Assembly (NCBI RefSeq): GCF_900129295.1
Contig: NZ_FQUU01000009.1
Location: 1 to 64,000 of the forward strand
Direction of reading: 5' to 3'
DNA length: 64,000 bases
From: Flavisolibacter ginsengisoli DSM 18119
GTDB taxonomy: Bacteria > Bacteroidota > Bacteroidia > Chitinophagales > Chitinophagaceae
The notes below the pieces were generated by a model that was not told the origin of the DNA, made no database searches, and was given only the letters and a program-made list of their open reading frames with translations. Positions 1-64,000 of this stretch are shown here, piece after piece (position 1 is the first letter of the stretch; every line of letters begins with the position of its first letter). The position numbers were made by a program, and so were the translations under genes.

Positions 1-924
1 CCTGCAAGCTCTGTTACCTTAACGGGAAGCGGCACAGATGCAGATGGAACTATAGCTTCTTACAGCTGGACCAAGTTATCCGGCGGAGCAGCTACCATTA
101 CTTCTCCTTCTTCTGCTTCTACCACTGTAACAGGTCTTACTCAAGGCAGCTATACCTTCCGTCTTACTGTAACAGACAACAGCGGTGCTACTGCCACAGA
201 TGATGTGGTGGTGACCGTGAACGCCTCCGTTCCTTCAGGTTCTTCCCTGCACATTGAAGCAGAGAACTGGAGCGCTATGAGTGGTGTGCTTACTGAAAAT
301 AGCTCTGACGTAGGCGGTACACTGGATGTGGGTTGGATAGATAATGGCGACTGGATGGATTATGCCATTAACCCTTCCACTTCTGGTATCTATACTTTAA
401 AACTGAGAATAGCAACGCCTTACAGCACTGCAAGCCTTCAGGTGAAAAACGGCGCTACTGTGCTTGCCTCCGTGAACCTTCCATCAACAGGTGGATACCA
501 GGCATGGCAAACAGTGACCGTAACGGTGAACCTTACAGCAGGCCCGCAAACACTGAGAATACTGTCAACTTCAGCGCAAGGCTTTAACATCAACTGGCTG
601 GAAATTGCAAGTTCCAATGTGGTAGCTGGAAGAATAGCCGCTGCCCCTGTAAGGGAACAAATGGAGACCACAATTTCAACTGCAGCAATTTATCCAAATC
701 CTGTCAGGGATCGGTTTTCTATGACACTTCAAAACTCTTTTTCAGGAACAATGAAGATACAGGTAGTAAACATGGCAGGAGTTTTGCAAAAGCAATTCTC
801 AGTAAACAAGGCAAGTGATATTTTCAGAACAGATCTTTCTATCTCAGAGCTGCCAAAGGGTGAATACCTTTTACTGATTGATATGAATGGAAAGAAAGAA
901 ACAAGGAAGATCATTAAACTTTAA
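1..924 (+). CDS. C-terminal part of a secreted PKD/CBM6 protein with T9SS sorting domain (5' truncated)
   Basis: The reading frame is open from base 1 to the TAA at 922-924, so the gene starts before the window. Three parts are visible. About 70 residues of a PKD/immunoglobulin-like fold come first (ends TVTDNSGATATDDVVVTVN). A CBM6-type carbohydrate-binding module follows, from IEAENW to NWLEI (about residues 80-200), with the typical GGxxDVGWIDxGDWxDY segment. Last is a type A T9SS C-terminal sorting domain starting IYPNPV and ending KETRKIIKL. T9SS clients are moved across the outer membrane and anchored or released. The CBM suggests a polysaccharide-active enzyme whose catalytic domain lies upstream and cannot be seen. 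Confidence 0.9.
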   Translation, partial: PASSVTLTGSGTDADGTIASYSWTKLSGGAATITSPSSASTTVTGLTQGSYTFRLTVTDNSGATATDDVVVTVNASVPSGSSLHIEAENWSAMSGVLTENSSDVGGTLDVGWIDNGDWMDYAINPSTSGIYTLKLRIATPYSTASLQVKNGATVLASVNLPSTGGYQAWQTVTVTVNLTAGPQTLRILSTSAQGFNINWLEIASSNVVAGRIAAAPVREQMETTISTAAIYPNPVRDRFSMTLQNSFSGTMKIQVVNMAGVLQKQFSVNKASDIFRTDLSISELPKGEYLLLIDMNGKKETRKIIKL

Positions 925-1096
925 TTATTAAACCTCTATGTAATAAATGAACTACTGCTTTACCGATATGACTCGATGAATATTAGGTAAAGCAGTACTT
1001 CATTTTAGTATAAAAATGAAGTAAGCACTTTCGGAAACGACACCAATTTTAATTTCACCCTATTTGAAAACTTTAGCAAACTATAAAACACCTAAT

Positions 1097-1672
1097 ATGA
1101 AACGCATCCTGTCCATTGCCCTAGTAACAATTATTTTTTCAGCTTGCACTAAAAACAGTAAAGAAGTACCCATTGACCCTAATAATCCTTACACAATAAA
1201 ATTTGATGTTAGTGACCAGGTTGTCAAAACAACAGTTGACCAGGATACATTGCGCCTGGATTTCAACCAGGTGGTGAACTTTTTGGTAGACCCAACAGAA
1301 TACCAACGTTCATGGGCACTGCACCTGACGCAGGATTTTTCCAATTCATACCTCAAAGGCCTTCATTTTACTGCTTTGGCTAATTCAGCAGGTGTTGCCA
1401 CTGATTGGGTTCCCATTAACCTGAATGATGTCCACCCAAGCCAGAAAACAACTTCCGAAACGACGGTGAATGGAACTAAGTATATAAAAGTTACTATAAC
1501 CAGGCTTTTTAAATTCGTAAGCGTATTGAATAGCAACCAGGCAGCAATAGATAAGCAAAATGCACTGGTGCAGGATAAGAACCAGTCAGTTGCCTATTCA
1601 GCATTCTATTCTTACAACAGTGTATACTCCCTTCCAAATAATGATGTAGCCAAGATTGTTTATACTAAATAG
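1097..1672 (+). CDS. Lipoprotein of unknown function
   Basis: Start chosen at the ATG at 1097, because it opens directly on a lipoprotein signal peptide (KRILSIALVTIIFSAC, acylated Cys at about residue 16). An in-frame start 33 bases upstream would put a polar extension in front of it. The mature part of about 175 residues is rich in polar and beta-type sequence, with no motif I recognise. It is probably exported and acylated; whether it faces the periplasm or the cell surface is not decided. It stands alone between the T9SS client and the ferredoxin gene on the other strand and is followed by a clear terminator. Function unknown. Confidence 0.75.
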   Translation: MKRILSIALVTIIFSACTKNSKEVPIDPNNPYTIKFDVSDQVVKTTVDQDTLRLDFNQVVNFLVDPTEYQRSWALHLTQDFSNSYLKGLHFTALANSAGVATDWVPINLNDVHPSQKTTSETTVNGTKYIKVTITRLFKFVSVLNSNQAAIDKQNALVQDKNQSVAYSAFYSYNSVYSLPNNDVAKIVYTK

Positions 1673-1690
1673 TCGGGGATATAGAAATTA

Positions 1691-1721
1691 AAAAAGAGCT
1701 CCTTTAAACAGGAGCTTTTTT
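1691..1721 (+). terminator. Rho-independent terminator after the lipoprotein gene
   Basis: AAAAAGAGCTCC and GGAGCTTTTTT pair around an 8-base loop and the right arm ends in a T run. It lies 19 bases after the lipoprotein stop codon. The A run on the left arm lets it also act for the minus-strand ferredoxin gene. Confidence 0.85.
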
Positions 1722-1751
1722 ATTTCCCATTGTGTAGTAATTGCATAATGA

Positions 1752-1973
1752 TCACATGATCTTAATAACCCTGGCAGGACAGGCATTAGATACCTGGCCC
1801 GTAAATTCTTTTTCGTTCACAGGCAAAGGAAGAATGTGCAAATCATTTTTTACCGTTGCATTTAATAAAACAGCTTTGCCGTCCTTTTTACTCATCCGCC
1901 AGAATTGTGGTTGCAACTCATAACATATGCCGCAGCCAATACACTTATTCCTATAATGAATGATCTTAAACAA
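1752..1973 (-). CDS. Small single-cluster [4Fe-4S] ferredoxin
   Basis: 73 residues with C11-x2-C14-x2-C17 and a distant C65 followed by Pro, the ligand pattern of single-cluster 4Fe-4S ferredoxins, which are cytoplasmic electron carriers. The only in-frame start is a TTG: the frame is closed by a TAG four codons upstream. This TTG lies inside the last codons of the U32 gene, giving an 8-base overlap and probable translational coupling. The coupling suggests it is the electron donor to the U32 enzyme, which is inference. It is the last gene of the nitric oxide reductase operon. Confidence 0.85.
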   Translation of the reverse strand: MFKIIHYRNKCIGCGICYELQPQFWRMSKKDGKAVLLNATVKNDLHILPLPVNEKEFTGQVSNACPARVIKIM

Positions 1974-3213
1974 GGTCTGTTTCTATTATTTTATAAAGTT
2001 TATCCTTTGCCGTGATCTTCTCAGTAATTTTAAAAGTGATCCTATCACCTTTGAAAGCCGCCGAAGACTCTTCTCCATTCACTACCAGCTTTTCCATTTT
2101 ATTCTTTATAAGTCCAAATGCCGGGCCCGTCACCATGAGGGTATCACCTCTTTTTATTGTTCCGGCTTCCACTATAAATTCTCCAACCCCTATCCTGGGA
2201 TAATATTTTGTGCCTTTACCGATATAGACTTTCTTTTCTGTTGCCCTGGAGCCAGGATCTTCTGTCCACTCGCCTAATTTCCTTCCCAGGTAGTATCCCT
2301 CCCAAAATCCACGGTTATATACTTTTTCCAGTTCCCTTTTCCAGGCCCCAACTTTTATTGGTGAATAACTTCCATCAGCTATGGCATCCAGTGCTTCTCT
2401 ATAACACCGGGTGGTTGTATAAACGTATTCGGGGCCTTTTGTGCGACCTTCTATCTTTATAACATCCACACCGCTGTTAACTACCTGGTCAAGAATATCA
2501 ATAGTACAGAGATCTTTGGCAGACATGATGTATTCATTATCCACCATCAATTCCTGGTTGGTCTCTGTATCAATAACCTTATAGGAATGCCGGCAATTTT
2601 GAAGACATGCCCCCCTGTTGGCAGAAGCATTCTGCTCGTGCAGGCTCAGGTAACATTTACCGGAAACCGCCATACACAATGCCCCATGGACAAATACCTC
2701 CAGGCGAAGTGGCTCACCAGATACCCCCTTGATGCCCCGGCGCCTTATCTCTTTAGATAGTTGTTCCACCTGTTTAAGGGTTAATTCCCTGGCCAGCACA
2801 ATGACATCGGAAAAAGCAGCAAAGAACAGCACAGATTCCAGGTTACAAACATTAGCCTGCGTAGATATATGCAGGGGAATACCTAATTCATTACACATGC
2901 GGATCACTGCAAAATCAGATGCGATAACAGCATCAACCTTCCGTTTTTTAGCCTCTTTTAATACCGTATGAAGCAGTTGCATATCGTGTTCATACATCAC
3001 CGTATTCAAAGTAAGATAGGCTTTCACCTTATTTCTCCGAGCTATGGAAACGATCTCCTTTATATCATTTATAGTAAAAGGATTGATTGAGCGCGCCCTC
3101 ATATTCAGTTGCTCCACTCCAAAATAAAATGAGTCGGCACCTGCCTTCACTGCAGCCTGCAGGCATTCAAATGACCCTACCGGGGCCAGCAACTCTACCT
3201 TATTGTTCTTCAT
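1966..3213 (-). CDS. U32 family enzyme, TrhP-like (tRNA uridine hydroxylation)
   Basis: 415 residues. The U32 signature E-x-F-x2-G-A-L-C-x4-G-K-C-x-L-S is intact (EVFVHGALCMAVSGKCYLS, near residue 172), with more cysteines just after it (GACLQNC) and a C-terminal beta-barrel-like part. The family was named as peptidases, but characterised members TrhP/YegQ and RlhA hydroxylate RNA, and UbiU/UbiV carry 4Fe-4S clusters. The length fits TrhP (B. subtilis YrrO about 420 residues) and not the roughly 650-residue RlhA. The likely role is 5-hydroxyuridine formation at tRNA wobble position 34. It overlaps the ferredoxin gene by 8 bases. A weak hairpin lies in the 66-base gap before it. Confidence 0.85.
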   Translation of the reverse strand: MKNNKVELLAPVGSFECLQAAVKAGADSFYFGVEQLNMRARSINPFTINDIKEIVSIARRNKVKAYLTLNTVMYEHDMQLLHTVLKEAKKRKVDAVIASDFAVIRMCNELGIPLHISTQANVCNLESVLFFAAFSDVIVLARELTLKQVEQLSKEIRRRGIKGVSGEPLRLEVFVHGALCMAVSGKCYLSLHEQNASANRGACLQNCRHSYKVIDTETNQELMVDNEYIMSAKDLCTIDILDQVVNSGVDVIKIEGRTKGPEYVYTTTRCYREALDAIADGSYSPIKVGAWKRELEKVYNRGFWEGYYLGRKLGEWTEDPGSRATEKKVYIGKGTKYYPRIGVGEFIVEAGTIKRGDTLMVTGPAFGLIKNKMEKLVVNGEESSAAFKGDRITFKITEKITAKDKLYKIIETDLV

Positions 3214-3279
3214 TGATAGTTACCATTAATAAATAGTCTTTACCCTCCCTTCAAAAGGAAGGGGAACATACTACATGAT

Positions 3280-3681
3280 TCAAAGGGGGATAGAATTCAA
3301 CCTGGATTTTTTAAAGGAAGGGTCGATAACCTGCTTCAATTGAATGAGAAGCGCCTTTGCCTGTAAATGACAAAAATCTTCATGCAGTTTTTTACTTACC
3401 CCCATTAAAGACAGGTCAAAGTATAAGTCAGCATTTACAGCATGGTTTTCAAGACAGTGTTTTGAACACGCCAGGGGACAACCATCTATCACTATGATTT
3501 TTCTACCTGAGGTAGCGGTCTTAACCAGCTTTTTAACATTGCCTCCCACACCCGCAATGCAGGACATTTCGGCAACTCCCTGGCGGTCCAGTTGCACGGC
3601 CAGGTAATTAGCCATTTGAGCGGAACTGGAACAGCCGGAACATGAATATACAAGAGGCAACTTTTCTTCTGTATGTTTCAT
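3280..3681 (-). CDS. DGC-domain putative zinc-binding protein
   Basis: 133 residues from the ATG at 3681. An in-frame start 63 bases upstream would run into the norB stop and adds an unlikely leader. The sequence has an N-terminal YSCSGCSS motif, then DGCPLACSKHC near residue 70, the Asp-Gly-Cys motif that names the DGC family of predicted metal-binding proteins. Six or more cysteines in 130 residues fit metal or Fe-S binding. No member has a firm function that I can name. It is 46 bases downstream of the nitric oxide reductase gene, so a role in NO or metal-centre stress is inferred from context. Confidence 0.8.
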   Translation of the reverse strand: MKHTEEKLPLVYSCSGCSSSAQMANYLAVQLDRQGVAEMSCIAGVGGNVKKLVKTATSGRKIIVIDGCPLACSKHCLENHAVNADLYFDLSLMGVSKKLHEDFCHLQAKALLIQLKQVIDPSFKKSRLNSIPL

Positions 3682-3727
3682 AATTTTTATTTTCACTTGT
3701 AGATAAACGTTAGAAATACTTTTAAGT

Positions 3728-6064
3728 TCAATAAATAGCTTCATTTACGAGCTCACTGCCAGCTTTTAATTTTTCCAGTCCCGGTATATTTCTTTTCACC
3801 TTACTGCTTCCTTTTATCATCAACCATAATAGTGGAAATACACCTCCGAGTGTGAATAAAGCACCACCTAAAATCCTCAGCCAGGTAAATGTTTGAAACC
3901 CTTTACTCTCAATAAAACTGCTGCTCCTGGCAAACCAGAATCCTTTCTCGGCAACTGTCTGGAACTGCCATATACCTACCGGGAATAAGTCAAGAAAAAC
4001 CATTAATATCAAACCAACATTTATAGACCAGAAGATGATGCGCACCGTATTAGGTTTCCACCACCAACTTTTGCATAATAGCTGGCAACAGAATAATACT
4101 GCCGCAAGTGCCAGGTTGCCATAAACCCCCATCAACGCGGCATGCCCATGGTTAACGGTTAAATAGGTGCCATGCTCATAATAATTGGCGATTGGCAGGT
4201 TGATGATAAAACCCAGCACACCGGCACCAAAGAAATTCCAGAAGTTAACACCTATCAAAAACAGGAACACCTCTTTGAATCCAAATTGTTCACTGCTTGC
4301 GGTAGCACCCGAATTTTTTTCCAAAAGTCCCGGCATTTTACTAAACCTCCAGGCCTCAAGCGTTAACAAAACAAGAGGTATCACCTGCAGGGTAGAAAAC
4401 ACAGAGCCCAATGCCATTGTACCTACAGGCTTGGCATTCCAGTAGAAATTATGAGATATCCCCAGTAGTCCGGACCCGAGGAATAATAAAGTGGCCAGGT
4501 AAATAACACGAATGGTTGCCTGCCGGCTTACCAATCCCATTAACACCATGAAGTATCCAATAAGCACAGTAGTGAATACTTCAAAGAATGCTTCTGCCCA
4601 CATGTGTATTACACACCAGCGCCAGAAGTCTGCTATTACAAAATTAGTTTTAGGGCTAGCTATAAACCCTGAAATAAGCAAAAGAAGAATGCTGGCAGTG
4701 GTATACACCATCCAGTTTGGTAAGGCCCATGGTTGTCCCCATTTCATCACAGGCCGGATGCCCCTGTATAAGGTAATGACCCAGAGAACCAGGGCAGCTG
4801 CAAGAAGTACCTGCCACAGTTTGCCCAATTCGATATATTCCCAACCCTGGTGACCCAACCAATACCAATTGGAAAGTAATCCATGCGGCCCCATAAATAT
4901 ACCGGCCATTGATCCGGCCACAGTTGCTACCAGCAACCAATAAACAGAATTGACTAACAGTAATTGTTTTTTTGGCTGCACCTTCAAGATTAGCGGCATC
5001 ACAAAAATAGAAGCACCTACCCAGCAGGCTGAAATCCACAAAAGTGATAATTGCACATGCCAGCTCCGGGTAATGGTAACTGGCAACAGCGTTGAAATAT
5101 CCCACCCGAAGAACCGCACAAATCCTACAAAATCATGCACAGTCAAAATGCCTGACAATACCTGGACGGCAAAAAGGATGATAGCAGTATAGAAAAATTT
5201 ATAGGTAGCTCTTTGAATAGCATCGGGCCTGAATCTTTGCACTGCTTTGCGGGTCATGAAGTTGGATGACTTGTTTATAAAAGCATTATCATCCAGCTTG
5301 TCCATCCGTCCATGGTAATATAGCACCAGGCCTAACCCGATGATCAATCCCAAAGACCCAATGATGCTCCATAAAACAATAGCTGCACTTGGCGTATTAC
5401 CTGCCTGTGGATCAAACGGCCAGTTATGTGTATAGCTGTATGTTTTACCAGGTCTTTCAACACCACATACCCAGGCCCCCCAAAAAACAAAGGCTGTAAA
5501 AGACCTGATCTCGGCAGCATTGGAAAGATACCCCGCTGGCCTGAAAGCCCCAGGTGAAGCAGGATCTGTAAACTTTGCTGTATAATAGTTTACAAGCTGG
5601 GTGGCTGCATAGGCTTGTGCATCTGACAGTACAACTGTATTGTCAGAAGCATTGTACCTATTTGATTTGATCTCCTTCTTTACCTGCTGTTTCATACCCT
5701 GGCGTAATAGGTTATCATTGCTGCCACCTTTTAATCCTGAAGCATAAAACCGGTTCATGTATAATGTTACCTGGTGCAATCCTTCCGCTGTAAAATCAGG
5801 ACCCCTGTTGGCACCATCACCAAACATGCTTCCATATTCCATAAGGGCATACTTCTGAAATACTGCCTGGCCCTGTAGAATATCATCTTTGCTAAACACC
5901 CTGGTACCTTTTGAAGTAGAATAATCAGGAAGCGGAGGTGCTTCCGTATACGTGTGTATACCAATCATGGTTACACCTACCACGCTGATGGTGAAGATCA
6001 CAAGCAATGGCAACCACCAATTCTTTGGATTCAGTAAATAACTGATGAAGTTTTTTTGTCTCAT
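3728..6064 (-). CDS. norB: Quinol-dependent nitric oxide reductase (qNor)
   Basis: Single-subunit qNor, about 778 residues from the ATG at 6064, which matches the usual 760-790. One N-terminal membrane helix is followed by a large periplasmic domain (about 45-210) and then the heme-copper-oxidase-type helices. Visible ligands are SWHVQL (about 330), HMWAEAFFEVF with the non-heme-iron His and conserved Glu (about 485) and NHGHAALMG (about 635). It reduces 2 NO to N2O using membrane quinol, as respiration or as defence against NO. No other denitrification gene is near, which favours detoxification. A promoter with an overlapping palindrome lies just upstream. The TTG at 6085 is rejected as start because it almost touches the predicted transcription start. 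Confidence 0.95.
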   Translation of the reverse strand: MRQKNFISYLLNPKNWWLPLLVIFTISVVGVTMIGIHTYTEAPPLPDYSTSKGTRVFSKDDILQGQAVFQKYALMEYGSMFGDGANRGPDFTAEGLHQVTLYMNRFYASGLKGGSNDNLLRQGMKQQVKKEIKSNRYNASDNTVVLSDAQAYAATQLVNYYTAKFTDPASPGAFRPAGYLSNAAEIRSFTAFVFWGAWVCGVERPGKTYSYTHNWPFDPQAGNTPSAAIVLWSIIGSLGLIIGLGLVLYYHGRMDKLDDNAFINKSSNFMTRKAVQRFRPDAIQRATYKFFYTAIILFAVQVLSGILTVHDFVGFVRFFGWDISTLLPVTITRSWHVQLSLLWISACWVGASIFVMPLILKVQPKKQLLLVNSVYWLLVATVAGSMAGIFMGPHGLLSNWYWLGHQGWEYIELGKLWQVLLAAALVLWVITLYRGIRPVMKWGQPWALPNWMVYTTASILLLLISGFIASPKTNFVIADFWRWCVIHMWAEAFFEVFTTVLIGYFMVLMGLVSRQATIRVIYLATLLFLGSGLLGISHNFYWNAKPVGTMALGSVFSTLQVIPLVLLTLEAWRFSKMPGLLEKNSGATASSEQFGFKEVFLFLIGVNFWNFFGAGVLGFIINLPIANYYEHGTYLTVNHGHAALMGVYGNLALAAVLFCCQLLCKSWWWKPNTVRIIFWSINVGLILMVFLDLFPVGIWQFQTVAEKGFWFARSSSFIESKGFQTFTWLRILGGALFTLGGVFPLLWLMIKGSSKVKRNIPGLEKLKAGSELVNEAIY

Positions 6065-6090
6065 AAACAGCAGATTGTACCTCAATATAC

Positions 6091-6118
6091 TAATTAAAGA
6101 TATTTTTATCCTTAATTA
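6091..6118. promoter_or_regulatory. Palindromic operator, site 1 (norB)
   Basis: TAATTAAAGAT and ATCCTTAATTA form an 11-base inverted repeat with one mismatch and a 6-base spacer. Its core AAAGA-N8-TCCTT (6096-6113) matches two further sites near the Rrf2 gene. It sits between the -33 and -7 elements of norB, so a bound protein should block transcription. Binding by the Rrf2 protein encoded at 9893 is inferred. Confidence 0.65.
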
Positions 6119-6124
6119 TTGCAA
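6095..6124 (-). promoter_or_regulatory. norB promoter (TTG-N19-TATCTTTA)
   Basis: On the minus strand TTG (6124-6122) is followed after exactly 19 bases by TATCTTTA (6102-6095), one base away from the Bacteroidota -33/-7 consensus TTG-N19-TAnnTTTG. Transcription would start near 6089, giving a leader of about 25 bases before the ATG at 6064. The spacer is filled by the palindromic operator listed next, an arrangement typical of repression. Confidence 0.7.
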
Positions 6125-6177
6125 CCGGTTAAATCATTCATTTTCATACTTAGCATCAAAAGCAATATTGAAAAAGA

Positions 6178-7188
6178 TTACAGCCAGCCATTGCTCCTGT
6201 ACCAGGATATGGTTTCTTCTATTCCCTGTTTCAAAGAATAGGCAGGCTTTTTACCTAAATGGCCCCAAACTTCCTTGCTATCGCAAAGCCAGTTGGCACT
6301 GCTGATCTCATTGAGCTTTTCACGGTTGATAAAGGGAAGCTTTTTAAATACAAGCTGGTTCACAGATTCAATGGCAGAAATGCTCATTTGAACAGGTCGC
6401 AATGGAAGCTTTACCTTAACAGTCTTCTTTCCAAGACATAATTTTGCCTCGAGCCCTAACTGTTCTTTATTATAATCCATACCATCTGAAACTATAAAGG
6501 AACGCCGCACTTCCCGTGAGCTAAGCAAAGCTATTATTGCCTTAGCCAGGTCCTTAACATAGATCAGTGAGATCATTTGGGTATGTCGCCCTACATAGGG
6601 CTCAATGCCATTATTTACGAGCTTAATAAACTGGAAAAAATCTTTATCACGCGGGCCATAAACAGCCGTTGGATGGATAATGATAAAAGGAAGATGTTCA
6701 AGCGACTTTATATAATCCGCAGCCTTCATTTTGCTCCTGCCATACGCTGATATGGGGTTTTGCTCATCTGATAGCTTTATGGGTTGCATCTTATGTTCAT
6801 TGCCTGGCCCATAGGCGGCCAGTGAACTGACCAGGATAAATTTTTCAGGCACTATAGCCGCACCGCCCAGCGCTTCAACGAGGTTTTTGGTGTATTCATA
6901 ATTAACAGTATGGAAGTCTTCCTTTTTATGCGCCTGTGTTATGCCAGCATTATGAATGATATGATCAAAATGGCCATATTGATTTTTAAAAGCCTGCAAC
7001 TGACCCTCTAATTGATTGGCTGAAGAAAGATCCATTTCAAGAAAGCGCACCCCTGTATGCTGCAGGTACTGCTTATTACTTGAACGCCTGACGCCCGCAC
7101 ATACTTCATACCCATTGGCAATAGCTTCATCTACCAGGAAGCTGCCAATAAAGCCACTTGCTCCTGTTATCAGTATTCGTTTCTTCAT
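6178..7188 (-). CDS. NAD-dependent epimerase/dehydratase family protein, probable ceramide-pathway reductase (CerR-like)
   Basis: 336 residues, extended short-chain dehydrogenase fold. The N-terminal ITGASGFIGSF is the nucleotide-binding glycine motif and YGRSKMKAADYI (about residue 150) supplies the catalytic Tyr-x3-Lys. It is the last gene of a three-gene operon with serine palmitoyltransferase and a GNAT-like acyltransferase. In Caulobacter, ceramide synthesis uses the same three kinds of enzyme, where CerR, annotated as an epimerase, reduces the 3-keto group of the oxidised ceramide. That role is inferred here from the operon. Alternative: a sugar-nucleotide epimerase. The gap to the preceding gene is 15 bases. 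Confidence 0.8.
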   Translation of the reverse strand: MKKRILITGASGFIGSFLVDEAIANGYEVCAGVRRSSNKQYLQHTGVRFLEMDLSSANQLEGQLQAFKNQYGHFDHIIHNAGITQAHKKEDFHTVNYEYTKNLVEALGGAAIVPEKFILVSSLAAYGPGNEHKMQPIKLSDEQNPISAYGRSKMKAADYIKSLEHLPFIIIHPTAVYGPRDKDFFQFIKLVNNGIEPYVGRHTQMISLIYVKDLAKAIIALLSSREVRRSFIVSDGMDYNKEQLGLEAKLCLGKKTVKVKLPLRPVQMSISAIESVNQLVFKKLPFINREKLNEISSANWLCDSKEVWGHLGKKPAYSLKQGIEETISWYRSNGWL

Positions 7189-7203
7189 TACCTGTCAAAT
7201 TAT

Positions 7204-8328
7204 TCATTGAAGCTGTTTGATATAACACCTTCTTCTTTTGTGCAATGTAGCATCGAAATGTTCCCATAAAGACTGTACCTTTTTATTGTCCTCCAGCTCA
7301 TGGTTTGTTTCTGCAAACTGTATCCCGTTGCGTATGTAAGATTTTAATGTCTCAGACATAAGTAAAGAATTCACACCCTTTCCCTGCAGGTCTTTGCGAA
7401 TGGCTACCATCAACAGGTCGGCAGTGTTGTTTTTACGCATTGCTTGTAACAGGTGTAAAAATCCAAAGGGAAACAGTCTTCCACCCGACCGCTGCAGGGC
7501 TTTGGACAAAGATGGCATAGTGATACCAAATGCTGCTAACTTATCATCTTTATCAAGGATAAGCGATACAAAATCTGCCTTGATAAAAGAGAAATATTGT
7601 TTGGTATAATAATCAATTTGTCGTTGCGTAAGAGGTACAACTCCATATAGATCTGAATAAGCTGTATTGATCAGGTCAAAAATGGCTGGAGCATAAGGCA
7701 GCAACTCTTTTGCCTTCTTAAAACGCATTACTTTCAACTGCAATCGTCTTTCAACAATAGAAGCGATCTTCTCCAGCTTTTCATCCATGCGCTGGGGCAC
7801 CTTTACCCTGTATTCCACCCAGTCTGTATGCTTTTGGTAGCCCTGCTTTTCCATCAATACCGGGTAGTAAGGATAGTTATACAAAGCAGCAAGCGTGCCC
7901 ACCTGGTCAAAGCCTTCAATTAAAGTTCCTTCATGATCAAGATCTGTAAAACCAAGTGGCCCGTGAACTGCATCCATTCCAAGCTCCCTTCCCCATTCTT
8001 CCACTTGTTGCATCAGCGCTTTCACGATAGCTTCATCTTCTTCAAAATCTATCCAGCCAAAACGAATATGCCTGTCTTTCCATTTTTCAATATAGGCCTT
8101 GTTAATAATGCCAGCAATGCGCCCCACTACCCTGTTACCCTTATAGGCAAGCCAGTAACGTGCCTCGCAATATTCAAATGCGGGATTCTTATCTTTTCTT
8201 AAAGTAGCCTCTTCGTCAAAGCGCAAAGGTGGTATATAATAGGGATGGTTCTTGTACAACCTGTAAGGAAGGTCAATAAATGCAGCAAGGTCTTTTTTAC
8301 CCTGCACTTCTTTTATAACAATACTCAT
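7204..8328 (-). CDS. GNAT-like N-acyltransferase, probable bacterial ceramide synthase (bCerS-like)
   Basis: 374 residues of the long GNAT-fold family often annotated simply as N-acetyltransferase. The first part (about 1-130) contains the GRIAGIIN segment and the second a GKGVNSLLM segment (about 315), the acyl-CoA/pantetheine loop type. It lies between serine palmitoyltransferase (20-base gap) and the CerR-like gene (15-base gap), so all three are almost certainly co-transcribed. The bacterial ceramide synthase of Caulobacter belongs to this class of proteins and N-acylates 3-ketosphinganine. The function here rests on family plus context; no active-site evidence is claimed. Confidence 0.75.
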   Translation of the reverse strand: MSIVIKEVQGKKDLAAFIDLPYRLYKNHPYYIPPLRFDEEATLRKDKNPAFEYCEARYWLAYKGNRVVGRIAGIINKAYIEKWKDRHIRFGWIDFEEDEAIVKALMQQVEEWGRELGMDAVHGPLGFTDLDHEGTLIEGFDQVGTLAALYNYPYYPVLMEKQGYQKHTDWVEYRVKVPQRMDEKLEKIASIVERRLQLKVMRFKKAKELLPYAPAIFDLINTAYSDLYGVVPLTQRQIDYYTKQYFSFIKADFVSLILDKDDKLAAFGITMPSLSKALQRSGGRLFPFGFLHLLQAMRKNNTADLLMVAIRKDLQGKGVNSLLMSETLKSYIRNGIQFAETNHELEDNKKVQSLWEHFDATLHKRRRCYIKQLQ

Positions 8329-8348
8329 AGCTCTTCTTCTTTTAATGA

Positions 8349-9551
8349 TCAGTGGCGCTCTGCAAACACCTGCAACTCACTGGCTATCTGCTCGATCTTT
8401 CCAATAGCTTCATCCAGCTGGCAACGTGTATGGGTTGCCATAATAGACATACGGATCAGCGATGAGTCACTGGGAACTGCAGGCGATACTACAGGGTTAA
8501 CAAAGATGCCTTCTTCATATAGTCGTTGTGTAAATTGAAAGGTGACCTGGTTGTCACGGATATAGAAGGGAATAATAGGCGTTTCGGAAGTGTTGGTATC
8601 GAATCCTATGTCTCTAATTGCTTTTGAAATATAATGCGTGTTGTCCCATAAGGCTTCCATTCTTTCCGGCTCCTCCTGTATGATCTCCAGTGCCGCCAGT
8701 GCTGCCGCAGCAGCAGATGGAGGGATACTTGCACTGAAGATCATGGGACGGGAGTGGTGTTTCAAATAATTTATTACGTCTTTTGTTGAAGCCACAAAGC
8801 CTCCTATTGAAGCCAGTGACTTACTGAAGGTACTCATGATAATATCCACCTGGTCAGTGAGGTTAAAATGATCTGCAGTGCCCCTGCCCTGGTTTCCAAT
8901 TACACCAAGAGCATGTGCATCATCAACCATCACCAGCGCACCATACTTTTCAGCCAGCCTTGTGATCTCTGGAAGGTTGCATATGTCACCTTCCATGCTG
9001 AACACTCCATCAATCACGATCATCTTTACTTTATCATGAGGAAAGGTTTTTAATATACCTTCCAGGTCATTCATATCATTATGAGCAAACTTCAGTACCC
9101 TGGAAAATGACAACCGGCTGCCTTCAATAATGGAAGCATGATCCAGTTCGTCAAGAATGATCACACCATGCCGTCCTACCATAGAGGCCACTGTGCCAAG
9201 GTTGGTTTGAAAACCAGTGCTATATACCAGCGCGGCTTCCTTCCCGGTAAATGCTGCCAGCTTTTCTTCCAGTTCAATGTGCAGTTGAGAAGTGCCATTT
9301 AAAAACCTGGACCCGGAACAACTGCTGCCAAAGCGGTCAATAGCTTTTTTTGCTGCCTCCTTCACTTTGGGATGGTTGGTCAATCCCATATAGCTGTTAG
9401 ATCCAAACATCAGCAGTTTCCTGCCATGTATTATCACCTCTGTATCATGGTTCTCTTCAATAGGCCGGAAGTAAGGATAAATGCCAGCCCTTTTTAATTC
9501 ATTCGGAGCGGTAAACTGCTCAAACTTTTCCAATAAAGCTTGTTGTATCAT
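8349..9551 (-). CDS. spt: Serine palmitoyltransferase
   Basis: 400 residues, alpha-oxoamine synthase family (PLP fold type I). Visible are DHASII with the PLP-stacking His (138), DDAHALG (210-216) and TFSKSLASIGG with the PLP lysine K244. Blocks such as YFRPI, GSRFLNGT, SFSRVLKFAHNDM, FSMEGDI and FVNPVVSPAVPS look very like Sphingobacterium serine palmitoyltransferase and less like 8-amino-7-oxononanoate synthase or 2-amino-3-ketobutyrate ligase. It condenses L-serine with palmitoyl-CoA to 3-ketosphinganine, the first step of sphingolipid synthesis. It is first gene of the operon. Its promoter region carries a perfect 12-base inverted repeat shared in core with the norB operator. Confidence 0.9.
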   Translation of the reverse strand: MIQQALLEKFEQFTAPNELKRAGIYPYFRPIEENHDTEVIIHGRKLLMFGSNSYMGLTNHPKVKEAAKKAIDRFGSSCSGSRFLNGTSQLHIELEEKLAAFTGKEAALVYSTGFQTNLGTVASMVGRHGVIILDELDHASIIEGSRLSFSRVLKFAHNDMNDLEGILKTFPHDKVKMIVIDGVFSMEGDICNLPEITRLAEKYGALVMVDDAHALGVIGNQGRGTADHFNLTDQVDIIMSTFSKSLASIGGFVASTKDVINYLKHHSRPMIFSASIPPSAAAAALAALEIIQEEPERMEALWDNTHYISKAIRDIGFDTNTSETPIIPFYIRDNQVTFQFTQRLYEEGIFVNPVVSPAVPSDSSLIRMSIMATHTRCQLDEAIGKIEQIASELQVFAERH

Positions 9552-9654
9552 AGATCTTTTTAATGATAGCCTGCGTTGATTTACCTGGTTTGTATAGGGT
9601 GGTGAAAACAGAACGGTGGCAGGCCAATGGTTTATAATTGCGCAACTATGAGAA

Positions 9655-9662
9655 CAAATGTA
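9655..9662 (-). promoter_or_regulatory. spt promoter -7 box TACATTTG
   Basis: On the minus strand this is a perfect TAnnTTTG. Transcription would start near 9649, giving a leader of roughly 97 bases for spt. No TTG is found at the right distance upstream; instead the palindromic operator begins right at the box. Confidence 0.55.
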
Positions 9663-9693
9663 ATAAATAAAGACAATTTTATCTTTATTTATT
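9662..9693. promoter_or_regulatory. Palindromic operator, site 2 (spt)
   Basis: AATAAATAAAGA and TCTTTATTTATT are a perfect 12-base inverted repeat around an 8-base spacer. The core AAAGA-N8-TCTTT is at 9669-9686. It abuts the spt -7 box, 118 bases before the spt ATG. Core and spacing match the norB site. Confidence 0.65.
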
Positions 9694-9758
9694 TACCAAT
9701 CCGCTTATTTGAACTATTAAAAAATATAGGAATCAACCAATACTCATACAACCCTAAA

Positions 9759-9776
9759 AAGGATCAAAAAGTCTTT
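9759..9776. promoter_or_regulatory. Palindromic operator, site 3 (rrf2 side)
   Basis: AAGGATCAAAAAGTCTTT has the pattern AAGGA-N8-TCTTT. It agrees with the reverse complement of the norB core at 15 of 18 positions. It lies 117 bases before the rrf2 ATG and may serve autoregulation. Confidence 0.5.
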
Positions 9777-9892
9777 AATACAAAGCCTCCCTGATTTTGA
9801 ATTGATTATATCTTGAATATTATTATGGTAAAAACAGGAAGGTTGCCTTATTTTGCCTGTAAATCAGTTTTGATCTAGTAAATTATAGCCAG

Positions 9893-10360
9893 ATGTTTTC
9901 AAAAACTGCCGAATACGCTCTTCGTGCCACCATTTATATAGCCCAGAAAAGTAGTGAAGATAACAAGCTGGGTATTGAAGAAATTGCCAAATCAATTGAT
10001 GCCCCAAGGTCCTTCACTGCAAAAATATTACAACTACTTACAAAAGATAATGAGGTGATCAGTTCTGTTCGTGGACCTAACGGAGGATTTTATATTACCG
10101 AAAAAGCGAAGGGTTTATCTATAAGGACCATACTTGAAACGATAAAAGAGGATGATGTTTTTACCAAATGTGTGTTAGGCCTTAAGGCCTGTTCAGAAGC
10201 CCAGCCCTGCCCTATGCATTTTCAATATAAACCGATCAAGCAACAGTTAATTCGTTTGTTTGAAACCAAGACCATACGCGACCTGGCGAAGGAATTAAAA
10301 ACCGGCGAACGCTTCCTGGCCAATTTCCGTCCCAGGAAAAAGACAAGGGTTACAAAATAA
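9893..10360 (+). CDS. Rrf2-family Fe-S transcription regulator (IscR/NsrR-like)
   Basis: 155 residues. N-terminal winged helix (FSKTAEYALRATIYIA, then a recognition helix near SFTAKILQLL and the wing GPNGGFYI). Cluster ligands are C93-x6-C100-x5-C106-x2-H109. E. coli IscR uses C92, C98, C104 and H107, so one residue is added between the first two cysteines and the His is kept. NsrR has three cysteines in the same place and senses NO. It is divergent from the sphingolipid operon and close to the NO reductase operon, and the shared palindromes suggest both are targets. Direct sensing of NO, iron or oxygen cannot be decided from sequence. Confidence 0.88.
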   Translation: MFSKTAEYALRATIYIAQKSSEDNKLGIEEIAKSIDAPRSFTAKILQLLTKDNEVISSVRGPNGGFYITEKAKGLSIRTILETIKEDDVFTKCVLGLKACSEAQPCPMHFQYKPIKQQLIRLFETKTIRDLAKELKTGERFLANFRPRKKTRVTK

Positions 10361-10374
10361 TAATAGCCATAGGC

Positions 10375-11433
10375 TCAGTTACGAAAAGCATTCAATGCAG
10401 TAGTGGGCACTCCCCTGTTATCAAATGCACCTAGAGTATACCCGTTCCAGTTAGCATATGCTTCAGGCTCCCAGTATAAAACTCCAAGGCCTTTATTACC
10501 TGGAAGGGATTTTGTTTTGGAAATAATATCTTCCAGGAAGGATCGGCAGCTCGCCTCCTGGTCCCAACTCATCCCTACCTCCACTACCATAACCTCGGTT
10601 TGGTACCTCGATACCATATCTTCCATATTGTCCAGGCATTGCATATTCAGCATGGTCCAGTTAGATGGTTGTGGATATAGTGACATCCCGATTACATCCC
10701 AGGTAGCCCCATTATTCTTAAGGCCATCAAATAACCAGCGATACATTGTATTATTAAAGCCATCAGAAAGATGAACGATCACCTTTGCATTTGGAAAAAC
10801 AGCTTTTACGGCTCTATACCCCGAAGCAATGAATTTGGCAAACGTCTTCATATTGGTAGATGCCCTTCCTTCAGGCCAAAGCATCCCATCATTTGTTTCA
10901 TTACCCACTTGCACCCATGCAGGCTCTATACCCTGCGCTTTTAATGCATTCAATACACCTGTAGTGTGTGTTTCAATGGCGACTTGCAAATCGGAAACAG
11001 AGAGATTGGCCCAGGCGGCAGGCTTTCCCTGCTTCCCTGGATCAGCCCAGGTATCGCTATAATGAAAATCGATCATGATACGCATACCCATGCTTTTAGC
11101 CCGCACAGCCTTGGCTATTACATCTGCCTTATTATTCCAACCAGCTTGTGGATCCACCCATACCCTAAGGCGAACGGTATTCAAGCCCATTTCTTTCAAT
11201 ATTGCCATGCAATCCTTTTGATTGCCTACAGGATTATAAAATTTTACACCTGAAGCTTCCATTTCCGTGAGCCAGCTAATATCTGCTCCTTTTGCAAAAA
11301 CAAATGCTGATGCAGGGGGGGTAGGTTCCGGAACAGGAGCCATCTCTTTTTTATGGCAGGCCATCAGCCCACACATAATAAGAACCAGGGAAAAGGAGAG
11401 CGTTTTCCATGTTTTAAATCTATCAACCGGCAT
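10375..11433 (-). CDS. GH53 arabinogalactan endo-beta-1,4-galactanase lipoprotein
   Basis: 352 residues from the ATG at 11433 (a TTG codon just precedes it). A lipoprotein signal ends at C26 (LMAC), followed by a Pro-rich linker and the catalytic barrel. GADISWL, RLRVWVDP, DFHYSDTWADPGKQ and VGNETNDGMLWP are hallmarks of glycoside hydrolase family 53. The Glu in GNETN (about 179) is the acid/base and that in VVEVGMSW (about 285) the nucleophile; most members read ETGYPW at the latter place. It cleaves beta-1,4-galactan side chains of pectin. It probably sits on the cell surface. No SusC/SusD pair is near, so it is not in a visible polysaccharide locus. Confidence 0.9.
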   Translation of the reverse strand: MPVDRFKTWKTLSFSLVLIMCGLMACHKKEMAPVPEPTPPASAFVFAKGADISWLTEMEASGVKFYNPVGNQKDCMAILKEMGLNTVRLRVWVDPQAGWNNKADVIAKAVRAKSMGMRIMIDFHYSDTWADPGKQGKPAAWANLSVSDLQVAIETHTTGVLNALKAQGIEPAWVQVGNETNDGMLWPEGRASTNMKTFAKFIASGYRAVKAVFPNAKVIVHLSDGFNNTMYRWLFDGLKNNGATWDVIGMSLYPQPSNWTMLNMQCLDNMEDMVSRYQTEVMVVEVGMSWDQEASCRSFLEDIISKTKSLPGNKGLGVLYWEPEAYANWNGYTLGAFDNRGVPTTALNAFRN

Positions 11434-11623
11434 CAACTAAAATTTTTTAGGTTCGTAAAAATAACCTTCCAGGGCAAGATCTCCTGTGATCTTCATCAGC
11501 ATAATAAATATAGCCAATGATTGAAACGGGCATCATTGTGCTTTCGCCCGGTCTCCGGCATACTGTGCACCCATTTCCTCCCGGTCTTCTTCCTATCAAC
11601 GCCCTATCAACTGTATAGCTCCG

Positions 11624-11660
11624 GTATAGATACTGCGTGATCATCACGCAGTATCTATAC
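11624..11660. repeat. Perfect inverted repeat, 18-base arms
   Basis: GTATAGATACTGCGTGAT and ATCACGCAGTATCTATAC flank a single C. There is no T run after it on either strand, so it does not look like a terminator. It could be an operator, a cruciform or a relic of a mobile element. Confidence 0.85.
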
Positions 11661-11699
11661 TGTTAGTAGGGCTTTGGTTGGGAGAAGGTAGGCAGAAAG

Positions 11700-11759
11700 A
11701 AGGTAGAAGGTTGAAGGTTGAATAATGTTCAATAAGCAATGCTCAATGTTCAATGCTCA
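11700..11759. repeat. Two clusters of 7-base tandem repeats
   Basis: AAGGTAG AAGGTTG AAGGTTG at 11700-11720 and ATGCTCA ATGTTCA ATGCTCA at 11739-11759. Both have a strict 7-base period. Confidence 0.8.
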
Positions 11760-11880
11760 AGGAAGGGAAAAGCAACAAAAGTGCGCAAAGGATCAAAAGA
11801 TTGCACAGCTCCTGGTAAAAGGTAAAATCTATTATAGATATCTTCCTTATCATCTTGTCAACCTGTTAACTTTCAACTTC

Positions 11881-11950
11881 CACTCCCAAACATTCCCAAA
11901 CGTGCCAATTCGTGCCATTTTGAGCCCATTCGTTCCCAAACGTGCCCAAA
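11881..11950. repeat. Degenerate 10-bp tandem repeat, seven units
   Basis: Consecutive 10-base units read CACTCCCAAA, CATTCCCAAA, CGTGCCAATT, CGTGCCATTT, TGAGCCCATT, CGTTCCCAAA and CGTGCCCAAA. The period is close to one DNA turn. It lies 57 bases upstream of the gene at 12007. Confidence 0.75.
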
Positions 11951-12006
11951 CGGGAAAGTGACTGTTTGCCTGTGTGTAGTTTTACAGTTATAAAATCTAA
12001 TATCAT

Positions 12007-12609
12007 ATGGCAAAGCAAACAGGATACGTTAAGGCAACAGGTACAGTGGATGGTGATACCAACTTTTATTATGATCAGCTGTGGGGCTACCTGGTAAGAA
12101 TGCTGCCCGGAGTGGACTCTAAGCGCTTCTGGAAGGACCCTGCCTTTGAAGGAAGCAGGAGAAGCGCTCAGAGGTTTGGTACAGGCAATATCATGTCTTC
12201 CATCATCTACCGCTTTGTACCCACTAAAAGAAGATACAGGCATTTGTTTATACAGGTGAGGACCATAGCTATTGTTGGTTTAAAGCAGGGAATGGCTAAA
12301 GGGGATGTATTCACTGCCCTGTATAGCTTCCTTTCCGAGCAAAAGCGAATCTCTTTGAACCTGGAGCAGTTTATGCTGCTGCTGGCTTCCTTTGAAAAGG
12401 AACTGGAAGCAAGGCTTAAAGAGCCAAAGAAAGAAAAGGTAAAGAAGGTGAAGAACAGGCTCGATATTACTGTGACAGCACCACTTACTGCTGAAGACAC
12501 AGAGTACTTTCAACTATATATGGAGGATTATGACTGGAAGATAAAGTTTGAAGGAGATTTTCCTTCGGATTACCAGGTCCCAATATTTCTCCTTAAACAT
12601 GCTGTTTAA
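12007..12609 (+). CDS. Conserved Bacteroidota family of unknown function, 200 residues
   Basis: The N-terminus (MAKQTGYVKATGTVDG, then GYLVRMLPGVDSKR, then DPAFEGSRR...FGTG) fits a family I have seen in Bacteroidota genomes, with the general pattern KxxGT...FY...GYLVR...GV...R...DPAF..TRxN..EFG. No function is known to me. The middle (about 60-140) is helical and basic; KEPKKEKVKKVKNR near 140-153 is strongly charged. The C-terminus is a beta-rich tail. It has no signal peptide, so it should be cytoplasmic. It stands alone inside a repeat-rich island, and TAGTTTTA about 25 bases before the ATG resembles a -7 box. Confidence 0.75.
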   Translation: MAKQTGYVKATGTVDGDTNFYYDQLWGYLVRMLPGVDSKRFWKDPAFEGSRRSAQRFGTGNIMSSIIYRFVPTKRRYRHLFIQVRTIAIVGLKQGMAKGDVFTALYSFLSEQKRISLNLEQFMLLLASFEKELEARLKEPKKEKVKKVKNRLDITVTAPLTAEDTEYFQLYMEDYDWKIKFEGDFPSDYQVPIFLLKHAV

Positions 12610-12612
12610 GGA

Positions 12613-12647
12613 AGTTTGTAGTTTGTAGTGTGTAGTTTGTAGTTTCT
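12613..12647. repeat. 7-base tandem repeat, five units
   Basis: AGTTTGT AGTTTGT AGTGTGT AGTTTGT AGTTTCT, starting three bases after the stop codon of the 200-residue gene. Confidence 0.8.
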
Positions 12648-12694
12648 TAAGTCAGAGTGAACTACTCGTGCAGACAAGTTTTATAGTATTCATC

Positions 12695-12787
12695 TTTGCG
12701 ATCCTTTGCGAACATCTTGGCGCACTTTGCGTTACTGAGTATCGCTAAGTGCGCAAAGAGAGAATTCACGCAAAGAATACGCAAAGG
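12695..12787. repeat. Symmetrical CTTTGCG / CGCAAAG array
   Basis: CTTTGCG occurs at 12695, 12705 and 12726 and its complement CGCAAAG at 12753, 12770 and 12781, almost mirror-symmetric about base 12741. The inner part, GCGCACTTTGCG and CGCTAAGTGCGC, pairs at 11 of 12 positions. The rest of the 12610-13079 gap shows no gene. Confidence 0.7.
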
Positions 12788-13023
12788 AGTTCTGGTTAAC
12801 CACAATAATTAATTTGTTTTTTAGGGTGAAGAGGATTTATTGTTTCGATGAACAATTATGCTTTTGCCATAGCTCCTTTCTTCATAAGGATGATTCCGCC
12901 ATTCATCGGGAAAGACAGGACGAAAAGTGACCAATTGCGCACAGAATTATGTTTGAAAAATGATACTACAATTACTACTTGGTATAGCAGTATCTAATAA
13001 ACATCAAAGGTTTAATATTTCTT

Positions 13024-13044
13024 ACTTTTTACTTTTGACTTGCT
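13024..13044. repeat. 7-base tandem repeat ACTTTTT ACTTTTG ACTTGCT
   Basis: Same heptamer family as in the nuo operon and before hisS. It is followed at 13050-13090 by GTTAAC and TCAACC words also found near 11860. Confidence 0.65.
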
Positions 13045-13079
13045 TACGCACCTTGTTAACATTTCAACCAGTTAACTTG

Positions 13080-13277
13080 TCAACCTTTCATTTTGACTTC
13101 ACCCTCTTCTACAAGCTTTGCTTTCATAACATTGACAGCAAAAGAAATCTCATCATCGGAAAACTGGCCTTTCAATTCACAGGAGTTTTGAACGATATCA
13201 AAATTATCAGAACGGACATGGTTTTGGAAATCCCACAGGTCTTTCCATGATGCAAAAACGATAGTAACTTTTTTCAT
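13080..13277 (-). CDS. Small conserved-type protein of unknown function
   Basis: 65 residues beginning MKKVTIVFASWKDLWDF, an ATG start with no overlap with other genes. The pattern MKxVTIVF...LWDF..., a middle Cys, then an alternating acidic helix ending in KLVEEGE, resembles small single-domain proteins I have seen in Chitinophagaceae. It has no signal or membrane segment. It is isolated between the repeat island and the outer-membrane protein gene. Function unknown; it could still be a chance frame, but its composition is protein-like. Confidence 0.55.
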   Translation of the reverse strand: MKKVTIVFASWKDLWDFQNHVRSDNFDIVQNSCELKGQFSDDEISFAVNVMKAKLVEEGEVKMKG

Positions 13278-13481
13278 TGACCTAAGAGTTAATTGAAGGA
13301 GAAGAATATTTTAGAGTAACCTCTTCAATTGGTGATTGGGGAAAGGTAGGCAATTTAATAGTAGGACTGCGTTAATTATTATCATTTAGCATATGTCATA
13401 CTGCCATATTAAACCTTTTCAGTTACCCATAAATCTTACCTGGAATTTTAGAAATGTATTGTTGGTATTTTATAAATATGA

Positions 13482-14759
13482 TCAGAAAGCCTCACCCAGG
13501 TTCAACATGATTGAACTGAAACCTTTACTTATTCCATAATCAATACCAATATTGGTATTGGATCCTTTATTGTATTTGATCCTCAGCCCGGCTCCCATAG
13601 CCGGATGCCAGGAAGTAAATAAAGTACCTGAACCACTGACCGTATTTGTATTGGCAAAAACCACAAATCCCAATAATCCATTTCGTGTAATATCTCTCCT
13701 GTATTCACTTTCCAGGTAAAATAAAGTCCTGCCCCTATAACGGTTTTGATCTATCCCTCTGCCTGAACGGTTATAAGGATCGCCGCCAATATTGGGAAGA
13801 TCGAGGTAAGGACTGTTTTTATTTAGAACGGTCCACATATAAGACCAAAATGCCAATTTGTTTTGCTGGTTTGGATTTGCAGCATTCAGCGACAAATATT
13901 TTCTAACATCAACATATAGCGAATGCCAGTTGTCATTGCTTCCTAAAAAACGAGGATTCACCCGGTATATTATATTCCCATAAAAGCCAGGCAAGGGATT
14001 GAATGAATTGTTACGTGTATCATATAACAGGTTTACAGTTATGCCAGATGAAAAGGAATTTCTGCCCGTACCATAAGGGTAACCAGTGTAAGTTTTCAGA
14101 TCAACCAACGAATCTGGTGTATTGATATTGAAATGATAATCCAGGTTATAACCAAGGCCTGCAAAAAAATAGGACCTGACACGATTGAGCCAGCTTTGAT
14201 AGAAACGGATGTATTTATAATCAACCAGCATTTTTTCATCAGTGCCATGGCTACTACCTAACCCCCAGGTAAACTGCGGATAAACGAGAAAACGGGTATC
14301 GCCCTGGATCGTTTTTGTATTTCCGGGAAACCATATGCTGGTGCGCAGGGGTAGCCCGAATCTTCCCCCAAAGTTCCAATACGGTGCAAACGTAGCAGTT
14401 GACAAATTAGTTGTTCTGCGTGGACCTAAATAAATACCTGCTGTAGTTGCTGTAACTAAAGCTCTGCCAGTACCTCCAGGAACAGAAGCGCCAATTGGCA
14501 GTAATGAAAAATATATCTTCTGGTCTTTTTGTTCTCTTACCTTACCAGGCTTGATATGAAACAAGCTTTTGGCAATATCTATCAGGTCAGTCTGCCTGGC
14601 TGTATCTGTTTTGCTAGCATTGTTTTTTGGGATGATGGTGGTGGCATCCTGTGCATGCAAATGGCAGGGAAATAAAGGAACCATTAAAAGAAGAACTATT
14701 GTTTTTGCCAATGTTCTGGGTTTCCGCCAATAAATCTGATGCGCTTTATTTTTTATCAT
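13482..14759 (-). CDS. BamA/TamA-family outer membrane beta-barrel protein
   Basis: About 425 residues from the ATG at 14759; an ATG at 14813 is possible but delays the signal peptide (TIVLLLMVPLFPCHLHAQ, cut near residue 38). The mature protein shows repeated aromatic beta-strands (FWSYMWTVLN, YRGRTLFYLESEYRRD, GLLGFVVFANTNTVSG) and ends in GFSSIMLNLGEAF, a C-terminal strand with terminal Phe as recognised by the Bam machinery. There are no POTRA domains, so it is a barrel-only member of the surface-antigen D15 group. Substrate or partner unknown. No operon partner. Confidence 0.82.
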   Translation of the reverse strand: MIKNKAHQIYWRKPRTLAKTIVLLLMVPLFPCHLHAQDATTIIPKNNASKTDTARQTDLIDIAKSLFHIKPGKVREQKDQKIYFSLLPIGASVPGGTGRALVTATTAGIYLGPRRTTNLSTATFAPYWNFGGRFGLPLRTSIWFPGNTKTIQGDTRFLVYPQFTWGLGSSHGTDEKMLVDYKYIRFYQSWLNRVRSYFFAGLGYNLDYHFNINTPDSLVDLKTYTGYPYGTGRNSFSSGITVNLLYDTRNNSFNPLPGFYGNIIYRVNPRFLGSNDNWHSLYVDVRKYLSLNAANPNQQNKLAFWSYMWTVLNKNSPYLDLPNIGGDPYNRSGRGIDQNRYRGRTLFYLESEYRRDITRNGLLGFVVFANTNTVSGSGTLFTSWHPAMGAGLRIKYNKGSNTNIGIDYGISKGFSSIMLNLGEAF

Positions 14760-15319
14760 AAGCTGGATTAGACAAGGCAATAAATGCTTATTCGAAATTC
14801 CTTTAATCGGCATTCATTGTGTACTACAAGTTTATCTCCAAGATCGCGCACACCTCTTCATAGTAAGCTTTATATATATGCTACCCTTATATAAAGTTGT
14901 TACTTCTTTTTAGATATACATGCTCCTATCAATTGTTAAAAGCATAAAAAACAAAGAATTATGTAAGGATTATATATAATCGTGTAACAATCCTCTTTTA
15001 AATATTTCAGACCTTCATCCTGCTTTGATTTCCTTTCAACTTCCCCGTTATATAAACCGTTCCTGTAACTGTTTATCGCCAGGCAGTATTTTTCTTCAAG
15101 GGAACTATTTTTCGATAAGTGGTTTATAACAAAACTCCATAGATAGATCTTTTTATAAAACATGGAGGCATCAATAACATTAAACAACAATAAAATGATA
15201 AAGATATTCCGAGGAAGAATTACCGGTTATCACTTTGATAAATTAATCTCTTGTAATTAAAACAAGTTTAAAAAGTATATGATAAGCTCAGGAGTAAATA
15301 ATTACCCAAACTCAAATAC
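14760..15319. other. Intergenic region between the barrel protein and the Mla operon
   Basis: 560 bases, AT-rich, divergent. I see no RNA gene or clear promoter. An 84-codon minus-strand frame at 14936-15190 is judged doubtful. Confidence 0.5.
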
Positions 15320-16084
15320 ATGACAGGCAAAATAAATAATGTACTGGAAGAAACCGGGAACCAGATGCAATTCATGTCCGGGTTCTTTAAAAATATATTT
15401 CGACAGGGATTTGAATGGAATGAATTTATAAGGCAATGCTATATAATAGGATACAAGTCTTTTTCATTGGTAGGCATTACAGGTTTCATCCTTGGGTTTG
15501 TACTAACCCTACAATCTGAACCTACCCTAAAAGCATTTGGTGCAGAAAGCTTTGTACCAAGCATGGTTGCTATTTCTGTAATAAGGGAAATAGGACCTGT
15601 AATTATCGCATTAATATGCGCGGGTAAAATCTCCTCAAGTATCGGTGCGGAATTAGGAAGTATGAAGGTGAGTGAGCAAATAGATGCCATGGAAGTATCA
15701 GGAGCTAATCCAATGCAATACCTGGTAGTTCCCCGAATTCTTGCCTGCATTCTCATGATTCCTGTGTTAACCTTAATGGCAGATACCCTGGCTATACTGG
15801 GTGGATTCACTGCCTCTAACCTGGGAGGACATTTTACTTTCCTTTTATATTTCAATAAGGCTTTTGATGCCTTAACCTTTTCTGATCTGCTGCCTTCAGT
15901 TGCCAAGACCGTATTCTTTGGTTTTGCCATTGGCTTTATTGGTTGCTATAAAGGTTATAATTCTAACAGGGGAACTGAAAGCGTAGGCGTAGCTGCAAAT
16001 TCTGCTGTGGTGAATGCTTCACTTTGGATCATTGTACTGGATGCTATTGCAGTGCAGCTTACAAGCATTTTTGCTTATAGTTAA
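15320..16084 (+). CDS. mlaE: MlaE-family ABC transporter permease
   Basis: 254 residues, usual length for MlaE. Several membrane helices (about 45-70, 150-175, 200-250) and the conserved stretch ISVIREIGPVIIALICAGKISSSIGAELGSMKVSEQIDAMEV with the cytosolic coupling helix. It forms the membrane part of an MCE-type lipid transporter that moves phospholipids between inner and outer membrane. It is the first gene of mlaE-mlaF-mlaD, with a 14-base gap to the ATPase gene. Confidence 0.93.
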   Translation: MTGKINNVLEETGNQMQFMSGFFKNIFRQGFEWNEFIRQCYIIGYKSFSLVGITGFILGFVLTLQSEPTLKAFGAESFVPSMVAISVIREIGPVIIALICAGKISSSIGAELGSMKVSEQIDAMEVSGANPMQYLVVPRILACILMIPVLTLMADTLAILGGFTASNLGGHFTFLLYFNKAFDALTFSDLLPSVAKTVFFGFAIGFIGCYKGYNSNRGTESVGVAANSAVVNASLWIIVLDAIAVQLTSIFAYS

Positions 16085-16098
16085 TAGCCAGAAACAAA

Positions 16099-16869
16099 AT
16101 GGAAAATATTAATACAGTAAGAGCTATAAACGGAAATCATAAAGAAGCTGTTGTCCAGATTAAGGGCATGAAGAAATTCTTTGGTAAAAAGAAGGTACTG
16201 ACCAATATAACCATGGACCTGTTCAAGGGTGAAAACCTGGTGGTCCTTGGGAAATCCGGACAAGGTAAATCGGTTACTATCAAATGCATCGTTGCCTTAT
16301 TGAGCCACGATGAAGGAAGCCTGAAAGTATTTGGCCAGGAAGTAAAAGGATTGAAAGATGATGAATTGAAGCTTCTCAGAACAAAGGTTGGATTCTTATT
16401 CCAAAGCGCAGCCCTTTATGATTCAATGACAGTAAGGGAAAATCTGGAATTTCCTTTAACGCGGGTATTAAGAAGTACAGACATGGACATGATCAACCAA
16501 CGCATAGAAGAAGTATTGGAGGGAGTTGGATTATTAGGTGCCATTGATGCAATGCCTTCAGATCTTTCGGGAGGGATGCGAAAAAGGATCGGGCTCGCCA
16601 GGACCCTGATCCTGAAACCAGAGATCATGCTCTATGATGAACCAACTACGGGCCTGGACCCTATTACCTCACGTGAAATAAGTGAGCTGATACTGGAGAT
16701 GCAAAAGAAATACAAAACCTCATCTCTTATTATTACGCATGATATCGCCTGTGCAGAAATCACCGGCGACAGGATACTTGTAATGAATGATGGTGCTTTT
16801 ATAGCAGAAGGAAGTTATAAGGAATTAGAAAGCTCACCCAATGACCTGGTGAGCTCATTTTTTAAATAA
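16099..16869 (+). CDS. mlaF: MlaF-family ABC transporter ATPase
   Basis: 256 residues. Walker A GKSGQGKS (about 52-59), Q-loop FLFQSAALYDSM, signature LSGGMRKRIGLARTL, Walker B IMLYDEPTTGLDP and the switch His in IITHD are all present. LSGGM and the SAALYDSMTVRENL stretch are typical of the MlaF/Ttg2A group. It powers the lipid transporter together with MlaE and MlaD. It lies 10 bases before mlaD. Confidence 0.93.
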   Translation: MENINTVRAINGNHKEAVVQIKGMKKFFGKKKVLTNITMDLFKGENLVVLGKSGQGKSVTIKCIVALLSHDEGSLKVFGQEVKGLKDDELKLLRTKVGFLFQSAALYDSMTVRENLEFPLTRVLRSTDMDMINQRIEEVLEGVGLLGAIDAMPSDLSGGMRKRIGLARTLILKPEIMLYDEPTTGLDPITSREISELILEMQKKYKTSSLIITHDIACAEITGDRILVMNDGAFIAEGSYKELESSPNDLVSSFFK

Positions 16870-16879
16870 TTAATTAATT

Positions 16880-17842
16880 ATGAAAACAACAATGTCTCAA
16901 AAGACCCGGATAGGCCTGTTTACAGTAATAGGTGTATTGATCCTGGTAGCCGGCATCTTTATTATTGGAAAAAAGAAAAATCTTTTTGGAGATACTTTTC
17001 ATATTTATGGCACATTCAATAATGTTGGAGGTTTACAGGTTGGAAATAATATCAGGTTTGCAGGGATCAATGTTGGTACCGTAGAAGATATATCAATCAT
17101 ATCGGACACCATGATCCGTGTGGATATGGTATTGCAGTCGAAGATCAAACCCTTTTTAAAATCCACTTCTTTTGCCAGCATTGGCTCGGATGGATTAATG
17201 GGAGATAAATTGATCACTATTACAGCAGGTGCAGCCAATACTGTAGTTCTAGCCAACGGTAGCAGGATACTTACTATTAATCCTATGGATTTTGATAAAA
17301 GCATCGCCAAACTAACCAAGGTTGCATCTAATGCAGAAATTATTTCGGGTGAGCTGGCAGCAATTACCATACAAATCAGGGAAGGTAAGGGTAGTATGGG
17401 CAGGTTATTGTACCATGATGACCTGGCTAAAGGATTAGAAGGAACCATGCAGAATGCACAAAATCTCACAGGTTCCCTGGCAGACATTACAGGTGAGATC
17501 AAAGCCGGTAAAGGGTCATTAGGCAGGTTGCTTTACAATGATACTTTAGCAAAAAGCCTGGAGGGTACAGCAGCACACGCCAGCACCACAATGGCAACCA
17601 TTAATGATGCAGCTTTCGGTTTTAGTGAAAACATGAAAGCACTGCAGGGCAACTTTTTATTTAAAGGCTATTTTAAAAGACAGGCCAAAGCAAAAGAAAA
17701 AGCTGCGGCTATTGCTGCTGTTAATATAGACAGTACAGATATAGAGATGAACGATGCAGATTTGGCAGAAATTGAAGCAGCGGCACAAAAAGCACAACAG
17801 GCTATTATAGACAGGAAAAAGAAAGAAAAGGAAAAGCAATAA
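16880..17842 (+). CDS. mlaD: MlaD-like MCE domain protein
   Basis: 320 residues. One N-terminal membrane anchor (about 11-30) is followed by an MCE domain (about 38-118, FNNVGGLQVGNNIRFAGINVGTV). A helical tail has two copies of GKGSxGRLLYxDxLAKxLEGT (about 172 and 210), and a charged Ala/Lys/Glu-rich C-terminus follows. MCE rings bind lipid in the periplasm and carry it between membranes. The duplicated GKGS repeat is typical of long Bacteroidota MlaD proteins. No MlaB or MlaC gene follows, as is common in this phylum. Confidence 0.9.
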   Translation: MKTTMSQKTRIGLFTVIGVLILVAGIFIIGKKKNLFGDTFHIYGTFNNVGGLQVGNNIRFAGINVGTVEDISIISDTMIRVDMVLQSKIKPFLKSTSFASIGSDGLMGDKLITITAGAANTVVLANGSRILTINPMDFDKSIAKLTKVASNAEIISGELAAITIQIREGKGSMGRLLYHDDLAKGLEGTMQNAQNLTGSLADITGEIKAGKGSLGRLLYNDTLAKSLEGTAAHASTTMATINDAAFGFSENMKALQGNFLFKGYFKRQAKAKEKAAAIAAVNIDSTDIEMNDADLAEIEAAAQKAQQAIIDRKKKEKEKQ

Positions 17843-17955
17843 TATCCTGACCAACCGTATCCTACAGAAAACCTATGTTCATGAATACGAATGAGGAAAA
17901 TATCATAGGTTATTTAAATCACACTAATCAAATATTTCATTAATAATTCAATTAT

Positions 17956-18333
17956 ATGTCTGGAAAAAACAAAAAACAATTTGGTATCTGGATGGATTCG
18001 CACCAGGCGACCATTATTGGCAGAGAAAATATAAACAGTGGAGATTTTGTTGTCATCGCCAATGAGATCAATCCCGTCAGCGGAGGTAATTCCAATGAAA
18101 ATGCAGCTAATAATTCTGAAAGAACAATGCAAGATAAATTCTTTAAAGAGATAACTACTCATATGCAAAATGCAGAAGAATTACATGTAACCGGCACTGG
18201 CCAGGTACAGGAACAATTTATCAATTACCTTGCTACAACTCCACAGTTTAAAAACACTGTGGCAAACCAAAGTACATCCAATAAAATGGGTGAGGAAAAG
18301 TTGGTTGAATATATATCAGCAAGGTTTAATTAA
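17956..18333 (+). CDS. Small protein of unknown function, possibly BaeRF-like
   Basis: 125 residues. FGIWMDSHQATIIGREN at the N-terminus, LHVTGTGQVQEQFINYL in the middle and EKLVEYISARF at the end recall one half of the bacterial release-factor-like (BaeRF, eRF1 domain 2/3) or host-attachment families: a strand with a shift to VTGTGxxQxxFxxYL. That link is tentative. No signal peptide, so probably cytoplasmic. It follows the Mla operon by 113 bases and ends in a strong terminator, so it may be read from the mla promoter or its own. Confidence 0.65.
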   Translation: MSGKNKKQFGIWMDSHQATIIGRENINSGDFVVIANEINPVSGGNSNENAANNSERTMQDKFFKEITTHMQNAEELHVTGTGQVQEQFINYLATTPQFKNTVANQSTSNKMGEEKLVEYISARFN

Positions 18334-18354
18334 GCCTTTCTATTAATATTCGAT

Positions 18355-18395
18355 AATGGCTGTTTCAGTATTCCTGAAACAGCCATTGTTTTTTT
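18355..18395 (+). terminator. Strong Rho-independent terminator
   Basis: AATGGCTGTTTCAG and CTGAAACAGCCATT pair perfectly over 14 bases with a 5-base loop, followed by G and seven T. It lies 21 bases after the 125-residue gene. Confidence 0.93.
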
Positions 18396-18492
18396 ATGGA
18401 ACTTGCTATCACTTGTTCTCATTATCAATACAACTACTACCATATATATTCATGCAAAGCTAAAAACTGAATAGCGTTATGTTAGAAAGCAT

Positions 18493-18523
18493 AAAAAAGC
18501 CATGGAATAAAAATTCCATGGCT
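18493..18523 (-). terminator. Rho-independent terminator of the OmpA-like gene
   Basis: AGCCATGGAAT and ATTCCATGGCT (11 bases) with an AAAA loop on the plus strand. On the minus strand the stem is followed by TTTTTTAT. It lies about 50 bases after the OmpA-like stop codon. Confidence 0.88.
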
Positions 18524-18571
18524 CTGGATCTGGTTCTTTCCCAGGTAAAGGATATTAATACATTAATCTAA

Positions 18572-19246
18572 TTATTTGCCAGCTTCTGCTTTAGCCTCAG
18601 CCTTCATTTTATCATTAGCAGTAATAACAAATTCAACACGCCTGTTAGAAGCACTTCCTTCCTCAGTATCATTGGTTGCTATAGGATCTGTTTCACCCTT
18701 TCCAATAGCCGTTAAACGTGCTTTATCAATTCCAATCTGGCTGACATAATTTGTAACAGCGGTAGCACGGCTTTCAGACAGTGTTTGATTATAACTTTCA
18801 GATCCCTTGCTATCCGTATGCCCGATCACAGTAATGTTTGTTTCAGGATATTTGAGCAAGATGTTTTTTAGCTTATCAAGATTTGTTTTGGCAGTTGCAT
18901 TTAAATCTGAACGGTCATACGCAAATAAAACCTTCTCTTTAAATTTAATCACAATTCCCTCACCTTCTCTGATCACTTCAGCATCACCCATTTCTTTAGC
19001 TATTTCTTCTGCCTGCTTATCCATTTTATGTCCAATTACTCCTCCGGCAACTCCACCTGCAGCTGCACCAATAATAGCACCCATTGCCGTATTTCCCATG
19101 GAATGACCTACCACACCACCAATCACGGCACCACTGGTTCCACCTATTACAGCCCCTTTTTGAGACTTAGTCATGGTTTTACATCCTGAAAGAAGTATTG
19201 CTAAAATTGTAACCAATAAGGTAAGACTCATTATTCCCTGTTTCAT
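18572..19246 (-). CDS. OmpA-family lipoprotein with glycine-zipper
   Basis: 224 residues from the ATG at 19246, the start that gives a lipoprotein signal (SLTLLVTILAILLSGC). Longer starts add 36 polar residues before it. After the Cys comes a glycine-zipper segment (GAVIGGTSGAVIGGVVGHSMGN..., about 30-75), then an OmpA/MotB peptidoglycan-binding domain (about 95-210) with VIGHTDSKGSESYN, SESRATAVTNYV and SNRRVEFVI. It should link the outer membrane to peptidoglycan. It is monocistronic, bounded by its own terminator. Confidence 0.9.
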   Translation of the reverse strand: MKQGIMSLTLLVTILAILLSGCKTMTKSQKGAVIGGTSGAVIGGVVGHSMGNTAMGAIIGAAAGGVAGGVIGHKMDKQAEEIAKEMGDAEVIREGEGIVIKFKEKVLFAYDRSDLNATAKTNLDKLKNILLKYPETNITVIGHTDSKGSESYNQTLSESRATAVTNYVSQIGIDKARLTAIGKGETDPIATNDTEEGSASNRRVEFVITANDKMKAEAKAEAGK

Positions 19247-19507
19247 AGTGAGCTTATTCTTCCTGGTTGCAATAACGAGATAACTGTTTGACATTTTTTT
19301 GTATTTACCCTGCCGGTAGAATAACCTGCAAGAAATGTAATGTAAGCTTAACAATCAGTGAAATATGTTAAGAGCTTGCTTTAAATGAATACATTTTTGA
19401 GCTTAACATAGAAGGGAAATATAAGGGTCCGGATGAGGTTGAAAATAAGCATGTTGCTTACCTTTTTATGAAAATAGGATCATGCCATTTGTTTATTTCT
19501 ACTGCCA

Positions 19508-19861
19508 TTAATCTTCATATCCACTTTTAATAATGGTTGCAATTATTTTAAATTGTTTATTAGCATTGAAGCAGTGTGATGCATGTGCAGGAATAATGAT
19601 CCCTTCACCTAATCTCAGGTTATATTTCTTATTATTGATAATAAGCTGTGCCTCCCCGTCAATTACCTGGATGAAAGTATCAAAAGGAGAAGTTTTCTCA
19701 GCTAATTCTTCCCCGGCATCCATTGCCATTACGGTTATGTTTCCTGTGCTTTTTTTGATTATTGTTTTTATCAAGGTAGAATTAGCTATGTATTCCAGTA
19801 TTTCCACTATAATGTGCGCTTTCGACTTTGCCAGTTCAGTTGTATCTGTATGCATGCCCAT
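19508..19861 (-). CDS. Cupin-domain protein
   Basis: 117 residues forming a single small cupin barrel: QVIDGEAQLIINNKKYNLRLGEGIIIPAHASHCFNA holds the second cupin motif with a His pair region (about 70-100). Metal ligands are only partly present: the first motif reads SPFDTFIQVIDG without the usual HxH. That may mean no metal is bound. Cytoplasmic, function unknown. It is close to an AraC-type gene on the same strand (119 bases apart), which is a loose pairing only. Confidence 0.8.
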   Translation of the reverse strand: MGMHTDTTELAKSKAHIIVEILEYIANSTLIKTIIKKSTGNITVMAMDAGEELAEKTSPFDTFIQVIDGEAQLIINNKKYNLRLGEGIIIPAHASHCFNANKQFKIIATIIKSGYED

Positions 19862-19980
19862 AGAATTTAATTTAAGAATTCCATGTAAAGATCACACTAT
19901 GCAATCAGATAATTGTTACACCATTACGTAAAGAAATTGTATGATTCAATGATTACTTCTATTTAACAATTATAATGAGG

Positions 19981-20520
19981 TCAAAGGTTTTCCAATGCAA
20001 TAAACCTTTTATGCTTCATTTTCTTAAAAAAAGAAGGCGTTAAACCTGTAACTTTTTTAAACTGGTTGGAAAGATGTGCTACGTTACTGTAATGAAGCTT
20101 ATCAGCAATTTCTGTTAGGCTCATTTCATTATAAATCAACAGCTCTTTGGCACGTTCTATTTTATGCGAAATGATAAAGTGTTCAATAGTTGTTCCTTTT
20201 ACTTCAGAAAATAGATTGGAAAGATAATTGTAATCGTAGTTTAGTTTCTCAGCCAAATAACTTGAAAAGTTCCATACAGGAGGCTCATCACTATAGTGAA
20301 TCATTTCAACTACTATATTCTTAATTTTTTCAATAAGCATACTTTTCTTATCCTCCATAACTTCCAGACCGAACTTCAACAACGCAGCTTGAAGATCTGC
20401 TTTCTGATATGGTGAAAGGACTTCATTAATTTCCACCTCACCCAGATCAACATAAATAATATGCAGTCCTAGTTGTTCCAATACTGACCTAACGATCATT
20501 TTGCAACGAAGGCTTACCAT
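19981..20520 (-). CDS. AraC-family transcription regulator
   Basis: 179 residues from the ATG at 20520 (a TTG 21 bases upstream is the alternative). The C-terminal 100 residues form the two helix-turn-helix motifs of AraC proteins: YLAEKLNYDYNYLSNLFSEVKGTTIEHFIISHKIERAKELL and then MSLTEIADKLHYSNVAHLSNQFKKVTGLTPSFFKK. The N-terminal part (about 75 residues) is short, without a cupin sensor or recognised ligand domain. Similar short AraC proteins occur widely in Bacteroidota. Target unknown; the neighbouring cupin gene is a candidate. Confidence 0.85.
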   Translation of the reverse strand: MVSLRCKMIVRSVLEQLGLHIIYVDLGEVEINEVLSPYQKADLQAALLKFGLEVMEDKKSMLIEKIKNIVVEMIHYSDEPPVWNFSSYLAEKLNYDYNYLSNLFSEVKGTTIEHFIISHKIERAKELLIYNEMSLTEIADKLHYSNVAHLSNQFKKVTGLTPSFFKKMKHKRFIALENL

Positions 20521-20893
20521 ATTTTTAATTAACAGCTTCAATACTTTTCAAATATTTATGTTTACTTCAATTCCAGGGGAAAAAATAGGCAGGATATAAC
20601 TAAAGCACCGAAAGTTACTTCTAAAAAAATAGGTTTTACAAGAATCGACGTTAAACTTCCCAATCAGTAAACTTTATAACATTTACTGCCAAAGGTGTAA
20701 TAGATAATCCCTGCAATGAAATGATCTTTACATCGTAAAAGTTTTCTTATTAAAATGTCCACTTAAACTATTAATTAATCCCTTGGAAATCAAATTCTGA
20801 TACAATAACTGCCATATATTAATTAACACCCATACTGACCACTTGGGATTAAATATGGTTAATTATCAATACCAATAAAAATCACCACCATTT
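20521..20893. other. Divergent intergenic region, no feature seen
   Basis: 373 AT-rich bases between the AraC gene and the receiver-domain gene. I find no RNA gene, repeat or consensus -7 box. Confidence 0.5.
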
Positions 20894-21313
20894 ATGCCCA
20901 TTCATATTCCTTATATATTACTAATAGATGATGATGAAGATGACCTGGAAATACTTTCCTCTTCTCTTAAACTCCTGGGACTTAATATAAAAATATTTAA
21001 CGCTGGTGACAAAGCTTTAGCTTATTTGGATTCAAAAATCGGGGCATTACCCATCTTAATTATTTTAGATTATAATATGCCAAGAATTAATGGTGAACAG
21101 GTGTTGCTTTTATTGAAAAGTAATGCATACACAAGAAATATCCCGGTTATTATGTATTCTACCACTATGTCCCCTATTTTTGAACATGCCATTATGGACC
21201 TGGGTGCCATGGCGTGCTTTACAAAACCATCCAGTTATTCTGATTTTAAAAAACAGGCAGGATTATTCAGGGACCTAGCTGTTTTATTTACACCTGTTAC
21301 AATCATGAATTAA
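20894..21313 (+). CDS. Stand-alone response regulator receiver domain
   Basis: 139 residues, a single receiver domain with no output domain. The acidic pocket is LLIDDDEDD near residue 11, the phospho-acceptor Asp is in LIILDYNMPR (about 59), the conserved Thr is in MYSTTMSP (about 88) and the Lys in CFTKPSSY (about 110). It relays phosphate or binds a partner, as in phosphorelays or chemotaxis-like systems. No histidine kinase gene is adjacent, so the partner is encoded elsewhere. Confidence 0.9.
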   Translation: MPIHIPYILLIDDDEDDLEILSSSLKLLGLNIKIFNAGDKALAYLDSKIGALPILIILDYNMPRINGEQVLLLLKSNAYTRNIPVIMYSTTMSPIFEHAIMDLGAMACFTKPSSYSDFKKQAGLFRDLAVLFTPVTIMN

Positions 21314-21503
21314 ACTCCTGGATAAGCCATCAAACTGGCAAAAACATTTTTCTTTTTTTACTTCGCGGGGATTAATATGGCCATTTTTAACAGGAAGTGA
21401 TGGTGATCATATGTGATCTTCCATAACTAATAGAAATTGAATAGGTGTAGAGAATTTTATCTGTTCATAAAATATCTTGAACTTTAAGGAATAACCTCAT
21501 TCC

Positions 21504-22514
21504 ATGTGGCCATTCAAAAAGCTCAATTCATTTGTACAATGGCTCCTCATGATCTTCCTGATCCTGGTGTTTGGAATTACAGGCTACATGATAGTTGAGG
21601 GATACAGCTTCTTTGATGCCCTTTACATGGCCGTTATTACTATATCTACGATTGGATATTACGAGGTGAGGCCTTTAACTGCAAACGGAAGGATCTTCAA
21701 TATCATATTTATTATTACTTCCTTTACTACATTTACCTACGTATTGGCCAGGCTGACCCAATACATTCTCAGCGGTGAATTGGCGCACTATTTTACAACC
21801 AAACGACTTATGCAACAGTTAGCTAAAAAAGATAAGCATGTTATATTATGCGACTATGGACGTAATGGTCACCAGGCGGCTAAAACCCTGAAAGCTCACA
21901 AAATAGATTTTGTGATCATTGAGAAAAATGCAGTCAATATGCAAAACGTTGACGATCCCTCACTGGTTTTCATGATTGGAGATGCAACAGAAGATGAGAT
22001 GCTAGTAAAAGCAGGCATAGAAAGAGCCAGTACTCTTTTGACCAGTTTACCGGACGATGCTGATAATGTATTCATAGTTTTATCTGCGAGGTCACTCAAT
22101 TCACACCTGAATATCATTAGCCGTGCATCCAATATCAGCGCAACTACCAAATTATATAAAGCAGGTGCCAATCACGTAGTGATGCCGGATCTGATCGGTG
22201 GCACCCATATGGCTACGCTGGTATCCAAACCTGATGTCATTGAATTCATTGATTTTCTATCGGGCGAAGACGGTGAATCGATACATATTGAAGCAGTGAG
22301 CTATAATAAGCTGCCCTCCAATATCCGGGATACATCACTAAAGCATATTATGAACTGGAAGAAAACGGGCGTAAACTGCATAGGCATCAAGGATGTAAAT
22401 GGCAAGTTTCTCATCAATCCCCCAGAAGAAACCATTATCACAAAAGATATGAAAGTAATTGTGCTAGGCACAAAAGAACAAATAGCAGAGATGAAGAAAA
22501 ATGTTGGTGAATAG
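21504..22514 (+). CDS. Potassium channel family protein with RCK (TrkA-N/TrkA-C) domains
   Basis: 336 residues. Two membrane helices (about 11-31 and 64-86) flank a pore loop, TISTIGYYEVRPL (46-58). A Rossmann RCK domain (HVILCDYGRNGHQAAKTL, about 111 on) and a TrkA-C part (about 245-330) follow, an MthK-like layout. The filter reads T-I-G-Y-Y-E where canonical potassium channels have T-V-G-Y-G-D, so the third glycine is Tyr. Ion selectivity is therefore uncertain. The protein sits in the inner membrane with a cytosolic gating ring. It is convergent with the 2TM gene. Confidence 0.88.
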   Translation: MWPFKKLNSFVQWLLMIFLILVFGITGYMIVEGYSFFDALYMAVITISTIGYYEVRPLTANGRIFNIIFIITSFTTFTYVLARLTQYILSGELAHYFTTKRLMQQLAKKDKHVILCDYGRNGHQAAKTLKAHKIDFVIIEKNAVNMQNVDDPSLVFMIGDATEDEMLVKAGIERASTLLTSLPDDADNVFIVLSARSLNSHLNIISRASNISATTKLYKAGANHVVMPDLIGGTHMATLVSKPDVIEFIDFLSGEDGESIHIEAVSYNKLPSNIRDTSLKHIMNWKKTGVNCIGIKDVNGKFLINPPEETIITKDMKVIVLGTKEQIAEMKKNVGE

Positions 22515-22637
22515 GCGATGCTACTTCCGTCAGCTTTTTAACAAAGTAGCCCTGATACTTTCTTTTGAAAAGTATATCACTGATTAAAGTCAGGTTTTAT
22601 TAATACAATTATTTTCGTAGGGCACCAGGTTCACTAC

Positions 22638-22916
22638 TTATTGTGCTACATGCTTTTCTTCTTTCATGTGTCGCAGCCGGTCATATTCTTCTTCTTCAGA
22701 AAAAAGTTTGGGAGAACTGAAGTCAAAGATATAATGGAATACCAGGCCTATTCCCCAACCTGCCAAAGGCCATATGGGCCATGGATAGCCCTGTCCTGTC
22801 ATCCACCATAAAAGCCATAAAGTAGCATTGATCACACAAAAAACCACCAGGTGACGCCTGAATTCCACGCGCTTCCGGGCTAATTCACGCAATTGCGTTT
22901 CAGACAAGTTTTGCAT
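22638..22916 (-). CDS. 2TM-domain protein
   Basis: About 92 residues from the ATG at 22916 (MQNLSETQLRELARKRVEFRRHL); the longer frame adds 12 residues without support. An amphipathic helix is followed by two membrane helices (about 25-45 and 50-70) with WPIWPLAGWGIGLVFHYI between and within. This matches the small 2TM domain common in Bacteroidota, often next to LytTR regulators or histidine kinases, which are not present here. Function unknown. Confidence 0.82.
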   Translation of the reverse strand: MQNLSETQLRELARKRVEFRRHLVVFCVINATLWLLWWMTGQGYPWPIWPLAGWGIGLVFHYIFDFSSPKLFSEEEEYDRLRHMKEEKHVAQ

Positions 22917-23163
22917 ATAATTCAATTTAACTGGTTTTGCTAATAATGGCAAGATAACTGAACCCCATAACCTGGAATAGAACCATCATCAGTGGTTTAT
23001 ATGCTTGTGGTCACCCCACTATATTTTGGATCTCCAAACCGAGCAAGTTCCTATAATTCAAATGGCCAAAGCTGAAGCGTGGCAACTAATTACTCAACAG
23101 TAAATTTTCCGGGTAGATTTTGTTAAGCCGTGCTAAAAAGAGGTGTTTTATATTCGAAGCATA

Positions 23164-23739
23164 ATGTTTGAATTATTGCATCAAAAGTTTGCTGAAAAGA
23201 TCTCATTAACAGAAGAGGAATTCAATTATTGCAAATCCTTATTCAAGCCCAAAAAACTGCGTAAACGGCAGTATTTTTTGCAGGAAGGTGATGTGTGTAA
23301 ATACCAGGCATTCATTGAAAAAGGTATCTTACGATCCTATACCATAGATGAAAAAGGCTCAGAACATATATTGCAATTTGCAACAGAAGGATGGTGGATG
23401 GCTGACCTTTCAAGCTATGTTACCGGCGAATCCTCCCTATTTAATATTCAAGCCATTGAAGCTTCAGAACTATTACTAATCAGCAAACCTTCCTGGGATG
23501 AATTGATGCTTAGCATTCCGAAATTTGAACACTATTTCCGCATACTTATTCAGAATCACCTTGTAGCTACGCAAAAAAGACTCATGCAATCCTTAAGCGA
23601 AACTGCTGAAGAGAAATATAACAAGTTCAGCAAGACCTACCCTGATTGCCTGCAACGAGTACCAAAACATATGATCGCATCTTACCTGGGTGTAAGCAGG
23701 GAAACTTTAAGTCGCCTGCGTAAGAACATCATCCTTTAA
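23164..23739 (+). CDS. Crp/Fnr-family transcription regulator
   Basis: 191 residues from the ATG at 23164. An N-terminal cyclic-nucleotide-binding-type beta-roll (about 20-115, EGDVCKYQAFIEKGILRSYTIDEKGSEHILQFA) and a C-terminal winged helix, MIASYLGVSRETLSRLRK (about 170-187), are visible. There is no Fnr cysteine cluster and the cAMP-contact RxS motif is not evident, so the signal is unknown. A perfect TGTGA-N6-TCACA site lies seven bases after its stop and in front of the yceI-mhq operon, which it probably activates. Confidence 0.88.
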   Translation: MFELLHQKFAEKISLTEEEFNYCKSLFKPKKLRKRQYFLQEGDVCKYQAFIEKGILRSYTIDEKGSEHILQFATEGWWMADLSSYVTGESSLFNIQAIEASELLLISKPSWDELMLSIPKFEHYFRILIQNHLVATQKRLMQSLSETAEEKYNKFSKTYPDCLQRVPKHMIASYLGVSRETLSRLRKNIIL

Positions 23740-23745
23740 ATTATA

Positions 23746-23761
23746 TGTGACATAGGTCACA
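23746..23761. promoter_or_regulatory. Crp-type binding site TGTGA-N6-TCACA
   Basis: TGTGACATAGGTCACA; the arms TGTGAC and GTCACA are perfect. Its centre is about 67 bases upstream of the predicted start of the yceI transcript, a classic class I activator position. It is directly after the Crp-family gene. Confidence 0.8.
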
Positions 23762-23806
23762 GTTATTACTTACCTAATCTCAATGGAGTGAGCCCATCCC
23801 CGGTTG

Positions 23807-23814
23807 TAGTTTTG
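23807..23814 (+). promoter_or_regulatory. yceI operon promoter -7 box TAGTTTTG
   Basis: Perfect TAnnTTTG, 24 bases before the yceI ATG. There is no TTG at the -33 position, which fits a promoter that depends on an activator. Confidence 0.65.
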
Positions 23815-23837
23815 TAATACAATAAAAACAAACAACA

Positions 23838-24386
23838 ATGGCAAATATCAAATGGGTTATAGACCCTACACATTCAGAGATCCAGTTTAAAGTAAAACAC
23901 CTCATGATCACAACAGTTACGGGGTATTTTAAAAAATTTGATCTTCAGGTAGAAACCAGGACAGATGACTTTTCCACAGCAAGCAAGATTGAATTTACAG
24001 CAGACATTAGTTCAATAGATACGAATAACGAGCAAAGAGATACGCACCTGAAATCCGCTGATTTTTTTGATGCATCAAACTTTGATCAAATACGCTTCGT
24101 GGGCACACAATATGAAATTGATGTTGATGAGGCTATATTACACGGCTCGCTGACCATCAAAGGGGTTACCAAACCAATCACATTGCATATTGAACAAGGT
24201 GGAATGGTTGTAGATCCTTATGGTCAAACTAAAGCAGGATTTACTGTTACCGGAAAGATCAGCCGTAAGGAATTCGGGTTAACGTGGAATGCGGTAACCG
24301 AAGCAGGTAATGTTGTAGTGAGTGATGACATTAAAATACATGCAGAGATACAGCTGGTAAAACAAACTGTGGCTGTTAATGCTTAA
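23838..24386 (+). CDS. yceI: YceI-family lipocalin-like protein
   Basis: 182 residues without signal peptide. WVIDPTHSEIQFKVKHLMITTVTGYFKKF at the start and GSLTIKGVTKPITLHI, then SRKEFGLTWN later are typical of the YceI family, a beta-barrel that binds polyisoprenoid or quinone-like lipids. E. coli YceI is periplasmic; this one seems cytoplasmic. It leads an operon of aromatic-ring-cleaving and quinone-stress enzymes, so binding of quinones is a fair guess. The gap to the next gene is 10 bases. Confidence 0.9.
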   Translation: MANIKWVIDPTHSEIQFKVKHLMITTVTGYFKKFDLQVETRTDDFSTASKIEFTADISSIDTNNEQRDTHLKSADFFDASNFDQIRFVGTQYEIDVDEAILHGSLTIKGVTKPITLHIEQGGMVVDPYGQTKAGFTVTGKISRKEFGLTWNAVTEAGNVVVSDDIKIHAEIQLVKQTVAVNA

Positions 24387-24396
24387 TATAATTAGT

Positions 24397-25335
24397 ATGG
24401 AAAATAAAATATTAGGGCTACATCATATAACTGCAATAGCAAGTGATGCCCAACGCAATTATAATTTTTATACTAAAGTATTAGGTTTCAGGCTGGTGAA
24501 AAAGACTGTCAATTTTGATGACCCTGGAACCTACCATTTTTATTATGGTGATGAAACGGGTACACCAGGCTCCATCCTTACCTTCTTTCCCTGGGAAGGC
24601 ATCCAAAAAGGACGCGCAGGAACAGGCATGGCAACAGAGATAAGTTATTCGGTGCCAAAGGGAAGCCTGGACTTCTGGACTAAAAGATTTCAGGAAAACA
24701 ATGTTAAGTATCAACCTGTAATTGAACGTTTTGGAGAGCGATACCTTCCTTTTGAAGACAGGGATGGCTTACTTCTAAACCTTGTAGAAACAGGTGAATC
24801 TGATAACAGGAAACCATGGACCATCCCCGGTATAGGAATTTCAGAAGCTGCAAAAGGATTTCATAGCACAGTGTTGACAGTGAAAAATAGCGCACCAACA
24901 ATAAAAGTGGTTACAGATGTACTGGGTTATAATTTACATAGCCAGGAAGCAAACAGGTATCGGTTTGTAACCGACGCTATTGCCAGCGCTAACATTATAG
25001 ATTTGGTGGAAGAGCCAAATGGCCATACTGGTAGTAATGCCGGGGGCACCAATCACCACATCGCCTTTAGAGTGAAAGATGACAGCCTTCTTAAGGAATT
25101 CAGGGAAAAAGTGCTCAAAGCAGGACTTCAGATAACGGAAAAGATAGACCGCAATTATTTTTATTCGATGTACTTCCGCGAACCAGGTGGTATATTGTTT
25201 GAACTTGCAACCGATAATCCTGGTTTTGCCATAGATGAAACAGTAGAGGAATTGGGAACACATTTGATGCTTCCTGCACAATATGAAAGAAGCCGGAAAA
25301 AAATAGAAGAAATATTGCCGGTACTTCAACCATGA
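24397..25335 (+). CDS. Ring-cleaving dioxygenase, VOC superfamily (MhqO/MhqA-like), copy 1
   Basis: 312 residues from the ATG at 24397; the in-frame ATG at 24379 lies inside yceI. Two glyoxalase/VOC modules are seen. GLHHITAIASDAQRNYNFYTKVLGFRLVKKTVNFDDPGTYHFYYGDE is a near-standard MhqO opening. Candidate metal ligands are the His in GLHHIT, the His in TNHHIAF (about 227) and the Glu in FREPGGILFELAT (about 268). MhqO-type enzymes act against hydroquinones and catechols in Bacillus. Second gene of the operon; followed after 59 bases by a paralogue. Confidence 0.9.
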   Translation: MENKILGLHHITAIASDAQRNYNFYTKVLGFRLVKKTVNFDDPGTYHFYYGDETGTPGSILTFFPWEGIQKGRAGTGMATEISYSVPKGSLDFWTKRFQENNVKYQPVIERFGERYLPFEDRDGLLLNLVETGESDNRKPWTIPGIGISEAAKGFHSTVLTVKNSAPTIKVVTDVLGYNLHSQEANRYRFVTDAIASANIIDLVEEPNGHTGSNAGGTNHHIAFRVKDDSLLKEFREKVLKAGLQITEKIDRNYFYSMYFREPGGILFELATDNPGFAIDETVEELGTHLMLPAQYERSRKKIEEILPVLQP

Positions 25336-25394
25336 TACAGAGAAATACTAAACAGTTTTAGATACATTACCTGATGACTCTTTAATTGATCTTT

Positions 25395-26348
25395 ATGAAT
25401 CAACTTATTACCGGTATCCATCATGTGACGGCCATAGCCAGCAATGCGCAAAAGAATATAGATTTTTATACTGGTGTTCTGGGGTTGCGACTTGTAAAGA
25501 AAACTGTCAATTTTGATGGTCCTGATGTCTACCATTTTTATTATGGAGATGAAACGGGTAATCCAGGCACCATACTTACATTCTTTCCCTACCAGGGCCT
25601 GGTGAATGGAAGGCATGGTAAGGGAATGCTCAATACAACATCGTTTTCTGTACCTTCTTCTTCTATTAATTTCTGGCTTGACAGGCTTAGGCGTTTTGAT
25701 ATCAATTACAAAAAGCCACAGGAACGGTTTATAGGTGAAGTGGTCATTTATTTTGAAGATGAAGATGGTCTGGGATTGGAATTGGTTTTCAATGACATTG
25801 ATACCAGGAGAGGTTTTTCAACCGGGCCTGTTCCTGAAGAACATGCAATTAAGGGCTTATATAATGTGGAGATATGGGAAGAAGGATATGAGCGCACAGG
25901 AGGTCTGTTAACAACACAGTTGGACCACCAACTGATCGGTGAAAAAGGAAACCGGTTTAGGTTTGCCGCGAAAGATGCCCCCGGCAACTATGTTGATGTT
26001 CTTTGTTCACCAGACTCTCTCAAAGGTCTAACGGGAAGTGGTATAGTTCATCATATAGCCTTTGCTACGCCAGATGCAACAACGCAAGCTGAAGTACGCC
26101 TGCGTATGGTACAGAGAATGCTCAACCCTACCCCTGTACTTGACAGGTCATATTTTACTTCTATTTATTTCCGTGAACCAGGCGGTGTATTATTTGAAGT
26201 GGCTACATCAGGTCCGGGATTTGGAATTGATGAAACACAAGCTAACCTGGGTAAGACATTGAAGTTGCCACCACAATTTGAAGCAGACCGTGAGAAGATA
26301 GAAAGTGCCCTGGCACCCATTACAGTAAACACTGACAAATACAGATAA
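25395..26348 (+). CDS. Ring-cleaving dioxygenase, VOC superfamily (MhqO/MhqA-like), copy 2
   Basis: 317 residues from the ATG at 25395 (MNQLITGIHHVTAIAS). Same architecture as the preceding gene: a near-identical opening (LGLRLVKKTVNFDGPDVYHFYYGDETGNPG), VHHIAFATPD (about 221) and FREPGGVLFEVAT (about 262). Middle sections differ, so this is an old duplication rather than a recent one. Probable non-heme iron extradiol-type enzyme of quinone/catechol detoxification. It ends 4 bases before the esterase gene. Confidence 0.9.
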   Translation: MNQLITGIHHVTAIASNAQKNIDFYTGVLGLRLVKKTVNFDGPDVYHFYYGDETGNPGTILTFFPYQGLVNGRHGKGMLNTTSFSVPSSSINFWLDRLRRFDINYKKPQERFIGEVVIYFEDEDGLGLELVFNDIDTRRGFSTGPVPEEHAIKGLYNVEIWEEGYERTGGLLTTQLDHQLIGEKGNRFRFAAKDAPGNYVDVLCSPDSLKGLTGSGIVHHIAFATPDATTQAEVRLRMVQRMLNPTPVLDRSYFTSIYFREPGGVLFEVATSGPGFGIDETQANLGKTLKLPPQFEADREKIESALAPITVNTDKYR

Positions 26349-26352
26349 AAAT

Positions 26353-26988
26353 ATGCACACGAAAAACAATAAAACAGCAGGAAGAGAATTGACCAAAGAC
26401 AGCAAAGTGCTGGTCATGATTCATGGGCGTGGCGGCAGTGCAGAAGATATACTATCACTATCAGCACACCTCGATGTTAAAGACTTTACATTAATGGCGC
26501 CTCAGGCCACAAATCATAGCTGGTATCCATATTCATTCATGGCCCCTTTATCCCAAAATGAACCCTGGCTTACCTTAGCATTAACCCTGTTGAAAGACAT
26601 GGTCAAAGACCTTAGCTACAAAGGAATTCCCACTGAGAAGATATATTTTTTAGGCTTTTCCCAGGGAGCATGCCTGGCATTGGAATTTGTAACCCGGAAT
26701 GCCACCCGGTATGGTGGAGTAGTTGCCTTCACAGGCGGATTGATTGGAGATAAAATTTATACTGAACATTATAATGGTGATTTTGCGCAAACACCGGTGT
26801 TCATAGGTACGGGTGACCCGGACCCGCATGTGCCAGTGGAAAGAGTTTATGCCACTACCAATATCCTGAAAGATATGAATGCTTCAGTAATGGAAAAGGT
26901 ATATACCGGTATGGGACATACGATCAACCAGGATGAAATTGAAAAGGCCAATCAAACTATTTTCAATGCAGCAACCATCCAACAATAA
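26353..26988 (+). CDS. Phospholipase/carboxylesterase family hydrolase (MhqD-like)
   Basis: 211 residues, alpha/beta hydrolase. Oxyanion segment HGRGGSAEDI (about 25), nucleophile GFSQGA (Ser about 107), acid in TGDPDPHVP (about 156) and His in GMGHTI (about 190). Bacillus MhqD is encoded with MhqO and MhqN and belongs to this group, so this is a thioesterase/carboxylesterase for quinone adducts or ring-cleavage products (inference). It starts 4 bases after the second dioxygenase gene, a clear operon link. Confidence 0.9.
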   Translation: MHTKNNKTAGRELTKDSKVLVMIHGRGGSAEDILSLSAHLDVKDFTLMAPQATNHSWYPYSFMAPLSQNEPWLTLALTLLKDMVKDLSYKGIPTEKIYFLGFSQGACLALEFVTRNATRYGGVVAFTGGLIGDKIYTEHYNGDFAQTPVFIGTGDPDPHVPVERVYATTNILKDMNASVMEKVYTGMGHTINQDEIEKANQTIFNAATIQQ

Positions 26989-27062
26989 ATAAATAAACTT
27001 AAAATACTATTTGGGTATTTATTCAATTGTGATACTTACCCTAAACAGTTAAAATAATCAAC

Positions 27063-27776
27063 ATGAAATCGCAGCTGTTTTTAAAATCAGATAGAGGATT
27101 AAAAGATATAGGTTGGCTGAAGAGCAATTTTTATTTCAGCTTTAGTGAATATTACCATCCTGTGAGAAGCGCTTTTGGAACGCTTGTAGCTTTCAATGAT
27201 GATCACGTACAAGCAGGGAAAGGATTTGGCATACATCCTCATACCAATATGGAGATCATTTCGGTATTACTGAAAGGAAAGATGAATCACATAGACACTA
27301 TGGGGTACAAGACCATTATTGAAGCAGGAGATGTACAGATCATGAGTGCAGGAACGGGCTTAAAACATGAGGAATACAACATTGGTGAGGATGAGGTGAA
27401 CTTTCTGCAGATTTGGATAGAACCCAAGCTGCAGAACATTCCACCGCGTTACCAGCAACGCAGTTTTCCAAAAGAAAACCGGAAAAACCAACTAAAGACT
27501 ATTGTATCAGGTGATGAAGGACCCAAACATTGCTGGATCAACCAGAATTCCAGGTTATCACTGGGATACTTTGATACTGCACAGGAAATTGTTTACCAAT
27601 TTCAGCCTGTCAACAAATGCCTCTTCATCTTTTTACTGGAAGGAAAGATAAGAGTAAATGGTACTGATCTTTCTCCTAGAGATGGTATCGGCATATGGGA
27701 AACGGACTCCGTGCCTATTCATTGCGAAGCTGGTTCTGAATTTTTGATCATTGAAACACCTATAAACCAGAAGTAA
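27063..27776 (+). CDS. Pirin-family protein
   Basis: 237 residues with two cupin halves. The first has GFGIHPHTNMEIISVLLKGKMNH (metal ligands His-x-His, about 57-60) and AGTGLKHEEYN (about 98-104). YhhW and human pirin of this family have quercetinase or redox-sensor activity with a bound metal. It is 74 bases after the esterase gene, on the same strand, so it is likely the last gene of the quinone-detoxification cluster. The second cupin half (from about 150) is less conserved. Confidence 0.9.
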   Translation: MKSQLFLKSDRGLKDIGWLKSNFYFSFSEYYHPVRSAFGTLVAFNDDHVQAGKGFGIHPHTNMEIISVLLKGKMNHIDTMGYKTIIEAGDVQIMSAGTGLKHEEYNIGEDEVNFLQIWIEPKLQNIPPRYQQRSFPKENRKNQLKTIVSGDEGPKHCWINQNSRLSLGYFDTAQEIVYQFQPVNKCLFIFLLEGKIRVNGTDLSPRDGIGIWETDSVPIHCEAGSEFLIIETPINQK

Positions 27777-27818
27777 ACAATTTGGCGCTTATGAGGTAAT
27801 GCAAAACCTACGACACAT

Positions 27819-28736
27819 TTATTGTTTTATCAAACCAAATTGATAGATATAGGCAGGCTGTCCATGCTTGCCCTCCGTACTAATATATAAATTACCTGAA
27901 GGGTCAAAGCTGATACCTTCGGGCTGTTCCAGCAGGTCTTTATCTAAATAAGTGAAAGACTTTAATTGGCCATCATGGCTGAACTGTGCCATGCATTTAG
28001 TGTCCTTGGTTGAAATGACATAGATATCGTGTGTGGCAGGATGAATGGCAACACCTGATGGAAAGAACTTTACTTTATCCCCGCTCATGGCCTTCAGGTC
28101 TTTGCTTTCAATAACCAGGAAAGGCTTCTCGAGCAACTTTTCACTTTTAATATCGAGTTCATATAAGGCACGGGCCGATTTTTTTTCATCTGCTAAACCT
28201 GATTCATTTTTGCATGCTATCAAAAGGTTACCTGTAACAGGATCATAGGCCAATCCTTCCGTATTGTTTTTCTTGTCAAGGCCTGTTTCGATCTCTTTTA
28301 CCTGCTTGCCCTTTTTCCAATCTGTGATCTTAAAAATACTACCATGACTCCATAAGGCATATGCATCATTTCCTATCACTGCCACATCTTCAATATCAAA
28401 CTTATCCTTTGCGGTTTCGTAAAAAGAAACGGTATCAGCTATGCTTGCTTTTCCTTTGTCAAGGTTTAAGGTATACAGAGTGGGATGAAGGTCTTCAATA
28501 GCAAGGATATGATTGTTATCAATTTTTACAATCCCAGAGATCTCATTGAGTTGAGGCGGAAGTTCCCATTTGTTTACAGGCTTTGACATATCATACGTGC
28601 CCGCAGAACTAACTGCTACTGCTCTACCCGCTACTAAAGCTTTGTCGTTATCCTTTTTATCCTTGTTATTGTTAACGCATGAGCTTAATATAATTAAGCT
28701 TAAAAAAACATATTTAGTGAGGTATTGGATAGACAT
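27819..28736 (-). CDS. Lipoprotein with SdiA-regulated-type beta-propeller
   Basis: 305 residues. Lipoprotein signal YVFLSLIILSSC (Cys about 20), a short Asp/Lys-rich linker, then propeller-like repeats: LNEISGIVKIDNNHILAIED, FDIEDVAVIGNDAYALWSHG, NTEGLAYDPVTGNLLIACK and QPEGISFDPSGNLYISTEG. These fit the SdiA-regulated/phytase-like propeller family. Outer-membrane location is likely, binding partner unknown. It is convergent with pirin and not part of that operon. Confidence 0.82.
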   Translation of the reverse strand: MSIQYLTKYVFLSLIILSSCVNNNKDKKDNDKALVAGRAVAVSSAGTYDMSKPVNKWELPPQLNEISGIVKIDNNHILAIEDLHPTLYTLNLDKGKASIADTVSFYETAKDKFDIEDVAVIGNDAYALWSHGSIFKITDWKKGKQVKEIETGLDKKNNTEGLAYDPVTGNLLIACKNESGLADEKKSARALYELDIKSEKLLEKPFLVIESKDLKAMSGDKVKFFPSGVAIHPATHDIYVISTKDTKCMAQFSHDGQLKSFTYLDKDLLEQPEGISFDPSGNLYISTEGKHGQPAYIYQFGLIKQ

Positions 28737-29089
28737 GAAAGTAATTTTAAGTACTATAGAAAATATAATGCCTGAGACAAGAAACGGAATTTATTCAAGT
28801 ACTAGTATGTTTATTTAACGATTTACTTTAATAGTTGTCCATGTGGATGAAATGTTGAACGAGGTAATCAGCAGGTTCCACATGCAAATAATTATACATA
28901 AGGCTTATAGTTGAGGCTATATATTATGCGTATAGGAATTATGTTCTTTAGCTGATAAATTATTTAAATAACACTTCTTTGGTTAATAGATTCTATACAG
29001 GAAAACAGCAATGGGTAAATTTGCATTTCCTTTTTTTAGATGAATTATAAAAAGATAGATACAATAACAGCTTCAGCCGAACCTTCCAT
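28737..29089. other. Divergent intergenic region with one promoter
   Basis: 353 AT-rich bases. The only feature I support is the -7 box TAAATTTG at 29016-29023 for the LLM gene. Confidence 0.55.
29016..29023 (+). promoter_or_regulatory. -7 box TAAATTTG
   Basis: Perfect TAnnTTTG, which would give a leader of about 60 bases for the flavin oxidoreductase gene. No TTG at the expected upstream distance. Confidence 0.5.
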
Positions 29090-30103
29090 ATGAAAAAACA
29101 AAGGACAGCCTACTCTATATTAGAACTTGCTATTGTTTCGCAGGGAGAAACAATAAAACAGACCCTTAATAACTCACTTACCTTAGCAAAAAAGGCGGAA
29201 GAATATGGTTACAAGCGAATATGGTTTGCAGAGCATCATAATTCAGACAATATAGGCAGCAGCGCTACCTCATTACTCATTGGATATATTGCAGAAAACA
29301 CGAAAACCATCAGGGTAGGCTCAGGTGGCATCATGCTTCCTAACCATTCACCTTTGATAATTGCAGAACAGTTTGGCACGCTTGCCCATTTATATCCTGG
29401 TAGAATTGATCTTGGTCTTGGCAGAGCGCCGGGCACTGATCAGCAAACAGCCCAGGCTATTCGGTCAGATTTTATGCAGGCAGCGCAATTATTTCCAGAC
29501 GAAGTGGCTAAAATTGAAGGATACTTTTCATTGGAAAATAAAAAATCTAATGTTAGGGCACCCATTGCTGAAGGCACGCATGTTCCTATTTATATATTAG
29601 GATCAAGTACTGATAGTGCACATTTGGCGGCTAAGAAAGGGTTGCCATATGCTTTTGCCAGCCACTTTGCATCAACTTACCTAACCCAGGCTTTAAAGAT
29701 TTATAAAGAAGAATTTCAGCCTTCTGAATTTTTAAGTCATCCTTATACTATGGCTGGGGTAAATGTTTATATAGCAGATACAGACCAGGAAGCAGAAAGA
29801 ATGTTCACGAGCTTAATCAGGATGTTTGTTGGAATATTAACCGGGAACAGGCAACCCTTACTCCCTCCAACAGAAATGACTGAAGAATTGAAAGAGCTGT
29901 TTCAACATCCTGCTGTTTATCAAATGCTGAAATACTCATTTGTAGGTTGCAAACAAACGGTCAAGAATAGCATACAGGCATTTCTTGATCAAACTGGTGT
30001 GAATGAATTGATAGCTGTATCAGCTATGTACGATATAAATGACCGGATAAAATCTGCCCGACTATTTGCAGAAATCATGAAGGAGACAAATGAAGGGGAA
30101 TAA
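29090..30103 (+). CDS. LLM-class flavin-dependent oxidoreductase
   Basis: 337 residues, luciferase-like monooxygenase fold. RIWFAEHHNSDNIGSSATSLLIGYIAENTKTIRVGSGGIMLPNHSPLIIAEQFGTLAHLYPGRIDLGLGRAPG is highly typical of the MsnO8/YhbW subgroup, which uses FMN or F420. It probably oxidises an unknown organic substrate in the cytoplasm. It has its own promoter and no partner. Nearby quinone-stress genes are on the same strand but separated by another gene. Confidence 0.9.
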   Translation: MKKQRTAYSILELAIVSQGETIKQTLNNSLTLAKKAEEYGYKRIWFAEHHNSDNIGSSATSLLIGYIAENTKTIRVGSGGIMLPNHSPLIIAEQFGTLAHLYPGRIDLGLGRAPGTDQQTAQAIRSDFMQAAQLFPDEVAKIEGYFSLENKKSNVRAPIAEGTHVPIYILGSSTDSAHLAAKKGLPYAFASHFASTYLTQALKIYKEEFQPSEFLSHPYTMAGVNVYIADTDQEAERMFTSLIRMFVGILTGNRQPLLPPTEMTEELKELFQHPAVYQMLKYSFVGCKQTVKNSIQAFLDQTGVNELIAVSAMYDINDRIKSARLFAEIMKETNEGE

Positions 30104-30192
30104 AATACTTTCGCTTCGTTACTTAACTAAGAATGCTTCCGATTCCAATAATTTATAAGCACTTTACAAATGGATAACAAGTTTTAGCTTTT

Positions 30193-31578
30193 TTATTTTC
30201 CGATACAGAACTTACTAAAAATATAATCCAGTTGATCTTCGTTTGTAATTTCTCCTGTTATTTCACCTAAGTATTGCAGGCACCTGCGAATATCAAGTGA
30301 AAGGAGATCGCCAGGAATCTTATTGTGCAATCCTTCAATCACGTCATTCAATGCTGCATGCACTTCGTTGAGCGCATGAAAATGGCGTGCATTGGTAACG
30401 ATGACACTTTCATTGCTGACATCTTTTTGAAAGACCATGTCTACCATTCTCTCCTTCAACACTTCCAGGTGCAATCCACTCTTTGCTGAAATAAAAATGA
30501 CACCGCTTGTATATGTAAATTTCTCACGGGCAGAATGTTCATCTACCAGGTCTACCTTATTGCCAACCAACAGGAAGTGAATTTCTTCCCTGTTCAATTC
30601 ATCTATGGTTTCGGAAAGATCTCCAGGCAATTCTTCATTCACATCAAATAAGTACAAGACTACATCGGCCTGTTTTCTTTTCTGCAGGCTCTTTTCGATA
30701 CCTACTGTTTCTATCAGGTCATCTGAGTGATTGCGGATGCCGGCTGTATCAATCAAACGGAAAAGAATACCATCTATATTGAGCACTTCCTCAATAGTAT
30801 CACGTGTGGTACCGGGAATTTCGCTTACTATCGCCCTGTCTTCATTTAACAGCGCATTCAACAATGTTGACTTCCCTGCATTAGGCTTACCGATAATAGC
30901 CACGCTGACACCATTCTTTATCACGTTGCCCAGTTGAAAGGACTGCATTAACCTGCCTGTATGTTCCCTCGCATTGGTTACCAGTTCGAGTAACCTGGAC
31001 CTGTCAACGAACTCCACATCTTCCTGGGAAAAATCCAGCTCTAATTCTATAAGGGCCGAGAATTGAATAAGTTGCTCCCGCAGGTCTTTTAACGCCTGGG
31101 AAAAGCCTCCCCTGATGTTATTCAGAGCTGTTTTATGAGATGCCTGGGTATTACTAGCTATCAGGTCAGCCACTGCTTCAGCCTGCGTAAGATCGAGCTT
31201 TCCATTTAAAAAGGCCCTCTGGGTAAATTCCCCCGGCTTTGCCAAACGTGCGCCATGTTCAATACATGTATCTATCACCTGCTGATGAATGAAGGGAGAA
31301 CCATGGCAGCTGATCTCTATTACATCTTCCCCTGTATATGATCTGGGACCTTTGTAGAGTGATACTACTACCTCATCAAGGATCTTATCACCATTTTTAA
31401 GGAAACCAACATGGATTGTATGACTGGCTTGCTTTTCAAGGTTTTTGGAAGGGAATAAATCATTGATTATGGAAATGGCCTTTTCACCACTTAACCTGAT
31501 CACACCAATAGCTCCAATGCCTGGTGGGGTAGCCAGTGCAACTATTGTATCATTCCAGCCAGATAATTTCAAACTCAT
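30193..31578 (-). CDS. mnmE: tRNA uridine-5-carboxymethylaminomethyl modification GTPase MnmE
   Basis: 461 residues from the ATG at 31578. An N-terminal tetrahydrofolate-binding domain (DTIVALATPPGIGAIGVIRLSG) is followed by a helical domain with an inserted G domain: G1 GKPNAGKST, G3 DTAGIR, G4 GNKVDL. The C-terminal CIGK is the invariant motif of MnmE. With MnmG it makes cmnm5U34 in tRNAs. A -7 box ends four bases before the ATG, suggesting a nearly leaderless transcript. TTG at 31584 is rejected because it lies in that box. Confidence 0.97.
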   Translation of the reverse strand: MSLKLSGWNDTIVALATPPGIGAIGVIRLSGEKAISIINDLFPSKNLEKQASHTIHVGFLKNGDKILDEVVVSLYKGPRSYTGEDVIEISCHGSPFIHQQVIDTCIEHGARLAKPGEFTQRAFLNGKLDLTQAEAVADLIASNTQASHKTALNNIRGGFSQALKDLREQLIQFSALIELELDFSQEDVEFVDRSRLLELVTNAREHTGRLMQSFQLGNVIKNGVSVAIIGKPNAGKSTLLNALLNEDRAIVSEIPGTTRDTIEEVLNIDGILFRLIDTAGIRNHSDDLIETVGIEKSLQKRKQADVVLYLFDVNEELPGDLSETIDELNREEIHFLLVGNKVDLVDEHSAREKFTYTSGVIFISAKSGLHLEVLKERMVDMVFQKDVSNESVIVTNARHFHALNEVHAALNDVIEGLHNKIPGDLLSLDIRRCLQYLGEITGEITNEDQLDYIFSKFCIGK

Positions 31579-31581
31579 GAT

Positions 31582-31589
31582 CAAAAGTA
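31582..31589 (-). promoter_or_regulatory. mnmE promoter -7 box TACTTTTG
   Basis: Perfect TAnnTTTG on the minus strand, followed by ATC and then the ATG. Transcription would start at or next to the start codon. Confidence 0.55.
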
Positions 31590-31602
31590 AGGGGGATCAA
31601 AA

Positions 31603-31632
31603 CAAAAATCCCTTTACCGGTGGTAAAGGGAT
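31603..31632 (-). terminator. Rho-independent terminator of the exb-tonB operon
   Basis: ATCCCTTTACC and GGTAAAGGGAT are a perfect 11-base stem with a 3-base loop. On the minus strand it is followed by TTTTTG. It sits 24 bases after the tonB stop codon and just before the mnmE promoter. Confidence 0.92.
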
Positions 31633-31656
31633 CTGTAAATTTTATTACTGAAAAGA

Positions 31657-32484
31657 TTATTCCGAAACTACGAAAGTGATTGGTTGTGTGTGATAGGAAC
31701 GTACTTTTCTTCCGTTCTGCTCACCCGGAGACCATCTTGGACCTCTCTTCACCACATCTTCAGCACCTTTACCTAATCCATATCCTGGATCGTTAAGGGC
31801 CTTCACGTCTGTGATGCTACCGTCTTTTTCTACAAGGAAACGAACCTGTACAGTATATTGACCTGGATTCATTCCCTGGGAGGCTGCATCTTCAATGTAA
31901 CGCTGCAACTGGCTTTCCAGGTGCCTTCTCCATTGCTTCACATCTACGCTGGCCTCGATCTCCACTTTCTCAAACACCTTATTCTCATCTTCAACCTTAG
32001 GAGCTGCTACTACTGCTTTACCTTCATCCACAACGGGAGGTGCAGCAATACCTTCGTCCTTAATACCTTCCTGGTTGATAACGTCAATCTTTTTATCTTC
32101 CATTTCCTTTACAGGAGGTATCTCTTCCTGCTTCACTTCTTCGTCCTTTTTGATAACGGGAGGAGTGAATTTAGCCATTTCCACTTTTGGAGGAGGTGGC
32201 GTTTTGGGTGGCGGAGGTGGCGGTGGAGGCGGCTTTTCTTCTTCCTGTTTGATATCAGCCATAACTACATCCCTTACCTCAACCTTGCCGGAATCCTTTG
32301 GACCCAGGGCTTTTGATAATAAGGAGCCCCCTATTGCCAGGATCAATACAGCAGCTGTAATTGCCAACGCTGTAATTAACCGGTTGTTATACTTTTTCCT
32401 GAGGTCGTAGGCGCCATAATCCTTATTGCGGCCCTCAAACACCAGGTCCAGTATATCGGCACTTAATATTTTATTTGCTTCCAT
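31657..32484 (-). CDS. tonB: Energy transducer TonB
   Basis: 275 residues. A cytoplasmic N-terminal segment with GRNKDYGAYDLRKKYNNR (about 18-35) precedes one membrane helix (about 38-58). Then come a Pro-rich periplasmic spacer (PPPPPPPPPKTPPPP, about 88-102), a charged linker and a TonB C-terminal domain (about 185-275, RYIEDAASQGMNPGQYTVQVRF and GAEDVVKRGPRWSPGEQNG). It transmits proton-motive energy to outer-membrane transporters. Last gene of exbB-exbD-exbD-tonB, so its energising motor is encoded with it. Confidence 0.93.
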   Translation of the reverse strand: MEANKILSADILDLVFEGRNKDYGAYDLRKKYNNRLITALAITAAVLILAIGGSLLSKALGPKDSGKVEVRDVVMADIKQEEEKPPPPPPPPPKTPPPPKVEMAKFTPPVIKKDEEVKQEEIPPVKEMEDKKIDVINQEGIKDEGIAAPPVVDEGKAVVAAPKVEDENKVFEKVEIEASVDVKQWRRHLESQLQRYIEDAASQGMNPGQYTVQVRFLVEKDGSITDVKALNDPGYGLGKGAEDVVKRGPRWSPGEQNGRKVRSYHTQPITFVVSE

Positions 32485-32549
32485 TAGAATTGTTTGTATT
32501 TAGATGCGATTTTGTATTGTTTTCCACAAAAATTGAGCTAGTTCCATAC

Positions 32550-33170
32550 CTATTTAGGTTCGGTAGCATGGATAAGTTTGTTCTCATCTTCTGTTATGTC
32601 AACAATAGCAAAACGTTTTACATCATTAATGGTCATTTCGTCCAGGATATCAACGGTATTCTTGTAAGTAGCGTCTTCATTGGGCTTGATCACTACCACA
32701 AAGTCTTTATCCTTGGCCGCATTTTGCCAATTAGGATCACCTGCTTCCCTGGCCTTGTTCTTTATATTCTCATCCAGTGGACTGGGTGTATAATTAGCCA
32801 TCACTTCCTTTTTCTTGTCCTGGATGATCTTACGTACCTCCTTGAAAGTAGTAGACTGGAAGTTTGAGCCATCAGGTTTAATCTGACCCATGTAATAGTA
32901 TACCAGGTCATTCTTTCCTAACAAAATGGTCAAAGCACCAGACTCTTTTACCTCTGTAAGATCCTTTGGATTTTTCTCATCCTTTGGCATGATTAAACCC
33001 ATTGTAGTGGGCGTACTCATTGTTGTGGTGAAAATGAAAAAGGTAATGAGCAGGAATCCCAGGTCTACCATTGGGGTCATGTCTACACGTGTAGATAGCT
33101 TCTTGGCTTTTTTGACCCCCGGGCCTTTTTTATGGCCACTATCTCCACCTGAAACATCTATATCTGCCAT
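32550..33170 (-). CDS. exbD: Biopolymer transporter ExbD, copy 2
   Basis: 206 residues. N-terminal basic segment, then STRVDMTPMVDLGFLLITFFIFTTTM with the conserved membrane Asp that carries protons (about 37), and a periplasmic domain. It forms the rotor-like partner in the ExbB5-ExbD2 motor. Bacteroidota motors often have two different ExbD genes in tandem, as here. It is 25 bases after the first exbD. Confidence 0.92.
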   Translation of the reverse strand: MADIDVSGGDSGHKKGPGVKKAKKLSTRVDMTPMVDLGFLLITFFIFTTTMSTPTTMGLIMPKDEKNPKDLTEVKESGALTILLGKNDLVYYYMGQIKPDGSNFQSTTFKEVRKIIQDKKKEVMANYTPSPLDENIKNKAREAGDPNWQNAAKDKDFVVVIKPNEDATYKNTVDILDEMTINDVKRFAIVDITEDENKLIHATEPK

Positions 33171-33194
33171 AGTTAATCTTTTTAATTGTGAATA

Positions 33195-33857
33195 TTATTT
33201 CCTTTTAGCTTCCTGTATTTTATATAGATCAGTTCCGGCAGGTACCCCTTCCGGGTCAGTGATGAGCTGGTACTTATTAATATCATTCTTTCTTAATGCA
33301 TCAATGATGCCTTTAAAAGAAGGATACTTTGCAGCATTATCACCTTTGATCATATAGTTCAACTTATGACCCTGGAAAGCTGATACAGCAGTGGCTACCC
33401 ATGTTGTCAATTCATTATTTAATGTATCTGTAACAGGAATACCAGGCTGCTTCACTTTCAGGCGGTCTTCGTCAGACATGGCAAGAAGCGATTTCAAACC
33501 AGTAAAAGGAACACCAACGGTGGTGTTTTTGGCAAAACTGTTCATTTCAGATTGGGTAAGACCAAGGTTGCGGGCTTTATTGATGCCTTCAATTACCGAC
33601 TTCTTAATTCCTTCATCTGCGCTTTTCTGAACATTGACAGTAAAATACACCCTGCCATTCTTATCCATCTCTATTAAAAGTGCATCCTGCTCTTTTAATT
33701 TATCCGATGAAACAGACCTTGGCGTAGTGATCTCTACTGGTTCTGGTGGCTTGAACTTGGTAGCCAACATAAAGAAAGACAGGATCAGGAATGCCACATC
33801 CACAAAGGGTGTCATATCCGTCGCCGTGCTTTTCTTGGGTATTTTAACACTTGGCAT
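33195..33857 (-). CDS. exbD: Biopolymer transporter ExbD, copy 1
   Basis: 220 residues. MPSVKIPKKSTATDMTPFVDVAFLILSFFMLATKF carries the membrane helix with the proton-carrying Asp (about 20). A long periplasmic part follows, ending ITDPEGVPAGTDLYKIQEAKRK. It differs clearly from the second ExbD in the periplasmic domain, so a hetero-dimeric rotor is possible. It lies 63 bases after exbB. Confidence 0.92.
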   Translation of the reverse strand: MPSVKIPKKSTATDMTPFVDVAFLILSFFMLATKFKPPEPVEITTPRSVSSDKLKEQDALLIEMDKNGRVYFTVNVQKSADEGIKKSVIEGINKARNLGLTQSEMNSFAKNTTVGVPFTGLKSLLAMSDEDRLKVKQPGIPVTDTLNNELTTWVATAVSAFQGHKLNYMIKGDNAAKYPSFKGIIDALRKNDINKYQLITDPEGVPAGTDLYKIQEAKRK

Positions 33858-33919
33858 GTTTAATAAAAAGTTTTGTATTGAGATTCAATTGTTTCAAAAT
33901 TCCATAAACGCTTTTGCTC

Positions 33920-34777
33920 TTATTTGTATAAAGAAGCAAAAGACTGTGTTAATGTGAAACCAGACTCGTCAATACCATATGTAATGCTATCGATCTTGGT
34001 AGTGAACACGTTGTACATGATCAATGCAAGAGCTGAAGTACCGATACCAAGGGCTGTGTTATACAAGGCCTCAGAGATACCAACCGCAAGTGCACCAGCG
34101 TTACCACCACCTTCTTCACCAAGGGCAGAGAATGAACGGATCATACCGATAACCGTTCCTAAAAGGGCGATCAGGGTACCTACAGAAGTAATAGTAGAAA
34201 GAAACACGAGGTTCTTCTGCAGCATTGGTAATTCCAGTGCTGTTGCTTCTTCAACTTCTTTTTGAATAGCTATCACTTTTTGCTCTGTATCCAACTCTGT
34301 AACGTTGATCATTTCTTTGTAACGACGCAAACCAGCTTTCATAACGTTTGCTACTGATCCGCGTTGCTTGTCACACTCTGCAAGAGCAGCATCTACATTC
34401 CGGTTAGCTAAATGGTACTGTACCTTCCTGATGAAATCAGCAATAGAACCTTTACCTAAAGCTTTGCTGATGGTTAAGAAACGCTCAATAGAGAAAGTAA
34501 TAACCATTAATAACATACCGATCAACAAAGGAACGATGATACCACCTTCGTAGATCCTGTGGAATGCATCTTTTGGTCCTTTATGCTCGGGCCAAAAAGC
34601 TCCCTGACCTGGCTGATTAAAGCCGTTTGGATCCCCCATCAAAAATCTCCAAATACAATAACCGGCTATAACACAAATAATGGGTGCAAGCCATGAAATA
34701 GCATTACCGCTTCTTTTAGGTTGTACTGATGTAGCCTTAACTGATGTTGCACTTGCAGTCGGTCTTGTCTCTGCCAT
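33920..34777 (-). CDS. exbB: MotA/TolQ/ExbB proton channel family protein
   Basis: 285 residues. Membrane helices near 27-47, 85-105, 190-215 and 228-255, and the conserved LVFLSTITSVGTLIALLGTVIGMIRSF stretch with GISEALYNTALGIGTSALALIMYNVF are typical of ExbB/TolQ. It forms the pentameric stator-like channel. First gene of the operon and so sets its expression. No consensus -7 box was found in the 196-base gap upstream. Confidence 0.93.
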   Translation of the reverse strand: MAETRPTASATSVKATSVQPKRSGNAISWLAPIICVIAGYCIWRFLMGDPNGFNQPGQGAFWPEHKGPKDAFHRIYEGGIIVPLLIGMLLMVITFSIERFLTISKALGKGSIADFIRKVQYHLANRNVDAALAECDKQRGSVANVMKAGLRRYKEMINVTELDTEQKVIAIQKEVEEATALELPMLQKNLVFLSTITSVGTLIALLGTVIGMIRSFSALGEEGGGNAGALAVGISEALYNTALGIGTSALALIMYNVFTTKIDSITYGIDESGFTLTQSFASLYK

Positions 34778-34973
34778 GATCGTAATTTTTAGTTTTTAAT
34801 TTAAAAAATTTCAGTATTAAAATTCAAGGTCACAATTCTACTGAAAAAATGCAATAAATAATTAGGTAGTTGCATTTTTTTCAAACAGTTTTTATAGTGA
34901 GTCCGCAATTTTTACAGGTAGCAAGTTATGTGTTTCATTAATAGAAATAAAGAACCCTCTTTATTTTATATAA

Positions 34974-36245
34974 TTATTCATAGCGTAAAGCTTCTATCGG
35001 GTTAAGTTTCCCTGCTTTCAATGCCGGGTATAAACCAGCAAGCAAGCCAACTATTGTACAAATTAATACTCCGTAAAATACCCATTTCCAGGGAACTACA
35101 AAACCTGTATTTAAAACCATTGAAAATAAATTACCCACCAGTATACCCAGTATGATGCCAAATATGGCACCCAACACACTTATAATGATTGACTCAAGTA
35201 AAAATTGCTGACGCACAGCCTTGCTTTTTCCGCCTATTGCTTTAATCAGGCCAACTTCTTTGGTGCGCTCGGCTACAGAAACCAGCATAATATTCATCAG
35301 GCCTATTGCTGATCCTATTAAAGTAATAAAACCAATCACTATCACAGCCGCAGTAAGATAGCCCAAAACACTGATGGCTTTTTCTGCTATACTATTGCTT
35401 CTTTCCAAAACAAAATTGCTTTCTTCGGTAGTGTTTAACTTCCTGATGGACCTGAACAGTCCTTCTGCCTGGCCCATGGCGGTTTCCACCTGTTTTACAT
35501 CAGGCGTCATTACACCTATTACATACCTGTCTGCACCGAAATAGCGCTTTAGATTCTTATACCCTACAATGACGATCTTATCCCTGCTGAATCCAAAAGA
35601 GGATCCGCGGCTTCCTAAAACACCAAGTACCCTGTACGGCATGTCATTGATACGTACGATCTTATTAACAGCAAGGGAAATACTTTGCTTGAATAATGCA
35701 ACAGCAACATCATATCCTAATAAACAAACATTGGCCCCCGAGGTAACATCCTGGTTACTAAAATTGCGTCCTGCATCCAGGGTAAACCCATTCAGGTCGA
35801 GGTAATTCTCATCAGCCCCAAAAAGAAACACATTGGGTGTTGTTTTCTTTGAGCCATACGAGATAGTATAGTTGTTTCCTGCCATTGCAGAAATACTAAC
35901 CTGGGACGGAAAGTTATAATAATCAACAAAATGCTCGGCCTGGTCCTCCGTAATAGGCTTATCAAGATTGGAGGTTTTTTCCTTCCGCTGGCCTTTCTTT
36001 GTCAGCTTCATTGTAGGACCATTCCCCCCAAAATGAATATTACGTTCCTTAAAACGGATACTGAACCCATTGGCTCCCATGGTCGAAAAACTCTCTGTAA
36101 GCTTTTGATTCATAGCCTGGATGGCCGTTATGATACCGATGAGTGCCATTATGCCTAATGCAATGATGGAGATAGTAATCCCTGTTCTTAGTTTATTACT
36201 TCGAACAGTTCGAAAGGAAAGCCTTAAAACATCTGTAGTATTCAT
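34974..36245 (-). CDS. MacB-like ABC transporter permease (FtsX family)
   Basis: 423 residues. One N-terminal membrane helix (about 20-42), a large periplasmic MacB domain (about 45-290), then three helices (about 295-320, 345-375, 385-410) with the motif RTKEVGLIKAIGGKSKAVRQQFLLES before the second. This is a type VII ABC permease fold. Such proteins work in mechanotransmission, lipoprotein release or peptide export, and need an ATPase that is not adjacent here. It follows nuoN by 60 bases on the same strand and might be read through from nuo. Confidence 0.88.
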   Translation of the reverse strand: MNTTDVLRLSFRTVRSNKLRTGITISIIALGIMALIGIITAIQAMNQKLTESFSTMGANGFSIRFKERNIHFGGNGPTMKLTKKGQRKEKTSNLDKPITEDQAEHFVDYYNFPSQVSISAMAGNNYTISYGSKKTTPNVFLFGADENYLDLNGFTLDAGRNFSNQDVTSGANVCLLGYDVAVALFKQSISLAVNKIVRINDMPYRVLGVLGSRGSSFGFSRDKIVIVGYKNLKRYFGADRYVIGVMTPDVKQVETAMGQAEGLFRSIRKLNTTEESNFVLERSNSIAEKAISVLGYLTAAVIVIGFITLIGSAIGLMNIMLVSVAERTKEVGLIKAIGGKSKAVRQQFLLESIIISVLGAIFGIILGILVGNLFSMVLNTGFVVPWKWVFYGVLICTIVGLLAGLYPALKAGKLNPIEALRYE

Positions 36246-36305
36246 GCAAATGGGTCTACTAAATTAGTAAACCCATTTTCAAACCACGTGAATTTTTTAC
36301 AAGGG

Positions 36306-37670
36306 CTAAAAATATAACCAGTTAGTAAGCAAGTTAGGAAATATGCCAAGCAGTATTGTTATGCCTGCAAGTGCTGCAAGTGTATACTTAAAACCAGTAG
36401 TTGTTCCTGATATGGTGGCATTACCAGTTTTAAAATACATGGATTGTATCAATCGGAAATAATAATAAACGCTAACCGCAGCCATAAGCACGGCAAATAT
36501 GGCCAGTGCCAGGCTTCCGCCATCAATAGTCGCTTTTAGCATATAAAACTTTGACAGAAATCCTGCTGTTAAGGGTATGCCTGCCAGTGATAAAAGAAAT
36601 ACCACTAATATACCTGCAAGGAATGGTTGTTGTTTGGCAAAGCCATTAAAGCCTTCAAAAGTGTAATCCTTCATTCTTACCAGAACGGCAAAAATGCCAA
36701 TGGTTGCCAAAGAATAGGCAGCAGCATATAATATCAAACCTTCTTTGGCATCATTACTTAATGAATAAATGGCCAGCATCATGAACCCCGCCTGTGAAAT
36801 GCTTGAATAGGCCAGCATGCGCTTTACACTTTGCTGGAATACAGCGGTAATATTCCCGATAAACAAAGTAACAGCAGCTACTATGCCTACTAATAATTTC
36901 CATTCGGGCCGTATGCTTCCGAATTCCTCTGCAAATAAACGCATGAAGGCTATAAATCCTGCGGCCTTTACCACGGTAGCCATAAACGAAGTGACCACTG
37001 TTGGTGCACCGTCATATACATCAGGTGTCCAGAAATGGAAAGGTGCAGCAGATACTTTGAAAGACATGGAAAATAAAAGCAGCATCATACCTGTGATGAG
37101 CAGCACCGGAACTTTTTCTGCAACGGTAATGCCTGTTTGAAAGGTTCCTGTTGCGCCATAGATCAACGCTATACCCATCAACATAAGACCTGTAGAGAAA
37201 GAGCCCATCAGGAAATATTTCAGGGAAGCTTCATTGCTTTTTAAATTGCGTTTATCACTTCCGGTAAGTATGTATAATGGAATGGACAATATCTCGATTC
37301 CCAGGAATAACATTAACAGCGACTTAAAGGAAGATGAAACTACTATACCAGCCAGTATGAAAAATAATAAAGAGAAATAATCACTGTAATGATTTCCTAT
37401 TTTCTCAAGATCACGGGAAGACAATAAAAAGAATGCAAAAGTGCATACATTGGCCACCAATGTAAATAACAGGGCAAAGCGGTCAAATTCAAGCATGCCC
37501 CTTGTATCTATGTGAAAAAAGCTAATGCCTCTTAACTCGAAAATGTTGGCTATGATGGTGGCCAGCAATAAAACATGAGCCAGTACCCTGACACTGTTTT
37601 TGTTATTCAGTAAAAATGAACTGAACATCATGATAACACCACTAACAGCCGAAAAGATTAATGCGTTCAT
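36306..37670 (-). CDS. nuoN: NADH-quinone oxidoreductase subunit N
   Basis: 454 residues, about 13-14 membrane helices, antiporter-like subunit of complex I. SNEASLKYFLMGSFSTGLMLMGIALIYGATG with its Glu and Lys, the lysine in FKVSAAPFHFWTPDVYDGAPTVVTSFMATVVKAAGF, and KRMLAYSSISQAGFMMLAI are the conserved proton-channel segments. It is the last gene of the 14-gene nuo operon and starts one base after the nuoM stop codon. Confidence 0.95.
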   Translation of the reverse strand: MNALIFSAVSGVIMMFSSFLLNNKNSVRVLAHVLLLATIIANIFELRGISFFHIDTRGMLEFDRFALLFTLVANVCTFAFFLLSSRDLEKIGNHYSDYFSLLFFILAGIVVSSSFKSLLMLFLGIEILSIPLYILTGSDKRNLKSNEASLKYFLMGSFSTGLMLMGIALIYGATGTFQTGITVAEKVPVLLITGMMLLLFSMSFKVSAAPFHFWTPDVYDGAPTVVTSFMATVVKAAGFIAFMRLFAEEFGSIRPEWKLLVGIVAAVTLFIGNITAVFQQSVKRMLAYSSISQAGFMMLAIYSLSNDAKEGLILYAAAYSLATIGIFAVLVRMKDYTFEGFNGFAKQQPFLAGILVVFLLSLAGIPLTAGFLSKFYMLKATIDGGSLALAIFAVLMAAVSVYYYFRLIQSMYFKTGNATISGTTTGFKYTLAALAGITILLGIFPNLLTNWLYF

Positions 37671-37671
37671 A

Positions 37672-39147
37672 TTATTTTACAAACAGGTGAGCAACATTTA
37701 TTTTATTCAACAACAGGTCTACAAAGCCATCCGTTATCCTCAATAAGGGTTGGGGGTATACCCCAAATACTACAACCATTATAACAATAACCCACAGCAC
37801 CATTTTTTCATTACCATGGATATCTTTAGTTCCTTCAGTGATGCTGCTTTCAGGTCCATATAACACCTTCTGTACAGCAGTCAACGTATAAACAGCAGCC
37901 AGGATGATGCTAAGAATGGCCAGGACCGTAAACAATATATTGTAATGGGTAACAGTAGAACTCCAGATACCGCTGAACATCAAAAATTCTCCTATAAATG
38001 CATTGGTAAGCGGCAATGAAATATTTGCAAATGCCAGGATAACAAACAGGATGGCCAGTGCCGGTGCTTTTTGAGCTACACCCCCGAGTTGAGAAAGTTT
38101 GCGGGTGCCAAACTGCCGTTCAATTAATTCTACTATTATCCAGAGGCCCAGGATATTAATACCATGGTTGAACATCTGCACCATTACCCCCTGGTACCCG
38201 ATTTTGGTTTCAGCAAAAAGCGTGGCAGACATCAACCCTATATGTGCAATGGAAGAATAGGCAATCAATCGTTTAAAGTCGTCCTGTTGAATGGCTATGA
38301 TAGAAGCATAAATAATACCTATTACCGAAAGGCTCATAACCACATCTCCCCAGGAATAAGCTGCAATGGGCACTACCGGCAATACCCAACGGATGACACC
38401 ATATACACCCATCTTAACCATGATGGCACTAAGAACCATTGTAGCAGCAGTTGGTGATTGTTCATATGTATCTGGCTGCCAGGTGTGGAAAGGGAAAACA
38501 GGCATCTTGACAGCAAAGGCCAGGAACAACAACCAGAATACCCAGCTTTGAGTGTCATTGGATAACTTCAGGGCATAAAAAGATTGCAGTGAAAAAGACC
38601 TGTCAGGCGTTTGAAAATACAGGTATAACAAGCCGATAAGCATTAATACAGATGCCGTGAACGTATAGATAAAGAATTTGAATGTAACAGGGATCCTTCT
38701 TTCACCGCCCCAGCCAGAGCAAAGAAAATACATGGGAACAAGTGCCAGCTCCCAGAAAAAGTAAAACAATAAGGCATCAGTGGCAAGAAACACACCCATA
38801 AGCCCCGCCTGCGTTAGCAGCATAAGGGCAAAGAAATTATTTGCTGTTTTATACGAAGATCTCCAGGTAGACACCAGGATAAGCGGGTAAGAAATGGCTG
38901 TTAGCAGGCAAAGGATCTGGGATAACCCATCCAGTTGCAGCGAAAAAGAACTACCCAGGCTTCCCAGCCAGGAAGAACTGAAATGCAGTTGCCCGGGTGA
39001 ATGGGCAAAAGTATTTCCTGCTATGGAGATCAATAAGGTGATAACCGATGTAAGCAGCGCCCAGGTGCGAACTGTCTTATCATTCTTTATAAAGAAAGAC
39101 AGGAAACCGCCGATCAGTGGAACTAAGAACAGTAATAAAACGATCAT
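37672..39147 (-). CDS. nuoM: NADH-quinone oxidoreductase subunit M
   Basis: 491 residues, antiporter-like subunit. FYFFWELALVPMYFL has the conserved Glu, FAVKMPVFPFHTWQPDTYEQSPTAATMVLSAIMVKMGVYG holds the channel lysines and TWQPD motif, and KRLIAYSSIAHIG is also present. It pumps one proton per NADH in current models. It lies 47 bases after nuoL, which is interrupted in this sequence. Confidence 0.96.
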   Translation of the reverse strand: MIVLLLFLVPLIGGFLSFFIKNDKTVRTWALLTSVITLLISIAGNTFAHSPGQLHFSSSWLGSLGSSFSLQLDGLSQILCLLTAISYPLILVSTWRSSYKTANNFFALMLLTQAGLMGVFLATDALLFYFFWELALVPMYFLCSGWGGERRIPVTFKFFIYTFTASVLMLIGLLYLYFQTPDRSFSLQSFYALKLSNDTQSWVFWLLFLAFAVKMPVFPFHTWQPDTYEQSPTAATMVLSAIMVKMGVYGVIRWVLPVVPIAAYSWGDVVMSLSVIGIIYASIIAIQQDDFKRLIAYSSIAHIGLMSATLFAETKIGYQGVMVQMFNHGINILGLWIIVELIERQFGTRKLSQLGGVAQKAPALAILFVILAFANISLPLTNAFIGEFLMFSGIWSSTVTHYNILFTVLAILSIILAAVYTLTAVQKVLYGPESSITEGTKDIHGNEKMVLWVIVIMVVVFGVYPQPLLRITDGFVDLLLNKINVAHLFVK

Positions 39148-39194
39148 ATCAATTCAGAATATATTTCAGAATGCAAAGGCATTCTTCATTATTA

Positions 39195-41069
39195 TTATTT
39201 TCTCAGGAAGAACTGCAATACAAAGAACATCAGCATACTGATGACCATTAATAATATATAACTTCCAACCTGCCCGCTCTGCAACCAGCGCATTTGCCTG
39301 CCTCCATAATTCACCATTCTTCCCACCCCATTAACCAGTGCATCGATACCACTCTTTTCAAAATATTTATTGGCAAATACGCCCAGCTTGTTCACAGGAC
39401 GCACCACAATGCTGTCATACAATTCATCCACATACCATTTATTCTCCAGCACTTTTCCAAATGCAGATGGCTGCTCTTCTTTGTAGCTTCTATAGCGCAT
39501 CCAGGCTATTACTATGGCCACAATGGCAATCACTGTGGTGAGTGCCATCAATAACATTTCCGTAGAATGACTTACTTTATGTTCAGTAACAGGACGAATA
39601 ACCGGGGAAAGATAATCTGCCAGTTTTTCACCGCCATGCATGAACACTTCAGGCACACCCACAAATCCACCTATAATAGCTAATACAGCCAGCACGATCA
39701 AAGGAATGGTCATGGCAGCCGGGCTTTCATGAATATGATGCCTTTGTTCTTCTGAACCCCTGAAACTGCCTCCAAATGTGATGAACAATAAGCGAAACAT
39801 ATAAAATGCAGTAAGTGCTGCAGTTAATACGCCTATTACATAAAGAAATTTATCATGTTCAAAGGCACCTAATAGGATTGCATCCTTAGAAAAGAAACCT
39901 GACAAGGGAGGTATTCCAGCTATGGCAAGACATCATATTAAAAAAGTAATATAGGTGATGGGCAATTTTGACCGCAGCCCTCCCATGAAACGAATATCCT
40001 GCTGGCCACTTACAGCATGAATAACAGAGCCTGAACCAAGGAACAAAAGAGCCTTGAAAAAAGCATGTGTCATTACATGGAAAACAGCAGCAACATAGGA
40101 GCCGGTACCAAGGGCAAGGAACATATAGCCTAATTGGCTCACAGTTGAATAAGCCAGCACCTTCTTGATATCGTTTTGCCTGATGGCGATGGTAGCGGCC
40201 AGTAAAGCTGTGGCCGCACCAATGATAGCTATAACAGTATTAGTAGCCGGAGCTGCTATATACAGCACATTGCTCCTGGCTATCATGTAAATACCCGCGG
40301 TAACCATGGTAGCAGCATGTATCAGGGCAGATACGGGCGTAGGGCCTGCCATGGCATCAGGTAACCAGGTGTATAATGGTATCTGTGCACTTTTACCGGT
40401 AGCGCCAACGAATAATAATAAGGTAATACCAATAAGATCGGTAGTGGATAGTTTGCCGACATTGGCAAATACATCTGTATAGTTAACAGAACCTATCTTA
40501 GAAATGATCCAAAAAAGTGCCAGCAGAAAGCCAAGGTCTCCAATGCGGTTCATTACAAAAGCTTTTTTGGCAGCCTTTGTAAAGTCAATGTTTTTAAACC
40601 AGTACCCTATCAGCAGGTAAGAACATAGTCCAACACCTTCCCAGCCGATGAACATGATCACATAATTGGCGCCTAAAACCAGCAGCAACATAGAGAAGAC
40701 GAACAGGTTCAAAAAAGAAAAGTACCGGCCAAAGTGTTCACGCTTTTCTTCGTGCATATAGGCGGTGGAATATACATGGATCAAAAAGCCTACGCCTGTA
40801 ATAATAAGAAGAAATAAGGTGGATAGCTGGTCTACCTGGAAGGCAAAAGGAACCTTTAATGTGCCAACGGTAAAGAAATCAAAATAATGTAATGGTGTTG
40901 CGGAATACACTTTATTGAAGAAGACCAGCAGAGAGATTATAAAAGAACCCAGTACAGTACCGCAGCCTATAATGCTTACAATTCCTTTGGACAAATATTT
41001 TCTTCCCAATCCATTGATCAAAAATCCAATAAATGGCAGAAGAGGAATCCAGAATATTAAATTCTTCAT
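39195..41069 (-). pseudogene. nuoL: NADH-quinone oxidoreductase subunit L, interrupted by an in-frame TGA
   Basis: The frame from the ATG at 41069 to the stop at 39195 would code for about 624 residues, the normal NuoL length. It has one TGA at 39935-39933. Both sides are intact and in the same frame: KLPITYITFLI, stop, CLAIAGIPPLSGFFSKDAIL. The position is normally Gly (FLIGCLAIAGIPP), so a single G-to-T change of GGA explains it. The part before the stop (378 residues) has the antiporter core with TWLPDAMAGPTPVSALIHAATMV. The part after it (from about residue 380) has the last channel helices and the long lateral helix. No ATG allows restart soon after the stop. A sequencing error, a real mutation or readthrough are the options. 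Confidence 0.92.
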
Positions 41070-41136
41070 ATTAAATCTACAAGTTCCCCGGATTACCTGC
41101 AGGCAGTTATTGGCAGCAGGAACAGGGGAAGCTTTA

Positions 41137-41466
41137 TTAATGTTTTAACCTGTTCAAAAAGTTCACATCCACTGAATGCGTGTTGCGAAACAACATAACA
41201 ATGATGGACAACCCAACCGCAACTTCCGCCGCCGCCACTACCATAATAAAAAACACGAACAACTGGCCATCACTTCCGGCATTGGTGACTTTAGACACAT
41301 TGGTCACGTAGTGCATTTTGGAAAAAGCTACCAGCAATAAATTCACAGCATTCAACATCAGTTCTATACACATAAATATAATGATAGCATTACGGCGTGT
41401 TAACACACCAATGATACCTATCACAAATAATGTGAGTGAAAGAAATATATAATAGTTTATAGGCAT
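41137..41466 (-). CDS. nuoK: NADH-quinone oxidoreductase subunit K
   Basis: 109 residues from the ATG at 41466; the TTG five codons earlier is unlikely. Three membrane helices, with [23 protein letters not shown] carrying the conserved Glu of helix 2 and [19 protein letters not shown] the second Glu. These carboxylates belong to the fourth proton path (E-channel) of complex I. It sits between nuoJ and nuoL in standard order. Confidence 0.95.
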
Positions 41467-41518
41467 AATCTCAATTTGCAATGATGCGATTCCGGTATAA
41501 AATACTTGTTGATCAATT

Positions 41519-42076
41519 CTAAATATTTATAGCCTGTTGTGTTTCCTCTACTTTCCTCATCTCTGTTTCAACAGGAATTCTCGGCTCTTTTTTACCTAAA
41601 ACCACTGCTCCTACCATTGCACTCAGAAAAAGAATGGAGCTGATCTCAAAAGGAACAACATAATCTTTAAATAGCACTTTACCCAGGTTCTGGATCAGTC
41701 CTATATCCCCTGTAACCATCTCTGTCATTTGTTTTTCTGTATGGCGCAGTCCAGCCACCAGCACCAGCAACAAACAGCCCCCGGCAACTGCACCGGCCAG
41801 CTTCAGCCATTTGCTCTTTTGAGGCTCTGTTTCCTTATTCAGATTCATCAACATAATTACGAAAAGGAATAAAACCATGATAGCACCTGCATATACAATA
41901 ATATTCACCACAGCAAGGAACTGGGCATTTAATAAAATATAATGTCCTGATATGGTAAAGAAGGTTACGATCAACCACAATACACTGTACACAGGATTTT
42001 TGCTAATAACAACCATCAGTGCACTGAATATTGCAGTGATAGCCAGTATCCAGAAAAGTATTTGAGTAATTCCCAT
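41519..42076 (-). CDS. nuoJ: NADH-quinone oxidoreductase subunit J
   Basis: 185 residues with five membrane helices. [29 protein letters not shown] is the conserved third helix whose pi-bulge rotates in the catalytic cycle. The C-terminus is polar. It is 14 bases after nuoI, in normal order. Confidence 0.94.
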
Positions 42077-42090
42077 TGTGCAGTCTTCAG

Positions 42091-42639
42091 TTATTTAATG
42101 TTTTTACCAATGTCTCCCTTCGCTTTTTCATATCCTTCAGGATCTGTATTAGGATCAGGAATTAACAAGTCTTCTTTGTTGTAAATAAATCCCTTACGAC
42201 CATAGTTGGCAGGTGCAAAAGTTTGAGACAGGTAAATAGCATCTTTAGGACAGGCTTCCTCACAAAGCCCACAGAAGATGCAACGCAGCATGTTGATCTC
42301 ATATTTAGCTGCATATTTTTCTTCCTTGTACAGGTGTTCTTCTCCAGGCTGACGCTCAGCTGCTTCCATTGTAATGGCTTCTGCTGGGCATGACAATGCA
42401 CAGAGCCCGCAGGCTGTGCATTTCTCCCTTCCTTCTTCATCCCTGTTTAAAATATGAAGTCCCCTGAACACCGAAGAAAACGGTCTTTGCTCTTCAGGGT
42501 AATTAATTGTAGGTTTTTTCTTGAACAGGTGACTGAAAGTAATACCCATGCCTTTAAATATGGAAGGCAGGTATAGCTTTTCCCATACCGTCATCGGTTT
42601 GCGTTCAACCTGTTGTTTTCTATTCGTTAATGCTTGCAT
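42091..42639 (-). CDS. nuoI: NADH-quinone oxidoreductase subunit I
   Basis: 182 residues with two 4Fe-4S motifs: CTACGLCALSCPAEAI (about 80) and CIFCGLCEEACPKDAI (about 118). They bind clusters N6a and N6b, which pass electrons from NuoG to NuoB. An N-terminal amphipathic helix (MGITFSHLFKKKP) lies on the membrane arm. Normal order between nuoH and nuoJ. Confidence 0.96.
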   Translation of the reverse strand: MQALTNRKQQVERKPMTVWEKLYLPSIFKGMGITFSHLFKKKPTINYPEEQRPFSSVFRGLHILNRDEEGREKCTACGLCALSCPAEAITMEAAERQPGEEHLYKEEKYAAKYEINMLRCIFCGLCEEACPKDAIYLSQTFAPANYGRKGFIYNKEDLLIPDPNTDPEGYEKAKGDIGKNIK

Positions 42640-42707
42640 CTTCGATCCTCATTCTTCTTTAACGGTCGCAAAATTAGCCGTTTTGGTTCAGCTAATCCTA
42701 AAACCAA

Positions 42708-43754
42708 TTATTTATGTAGTAGCAATATCACTACTGCTGTTATAAGCATATTTACCAGGGCAAGGGGCAATAATTTTTTCCAGCCAAGGTTCATTAATTG
42801 ATCATACCGGAAACGTGGGATAGTCCAACGGATCCACATAAACAGGAAAATAAAAAGAGCCGCCTTGGTCATCAATACCACAAATCCTATCAGGCCTACC
42901 CACCAATGATTGCCCCAGGCTGCTTCATTTACAAAAGGAATGTCATATCCTCCAAAGAACAATGTTGACATCACAACAGCGGAAATGAACATATTAATGT
43001 ATTCAGCAAAAAGATAAAACCCAAGCTTCATGGATGAATACTCCTGGTGGTAACCAAAGTTCAGCTCATTCTCTGCTTCAGGCAGGTCAAAAGGGGTTCT
43101 GTTACATTCTGCCAGTGCGCAGATAAAGAATATTAAAAACCCTAAAGGCTGGTAGAGCACATTCCATCCATTGGCTATCTGGTGATTTACAATACTGCTC
43201 ATCCTCAGGTCACCTACCAACATCAGAACCGCAAGAAGGGAAAGCCCCATTGCCAGTTCATAGGAGATCATCTGCGATGCACCTCTAACAGCTGCCAGTA
43301 AGGAAAACTTATTGTTGGAAGCCCATCCACCTATCATGATGCCATACACACCAAGGCTTACCACACCAAATATGTAAAGAATGCCTATATTAATATCTGA
43401 TATCTGGAGAGGCACCTGGTGTCCTTTGATATCAATGGTGGAGCCCCAGGGAATGACAGCTGAAGTCATGCAGGCTGTTATCATGGCGAGCATGGGTCCT
43501 AAAACGAAAAGAAATTTAGAAGAAGTCATTGGAATGATCTCTTCTTTCATAAAAAGTTTAAGACCGTCGGCCATAGGTTGCAATAGTCCAAAAGGACCCG
43601 CCCTGTTTGGACCGCGCCTGTCCTGTAAAAAAGCTGCGATCTTCCTTTCTGCATAGGTACTATACATGGCAACCACCAGTGCGGTTGTCACTATCACCGC
43701 TACAAGTATCAGCTTTTCAAAAAATATCCACCAGTCAATTTGCAATAAATACAT
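42708..43754 (-). CDS. nuoH: NADH-quinone oxidoreductase subunit H
   Basis: 348 residues from the ATG at 43754 (a GTG three codons upstream is the alternative). Eight membrane helices. RRGPNRAGPFGLLQPMADGLKLFMKEE and ECNRTPFDLPEAENELNFGYHQEYSS are the quinone-chamber loops with the conserved acidic residues. It forms the quinone site with NuoB and NuoD. Confidence 0.96.
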   Translation of the reverse strand: MYLLQIDWWIFFEKLILVAVIVTTALVVAMYSTYAERKIAAFLQDRRGPNRAGPFGLLQPMADGLKLFMKEEIIPMTSSKFLFVLGPMLAMITACMTSAVIPWGSTIDIKGHQVPLQISDINIGILYIFGVVSLGVYGIMIGGWASNNKFSLLAAVRGASQMISYELAMGLSLLAVLMLVGDLRMSSIVNHQIANGWNVLYQPLGFLIFFICALAECNRTPFDLPEAENELNFGYHQEYSSMKLGFYLFAEYINMFISAVVMSTLFFGGYDIPFVNEAAWGNHWWVGLIGFVVLMTKAALFIFLFMWIRWTIPRFRYDQLMNLGWKKLLPLALVNMLITAVVILLLHK

Positions 43755-43851
43755 GTTGTTCACTTCTGGTTTGCTGCAGTTTCCTGCACATTACCTTTTT
43801 TTGTTAGTCCAATTATATCTATCTACCTACCTGCCACTCAAAAGATTTCGC

Positions 43852-45018
43852 TTAAGGCGTGTCAGGATTGGTTGAATCAGTTCCTGCCATGTTCCTTCCT
43901 ACACCTTCTTTCACATCAGTAGGATTGTTTCCCATGGAGAGCGGATCGCCATTAAATGTCTTTCCTGTTGCCGGACCCGGAATATTGTTCAGGTCAACCT
44001 TATTTACGTTGCTCACCGCGTGAATATCCATTAAAAGCTTTGGCTTGCGATGCATCAAAGGCTCAAAGGTTTCACCTGGTTTTTTGATGCCAGTATAATG
44101 TCCCTGTGATATCACAGAGTGCCTGTTTACTGTAGTAGGTCCTTCAATGACCCAATCCGAAACTTTCTTTTTTTCAAAGCGGCAGTCATTACAGATCCAG
44201 TCTTCCACTTCACCCCATTGGTCCTTTCTTCCGGTTACCCTTAATACATCATCACCGCGCATCCATAAACGTACCTTTCCTTTACAGGTCGGGCAATCAC
44301 GGTGTGCTTCTACAGGCTTGGTGAACCAAACCCTGTTCTTAAACCGGAAGGTTCTGTCTGTCAGTGCGCCTACCGGGCAAACATCTATGACATTACCTAT
44401 GAATTCACTATCCAGGGATTCCCTGATGTATGTGGCTATTTGCGCATGATCTCCTCTATCCAATACACCATGTTCGCGTTGGCCAGCCACCTGGTTGGCA
44501 GTATGCACACAGCGGTAGCATAATATGCACCGCGTCATATGCAGCTGGATATAAGGGCCAAGATCAATACGCTCAAAAGTTCTTTTACGAAACTCAAAGC
44601 GGCTGCCCTCAGTACCATGTGCATAGCTAAGGTCCTGGAGATCACATTCCCCTGCCTGGTCGCAGACAGGGCAATCCAGCGGATGGTTTATTAAAAGGAA
44701 TTCAACCACTCCTTTTCTTGCTTCAAGCACGGCTGGATTGGTAATGTTCTCTACGATCATTCCATCCATTACATTGGTCCTGCAGGAAGCTACCAGCTTA
44801 GGCATAGGCCGTGGATCTGCTGTAGATCCGGCAGCCACTTTCACCATGCAGGTGCGGCAATATCCACCCGTGTTCTTCAACTTGCTGTAATAACACATGG
44901 TGGGGGGGACAATATCACCACCTATCATCCTTGCAGCCTGCAGAATACTCGTCCCCGGCTCCACCTCAATGGTGATGTTGTCTATAGTTACCTTGAATAA
45001 TTTCTTTTCTTCAGCCAT
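43852..45018 (-). CDS. nuoG: NADH-quinone oxidoreductase subunit G, short form
   Basis: 388 residues, about half the usual 700-900. Ligands for [2Fe-2S] N1b are in CYYSKLKNTGGYCRTC plus a later Cys (about 42-90), for N5 in HPLDCPVCDQAGECD (about 118), and for N4 in CILCYRCVHT with CPVGALTD. A CxxC...CxxC segment (CPTCKG, CNDC; about 240-280) replaces the start of the molybdopterin-like domain. The rest of that domain is absent and the tail is rich in Pro, Gly and Asn. Short NuoG proteins are usual in Bacteroidota. A heptameric repeat and TAATTTTG box lie just upstream. Confidence 0.93.
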   Translation of the reverse strand: MAEEKKLFKVTIDNITIEVEPGTSILQAARMIGGDIVPPTMCYYSKLKNTGGYCRTCMVKVAAGSTADPRPMPKLVASCRTNVMDGMIVENITNPAVLEARKGVVEFLLINHPLDCPVCDQAGECDLQDLSYAHGTEGSRFEFRKRTFERIDLGPYIQLHMTRCILCYRCVHTANQVAGQREHGVLDRGDHAQIATYIRESLDSEFIGNVIDVCPVGALTDRTFRFKNRVWFTKPVEAHRDCPTCKGKVRLWMRGDDVLRVTGRKDQWGEVEDWICNDCRFEKKKVSDWVIEGPTTVNRHSVISQGHYTGIKKPGETFEPLMHRKPKLLMDIHAVSNVNKVDLNNIPGPATGKTFNGDPLSMGNNPTDVKEGVGRNMAGTDSTNPDTP

Positions 45019-45025
45019 CTTATTA

Positions 45026-45053
45026 AGTCAAAAGTCAAAATTAAAAAGTCAAA
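45026..45053. repeat. 7-base repeat AGTCAAA before nuoG
   Basis: AGTCAAA AGTCAAA ATTAAAA AGTCAAA in strict phase. Read on the minus strand it contains TAATTTTG, a perfect -7 box 20-30 bases before the nuoG ATG, so it may be an internal promoter. Confidence 0.75.
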
Positions 45054-45057
45054 ATGC

Positions 45058-45447
45058 TTATTCTTTACCCACTTGTCCTGCTTTCACAATGACACTTGCT
45101 ATTATCTTCGAAATTTCATCTGCTTCTTTCAGCAGACCTTCAATTCTTTCTTTATCAATATCCATTGTATCTCTAATCAAACACAACCAGTACTTCGTTT
45201 CATTTGCGGATTTCAGAGCTATGGTATTAAAGTTTTTCCAATCTCTTTTGGAACTGCCTGCTTTGCCTTCCACCAGGTTAGCTCCTATTGAACTCGCACT
45301 TTTTATTAATTGATTAAACAATGAATTATATACATTATCAAACATTGCATCTTTTACCAGGAATATCACGTCCCTGGCAAAGAAAAAGCACCTATGCCTG
45401 ATATTATATGGTTTACCGGGTTCTTCTATGATATTCTCAAAATCCAT
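45058..45447 (-). CDS. Four-helix-bundle protein (23S rRNA intervening-sequence type)
   Basis: 129 residues. FARDVIFLVKDAMFDNVYNSLFNQLIKSASSIGANLVEGKAGSSKRDWKNFNTIALKSANETKYWLCLIRD fits the S23/IVP four-helix-bundle family: amphipathic helices, the SIGANLVEG turn and the AxxExxYWL third helix. Members were first found in insertions of 23S rRNA genes; the function is unknown. It lies inside the nuo operon, between nuoF and nuoG, with heptameric repeats on both sides, so it looks like a later insertion that kept operon direction. Confidence 0.85.
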   Translation of the reverse strand: MDFENIIEEPGKPYNIRHRCFFFARDVIFLVKDAMFDNVYNSLFNQLIKSASSIGANLVEGKAGSSKRDWKNFNTIALKSANETKYWLCLIRDTMDIDKERIEGLLKEADEISKIIASVIVKAGQVGKE

Positions 45448-45492
45448 ATTACCTGTTCTAAGTCAAAATCCTAAAGCAACTTCCTATTTTTT

Positions 45493-45519
45493 ACTTTTTA
45501 CTTTTGACTTTTGACTTCT
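45493..45519. repeat. 7-base repeat ACTTTTK at the end of nuoF
   Basis: ACTTTTT ACTTTTG ACTTTTG ACTTCT; the last unit overlaps the nuoF stop codon. It is the same heptamer as before nuoF and nuoG. Confidence 0.75.
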
Positions 45520-46870
45520 ATGCTACTGATACTTCCAACGGATCCGCATAATGCGCTAATCCAAAGTTTCTCTTCTGAGCTTCTTCCGGATTGAGCACAT
45601 GCCATTCAAACTCGTCACGGAAATGCCTTATGGCTGCAGCTACCGGCCAGGCAGCAGCATCACCCAATGGACAAATGGTATTGCCTTCTATCTTACTTTG
45701 AATATCCCAAAGAAGGTCAATATCACTCATCTTTCCTTTTCCATATTCAATATTATGCAGGATCTTTTCCATCCATCCTGTCCCTTCCCTGCAGGGCGAA
45801 CACTGTCCGCAGCTTTCATGACGGTAGAAACGGGCAAGCGTCATCGTATGCCTCACCACGCACTGGTCTTCATCCAGTACAATAAAGCCTCCGGACCCCA
45901 TCATGGAACCAGTGGCAAAACCACCATCAGCAAGGCTTTCATAGGTCATCATCCTTTTCTCTCCCTTCACTGTTTTCAGCAACAGGTTGGCTGGCAGGAT
46001 GGGAACTGAAGAACCTCCTGGTATACAGGCCTTTAATTTCTTTCCATTGGGAATACCACCGCAATATTCATCGCTGTAAATAAATTCCTCCACGGATATG
46101 GTCATATCTATCTCGTAGATGCCGGGCTTATTGATGTTACCACAGGCAGAGATCAGTTTCGTACCTGTAGATCGGCCCACGCCTATTTTCGCATACTCCT
46201 CTCCGCCAATATTTAATATAGGCACTATGGCAGCCAGTGTTTCCACATTGTTTACAACTGTGGGACAGTCATATAATCCTTTCACCGCAGGGAATGGTGG
46301 CTTGATACGTGGATTACCTCTTTTACCCTCAAGGCTCTCCAGCAATGCTGTTTCTTCACCACAGATATAGGCACCTGCGCCCCGCTGCACATAGATCTGG
46401 CAGTCGAAGCCTGTTCCTAAAATATTCTTTCCCAGGAAGCCCGCCTGGTTGGCCTCGGCTATGGCCTGTTCCAGGATATCCACTATCCAGGCATATTCTC
46501 CGCGTATATAGATATACGTTCTGTTAGATCCTAAAGCAAAGGATGAAACGATCAATCCCTCTATAAGCAAATGGGGAATGAATTCCATCAGGTAGCGATC
46601 CTTAAAAGTGCCTGGTTCTGATTCATCAGCATTGCATACCAGGTAGCGCGCTACTCCTTCAGGCTTAGCCAGGAAACTCCACTTCATCCCGGTAGGGAAG
46701 CCCGCACCACCCCTTCCTCTCAATCCACTTTTCTTTACCTCCTCTACAATATCTGCTGGTGCCATTTTAAAGGCTTTTTCAACGGCGGCATAGCCACCAT
46801 TCCGGCGATATACATCGTAGTTGCGGATGCCTTCAATATGTGCTTTATCTAATAATAATTTTCGGCCCAT
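45518..46870 (-). CDS. nuoF: NADH-quinone oxidoreductase subunit F
   Basis: 450 residues. GLRGRGGAGFPTGMKWSF (about 50-67) is the FMN-binding glycine loop, QRGAGAYICGEETALLESLEGKRGNPR the NADH region, and ESCGQCSPCREGTGWM (about 350) with a distal Cys binds cluster N3. It accepts hydride from NADH. It pairs with NuoE. Upstream gap of 73 bases to nuoE contains a heptamer repeat with a -7 box. Confidence 0.97.
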   Translation of the reverse strand: MGRKLLLDKAHIEGIRNYDVYRRNGGYAAVEKAFKMAPADIVEEVKKSGLRGRGGAGFPTGMKWSFLAKPEGVARYLVCNADESEPGTFKDRYLMEFIPHLLIEGLIVSSFALGSNRTYIYIRGEYAWIVDILEQAIAEANQAGFLGKNILGTGFDCQIYVQRGAGAYICGEETALLESLEGKRGNPRIKPPFPAVKGLYDCPTVVNNVETLAAIVPILNIGGEEYAKIGVGRSTGTKLISACGNINKPGIYEIDMTISVEEFIYSDEYCGGIPNGKKLKACIPGGSSVPILPANLLLKTVKGEKRMMTYESLADGGFATGSMMGSGGFIVLDEDQCVVRHTMTLARFYRHESCGQCSPCREGTGWMEKILHNIEYGKGKMSDIDLLWDIQSKIEGNTICPLGDAAAWPVAAAIRHFRDEFEWHVLNPEEAQKRNFGLAHYADPLEVSVA

Positions 46871-46877
46871 CTTATAA

Positions 46878-46905
46878 AGTCAAAAGCGAAAGGTCAAAAT
46901 TAAAT
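46878..46905. repeat. 7-base repeat before nuoF
   Basis: AGTCAAA AGCGAAA GGTCAAA ATTAAAT in phase. On the minus strand it reads TTTAATTTTGACC..., with the same TAATTTTG box and the same ATAAG-ATG end as the nuoG leader. Confidence 0.7.
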
Positions 46906-46943
46906 AGGCTGATCCCGACCCTGTGCTTATTAATATTTATTTT

Positions 46944-47441
46944 TTAATTGTTCTGAGCTGCTGTTCTCCTGCATTCATCAATGATCTGGTCCACTTTTTC
47001 CGGTGTCAGGTGTTCCTTATAGTATTTTCCCATTTGCATCATAGGCGCATAACCACAGGCTCCAAGACATTCTACAGTTTTTAAAGTGAACATTCCGTCG
47101 CTTGTAGTTTCACCAACACCAATATCCAGTTTCTTCTTGATATAGTTAATGATCTCATCACTGCCTTTCAGCATACATGGCCCGGTCTGGCAAACCTCGA
47201 AAAGGTATTTGCCTACAGGCTTTAAATTGTACATGCTATAAAAAGTGGCCACTTCGTATACTTCAATGGGCTTCAACTGCAGTAAACCGGCCACAAGATC
47301 CATGGCTTCCACACTAAGCCAACCGCCATTTTCCTCCTGTGCAAGGTGCAATAATGGTAACAGTGCACTTTTTTGTTTCCCCTCAGGGTAACGTTCAATG
47401 ATCTCCTGTACCTTTTTTAATTTTTCTTCTGAAAATTTCAT
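46944..47441 (-). CDS. nuoE: NADH-quinone oxidoreductase subunit E
   Basis: 165 residues from the ATG at 47441. Thioredoxin-like [2Fe-2S] fold with ligands in CQTGPCMLKG (C-x4-C, about 90) and ECLGACGYAP (C-x3-C, about 130) for cluster N1a. The N-terminal helical bundle has the YPEGKQKSALLPLLHLAQEENGGWLS segment typical of NuoE. Works with NuoF at NADH oxidation. Confidence 0.96.
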   Translation of the reverse strand: MKFSEEKLKKVQEIIERYPEGKQKSALLPLLHLAQEENGGWLSVEAMDLVAGLLQLKPIEVYEVATFYSMYNLKPVGKYLFEVCQTGPCMLKGSDEIINYIKKKLDIGVGETTSDGMFTLKTVECLGACGYAPMMQMGKYYKEHLTPEKVDQIIDECRRTAAQNN

Positions 47442-47507
47442 TTCCAATGCAAAATATAAGGGTAATGCAAAACAGGTTTACCGCTATGCATTATTATGAT
47501 TTACAAA

Positions 47508-48737
47508 TTATCCATCCATCTCTCCTGCTATCAGGTTCAATGAAGACATTACAATGATGGCATCACTCAACATACTTCCTTTGGTCAGTTCTTCAAATGC
47601 CTGGTAATAAATAAAGCATGGCCTGCGGAAGTGAAGGCGATAGGGTGTCCTTCCTCCATCACTTATCAGGTAAAAACCAAGTTCTCCATTAGCTCCTTCC
47701 ACGCTATTATATACTTCTCCCGGTGGAATGTCAACCTCGCCCATAACTATCTTGAAATGATAAATAAGGGCCTCCATCTTCGTGTAAACATCCTTTTTCT
47801 CTGGCAGGTAGTATTCCGGAACGTCGGCATGGAAAATAGTAGCTTCCTCACCTTTAAAGTCCTGTATCTTTCTATAGGCCTGCTCAATGATCTTCAACGA
47901 CTCACGCATTTCCTGGTTTCTCACCAGGAAGCGGTCATAACAATCACCAGTTGTACCCGTAGGAATAATGAAGTCAAAATCCTGGTAGGAACTGTAAGGT
48001 GTATGCACCCTCACGTCATAGTCAACACCTGCAGCCCTGAGGTTAGGACCCGTGAAACCATAATTCAATGCACGTTCAGCACTGATAGGCCCGGCTCCAA
48101 TGGTCCGCTCCATAAAAATGCGGTTGCGTGCAAAAAGGTTTTCAAACTCTGTAAGTACGCCAGGGTATTCCTTCAGGAATTTTTCAAGCTTGGTAAAGGC
48201 TATATCATTAAAGTCTCTTTCAAATCCACCAATACGCCCAATATTCGTTGTTAGCCGCGAACCACACACTTCCTCCCATATCTCGTAGATCAACTCACGG
48301 TATTGCATTACATACAGGAAGCCGGTATAAGCCCCTGAATCTACCCCAACTATAGAATTACAGATCAAATGATCGGCAATACGGGCCAGTTCCATAATGA
48401 TCACCCTTAAGTAATCAACTCTTTTGGGCAACTGGATACCAAGCAATTTTTCGCAGGTCAAATGCCAGCCCATATTATTGATAGGGGCAGAACAATAGTT
48501 TAACCTGTCTGTTAGAGGGGTGATCTGGTAAAGAGGTCGGCGTTCAGCAATCTTTTCAAATGCCCTGTGAATGTAACCAATGGTTTGTTCAGCAGAAACA
48601 ATACGTTCGCCATCCAGTTCAAGGATATTTTGAAACACACCATGTGTTGCCGGGTGCGTAGGCCCCAGGTTCAACCGGGTGGTTTTGGTTTCAATACTTC
48701 CTTCAGAAAGTGTGATATGTTTATCAGTCGTAGACAT
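47508..48737 (-). CDS. nuoD: NADH-quinone oxidoreductase subunit D
   Basis: 409 residues. NLGPTHPATHGVFQNILELDGE near the start with the conserved His, YLRVIIMELARIADHLI, and GRTPYRLHFRRPCF near the end are standard. It forms the quinone cavity with NuoB and NuoH. It is separate from NuoC here, unlike the fused NuoCD of enterobacteria. Last residues are SSLNLIAGEMDG. Confidence 0.97.
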   Translation of the reverse strand: MSTTDKHITLSEGSIETKTTRLNLGPTHPATHGVFQNILELDGERIVSAEQTIGYIHRAFEKIAERRPLYQITPLTDRLNYCSAPINNMGWHLTCEKLLGIQLPKRVDYLRVIIMELARIADHLICNSIVGVDSGAYTGFLYVMQYRELIYEIWEEVCGSRLTTNIGRIGGFERDFNDIAFTKLEKFLKEYPGVLTEFENLFARNRIFMERTIGAGPISAERALNYGFTGPNLRAAGVDYDVRVHTPYSSYQDFDFIIPTGTTGDCYDRFLVRNQEMRESLKIIEQAYRKIQDFKGEEATIFHADVPEYYLPEKKDVYTKMEALIYHFKIVMGEVDIPPGEVYNSVEGANGELGFYLISDGGRTPYRLHFRRPCFIYYQAFEELTKGSMLSDAIIVMSSLNLIAGEMDG

Positions 48738-48797
48738 GAAATTTATTAGTCAGCTTTAATCCCCTTGGGGAGTTCTTAAAAATGTTTCTGCCCTTTA

Positions 48798-49373
48798 TTA
48801 TTTCTTCTCTGCTTCGCTTATAGTTGTAGGCGAACCATCTGCCTGCTTGTTACCAAAGTCAAAACTTCCTCCCCTGCCAAACATTTCATCATCCTTATCT
48901 ATCCTTGTCTGGTCTTCCAGCGGAAACTCTTTGCGCTGGGGGAAGTAATCCATTTCTTCCACATTTTGAATACGTATAAGATTGGGGTGACCAACAAAGT
49001 TGACCCCATAAAAATCATATGCTTCTCTTTCCTGCCAATTGGCAGAAGCGTAAATATTTACGGCACTGAAAACATCAGGCTTATTAATATCTGTAAAAAC
49101 CTTGAAGCGAATGCGGCAGTTATCAACCAGGTTATGCAGGTGATACACCACAGCCAGCTCTCTTCCTTTATAAGCAGGATAGTGAACAGCAGTAAGATCT
49201 GTAAGAAACCTGAACTTTAGTTCCTCATCATCATATAGAAACTGGAGCATTTTAAGGTTCAGATCTTTGGGAACCTCGAAAGTGAGCATACCATAAGGCT
49301 CCTCAATGTTAGTGACCTGGTCACCAAATTTTTCAGTTAGTCGTTGTTTTATTAGGTCGTTCGATAAAGACAT
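48798..49373 (-). CDS. nuoC: NADH-quinone oxidoreductase subunit C
   Basis: 191 residues, the 30-kDa subunit. The conserved ANWQEREAYDFYGVNFVGHPNLIRI (about 110-135) is the ERExxDxxGxxFxGHPxLxRI signature. Its C-terminal tail of about 25 residues is polar. Connects NuoD and NuoI. Order nuoB-nuoC-nuoD is normal. Confidence 0.95.
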   Translation of the reverse strand: MSLSNDLIKQRLTEKFGDQVTNIEEPYGMLTFEVPKDLNLKMLQFLYDDEELKFRFLTDLTAVHYPAYKGRELAVVYHLHNLVDNCRIRFKVFTDINKPDVFSAVNIYASANWQEREAYDFYGVNFVGHPNLIRIQNVEEMDYFPQRKEFPLEDQTRIDKDDEMFGRGGSFDFGNKQADGSPTTISEAEKK

Positions 49374-49419
49374 AGTTTCTAACTCCAGCTAAACCCGCTT
49401 TGGGCGGGCCTGAGCTTAT

Positions 49420-50004
49420 TTATTGAATTCCGTAGCTTTCTAATAATTTTTTATAGTGCTCACTGTTGCGGCGGCGCAGTTCTTCCTTTCCTACAAGATC
49501 CTGCACTTTCATAAAACCGTCCAGGATAGCTTCAGGTCTGGGAGGACAACCCGGCACATACACATCCACAGGCACTACCTGGTCAATACCCTGTAGTACG
49601 CTATAGCTGTCAAAGATACCTCCACTGCAGGCGCAGGCACCTACTGCCATTACCCAACGGGGTTCAGCCATTTGCAGGTAAACCTGTTTTACCACAGGTG
49701 CCATTTTCTTAGCTATAGTACCCATTACCATTAATAAGTCACACTGACGGGGTGAAAACCCTACCCTTTCAGAACCAAAACGTGCAAGGTCATAGTGGGA
49801 CGCCATGGTGGCCATGAACTCAATTCCACAGCAAGAAGTAGCAAAAGGTAAAGGCCAGATGGAATTCTTGCGCGCCAATCCTACCACATCGCTCAACTTG
49901 GAAGCAAAGAAGCCCTCGCCCTGGTAGCCTTCCGGCATATCAACCAGGCTAATATCACTCTCCAGGGGCTTTTGTTTTATATTATATGAAACAGGACGTG
50001 CCAT
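49420..50004 (-). CDS. nuoB: NADH-quinone oxidoreductase subunit B
   Basis: 194 residues. Ligands of the last cluster N2 are in SCCGIEFM (tandem cysteines, about 58-59), GACACSGG (about 125) and PGCPPRPE (about 152). N2 hands electrons to quinone. High similarity to the PSST family along the full length. Confidence 0.96.
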   Translation of the reverse strand: MARPVSYNIKQKPLESDISLVDMPEGYQGEGFFASKLSDVVGLARKNSIWPLPFATSCCGIEFMATMASHYDLARFGSERVGFSPRQCDLLMVMGTIAKKMAPVVKQVYLQMAEPRWVMAVGACACSGGIFDSYSVLQGIDQVVPVDVYVPGCPPRPEAILDGFMKVQDLVGKEELRRRNSEHYKKLLESYGIQ

Positions 50005-50070
50005 AATAATTCAGTTTTAATTGTTCTATTTAATAATTCTCAGCTAAGCAGCCCGCTTCGTTATTAAATA

Positions 50071-50481
50071 TTAATCTTCCCAATCCAATGCTCCCTTTTT
50101 TATAATGTAGATAAATCCACAAAGGAAAAAAGCCACAAACATTAAGACAGCCCAAAAACCGCTCCAACCTAACCCCCTGAAATTAACAGCGTAAGGATAG
50201 AAAAAGATCACTTCCACATCAAATAATACAAAGAGGATGGCTACCAGGAAATACTTGATGGCCATAGGCTGACGTGCATCACCATGACTTTCAATACCGC
50301 TTGAAAAAGTTTGCAATTTGTCCGAAGTGTGTCTTTTAGGCCCCAGCAGGTGTGTAACCACCATGAGGAAACCAATCATACCCACTACAAATAACAATTG
50401 AATACCTACAGGAAAATAGCTTCCTGCACTGCTTGCATCACTAACCGTCTGGGTTACGTTCGTTTGAAGAAGATGGAACAT
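50071..50481 (-). CDS. nuoA: NADH-quinone oxidoreductase subunit A
   Basis: 136 residues from the ATG at 50481; a longer frame to 50517 would start upstream of the predicted transcript. Three membrane helices, with FSSGIESHGDARQPMAIKYFLVAILFVLFDVEVIFFYPYA carrying the conserved Cys-loop region (Ser-Gly-Ile-Glu here instead of Cys-Gly) and Glu/Asp of helix 2. First gene of nuo. Confidence 0.95.
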   Translation of the reverse strand: MFHLLQTNVTQTVSDASSAGSYFPVGIQLLFVVGMIGFLMVVTHLLGPKRHTSDKLQTFSSGIESHGDARQPMAIKYFLVAILFVLFDVEVIFFYPYAVNFRGLGWSGFWAVLMFVAFFLCGFIYIIKKGALDWED

Positions 50482-50501
50482 AAGTTTTTCAAATGGGCAC
50501 G

Positions 50502-50509
50502 CAAAAATA
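50502..50509 (-). promoter_or_regulatory. nuo operon promoter -7 box TATTTTTG
   Basis: Perfect TAnnTTTG on the minus strand, 20 bases before the nuoA ATG. The -33 TTG is not at the ideal distance. It would drive all 14 nuo genes. Confidence 0.6.
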
Positions 50510-50560
50510 AGCCACAACTATCAATCTTTAAGTTATTATTTATATGAGCTTTATCAATTG

Positions 50561-50587
50561 AAAAAGCCTCCCTGGAGGAGGCTTTTT
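50561..50587 (-). terminator. Rho-independent terminator after the TPR gene
   Basis: AAAAAGCCTCC and GGAGGCTTTTT pair over 11 bases with a 5-base loop. The A and T runs make it work in both directions. It separates the tonB-pstS-TPR operon from nuo. Confidence 0.92.
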
Positions 50588-50605
50588 ATTTATATTTAAG
50601 GAGTT

Positions 50606-52330
50606 TTATCCTTTTTTCTTCACTTTGGTAGTACCTGTTTTGGTCTTTTCCTTGGTAGCTCCACCGGACGACCCACTATTGTTTTTAGCTGGTGCACTAG
50701 GCTTGGCGTTCAATACCCCTTCAATATTCTTCAGATTGGCATTGGTAGGATCAAATTCAAGACCCTTTTGCACGTATGCAGCAGCTGCAGCTTTATCATT
50801 TTTAATATTAAAGCTGTAGATAGCTAATGTCTGCGCCGCTCTTACACCCTGGCTTTTAAAACGCACTTTGTCTGTAGCAGCAATATCTAAAACTTTTTGA
50901 TAGGCCGGCATTGCCAGTCCCTGCTCCATGCTGGTGTCAATGGAAGCAAGGGCAAGGGCGCTCCAGTAATGTCCCCAAATGCTGTCAGGAGCGATAGCTA
51001 TATATGCTTTTGCAGCACTGTCAGCTTTTTGGTAAGCTCCGCCAAAGAAATAAGGTAAGGCCACACCATTGATCAACTCTGTAGCATTTCTCTGGTCAGG
51101 CTTCCTCAGGTCAAAAGAAAGCTTGTTCAATTCAGCTTCCAGCACACGCTGGTTGTTGTTTTTTGCATCAGTGGCAGCCTTTGTCAACAAGCCTATCTGG
51201 CGTGAAAGCACACTGTCTATCTGCACTGCTTTGTATACGTCTGTCCTGATAATCTCAGGATCGTTTTTACCACACGCTGTTGCATGTAACAAATAATCTT
51301 CGCCGATTATATCTTCATCTTTGGCATGCTTGAAGAAATCGTTTACAAACTGACAGGCAGTAGTAGTGTCCTTCAACTCAAGGTAGCTATATCCCATCAG
51401 GCGGTATACCCTTGGTTTAGCATTATTGTTAGTCTGTGAGATAATATTCTTACCAATGTTCACAGCATCTGAAAACTTCTTCTGAACAAAATCTGTCTGC
51501 GCTTTCAGGTAGTCGTTTTCAACACTTGGGTCTGAATTGGAAATATATTTAGTAGCAAAGGTTTCTGCAGTGGCAAAATCTTTCTTATATAAAAGATTAT
51601 AATAATAAAGCTGTTCGTATGCGGGTGCAAATCGTGGATCTGCTGAAATAGCATTATTAAGATTCTCTAAAACTATATCTGAATACCCTTGCCCGGGTTG
51701 TGACTGTGTTTGGTACAGCATAGCTGTTCTGTAAATAGCAGGAGCAAAATTCCCTGCTTTACGATAGGCTTGTACAGCTTCTCCACCTAAATGTTTTTTA
51801 CGGTAAGCGTTACCAAGGGTCAGGAATACATCTGGATTGTTAGGTGCTATCTGTGCTGCTTCATTGAGCTTGGCAATAGCATAATCAAGGTCTCCGTTTC
51901 TTTTGGCATCGCTATAAGCATCAACATTGGCTCGTCCTATTGCTGTTAATACTACAGGATCAGCACCTTTTCTTCCTTTACTGGCAGTTATGGCCTGCTC
52001 AAAATGCTGACGGGCACCTGTTTTATTTCCTTCCAGTAATTCAACATGACCCATACCTGCCAGGAATAACGGCGCATTGCCATTTGAAGCCAAAGCTTTT
52101 TCATATAAGCTTTTAGCTCCGCTTAAATTTTCCTGTGCCAGGTAGGTTTGCCCCAGCCAATAGGTAGCTTCTATATTGTTTGGATTGGATGCAAGTAATT
52201 TATCAAAAATTGACTTGGCACTTCCATATCGTTCTGCATAAAAATTGTTAACTCCTTCCTGGATACTCTGAGCCCGTACTACAAAGGAGAGAGCCATTGC
52301 AAAAACTAAAACAATTGCCGATTTCTTCAT
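50606..52330 (-). CDS. Tetratricopeptide repeat protein
   Basis: 574 residues. A signal peptide (SAIVLVFAMALSFVVRAQ, cut near 20) is followed by many TPR units such as NPNNIEATYWLGQTYLAQENLSGAKSLYEKALA, and APNNPDVFLTLGNAYRKKHLGGEAVQAYRKA. The tail (about 545-574) is low complexity and basic (SGGATKEKTKTGTTKVKKKG). It should be a periplasmic or outer-membrane scaffold. It is the last gene after tonB, a small membrane protein and a PstS-like gene, with a 60-base gap, so it may work with that system. Confidence 0.88.
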   Translation of the reverse strand: MKKSAIVLVFAMALSFVVRAQSIQEGVNNFYAERYGSAKSIFDKLLASNPNNIEATYWLGQTYLAQENLSGAKSLYEKALASNGNAPLFLAGMGHVELLEGNKTGARQHFEQAITASKGRKGADPVVLTAIGRANVDAYSDAKRNGDLDYAIAKLNEAAQIAPNNPDVFLTLGNAYRKKHLGGEAVQAYRKAGNFAPAIYRTAMLYQTQSQPGQGYSDIVLENLNNAISADPRFAPAYEQLYYYNLLYKKDFATAETFATKYISNSDPSVENDYLKAQTDFVQKKFSDAVNIGKNIISQTNNNAKPRVYRLMGYSYLELKDTTTACQFVNDFFKHAKDEDIIGEDYLLHATACGKNDPEIIRTDVYKAVQIDSVLSRQIGLLTKAATDAKNNNQRVLEAELNKLSFDLRKPDQRNATELINGVALPYFFGGAYQKADSAAKAYIAIAPDSIWGHYWSALALASIDTSMEQGLAMPAYQKVLDIAATDKVRFKSQGVRAAQTLAIYSFNIKNDKAAAAAYVQKGLEFDPTNANLKNIEGVLNAKPSAPAKNNSGSSGGATKEKTKTGTTKVKKKG

Positions 52331-52390
52331 TTTTCGTTTTCTTTTTAGATTTAAAATTATTCAGTTTCGTTTACTTACTAGTTGTTAATG

Positions 52391-53311
52391 TTAGTCCTTT
52401 AACTCGGCACGGCGCACATAAAACGGCTTCTTTGCGGGTTGAAGATAAGCACGCCTGAAGATCAATTGTCCCCTGTCGCTCTTTAAAAAATTTGCAAAAG
52501 CCCCACCAAGCCCATATTGCTGTTCCCGAAGTACATATACCAAATCACGTACCATAGGATAACTTTTAGTATAAATCAGGTATTGAACAGGTAATACAAA
52601 TGCATTGGCGCTGTCCGTACTCTCCAACCTTGCAAGCCTGATCCTTTTTAAAAAACTTTGCTGGCTTGTGTCTTCCTTATTCCCTACCCAGCTTACGCCA
52701 ATAAATCCTACAGCATTGGGTGTTTTTGACACGTAATCAATTACGCCTTCACTGCTTTGAGCCCCCACAACGTTTTTGCCCAGGTTTTTACCTTTAAGCA
52801 CTGAATCTATCATAAACCGAACCGTACTGGTGGCCTTCAGACCATCAAAAACAGGAATTAGATTTTCTTTAAGATTTCCACTCACCAGGTCACGGATACG
52901 ATCCATTGTAAAAAAGGAGTCTTTTGCTTCGGGGTGAATGATCACTGCAATGGCGTCATGCGCAACGGTGGCCTGTACAGGACCCACTTTTAACGAATCG
53001 ATCATGAACTTCCTCTCGCTTTCCGAAAAACCCCTCGTGGCAATGATCATCCTGATAGAATCTACTCCAAAATCACGCAGACAGTCGGCCTCCGGCTTAT
53101 ATTGAACATTGATATGGGCATCCGGGTAACTGGCCTGGTACACTTCAATTTCGGCATCTATGACTGGTTTGAAAGATTCGTCACAACTAATATAAATGGT
53201 ACCATTATCAAACCTGTCTATTTTCTTTTCCTTTGACTTATCAGAACAAGCCTGGAAAAAAATTACCAGGAATAATAACAAGACCATCCTCACCCTACAC
53301 TTGAAATTCAT
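52391..53311 (-). CDS. PstS-like substrate-binding lipoprotein
   Basis: 306 residues. Lipoprotein signal VLLLFLVIFFQAC (Cys about 22). Periplasmic-binding-protein type 2 fold of the phosphate-binding group: GTIYISCDESFKPVIDAEIEVYQASYPDAHINVQY, and the later VVGAQSSEGVIDYVSKTPNAVGFIGVSW. The usual SGGS phosphate loop is not evident, so phosphate binding is doubtful. No pstCAB genes are near; instead tonB and a TPR gene flank it. It starts inside the stop of the preceding small gene (ATGA overlap). Confidence 0.85.
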   Translation of the reverse strand: MNFKCRVRMVLLLFLVIFFQACSDKSKEKKIDRFDNGTIYISCDESFKPVIDAEIEVYQASYPDAHINVQYKPEADCLRDFGVDSIRMIIATRGFSESERKFMIDSLKVGPVQATVAHDAIAVIIHPEAKDSFFTMDRIRDLVSGNLKENLIPVFDGLKATSTVRFMIDSVLKGKNLGKNVVGAQSSEGVIDYVSKTPNAVGFIGVSWVGNKEDTSQQSFLKRIRLARLESTDSANAFVLPVQYLIYTKSYPMVRDLVYVLREQQYGLGGAFANFLKSDRGQLIFRRAYLQPAKKPFYVRRAELKD

Positions 53312-53547
53312 CTATAATAATCCTTTTTGTAACCCCTGTACATTCTCCAGATGCCATAAAATATAAATACTATACCTATAAAAACATCCATTGAAGAAGG
53401 TTGCCTGTTAAAGACATTTATGTGCAGCACCTTATTCAAACAAAAATACAGTCCTATGAACAGGATCAATGCTCCCATGGCATAATCCATAATAGAGCGC
53501 ATGCGGTTGACTCTTTTCCTTTGTTCTTCCTGAAACTCTTCTATCAT
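53308..53547 (-). CDS. Small membrane protein with two helices
   Basis: 79 residues from the ATG at 53547 (a TTG 21 bases upstream is the alternative). A charged N-terminus (EEFQEEQRKRVNRMRS) is followed by helices near 20-42 and 52-72, with the short loop FNRQPSSMD between them. C-terminus YRGYKKDYYR. Function unknown. It overlaps the PstS-like gene by 4 bases and follows tonB by 32, so it belongs to the same operon. Confidence 0.8.
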   Translation of the reverse strand: MIEEFQEEQRKRVNRMRSIMDYAMGALILFIGLYFCLNKVLHINVFNRQPSSMDVFIGIVFIFYGIWRMYRGYKKDYYR

Positions 53548-53579
53548 ACCTTTAATTGGGTGGAGCAATTTAAAACTTT

Positions 53580-54383
53580 TTACTCTTCAAGTCCTACAAA
53601 TGTTACCGGCTGCGTAAATGAAACCGTCACTGCATGACCGTTTTGAATGGCTGGTTTCCACTTAGGCATTTTTCTTAATACTCTTATCACCTCATTATCA
53701 AAAGCATAGCCACCCGAGCGGACAACCGTAAAACCTGTTACCGATCCATCGGCATCTACTATGAATTTGATCAACACTATTTTCTTTTCTCCCGGCTCCA
53801 AATCAGCAGGCGTTTGAAGATTCCTGTTCAGGTAATTAACCCACGCCCGGGCACCTCCGGGAAACTCTGGTTGCTGTTCCACTACCTCAAAAGCTGGGGC
53901 ATCTGCCTTTGCAGGTGTGGCAGTAGTTTCCTTTGATTGCGCCTGGTCGGGCATGTTAGGAAGGGAAGCATCTGCAGGACCATCCACATTACTACCTCCT
54001 ATGGCGCTCATTGAAATATCTTCTACCGTCTTCATCATCCTTTTCTCATCCGGGTTAGCAACTATCTTCATTTGATCAGAGTAACTCGATTGCGCCCTCC
54101 TGGGAGGCGGTGGTGCTTCAGGCGGCTTAGGCAAGGGTGTAAAAGGCGCAATTTCTATGACATGCACAAATGGTTTTTCCCGCTCTGTATAAATAATTGA
54201 ATCACCAGCATTACGAAACAATAAACTCAGGAAAAGAACGGAGCTTAAAGTAAGTCCCAATGCAATTTTCAATCTTAAAGGATAGTGCCTGCGCAACGTA
54301 TAGGCGCCGTACTGCTTATTGCGATTATCAAAGAGAATGTCCAGTACATCGGCTTTTAAAATTTCCCATGCTTGCATACTCAT
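53580..54383 (-). CDS. tonB: Energy transducer TonB, second copy
   Basis: 267 residues from the ATG at 54383 (54377 also possible). N-terminal DILFDNRNKQYGAYTLRRHYPLRLK, one membrane helix (about 37-57), short Pro-rich spacer (PLPKPPEAPPPPRR), and a TonB C-terminal domain (about 175-267, FPGGARAWVNYLNRNLQTPADLEPGEKKIVLIKFIVDADGSVTGFTVVRSGG). It has no exbBD next to it and probably shares the motor encoded near 34 kb. First gene of its operon. Confidence 0.92.
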   Translation of the reverse strand: MSMQAWEILKADVLDILFDNRNKQYGAYTLRRHYPLRLKIALGLTLSSVLFLSLLFRNAGDSIIYTEREKPFVHVIEIAPFTPLPKPPEAPPPPRRAQSSYSDQMKIVANPDEKRMMKTVEDISMSAIGGSNVDGPADASLPNMPDQAQSKETTATPAKADAPAFEVVEQQPEFPGGARAWVNYLNRNLQTPADLEPGEKKIVLIKFIVDADGSVTGFTVVRSGGYAFDNEVIRVLRKMPKWKPAIQNGHAVTVSFTQPVTFVGLEE

Positions 54384-54518
54384 TAATTTATAAATAAGAT
54401 GCTTTCAGGAAAGCTTTCCATATCAAATTATCATTATTTCTTAAAATTCTCTTAATGGTAAAATGGAAATGCCGGTTCCTGACTTCCCATTCCAGTCCCT
54501 GCAACCTACTTGCATTAT

Positions 54519-54573
54519 GCAACGGCTATGTAACGGCTATGTGCCGCCTATGTAACGGCTCTGTAACGGCTCT
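54519..54573. repeat. 11-bp tandem repeat, five units
   Basis: GCAACGGCTAT, GTAACGGCTAT, GTGCCGCCTAT, GTAACGGCTCT, GTAACGGCTCT without gaps. The consensus is GTAACGGCTMT. It is about 140 bases upstream of tonB and 200 bases upstream of the phosphatase gene. Confidence 0.9.
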
Positions 54574-54744
54574 TTAAAGAGGCGGTAAGGAGGCATTGCA
54601 CACCTGTCACATAGAGGTTTTACAGAGCTCTTTCATAAGAATCAACCATAAATATGCTCCTAACACCATGAATAATAACAGAATCTGCCAGGAGAACTAA
54701 AGTAATGAGAATCTATACAAAGAGAGCTCACACCGGGAAAGTCT

Positions 54745-54752
54745 TAAATTTG
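54745..54752 (+). promoter_or_regulatory. Phosphatase gene promoter -7 box TAAATTTG
   Basis: Perfect TAnnTTTG, 19 bases before the ATG at 54772. No TTG at the -33 position. Confidence 0.6.
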
Positions 54753-54771
54753 CACCCCTTAAATATTGGCA

Positions 54772-55245
54772 ATGAAAATATTGATGGTGTGCTTAGGAAA
54801 TATCTGCAGGAGTCCGTTGGCTGAAGGCATTCTGCAATCTAAGGCAAAACAGGCAGGCCTGGATTGGCAGGTGGATAGTGCCGGAACAAATGGTTATCAT
54901 GTTGGAGAAGCTCCCCATCCCCTGTCTCAAAAAGTTGCCAGGTTAAATGGCATTGATATTTGTGAACAAAGGGCCCGTCGGTTTGTCAAAGAAGATCTCG
55001 ATCGATATGATAAGATCTATGCAATGGCAGATGATGTAATAGATGATATTAAAAGCATCGTGAAAAACAGGTTTGATCAATCAAAAGTGGAATTATTCCT
55101 GAATGAATTATTCCCCGGCGAAAATGCTTCTGTACCAGATCCCTGGTATGGTCCTGAGCCGGGCTACCACGAAGTGTATAAGCTGATTGATGAAGCCTGC
55201 GATAAGATCATTGAAAAGTATGCAGGCAGGCAACAAAACAAATAA
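54772..55245 (+). CDS. Low-molecular-weight protein tyrosine phosphatase
   Basis: 157 residues from the ATG at 54772 (TTG two codons earlier rejected). The P-loop C7-LGNIC-R13-S fits C-x5-R-S at the N-terminus, and VPDPWYGPEPGYHEVY (about 120-135) provides the catalytic Asp. It dephosphorylates tyrosine in proteins, often with an exopolysaccharide tyrosine kinase, which is not near. It precedes hisS by 30 bases. Confidence 0.94.
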   Translation: MKILMVCLGNICRSPLAEGILQSKAKQAGLDWQVDSAGTNGYHVGEAPHPLSQKVARLNGIDICEQRARRFVKEDLDRYDKIYAMADDVIDDIKSIVKNRFDQSKVELFLNELFPGENASVPDPWYGPEPGYHEVYKLIDEACDKIIEKYAGRQQNK

Positions 55246-55254
55246 CCCATTATT

Positions 55255-55268
55255 AGTTTTTACTTTTG
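55255..55268 (+). promoter_or_regulatory. Heptamer pair with -7 box TACTTTTG before hisS
   Basis: AGTTTTT ACTTTTG in 7-base phase; TACTTTTG at 55261-55268 is a perfect -7 box that ends 7 bases before the hisS ATG. The same heptamer occurs inside the nuo operon. Confidence 0.5.
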
Positions 55269-55275
55269 ACACCAG

Positions 55276-56679
55276 ATGAGTAAACCTTCCATTCCCCAGG
55301 GCACCCGTGATTTTGGACCAGATGTAGTGAGAAAGCGGGCATTTATTTTCAATACGATTCGTTCTGTTTTTGAACTATATGGCTTTCTTCCCATAGAAAC
55401 GCCCGCCATGGAAAACCTGGAAACCCTTATGGGTAAATATGGCGAAGAGGGTGATAAACTAATATTCAAGATATTAAATAATGGATTGGACAATCCAGCT
55501 AAGGAACAGCAGGTTCGGGAGGATTTTGAAAAAATATTACAGGGAAAGAACAATAAAGGCATCACCGAAAGGGCATTAAAATATGACCTTACCATTCCCT
55601 TTGCCAGGTATGTGGCTATGAATCATGGCCAACTTACTTTTCCATTCAAGCGCTACCAGGTGCAACCCGTTTGGCGTGCAGACAGGCCACAAAAAGGCAG
55701 GTACCGCGAATTCTACCAGTGCGATGCAGATGTGGTAGGCAGCAACTCCTTGCTGAACGAGGTGGAATTTGTAAATCTTTATACGGATGTATTTTCAAAG
55801 CTTGGTATCCAGGGATGCGAACTGCGCATCAACTCCCGGAAGATATTATCGGCTTTGGCTGAAGTATGTGGTGGAGCTGATAAACTAACAGATATTACCA
55901 TTGCCATTGATAAACTGGATAAGATTGGCCTGGAGAAAGTAAAGGAAGAACTATCAGAAAGAGGCCTGACTGGAGAACAGGTTTTAGTTATTGAAAAATA
56001 CCTGGACATCAATGGTAGCAATGAATCCAAATTGGCAGCAATCAAAGAACTGCTGTTGGATACAGAAGATGGAAAGAAAGGGGTCAATGAACTTGAGTTC
56101 ATCCTCAACATAATCAATGATCAAAGATCTAAGGATGAAAATTCAAAGGCTGGTACAACAACATCACTTATCATTGACTTCACACTTGCCAGGGGCCTTA
56201 ACTATTATACAGGAATTATCTTTGAAGCGAAGGCGCCCGGTACAGTAAAGATTGGCTCTATTGGCGGTGGTGGGCGCTATGATGACCTGACAGGATTATT
56301 TGGTGTGCCTAATATACCCGGGGTAGGAATTTCATTTGGCGTAGACAGGATATATGATGTAATGGAAGAACTGCAATTGTTTCCCTCAAAGGTGGAACAG
56401 GGTACAAGGGTATTGTTCTTTAATACGGGGCTTGAGGAAAGCAAAAAAGCATATGAACTTTTATCAAGCCTGAGGAGATCGGGTATCGCCGCAGAACTGT
56501 TTCATGAGCCAACCAAATTTGACAAGCAATTCAAATATGCTGAAAAAAAGCAGATACCTTTTATCATTATCATTGGTTCGAAAGAACTGGAGGAAAAAGC
56601 ATTCATAATCAAAGACCTTCGCTCAGGCGAGCAACGCTCTATACCATTTGCCGATATTTCATCCTTGTCTTTTAACTGA
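55276..56679 (+). CDS. hisS: Histidyl-tRNA synthetase
   Basis: 467 residues. Class II synthetase: motif 1 region near PIETPAMENLETLMGKYGEEG, motif 2 in QVQPVWRADRPQKGRYREFYQCDAD, the histidine loops LARGLNYYTGIIFEAKAPG and GGGRYDDLTGLFG, motif 3 in GVGISFGVDRIYDVM, and an anticodon-binding domain at the end. It attaches histidine to tRNA-His. Its 3' end overlaps the lipoprotein gene on the other strand by 21 bases. Confidence 0.97.
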   Translation: MSKPSIPQGTRDFGPDVVRKRAFIFNTIRSVFELYGFLPIETPAMENLETLMGKYGEEGDKLIFKILNNGLDNPAKEQQVREDFEKILQGKNNKGITERALKYDLTIPFARYVAMNHGQLTFPFKRYQVQPVWRADRPQKGRYREFYQCDADVVGSNSLLNEVEFVNLYTDVFSKLGIQGCELRINSRKILSALAEVCGGADKLTDITIAIDKLDKIGLEKVKEELSERGLTGEQVLVIEKYLDINGSNESKLAAIKELLLDTEDGKKGVNELEFILNIINDQRSKDENSKAGTTTSLIIDFTLARGLNYYTGIIFEAKAPGTVKIGSIGGGGRYDDLTGLFGVPNIPGVGISFGVDRIYDVMEELQLFPSKVEQGTRVLFFNTGLEESKKAYELLSSLRRSGIAAELFHEPTKFDKQFKYAEKKQIPFIIIIGSKELEEKAFIIKDLRSGEQRSIPFADISSLSFN

Positions 56680-57144
56680 TTTCTGCACGGCAGGTGCTAT
56701 AGGATGTACCATGAAGTAATTAGTAGCTGAATCAAACCTTACTTCCTTTTCGGGGGAAACATTCCTGTAGCCTGTGCGCAATTTATTCTGCCGCACTTCA
56801 CGCCAGTATAAATGTGTTGAATCCATTCCCTTATACACAAGTGCCCCGGTTGGTTCATAAAGCCTCGGAATATTGATCAATTCATCAATAGGAAATACAT
56901 AGGTTGATGTATCAGCCATATTAGCCATATAAAATAATTCAGGGCCATAGCTGTAGGTAAGTATGGTGTTTCCCGAGCTGTCCACTTCTGTTCTTTCTTT
57001 CGAAAATCCTTTTGGAATGATCACCGGGACAGAATATGTGCTTCCGTTTTCATTATAAGTAAATGAACTGCGTTTGTATTTGGAGAATAAAAAACATGAA
57101 TTAAGAATAGTGCAAAGAATAAGGAGCGCCAGGTAGATCTTCAT
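56659..57144 (-). CDS. Lipoprotein of unknown function
   Basis: 161 residues. Lipoprotein signal KIYLALLILCTILNSC (Cys 17). The mature part has a SYSVPVIIPKGFSKE-like beta start, TSTYVFPIDELINIPRLY and YWREVRQNKLRTGYRNVSPEKEVRFDSATNYF, with no family I recognise. It converges on hisS, with the last 21 bases overlapping. Expected at the outer membrane. Function unknown. Confidence 0.78.
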   Translation of the reverse strand: MKIYLALLILCTILNSCFLFSKYKRSSFTYNENGSTYSVPVIIPKGFSKERTEVDSSGNTILTYSYGPELFYMANMADTSTYVFPIDELINIPRLYEPTGALVYKGMDSTHLYWREVRQNKLRTGYRNVSPEKEVRFDSATNYFMVHPIAPAVQKSVKRQG

Positions 57145-57193
57145 TTGCTATTCTATTTCAATAATTGTACTAAGGCAGGCAGCTACGCAGGCA

Positions 57194-58396
57194 TCAGCAC
57201 AATTCATATATAATAGCTGCGCCTTGTCCAACCCCTACACACATAGTAGCCAATCCATACCTTGATCTTCTTCTTTTCATTTCATGAAGCAAAGTGGTGG
57301 AAATACGAACGCCACTGCAGCCTAAAGGATGTCCCAAAGCAATTGAACCCCCGTTAACATTAACCTTACCAGGATCAATTCCCAGGTCGTGAATGCAGGC
57401 CAAAGCCTGGGAGGCAAAAGCCTCATTCAATTCGATAAGATCCATGTTAGCAATGGATAAGCTTGCCCTACGTAAGGCTTTTTGTGTGGCAGGCACAGGG
57501 CCAATACCCATTATGGCTGGATCTACCCCGGCAGTAGCCATTGATATGATCCTGGCCATAGGCTTCAGTTCATATTTTTTTACAGCTTCAGGGCTTGCCA
57601 GCAATAGGGCCGCTGCCCCATCATTAATACCAGCGGCATTACCTGCTGTGACAGTACCATCCTTTACAAAAGCTGGCTTTAAGGAGCTTAGCTTCTCCAT
57701 GGATGTTTGCCGCGGGTGCTCATCTTTCTCTACAAAGTGAATGGCACCCTTTTCGCCTTTTACTTCAACAGGTACAATTTCATCGCGCCATGTTCCTTTT
57801 TCCAGGGCAGCAAAATATTTCTGCTGGGAACTTAAGGCAAACTCATCCTGCTTTTGGCGTGATATGCCCCATTTTTTAGCAACGTTTTCGCCGGTTTCAC
57901 CCATGCTGTAAGGATAATAGGCATCCTTCATTTGTTCATTAACAAACCGCCAGCCCAGTGTTGTATCATATATCTCAGCCTTTCTGTCAAATGGCGATTG
58001 GGATTTAGGCATCACAAAAGGCGCCCGGCTCATGCTTTCCACGCCACAGGCTATGATGATCTCAGCATCTTCACAAGCAATCTGCCTGGCACCATCCATA
58101 ACAGCCTGTAAACCAGAGGCACACAACCGGTTTACGGTAGTGCCGGCAACGGTAACTGGTAACCCGGCCAGCAAGGCTGCCATTCGGGCTACATTCCTGT
58201 TGTCCTCTCCCGCCTGGTTGGCATCGCCCGCTATAACATCCTCTATAGCAGAATGATCTATGGTATTATTCCGCGCCAGTAATTCCTTTATAATATATGC
58301 TAACAGATCGTCCGGGCGTACAGCACTCAGTGCACCCCCATATTTTCCAATAGGTGTTCTTACTGCGTCAATTACAAATACATCTCTCATATTCAT
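57194..58396 (-). CDS. Acetyl-CoA C-acyltransferase (thiolase)
   Basis: 400 residues from the ATG at 58396 (58390 also possible). Nucleophile Cys in NRLCASGLQAV (about 90), HPLGCSG (about 360) with the general-base Cys and His, and NEAFASQAL are all intact. Best fit is the 3-oxoadipyl-CoA/acetyl-CoA thiolase branch, with VFIDAVRTPIGKYGG at the start. It cleaves or forms beta-ketoacyl-CoA in fatty acid or aromatic catabolism. No beta-oxidation genes are adjacent, so the pathway is open. Confidence 0.92.
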   Translation of the reverse strand: MNMRDVFVIDAVRTPIGKYGGALSAVRPDDLLAYIIKELLARNNTIDHSAIEDVIAGDANQAGEDNRNVARMAALLAGLPVTVAGTTVNRLCASGLQAVMDGARQIACEDAEIIIACGVESMSRAPFVMPKSQSPFDRKAEIYDTTLGWRFVNEQMKDAYYPYSMGETGENVAKKWGISRQKQDEFALSSQQKYFAALEKGTWRDEIVPVEVKGEKGAIHFVEKDEHPRQTSMEKLSSLKPAFVKDGTVTAGNAAGINDGAAALLLASPEAVKKYELKPMARIISMATAGVDPAIMGIGPVPATQKALRRASLSIANMDLIELNEAFASQALACIHDLGIDPGKVNVNGGSIALGHPLGCSGVRISTTLLHEMKRRRSRYGLATMCVGVGQGAAIIYELC

Positions 58397-58486
58397 CTGT
58401 TTCAATAAATCTATGACCGGGAAGTAATAAAAGGTTAATGCCCGGGCCTAAAGCCAGCGCAATATACTATAAGCGGAAAATTGAAA

Positions 58487-58858
58487 TTATTTGGAGAGAT
58501 AGTACACTCTTTTTCGCCTGTTGATGGCCAGCGCAGGATCCTGCTTATCTCCTTCAAGAACAAGGTCTGCCACCTCCACCTTAATACTGTTTACCAATCC
58601 CTTATCACTGCGGTAGAAATAGGCCATACCATTATGGTCAGGGATACTGAAAGTATCCTTGCTTACCCATTTCATGGAAGCGGATCCAATACTGGAATTA
58701 GCATATAAGGCACCATTTTCAATAGTGATATCAACTGAAGGTGTTGGACTGCCTTCCCTGAATTTATACAAGCCTTTGTATTCATTTAGCGTTGAGTCCT
58801 GTGCAAACAGGGAAACACAGGAAATACATAAAAGCAGCAGCAGTGAAGTTATTTTCAT
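58487..58858 (-). CDS. Small secreted protein of unknown function
   Basis: 123 residues. Signal peptide KITSLLLLLCISCVSLFAQD (cut after AQ, about 20). The remaining 100 residues form beta strands: YKGLYKFREGSPTPSVDITIENGALYAN, and FSIPDHNGMAYFYRSDKGLVNSIKVEV. This is like the small beta domain (DUF3471-type) that follows serine hydrolase domains in many Bacteroidota proteins, here free-standing. Periplasmic, ligand unknown. Confidence 0.75.
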   Translation of the reverse strand: MKITSLLLLLCISCVSLFAQDSTLNEYKGLYKFREGSPTPSVDITIENGALYANSSIGSASMKWVSKDTFSIPDHNGMAYFYRSDKGLVNSIKVEVADLVLEGDKQDPALAINRRKRVYYLSK

Positions 58859-58939
58859 GGCAATAAAATATTAAGTGAATATACTTAAAAGCATGGGTTC
58901 AAAACAGGGCTTTTAACAAAGCCATCGGGACAATAAATC

Positions 58940-58947
58940 TATCTTTG
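58940..58947 (+). promoter_or_regulatory. rlmN promoter -7 box TATCTTTG
   Basis: Perfect TAnnTTTG ending four bases before the rlmN ATG, so the transcript would start at or within the start codon. Confidence 0.5.
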
Positions 58948-58951
58948 CGCG

Positions 58952-60016
58952 ATGGCTGAAACAGCAACCCTCAAGATAAATGGTAGTAATAATATCCGCC
59001 AGCTCAGTCTGCCTGACCTGGAGCAATATTTCATTGCCATGAGAGAAAAGAAATTCAGGGCGCACCAGGTATGGGAATGGCTATGGCAAAAGCATGCACA
59101 TTCGTTTGCCGACATGACCAACCTAAGTAAGGAACTGCGCCAGAAACTAGGTGAGAATTTTTCTCTTCCCGCCCTTATGGTTGATGCTTCACAGTACAGT
59201 GCCGATGGAACGGTGAAGTCACGCTTCAAAACGCATGAAGGCCATCTTTGCGAAGGCGTGTTAATACCTACGGATAATCGTTATACTGCCTGCGTTTCAT
59301 CACAGATCGGCTGCTCATTAAGCTGTAAATTCTGCGCAACGGGATACATAGAAAGAAAGCGCAACCTTGATTTTGACGAGATCTACGATGAGGTAGTAAT
59401 CCTTAACCAGCAATGTGAAAAGGTATACGATAAGAAGCTAAGTAATATCGTGTTCATGGGCATGGGGGAACCTTTGCTGAACTATAAGAATGTATTAAAA
59501 GCAATAGAACGCATTACCTCTCCTGATGGACTCGGCATGAGTCCAAAACGCATTACTGTGTCTACTGCCGGGGTGGCCAAGCAAATCAGGCAACTGGGGG
59601 ATGATAAGGTGAAATTTAAGTTAGCCTTGTCCCTTCACGCTGCTAATGATAAAAAACGCCATGATATTATGCCCATCAATGACTCCAACAATATCCAGTC
59701 ATTAGTGGAGGCGCTGAATCATTTTTATGCACAAACCAAGAACGAGATCACCTTTGAATACATTCTTTTTAAGGATTTTAATGATTCACTGAAAGATGCA
59801 GACGAGCTGATAAAGCTCTACCGTCGTGTGCCTGCAGATCTTATCAACCTGATAGAATACAACCCTATAGATGCGGCTAAGTTTGAGAAGCCGGAAGAAT
59901 CAAAAGTGGAAGCATTTATGGAATACCTGGGCAGGCATAAAGTGAACGCACGTTTGCGTCGCAGCCGGGGAAAGGATATTGATGCTGCCTGCGGTCAACT
60001 GGCCAATAAAAACTAG
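58952..60016 (+). CDS. rlmN: Dual-specificity RNA methyltransferase RlmN
   Basis: 354 residues. Radical SAM motif CSLSCKFC (C-x3-C-x2-C, about 122) after VSSQIG, the conserved GMGEPLLNY, and the catalytic Cys near the end in DIDAACGQL. It methylates C2 of A2503 in 23S rRNA and A37 in tRNAs. The ATG is the only good start, and the -7 box ends four bases before it. Confidence 0.96.
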   Translation: MAETATLKINGSNNIRQLSLPDLEQYFIAMREKKFRAHQVWEWLWQKHAHSFADMTNLSKELRQKLGENFSLPALMVDASQYSADGTVKSRFKTHEGHLCEGVLIPTDNRYTACVSSQIGCSLSCKFCATGYIERKRNLDFDEIYDEVVILNQQCEKVYDKKLSNIVFMGMGEPLLNYKNVLKAIERITSPDGLGMSPKRITVSTAGVAKQIRQLGDDKVKFKLALSLHAANDKKRHDIMPINDSNNIQSLVEALNHFYAQTKNEITFEYILFKDFNDSLKDADELIKLYRRVPADLINLIEYNPIDAAKFEKPEESKVEAFMEYLGRHKVNARLRRSRGKDIDAACGQLANKN

Positions 60017-60158
60017 TATCCTGCCTGACAATGGCTTTACTTCATATACATAATTTTACTTCTTTAAGAAGCTTCTAACCTTAATTAACCTACCTAGTTT
60101 AAACTACGCTTTCATACGCTGGTCTTTAATACAACAACAAAAAAAAGAACCAGGAAAT

Positions 60159-60833
60159 ATGAAAAAATTTATCACTTCAGCACTTGTTTTAGCATTAACA
60201 ATAGGTGCTGCCCAGGCGCAAACTACTTCCACCCAGGAAGGTAAGAAACACGATAAGAAAGAACACAAAGGAGAAGCATTCAGGCAATTAAACCTTACAG
60301 CAGAGCAAAAAGCTAAATTGAAAACACTTCATCAAGAGCAGAAAAAAGAAATGCAGGCTTTAAAGAGCGGGGACCAGGCAAACAAAGAGCAAAGGAAAGC
60401 CATCCATGAAAAGTATAAAGCACAAATGGAGTCGATTCTTACTGCCGACCAGAAGCAGAAGTTAGCCAAACTGAAGGAAGAAAGAAAAGCTTCCTGGAAA
60501 AACGGCAACTACAAGAAAGAGGGCAAGTTTCGCCACAATGGAGATAGCACCCAAATGGGCGATAGAGGCAGATTTAAAAAAGGTGATGGCATGAGCAAAG
60601 AGCTTGGCCTTACGGCTACACAACAGGAGCAAATGAGCAAGATCAGGGCTGAATATTCCAGCCAGTTCCAGTCACTGCACAATGATAACAGCCTGACCAA
60701 AGATCAAAAGAAAGCTAAGATGCAGGAATTGAGAAAAGCACAGATGGATAAAATGAAAACCGTGCTTACTCCTGACCAAATTGATAAAATGAAATCCTTT
60801 AGAAAGGAGCATGCAAATAAGAACACAAAGTAA
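60159..60833 (+). CDS. Spy/CpxP-like periplasmic protein with LTxxQ motifs
   Basis: 224 residues. Signal peptide FITSALVLALTIGAAQAQ (cut near 21). The rest is Lys/Gln/Glu-rich helix with five LTxxQ-type motifs: LTAEQ, LTADQ, LTATQ, LTKDQ and LTPDQ. Two units of about 60-70 residues are separated by a basic, Gly-rich linker (GKFRHNGDSTQMGDRGRFKKG). Spy is a chaperone in the periplasm and CpxP an envelope stress inhibitor. Followed by a terminator. Confidence 0.88.
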   Translation: MKKFITSALVLALTIGAAQAQTTSTQEGKKHDKKEHKGEAFRQLNLTAEQKAKLKTLHQEQKKEMQALKSGDQANKEQRKAIHEKYKAQMESILTADQKQKLAKLKEERKASWKNGNYKKEGKFRHNGDSTQMGDRGRFKKGDGMSKELGLTATQQEQMSKIRAEYSSQFQSLHNDNSLTKDQKKAKMQELRKAQMDKMKTVLTPDQIDKMKSFRKEHANKNTK

Positions 60834-60866
60834 TTATTGAGATAAGAATCTCAGCCTATTGGAAAC

Positions 60867-60893
60867 AAAAGACCGTGTGCTGCACGGTCTTTT
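60867..60893 (+). terminator. Rho-independent terminator abutting the next promoter
   Basis: AAAAGACCGTG and CACGGTCTTTT pair over 11 bases with loop TGCTG. The T run merges into the -7 box TATTTTTG at 60895-60902. Confidence 0.9.
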
Positions 60894-60894
60894 C

Positions 60895-60902
60895 TATTTT
60901 TG
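60895..60902 (+). promoter_or_regulatory. -7 box TATTTTTG before the pseudouridine synthase gene
   Basis: Perfect TAnnTTTG ending four bases before the ATG at 60907, so a leaderless or almost leaderless transcript is predicted. Confidence 0.5.
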
Positions 60903-60906
60903 TACC

Positions 60907-61830
60907 ATGAAGAAAAAATCAGGGTTTGAAAAGTTCATGTCCAAAGAGAAGTCCGGGGCAGCTAAAAAAGAGCAATTCAGGCAGGAGAAAAAGAAGCTGA
61001 CAAAGGAAAGGAAGGAATATTTCGAAAAGAAAAGAGCTGAAGGCAGAAGCGAGGTGGTAGCCGGTGAAAAAGTTGGCAAAAAGCCCTTAATTACCAGGCC
61101 TGTGGAAGAAAAAATGCCCCTGAACAAATTCATTGCCCATAGCGGTGTTTGCTCGCGCCGGGATGCAGTTGATATTATCAAAAACGGAAAGGTTAAAGTA
61201 AATGGCACCATTGTTACGGAGCCAGGCTTTAAAATCTCACCCAATGATACAGTCAACTTCAATGGTAAAAAGCTTTTCCCTGTCAAAGACCTGGTATATA
61301 TCCTGATCAACAAACCCAAAGATTACATTACCACCACGGAAGATGAAAAAGGACGTAAGACCGTACTGGACCTGATAAAGAATGCTACAAAAGAAAAAGT
61401 ATACCCGGTAGGCCGCCTGGACAGGAATACATCTGGTGTGCTTTTACTGACCAATGATGGAGAGTTAACACAAAAGCTTACCCATCCCAGTAACGAAGTA
61501 AAGAAACTGTATGCAGTAACGTTGGACAAACCCTTAACGAAGGCTCATTTTGATGCTATACTGAAAGGGGTGCCACTTGAAGACGGGATAGCCAATGTAG
61601 ACGTATTAGCCTTCACAGACAATGCTGACAAGACACAGGTGGGAATTGAAATACATAGTGGCCGCAACCGCATTGTTCGCCGGATATTTGAACATTATGG
61701 CTACGATGTAAAAAATCTCGATAGGGTGATCTTTGCAGGACTTACTAAAAAGAACGTTGAGCGTGGCAAATGGCGCTTTTTATCAGAAAAAGAAGTCAGG
61801 GACCTGAAATATTTCAAGAAAGGAAAGTAA
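60907..61830 (+). CDS. RsuA/RluB-family rRNA pseudouridine synthase
   Basis: 307 residues from the ATG at 60907; an upstream TTG would lie within the terminator. A Lys/Glu-rich N-terminal extension (about 1-70) comes before an S4 RNA-binding domain (PLNKFIAHSGVCSRRDAVDIIKNGKVKVNG, about 75-130). The catalytic domain has the active Asp in GRLDRNTSGVLLL (about 178). It makes pseudouridine in rRNA, like RluB/RluF. The basic extension is common in Bacteroidota members. Confidence 0.93.
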   Translation: MKKKSGFEKFMSKEKSGAAKKEQFRQEKKKLTKERKEYFEKKRAEGRSEVVAGEKVGKKPLITRPVEEKMPLNKFIAHSGVCSRRDAVDIIKNGKVKVNGTIVTEPGFKISPNDTVNFNGKKLFPVKDLVYILINKPKDYITTTEDEKGRKTVLDLIKNATKEKVYPVGRLDRNTSGVLLLTNDGELTQKLTHPSNEVKKLYAVTLDKPLTKAHFDAILKGVPLEDGIANVDVLAFTDNADKTQVGIEIHSGRNRIVRRIFEHYGYDVKNLDRVIFAGLTKKNVERGKWRFLSEKEVRDLKYFKKGK

Positions 61831-61894
61831 GAGCTTCCCCCAATCCTGGCTTTTAATTTTTCATTCGCTTTTTACAGCAAACAATCACGAATAC

Positions 61895-62629
61895 ATGACC
61901 TTCAAGATCGATGAGCATATTATAATGGAAGATGCTGACCTGGTAGCTATTAACAAGCCCTCGGGCCTATTGACCATACCAGACAGGGAAGGAAAAGATA
62001 TCTCTTTAAAACAATTGCTGAAAAACAAATACGGTGATATCTATACTGTTCACCGTTTAGATAAAGGCACCAGTGGCGTGGTAGTTTTTGCGAAACATGA
62101 AGCTGCCCACAAACAACTATCCCAGCAGTTTGAATCAAGAGAAACCAATAAGGTCTATAATGGACTGGTGATGGGTGTGCCAGCCGAAGTTTCGGGGGTT
62201 ATCAATGAACCCATTTCAGAACATCCCTCCAAAAAGGGGGTAATGACTGTTTATAAAAAAGGCAAAGAAAGCATTACAGAGTATGAAGTGCTACAGCCAT
62301 TCAGGATCTTTTCCTGGATGCAGTTCAGGATATTAACAGGCAGAACCCACCAGATCAGGGTGCATATGAAACATCTTGGACATCCTATAGTTTGTGATGA
62401 CCTGTATGGTGACGGCAAACCAGTTTTTATTTCCCAGCTTAAATCTAATTACAAACTATCCCAATCTATGGATGAAGAACGGCCATTGTTAAATCGATTG
62501 GCTTTGCATTCGGCACAATTAAGCTTTACGGGCTTGCTGGGGAAGCCATATGTGCTTGAAGCACCACTTCCAAAAGACCTGAGAGCTATCCTGCAACAGT
62601 TGACCAAATGGTCTGAGCGAAGAAGATAA
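61895..62629 (+). CDS. RluA-family pseudouridine synthase
   Basis: 244 residues. No S4 domain; catalytic Asp in VHRLDKGTSGVVVFAKHEAAH (about 55) and GRTHQIRVHMKHLGHPIVCDDLYG (about 150). These are motifs I to III of the RluA family, of the short RluA/TruC type. Target is rRNA or tRNA. It follows the other synthase gene by 64 bases on the same strand, so the two may share a transcript. Confidence 0.94.
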   Translation: MTFKIDEHIIMEDADLVAINKPSGLLTIPDREGKDISLKQLLKNKYGDIYTVHRLDKGTSGVVVFAKHEAAHKQLSQQFESRETNKVYNGLVMGVPAEVSGVINEPISEHPSKKGVMTVYKKGKESITEYEVLQPFRIFSWMQFRILTGRTHQIRVHMKHLGHPIVCDDLYGDGKPVFISQLKSNYKLSQSMDEERPLLNRLALHSAQLSFTGLLGKPYVLEAPLPKDLRAILQQLTKWSERRR

Positions 62630-62645
62630 AAGTTTACACATAAAA

Positions 62646-62675
62646 AAAGAGTCTTCCATTTGGGGAAGACTCTTT
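62646..62675. terminator. Bidirectional terminator between convergent genes
   Basis: AAAGAGTCTTCC and GGAAGACTCTTT pair over 12 bases with a 6-base loop, with A run on the left and T-rich end on the right. It ends both the RluA-family and the peroxiredoxin genes. Confidence 0.93.
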
Positions 62676-62687
62676 AGTATTTTGAGA

Positions 62688-63335
62688 TCATTTTTTAGCA
62701 TCACCTTCAGGTACAGGTGTATATCTAAGGTAAGGTTTTACCTCTCTCACACCTTTAGGAAATCTCTTAATAGCATCTTCTGTGGAAATTGAAGGAACTA
62801 CAATAACGTCTTCACCACGCTCCCAGTTGGCAGGGGTAGCTACGCTGTGATTGGCAGTTAACTGCAGTGAATCAATTACGCGTAATACCTCGTTGAAATT
62901 TCTTCCCGTGGAAGCAGGGTAAGTGATCGTTAATTTAAGCGTTTTATCTGGTCCAATTACATACAATGAACGCACTGTAGCTGTTGCTGATGCATTGGGG
63001 TGGATCATATCATATAATGTGGCTACTTCCCTGTTCTCATCTGCAATGATAGGGAAATCCACCTGGCAATTTTGAGTTTCATTGATATCCTTGACCCAGC
63101 CTTTATGTTTATCCAACGGATCAACACTAACGGCAAGCACCTTCACGTTACGCTTTGCAAATTCTTCTTTCAATAAAGCAGTTCTTCCCAGCTCGGTTGT
63201 GCACACAGGTGTATAGTCGGCAGGGTGAGAAAATAAAACGCCCCAGCTGTCACCGAGGTATTCATAAAAATCAATGTCTCCTTCTGTAGTTGATGCTTTG
63301 AAGTTGGGGACTTTGTCTCCAAGATGTAAACTCAT
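62688..63335 (-). CDS. Peroxiredoxin, 1-Cys Prx6 type
   Basis: 215 residues. Peroxidatic Cys in SHPADYTPVCTTELG (about 45), the Arg in TATVRSLYVIGPDKTLKL, and a C-terminal extension (about 165-215, TPANWERGEDVIVVPSISTEDAIKRFPKGVREVKPYLRYTP) that is the mark of Prx6. It reduces peroxides in the cytoplasm. It is single-gene, ended by the bidirectional terminator. Confidence 0.95.
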   Translation of the reverse strand: MSLHLGDKVPNFKASTTEGDIDFYEYLGDSWGVLFSHPADYTPVCTTELGRTALLKEEFAKRNVKVLAVSVDPLDKHKGWVKDINETQNCQVDFPIIADENREVATLYDMIHPNASATATVRSLYVIGPDKTLKLTITYPASTGRNFNEVLRVIDSLQLTANHSVATPANWERGEDVIVVPSISTEDAIKRFPKGVREVKPYLRYTPVPEGDAKK

Positions 63336-63385
63336 AAAAAATAAATGTTTGGGCCTGCCATGTGCAGGCTGGTTAATAAAATAAA

Positions 63386-63775
63386 TTACTCCGTAATCAG
63401 GATTTCATAATCGATACGGGAATTCTTATTTAGCATAGCAGCAACCCCACAATATTTTTCCAGTGACAAATCTATGGCCTTCTTTATCTTTTCCCTGTAT
63501 TCTTCTTCCGTTTTTAACTTATACGTAAGATGAATGGTTTTAAAAACTCTTGGATGCTCATCAGTTTGCTCGGCTTCAGCATCTATTTCAAGGCTTGCGA
63601 ATGGTACCCGCATTTTCTCGAGGATATCTACTACATCAATGCCGGTACATCCTGCCAGCCCGGTTAATAATAAAGCTTTCGGGCTAAAGCCTGTTGAGCC
63701 ATCTATTTGAATGGTGGAACTATTCTGAACACTATCAAAAGCATGGGCTGTTTTCCAGGTAGTTATTGTTTTCAT
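63386..63775 (-). CDS. OsmC/Ohr-family protein
   Basis: 129 residues. Redox cysteines in LLTGLAGCTGIDVVDIL (about 42) and LEKYCGVAAML (about 113), the spacing of OsmC/Ohr hydroperoxide reductases. It removes organic peroxides. It overlaps the cation transporter gene by 4 bases (ATGA), so they are co-transcribed. Confidence 0.93.
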   Translation of the reverse strand: MKTITTWKTAHAFDSVQNSSTIQIDGSTGFSPKALLLTGLAGCTGIDVVDILEKMRVPFASLEIDAEAEQTDEHPRVFKTIHLTYKLKTEEEYREKIKKAIDLSLEKYCGVAAMLNKNSRIDYEILITE

Positions 63776-64000
63776 TTTGAAGCTTCCTCAAGGTCTTTTA
63801 AAGTATGTTTTTCATTCTGCAGGGAATTATCCAGGGTCCATTCAACAGTTTGTTTAAAGCTATGCTGCCTTACAGGACAATCATTCTTTTTACAGATATG
63901 ACACTGAAAATATAGACAACCATCATTGTGAACAAAAAGTTCAAGCGATTCTCCAAAATTACCACGGATGAGTTTTCCCAATTCATCTATTTCAAAGTGC
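63772..64000 (-). CDS. C-terminal end of a cation diffusion facilitator transporter (truncated by window)
   Basis: The frame is open to base 64000, so the start is outside. The last 76 residues read HFEIDELGKLIRGNFGESLELFVHNDGCLYFQCHICKKNDCPVRQHSF and so on. This is like the cytoplasmic C-terminal domain of CDF-type cation efflux proteins in Bacteroidota, with a Cys-rich C...C-x2-C...CPVR metal motif. The TTG at 63981 is only an internal codon. The four-base overlap with osmC links metal efflux with peroxide defence. Confidence 0.7.
   Translation of the reverse strand, partial: HFEIDELGKLIRGNFGESLELFVHNDGCLYFQCHICKKNDCPVRQHSFKQTVEWTLDNSLQNEKHTLKDLEEASK

Follow-up and report, generated by a model that had tools for sequence, protein, structure and literature searches.

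A 26-bp palindrome upstream of nitric oxide reductase and ceramide-type genes suggests their joint control by an Rrf2-family regulator

The described systems closest to the locus analysed here are regulators of the nitric oxide (NO) response and the ceramide genes of Caulobacter. NsrR is the Rrf2-family NO repressor of Proteobacteria, Bacillus and Streptomyces, with the motif gATGyAT-(N5)-ATrCATc (PMC1274295) and, in Streptomyces, a 23-bp operator (PMC9338935); the available excerpts of PMC1274295 name no Bacteroidota NsrR. HcpR, which like the regulator considered here is linked to nitrosative-stress control in Bacteroidota, differs in protein family (Crp/Fnr), in motif and in its target, mainly hcp, according to the portions available of PMC1274295 and PMC13370916. 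In Caulobacter the ceramide genes are spt, cerS and cerR, and the excerpted text of PMC11324152 places bacterial cerS always in a separate operon from the de novo synthesis genes.

We analysed a stretch of 64,000 nucleotides (the window), comprising positions 1-64000 of its contig in a genome of 4.68 Mb (G000). Its Rrf2-family regulator resembles NsrR in family, in three cysteines, in palindromic operators and in predicted targets such as hmp and NO reductase. However, the operator reads AAWTAARGAYAAWWTTRTCYTTAWTT and does not match the NsrR motif, and ceramide-type genes lie under it, whereas the excerpts of PMC1274295 give no lipid-synthesis target for NsrR. The likeness to IscR is one of family and sequence (53.6 bits to the IscR equivalog model), but this score is far under the cut-off of 207.55, and the genes linked here are mostly NO genes. 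The three matching enzyme activities predicted here correspond to Caulobacter Spt, CerS and CerR, although the cerS-like gene follows closely behind spt, under the Rrf2 operator, in contrast to the separation described in the seen part of PMC11324152. In the open-licence literature, no title or abstract among the matches listed joined NO regulation with bacterial sphingolipid synthesis: for Rrf2 and sphingolipid, PMC11475020 has the latter word in a reference title only, and for nitric oxide reductase and serine palmitoyltransferase the match was fungal, with none bacterial among those listed.

Genes and regulator of the locus

The features of the locus are collected in Table 1. Serine palmitoyltransferase (SPT) was weighed against a sulfonolipid enzyme as the product of spt, and the sequence scores favour a true SPT as the predicted activity (513 bits to SPT chains in the PDB versus 224 bits to the cysteate-C-fatty acyltransferase 28eh). 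The two genes behind spt are candidates, by analogy with Caulobacter CerS and CerR, for a ceramide synthase and a reductase, an assignment based on their GNAT and epimerase domains and on gene order. Both genes downstream of norB have counterparts elsewhere, with dgc again beside norB, and the U32 gene again under an operator, in several relatives.

Table 1. Coordinates of the genes, operators and promoter element in the window
Feature	Coordinates	Strand	Details
U32-family protein, downstream of dgc	1966..3213	-	PF01136
dgc, DGC-domain protein, downstream of norB	3280..3681	-	PF08859, 106 bits
norB, quinol-type NO reductase, cytochrome c-like domain fused to COX1 domain	3728..6064	-	PF22085 and PF00115
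Operator 1, 26-bp palindrome upstream of norB	6092..6117	-	27 bp from ATG at 6064; matrix score 34.4
cerR-like NAD-dependent epimerase/dehydratase, candidate ketosphinganine/ketoceramide reductase	6178..7188	-	PF01370; 15 bp after bcerS
bcerS-like GNAT N-acyltransferase, candidate ceramide synthase	7204..8328	-	PF00583; 20 bp after spt
spt, predicted serine palmitoyltransferase	8349..9551	-	NCBIfam NF047600, 686 bits, cut-off 640; PDB SPT 8guh/3a2b, 513 bits
-7 box of spt, TACATTTG on minus strand	9655..9662	-	2 bp from the 26-mer of operator 2
Operator 2, 26-bp palindrome in spt-rrf2 gap	9665..9690	-	2 bp from TACATTTG -7 box, on spt side; matrix score 33.4
Site 3, weak palindrome before rrf2, of doubtful function	9755..9780	+	Matrix score 11.4
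rrf2, Rrf2-family regulator, divergent from spt	9893..10360	+	PF02082, 79.3 bits

The PF02082 score of the regulator, well clear of the cut-off of 30, places it in the Rrf2 family. Its cysteines C93, C100 and C106 are invariant in 17/17 aligned homologues and correspond to the three that an NsrR-type Fe-S cluster would need. The protein scores below the cut-off of the NsrR equivalog model PRK11014 (36.4 bits against 182), as it does for IscR, and in a sequence comparison with PDB chains IscR ranks first (27 bits) and NsrR second (22 bits). It is probably an NsrR-like Fe-S repressor.

The operator and its predicted targets

The first-pass annotation had reported a palindrome, AARGA-N8-TCYTT, at three sites, all of which are indeed present, as is a perfect 12-base inverted repeat at the second (9662-9673 / 9682-9693). 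The motif matches four times in the window against 0.47 expected, a number reached in 0/100 shuffles; the fourth match, absent from that annotation, lies at 22021-22038 within a 336-aa ORF. Across the whole genome the motif was not enriched (85 matches versus 82 in the reversed control) and is therefore too loose as a search term. Two other search terms were rejected: TAARGAYAN4TRTCYTTA with two mismatches gave 48 matches versus 47 in the control for G000 and 18 versus 20 for G004, and the 26-mer with one mismatch gave 29 places versus 31 in 11 chosen genomes. Since the latter was unenriched, strict or high-scoring matches alone were used.

Sites beside norB and rrf2 in relatives have in common a longer palindrome, the 26-bp operator, of which the palindromes at 6096-6113 and 9669-9686 form the cores in operators 1 and 2. 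A 26-position matrix was built from 15 sites of relatives, with the window excluded and the spt-rrf2 site of G004 among the 15. Its scan of the 64-kb window gave two strong matches, operators 1 and 2. In 20 Mb of random DNA (70% AT), matches numbered 108 at 11.4 bits or more, 34 at 15, 9 at 20, 1 at 21.7 and 0 at 27; with scores of 34.4 and 33.4 bits, operators 1 and 2 are therefore real sequence elements. The distance from operator to norB is 27 bp in loci L050-L053 as well, 28 bp in G276 and 265 bp, by ORF call, in L168.

The third site of the first-pass annotation, although present, is doubtful as an operator. Its score has a chance expectation of ~0.002 at 11.4 bits or more in the 341-bp spt-rrf2 gap, but it lacks a counterpart in genomes G004, G122 and G124, where the same gap holds no second site of at least 6 bits (G004) or at least 5 bits (G122, G124).

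The operator and the regulator occur together. The strict 26-mer WWWWAARGAYRN4YRTCYTTWWWW was found at 61 places in 38 of 116 family genomes, compared with 7 places in 7 genomes for the reversed control, and an Rrf2 homologue (E up to 1e-15) in 62 of the 116. All 38 genomes with the 26-mer fall among these 62 and none among the 54 others (Fisher p 1.7e-14, a value to be read with the caveat that the Rrf2 search picks up paralogues too and that related genomes are not independent); for the reversed control the figure is 6/7 (p 0.12).

The target survey covered 60 loci, each chosen for an Rrf2 gene or a strict 26-mer, a selection that favours an NO-type result, with gene calls from a simple ORF picker. 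Forty-seven sites scored at least 24 bits and 45 of them had a facing gene. For 37/45, an NO or denitrification-type cluster lay within the first four genes; the other eight faced rrf2 (2), another recurrent NO-locus gene (1) or genes with no evident NO link (5). Pfam matches were obtained for 8/10 representatives of the target clusters, the two without a match being membrane proteins. The clusters comprise a DUF2249 + DUF542/ScdA + hemerythrin protein, DUF2249/DUF1858, hemerythrin, truncated globin and cupin proteins, a flavohaemoglobin (globin, FAD and NAD domains), a COX1-family member, either NO reductase or oxidase, and a nitrite-reductase-type Cu-oxidase/cytochrome protein; norB and rrf2 are frequent among the predicted targets. 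Operators stand before norB and before genes of flavohaemoglobin and DUF542-hemerythrin type, from which control of NO genes is predicted. The operator set resembles a regulon for NO and denitrification, very likely an Rrf2 regulon of NO type.

Promoter position and spread of the ceramide link

The usual spacing between -33 and -7 elements in Bacteroidota is about 19, and we take TAnnTTTG to be the -7 consensus. The first-pass annotation was correct that the second site touches the spt -7 box, TACATTTG, and mistaken in assigning the first to the spacer of a norB promoter with a -33 TTG and a -7 box, since 32 bases separate CAA at 6122-6124 from the -7-like TATATTG at 6083-6089, itself an imperfect box. 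Eight spt-linked loci were compared (the window, G004, G122, G124, G299, G246, L180 and the distant MAG SZAS-70, L236): an exact TAnnTTTG lies 1-3 bp past the operator on the spt side in 6/8, with one mismatch in G004 and L180, and on the side away from spt in 0/8. Among 116 distinct operators, an exact box within 0-4 bp occurs on 25/165 gene-facing sides, so that most operators lack one there, on 0/57 non-facing sides and in 0.6% of shuffled flanks. These two sets of counts indicate that the position of the operator suits the spt promoter, not rrf2 alone. Operator 2 of the window is separated by 113 bp from spt and by 202 bp from rrf2. In both G299 and G246 the distance is 297 bp to spt, compared with 45 bp to queD.

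In a genus sample of 18 genomes, window included, SPT occurs in four, and in all four an operator (33.4, 34.6, 31 and 27 bits) precedes spt by 79-115 bp and has rrf2 next to it, the position of operator 2 being matched in G004, G122 and G124. In these three genomes a norB search at E up to 1e-40 found no match, yet operator, rrf2 and spt are all retained. In G276 an operator (38 bits), norB, dgc, spt, bcerS and cerR stand in a row, with successive gaps of about 75, -8, 31 and 7 bp. SZAS-70 has a two-operator layout like that of the window, namely operator (20)-spt-bcerS-cerR-operator (16)-norB, with the spt operator about 2.3 kb from rrf2. The operator thus recurs at spt itself or before a norB-spt string.

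In a tree of SPT sequences the SZAS-70 clade (100/99) is separate from that of the window (100/100; 13 rows, 8 linked), which suggests either two or more origins of the link between SPT and the operator or many losses of it. The Rrf2 of SZAS-70 falls on another branch of the Rrf2 tree, where SPT-adjacent Rrf2 genes are scattered; several forks in both trees are without clear support.

The family and order samples yielded 83 SPT loci, 8 linked (9 with the window) and 75 unlinked, of which 74 are in the SPT tree; a few loci lie on short contigs (L103, 3.0 kb; L334, 4.9 kb). The 75 unlinked loci rule out a general link. In the order sample, which was not picked by Rrf2, SPT (E up to 1e-130) occurs in 69/396 genomes and is linked in 5/69 (G000, G004, G246, G276 and G299), all within two genera; L180, whose operator is weak (15.0), and SZAS-70 cannot be used for frequencies because both were found through Rrf2. 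Five genomes are unlinked despite an SPT of the window's clade (G457, G362, G393, G324 and G044). In G362 there is an Rrf2 (58% identity), and an operator-like site lies away from spt, which itself has none; at E up to 1e-12 no Rrf2 match was found in G457, G393 and G044, and G324 has one of 38%. From these comparisons the ceramide link appears recurrent, promoter-level and uncommon.

Origin, mechanism and rival readings

Traces of norB in spt leaders bear on how the link arose. The spt leader of L180 aligns over 60 bases with a norB leader and the first codons behind it at a score of 33.0, within the range of 24-47 at which true norB leaders match their nearest fellow; 0/188 control flanks reached this score, the best, at 31.5, being close to it. 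That best control is L202, sited before dgc, and may be a norB relic too. The leaders of G299 and G246, genomes in which norB stands elsewhere with an operator before it, score 20.5 and 22.5, with 3/188 controls as high. No such relic was seen in the leaders of the window, G004, G122, G124 and SZAS-70, for which 15 to 80 of 188 controls were as high. The L180 relic, together with the norB-dgc-spt string of G276, fits capture of a norB promoter by spt and suggests that capture followed the loss of norB: spt would once have stood in the norB operon and was probably left under its promoter when norB disappeared.

The reading that we consider likely is that Rrf2 represses norB and the ceramide operon through the 26-bp operator and that NO induces both. 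Rrf2 would bind the palindrome, which occupies the DNA immediately before the -7 box at norB and at spt-bcerS-cerR; NO would damage the cluster and release the DNA, and NO reductase and dihydroceramide synthesis would be induced together, with a change in lipids. The first-pass annotation had proposed an Rrf2 palindrome joining NO reductase to the ceramide operon. This survives in the co-occurrence of operator and regulator, the mostly NO-type targets, the -7 box at eight spt loci and the SZAS-70 layout, and gives way on three points: the third site, the spacing of the norB promoter and the original form of the motif.

That operator 2 serves autoregulation of rrf2 alone, with spt a chance divergent neighbour whose promoter is uncontrolled, would suit the divergence of the two genes across one intergenic region and the operators just upstream of rrf2 in many relatives. 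We regard this as very unlikely, given that (i) in eight loci it is the spt side of the operator that carries an adjoining -7 box (six exact, two with one mismatch), and never the other side; (ii) operator 2 of the window is nearer spt than rrf2; (iii) the spt operator of SZAS-70 is remote from rrf2; and (iv) spt of G276 follows closely behind norB and dgc on one strand. A cue other than NO (oxygen, iron or general Fe-S damage), which would tie the link to anaerobic or iron-poor membranes, is also unlikely: the signal varies among Rrf2 Fe-S regulators and IscR precedes NsrR among the nearest PDB chains, but most of the predicted targets serve NO removal or denitrification.

It is possible, if not probable, that the spt operon came under the operator by insertion into or beside the norB operon, so that control is real but brings no benefit, as the G276 string, the L180 relic, the norB-like leaders of G299 and G246 and the unlinked majority of SPT loci would allow. 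This overlaps with joint control by Rrf2, which does not depend on a benefit. Against an absence of benefit stand the retention of operator and rrf2 at spt by three congeners that gave no norB match and the recurrence of the layout in SZAS-70 with an SPT of another clade. Since those congeners keep the operator, and since the pairing has at least two origins (or many losses), we tentatively raise sphingolipid synthesis as an NO-defence effector: dihydroceramides, once induced, would shield the membrane or its enzymes against reactive nitrogen. Cells might gain by replacing SPT damaged by NO, or by having a membrane more resistant to reactive nitrogen. A legend to cysteine-reactivity plots with NO or nitrite in B. 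thetaiotaomicron names Spt (PMC13370916, a 2026 preprint available in part), which fits the idea of SPT as an NO target. Conserved SPT cysteines were considered as a possible mark of sensitivity to NO, but C78 is present in 9/9 linked and 71/74 unlinked SPTs, and being in nearly all of them explains nothing specific to linked loci.

If joint control holds, it would provide a defined operator for an NO-type Rrf2 regulator of Bacteroidota and would tie a eukaryote-like lipid class to NO. When and why bacterial sphingolipids are made would become a question open to direct test, and this group of Bacteroidota may remodel its membrane in response to NO.

Regulator and operators in relatives

In two relatives, G122 and G124, the Rrf2 regulator adjoining spt (loci L293 and L294, respectively) shares only 50–53% identity with that of the window; identity between the corresponding serine palmitoyltransferases is 80–82%. 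Judged from these sequences, a conserved operator here lies under a regulator that is either fast-changing or replaced. Both genomes carry a further operator-like site (24–25 bits), near position 1501 of loci L381 and L382. In G122 the site is flanked on one side by a cytochrome c ORF and on the other by an ORF resembling N2O reductase by eye, for which a Pfam search returned no match.

Among the 116 family genomes scanned, G106 holds nine strict 26-mers (L157–L165), three of them within called ORFs, versus at most three in each other genome.

Genes near rrf2 and operators

A queD-like (PTPS) gene frequently directly precedes rrf2 in relatives (L051, L053, L180, L183 and L286), and is absent from this position in the window. 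Close to operators in two genomes, L054 and L376 encode proteins that resemble each other by eye; the L054 protein had no match in a Pfam search. The bcerS-like gene also occurs in NO loci without an adjoining spt, as two full-length copies and one fragment.

Features near operators and in NO loci
Feature	Locus	Position	Strand
Protein, ~600 aa	L054	5374-7182	-
Similar protein	L376	1558-3024	+
bcerS-like, full-length	L198	1636-2751	
bcerS-like, full-length	L212	4555-5661	
bcerS-like fragment, 38 aa	L055	1211-1324	
DGC-domain protein (PF08859)	window	3280-3681	
U32 protein	window	1966-3213	

DGC-domain and U32 proteins

DGC-domain and U32 proteins are repeatedly present in NO loci of the family (window, L054, L183, L184, L188 and L204), where norB is not always close by. 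Given this recurrence, at times away from norB, both may therefore be NO-response proteins so far unrecognised.
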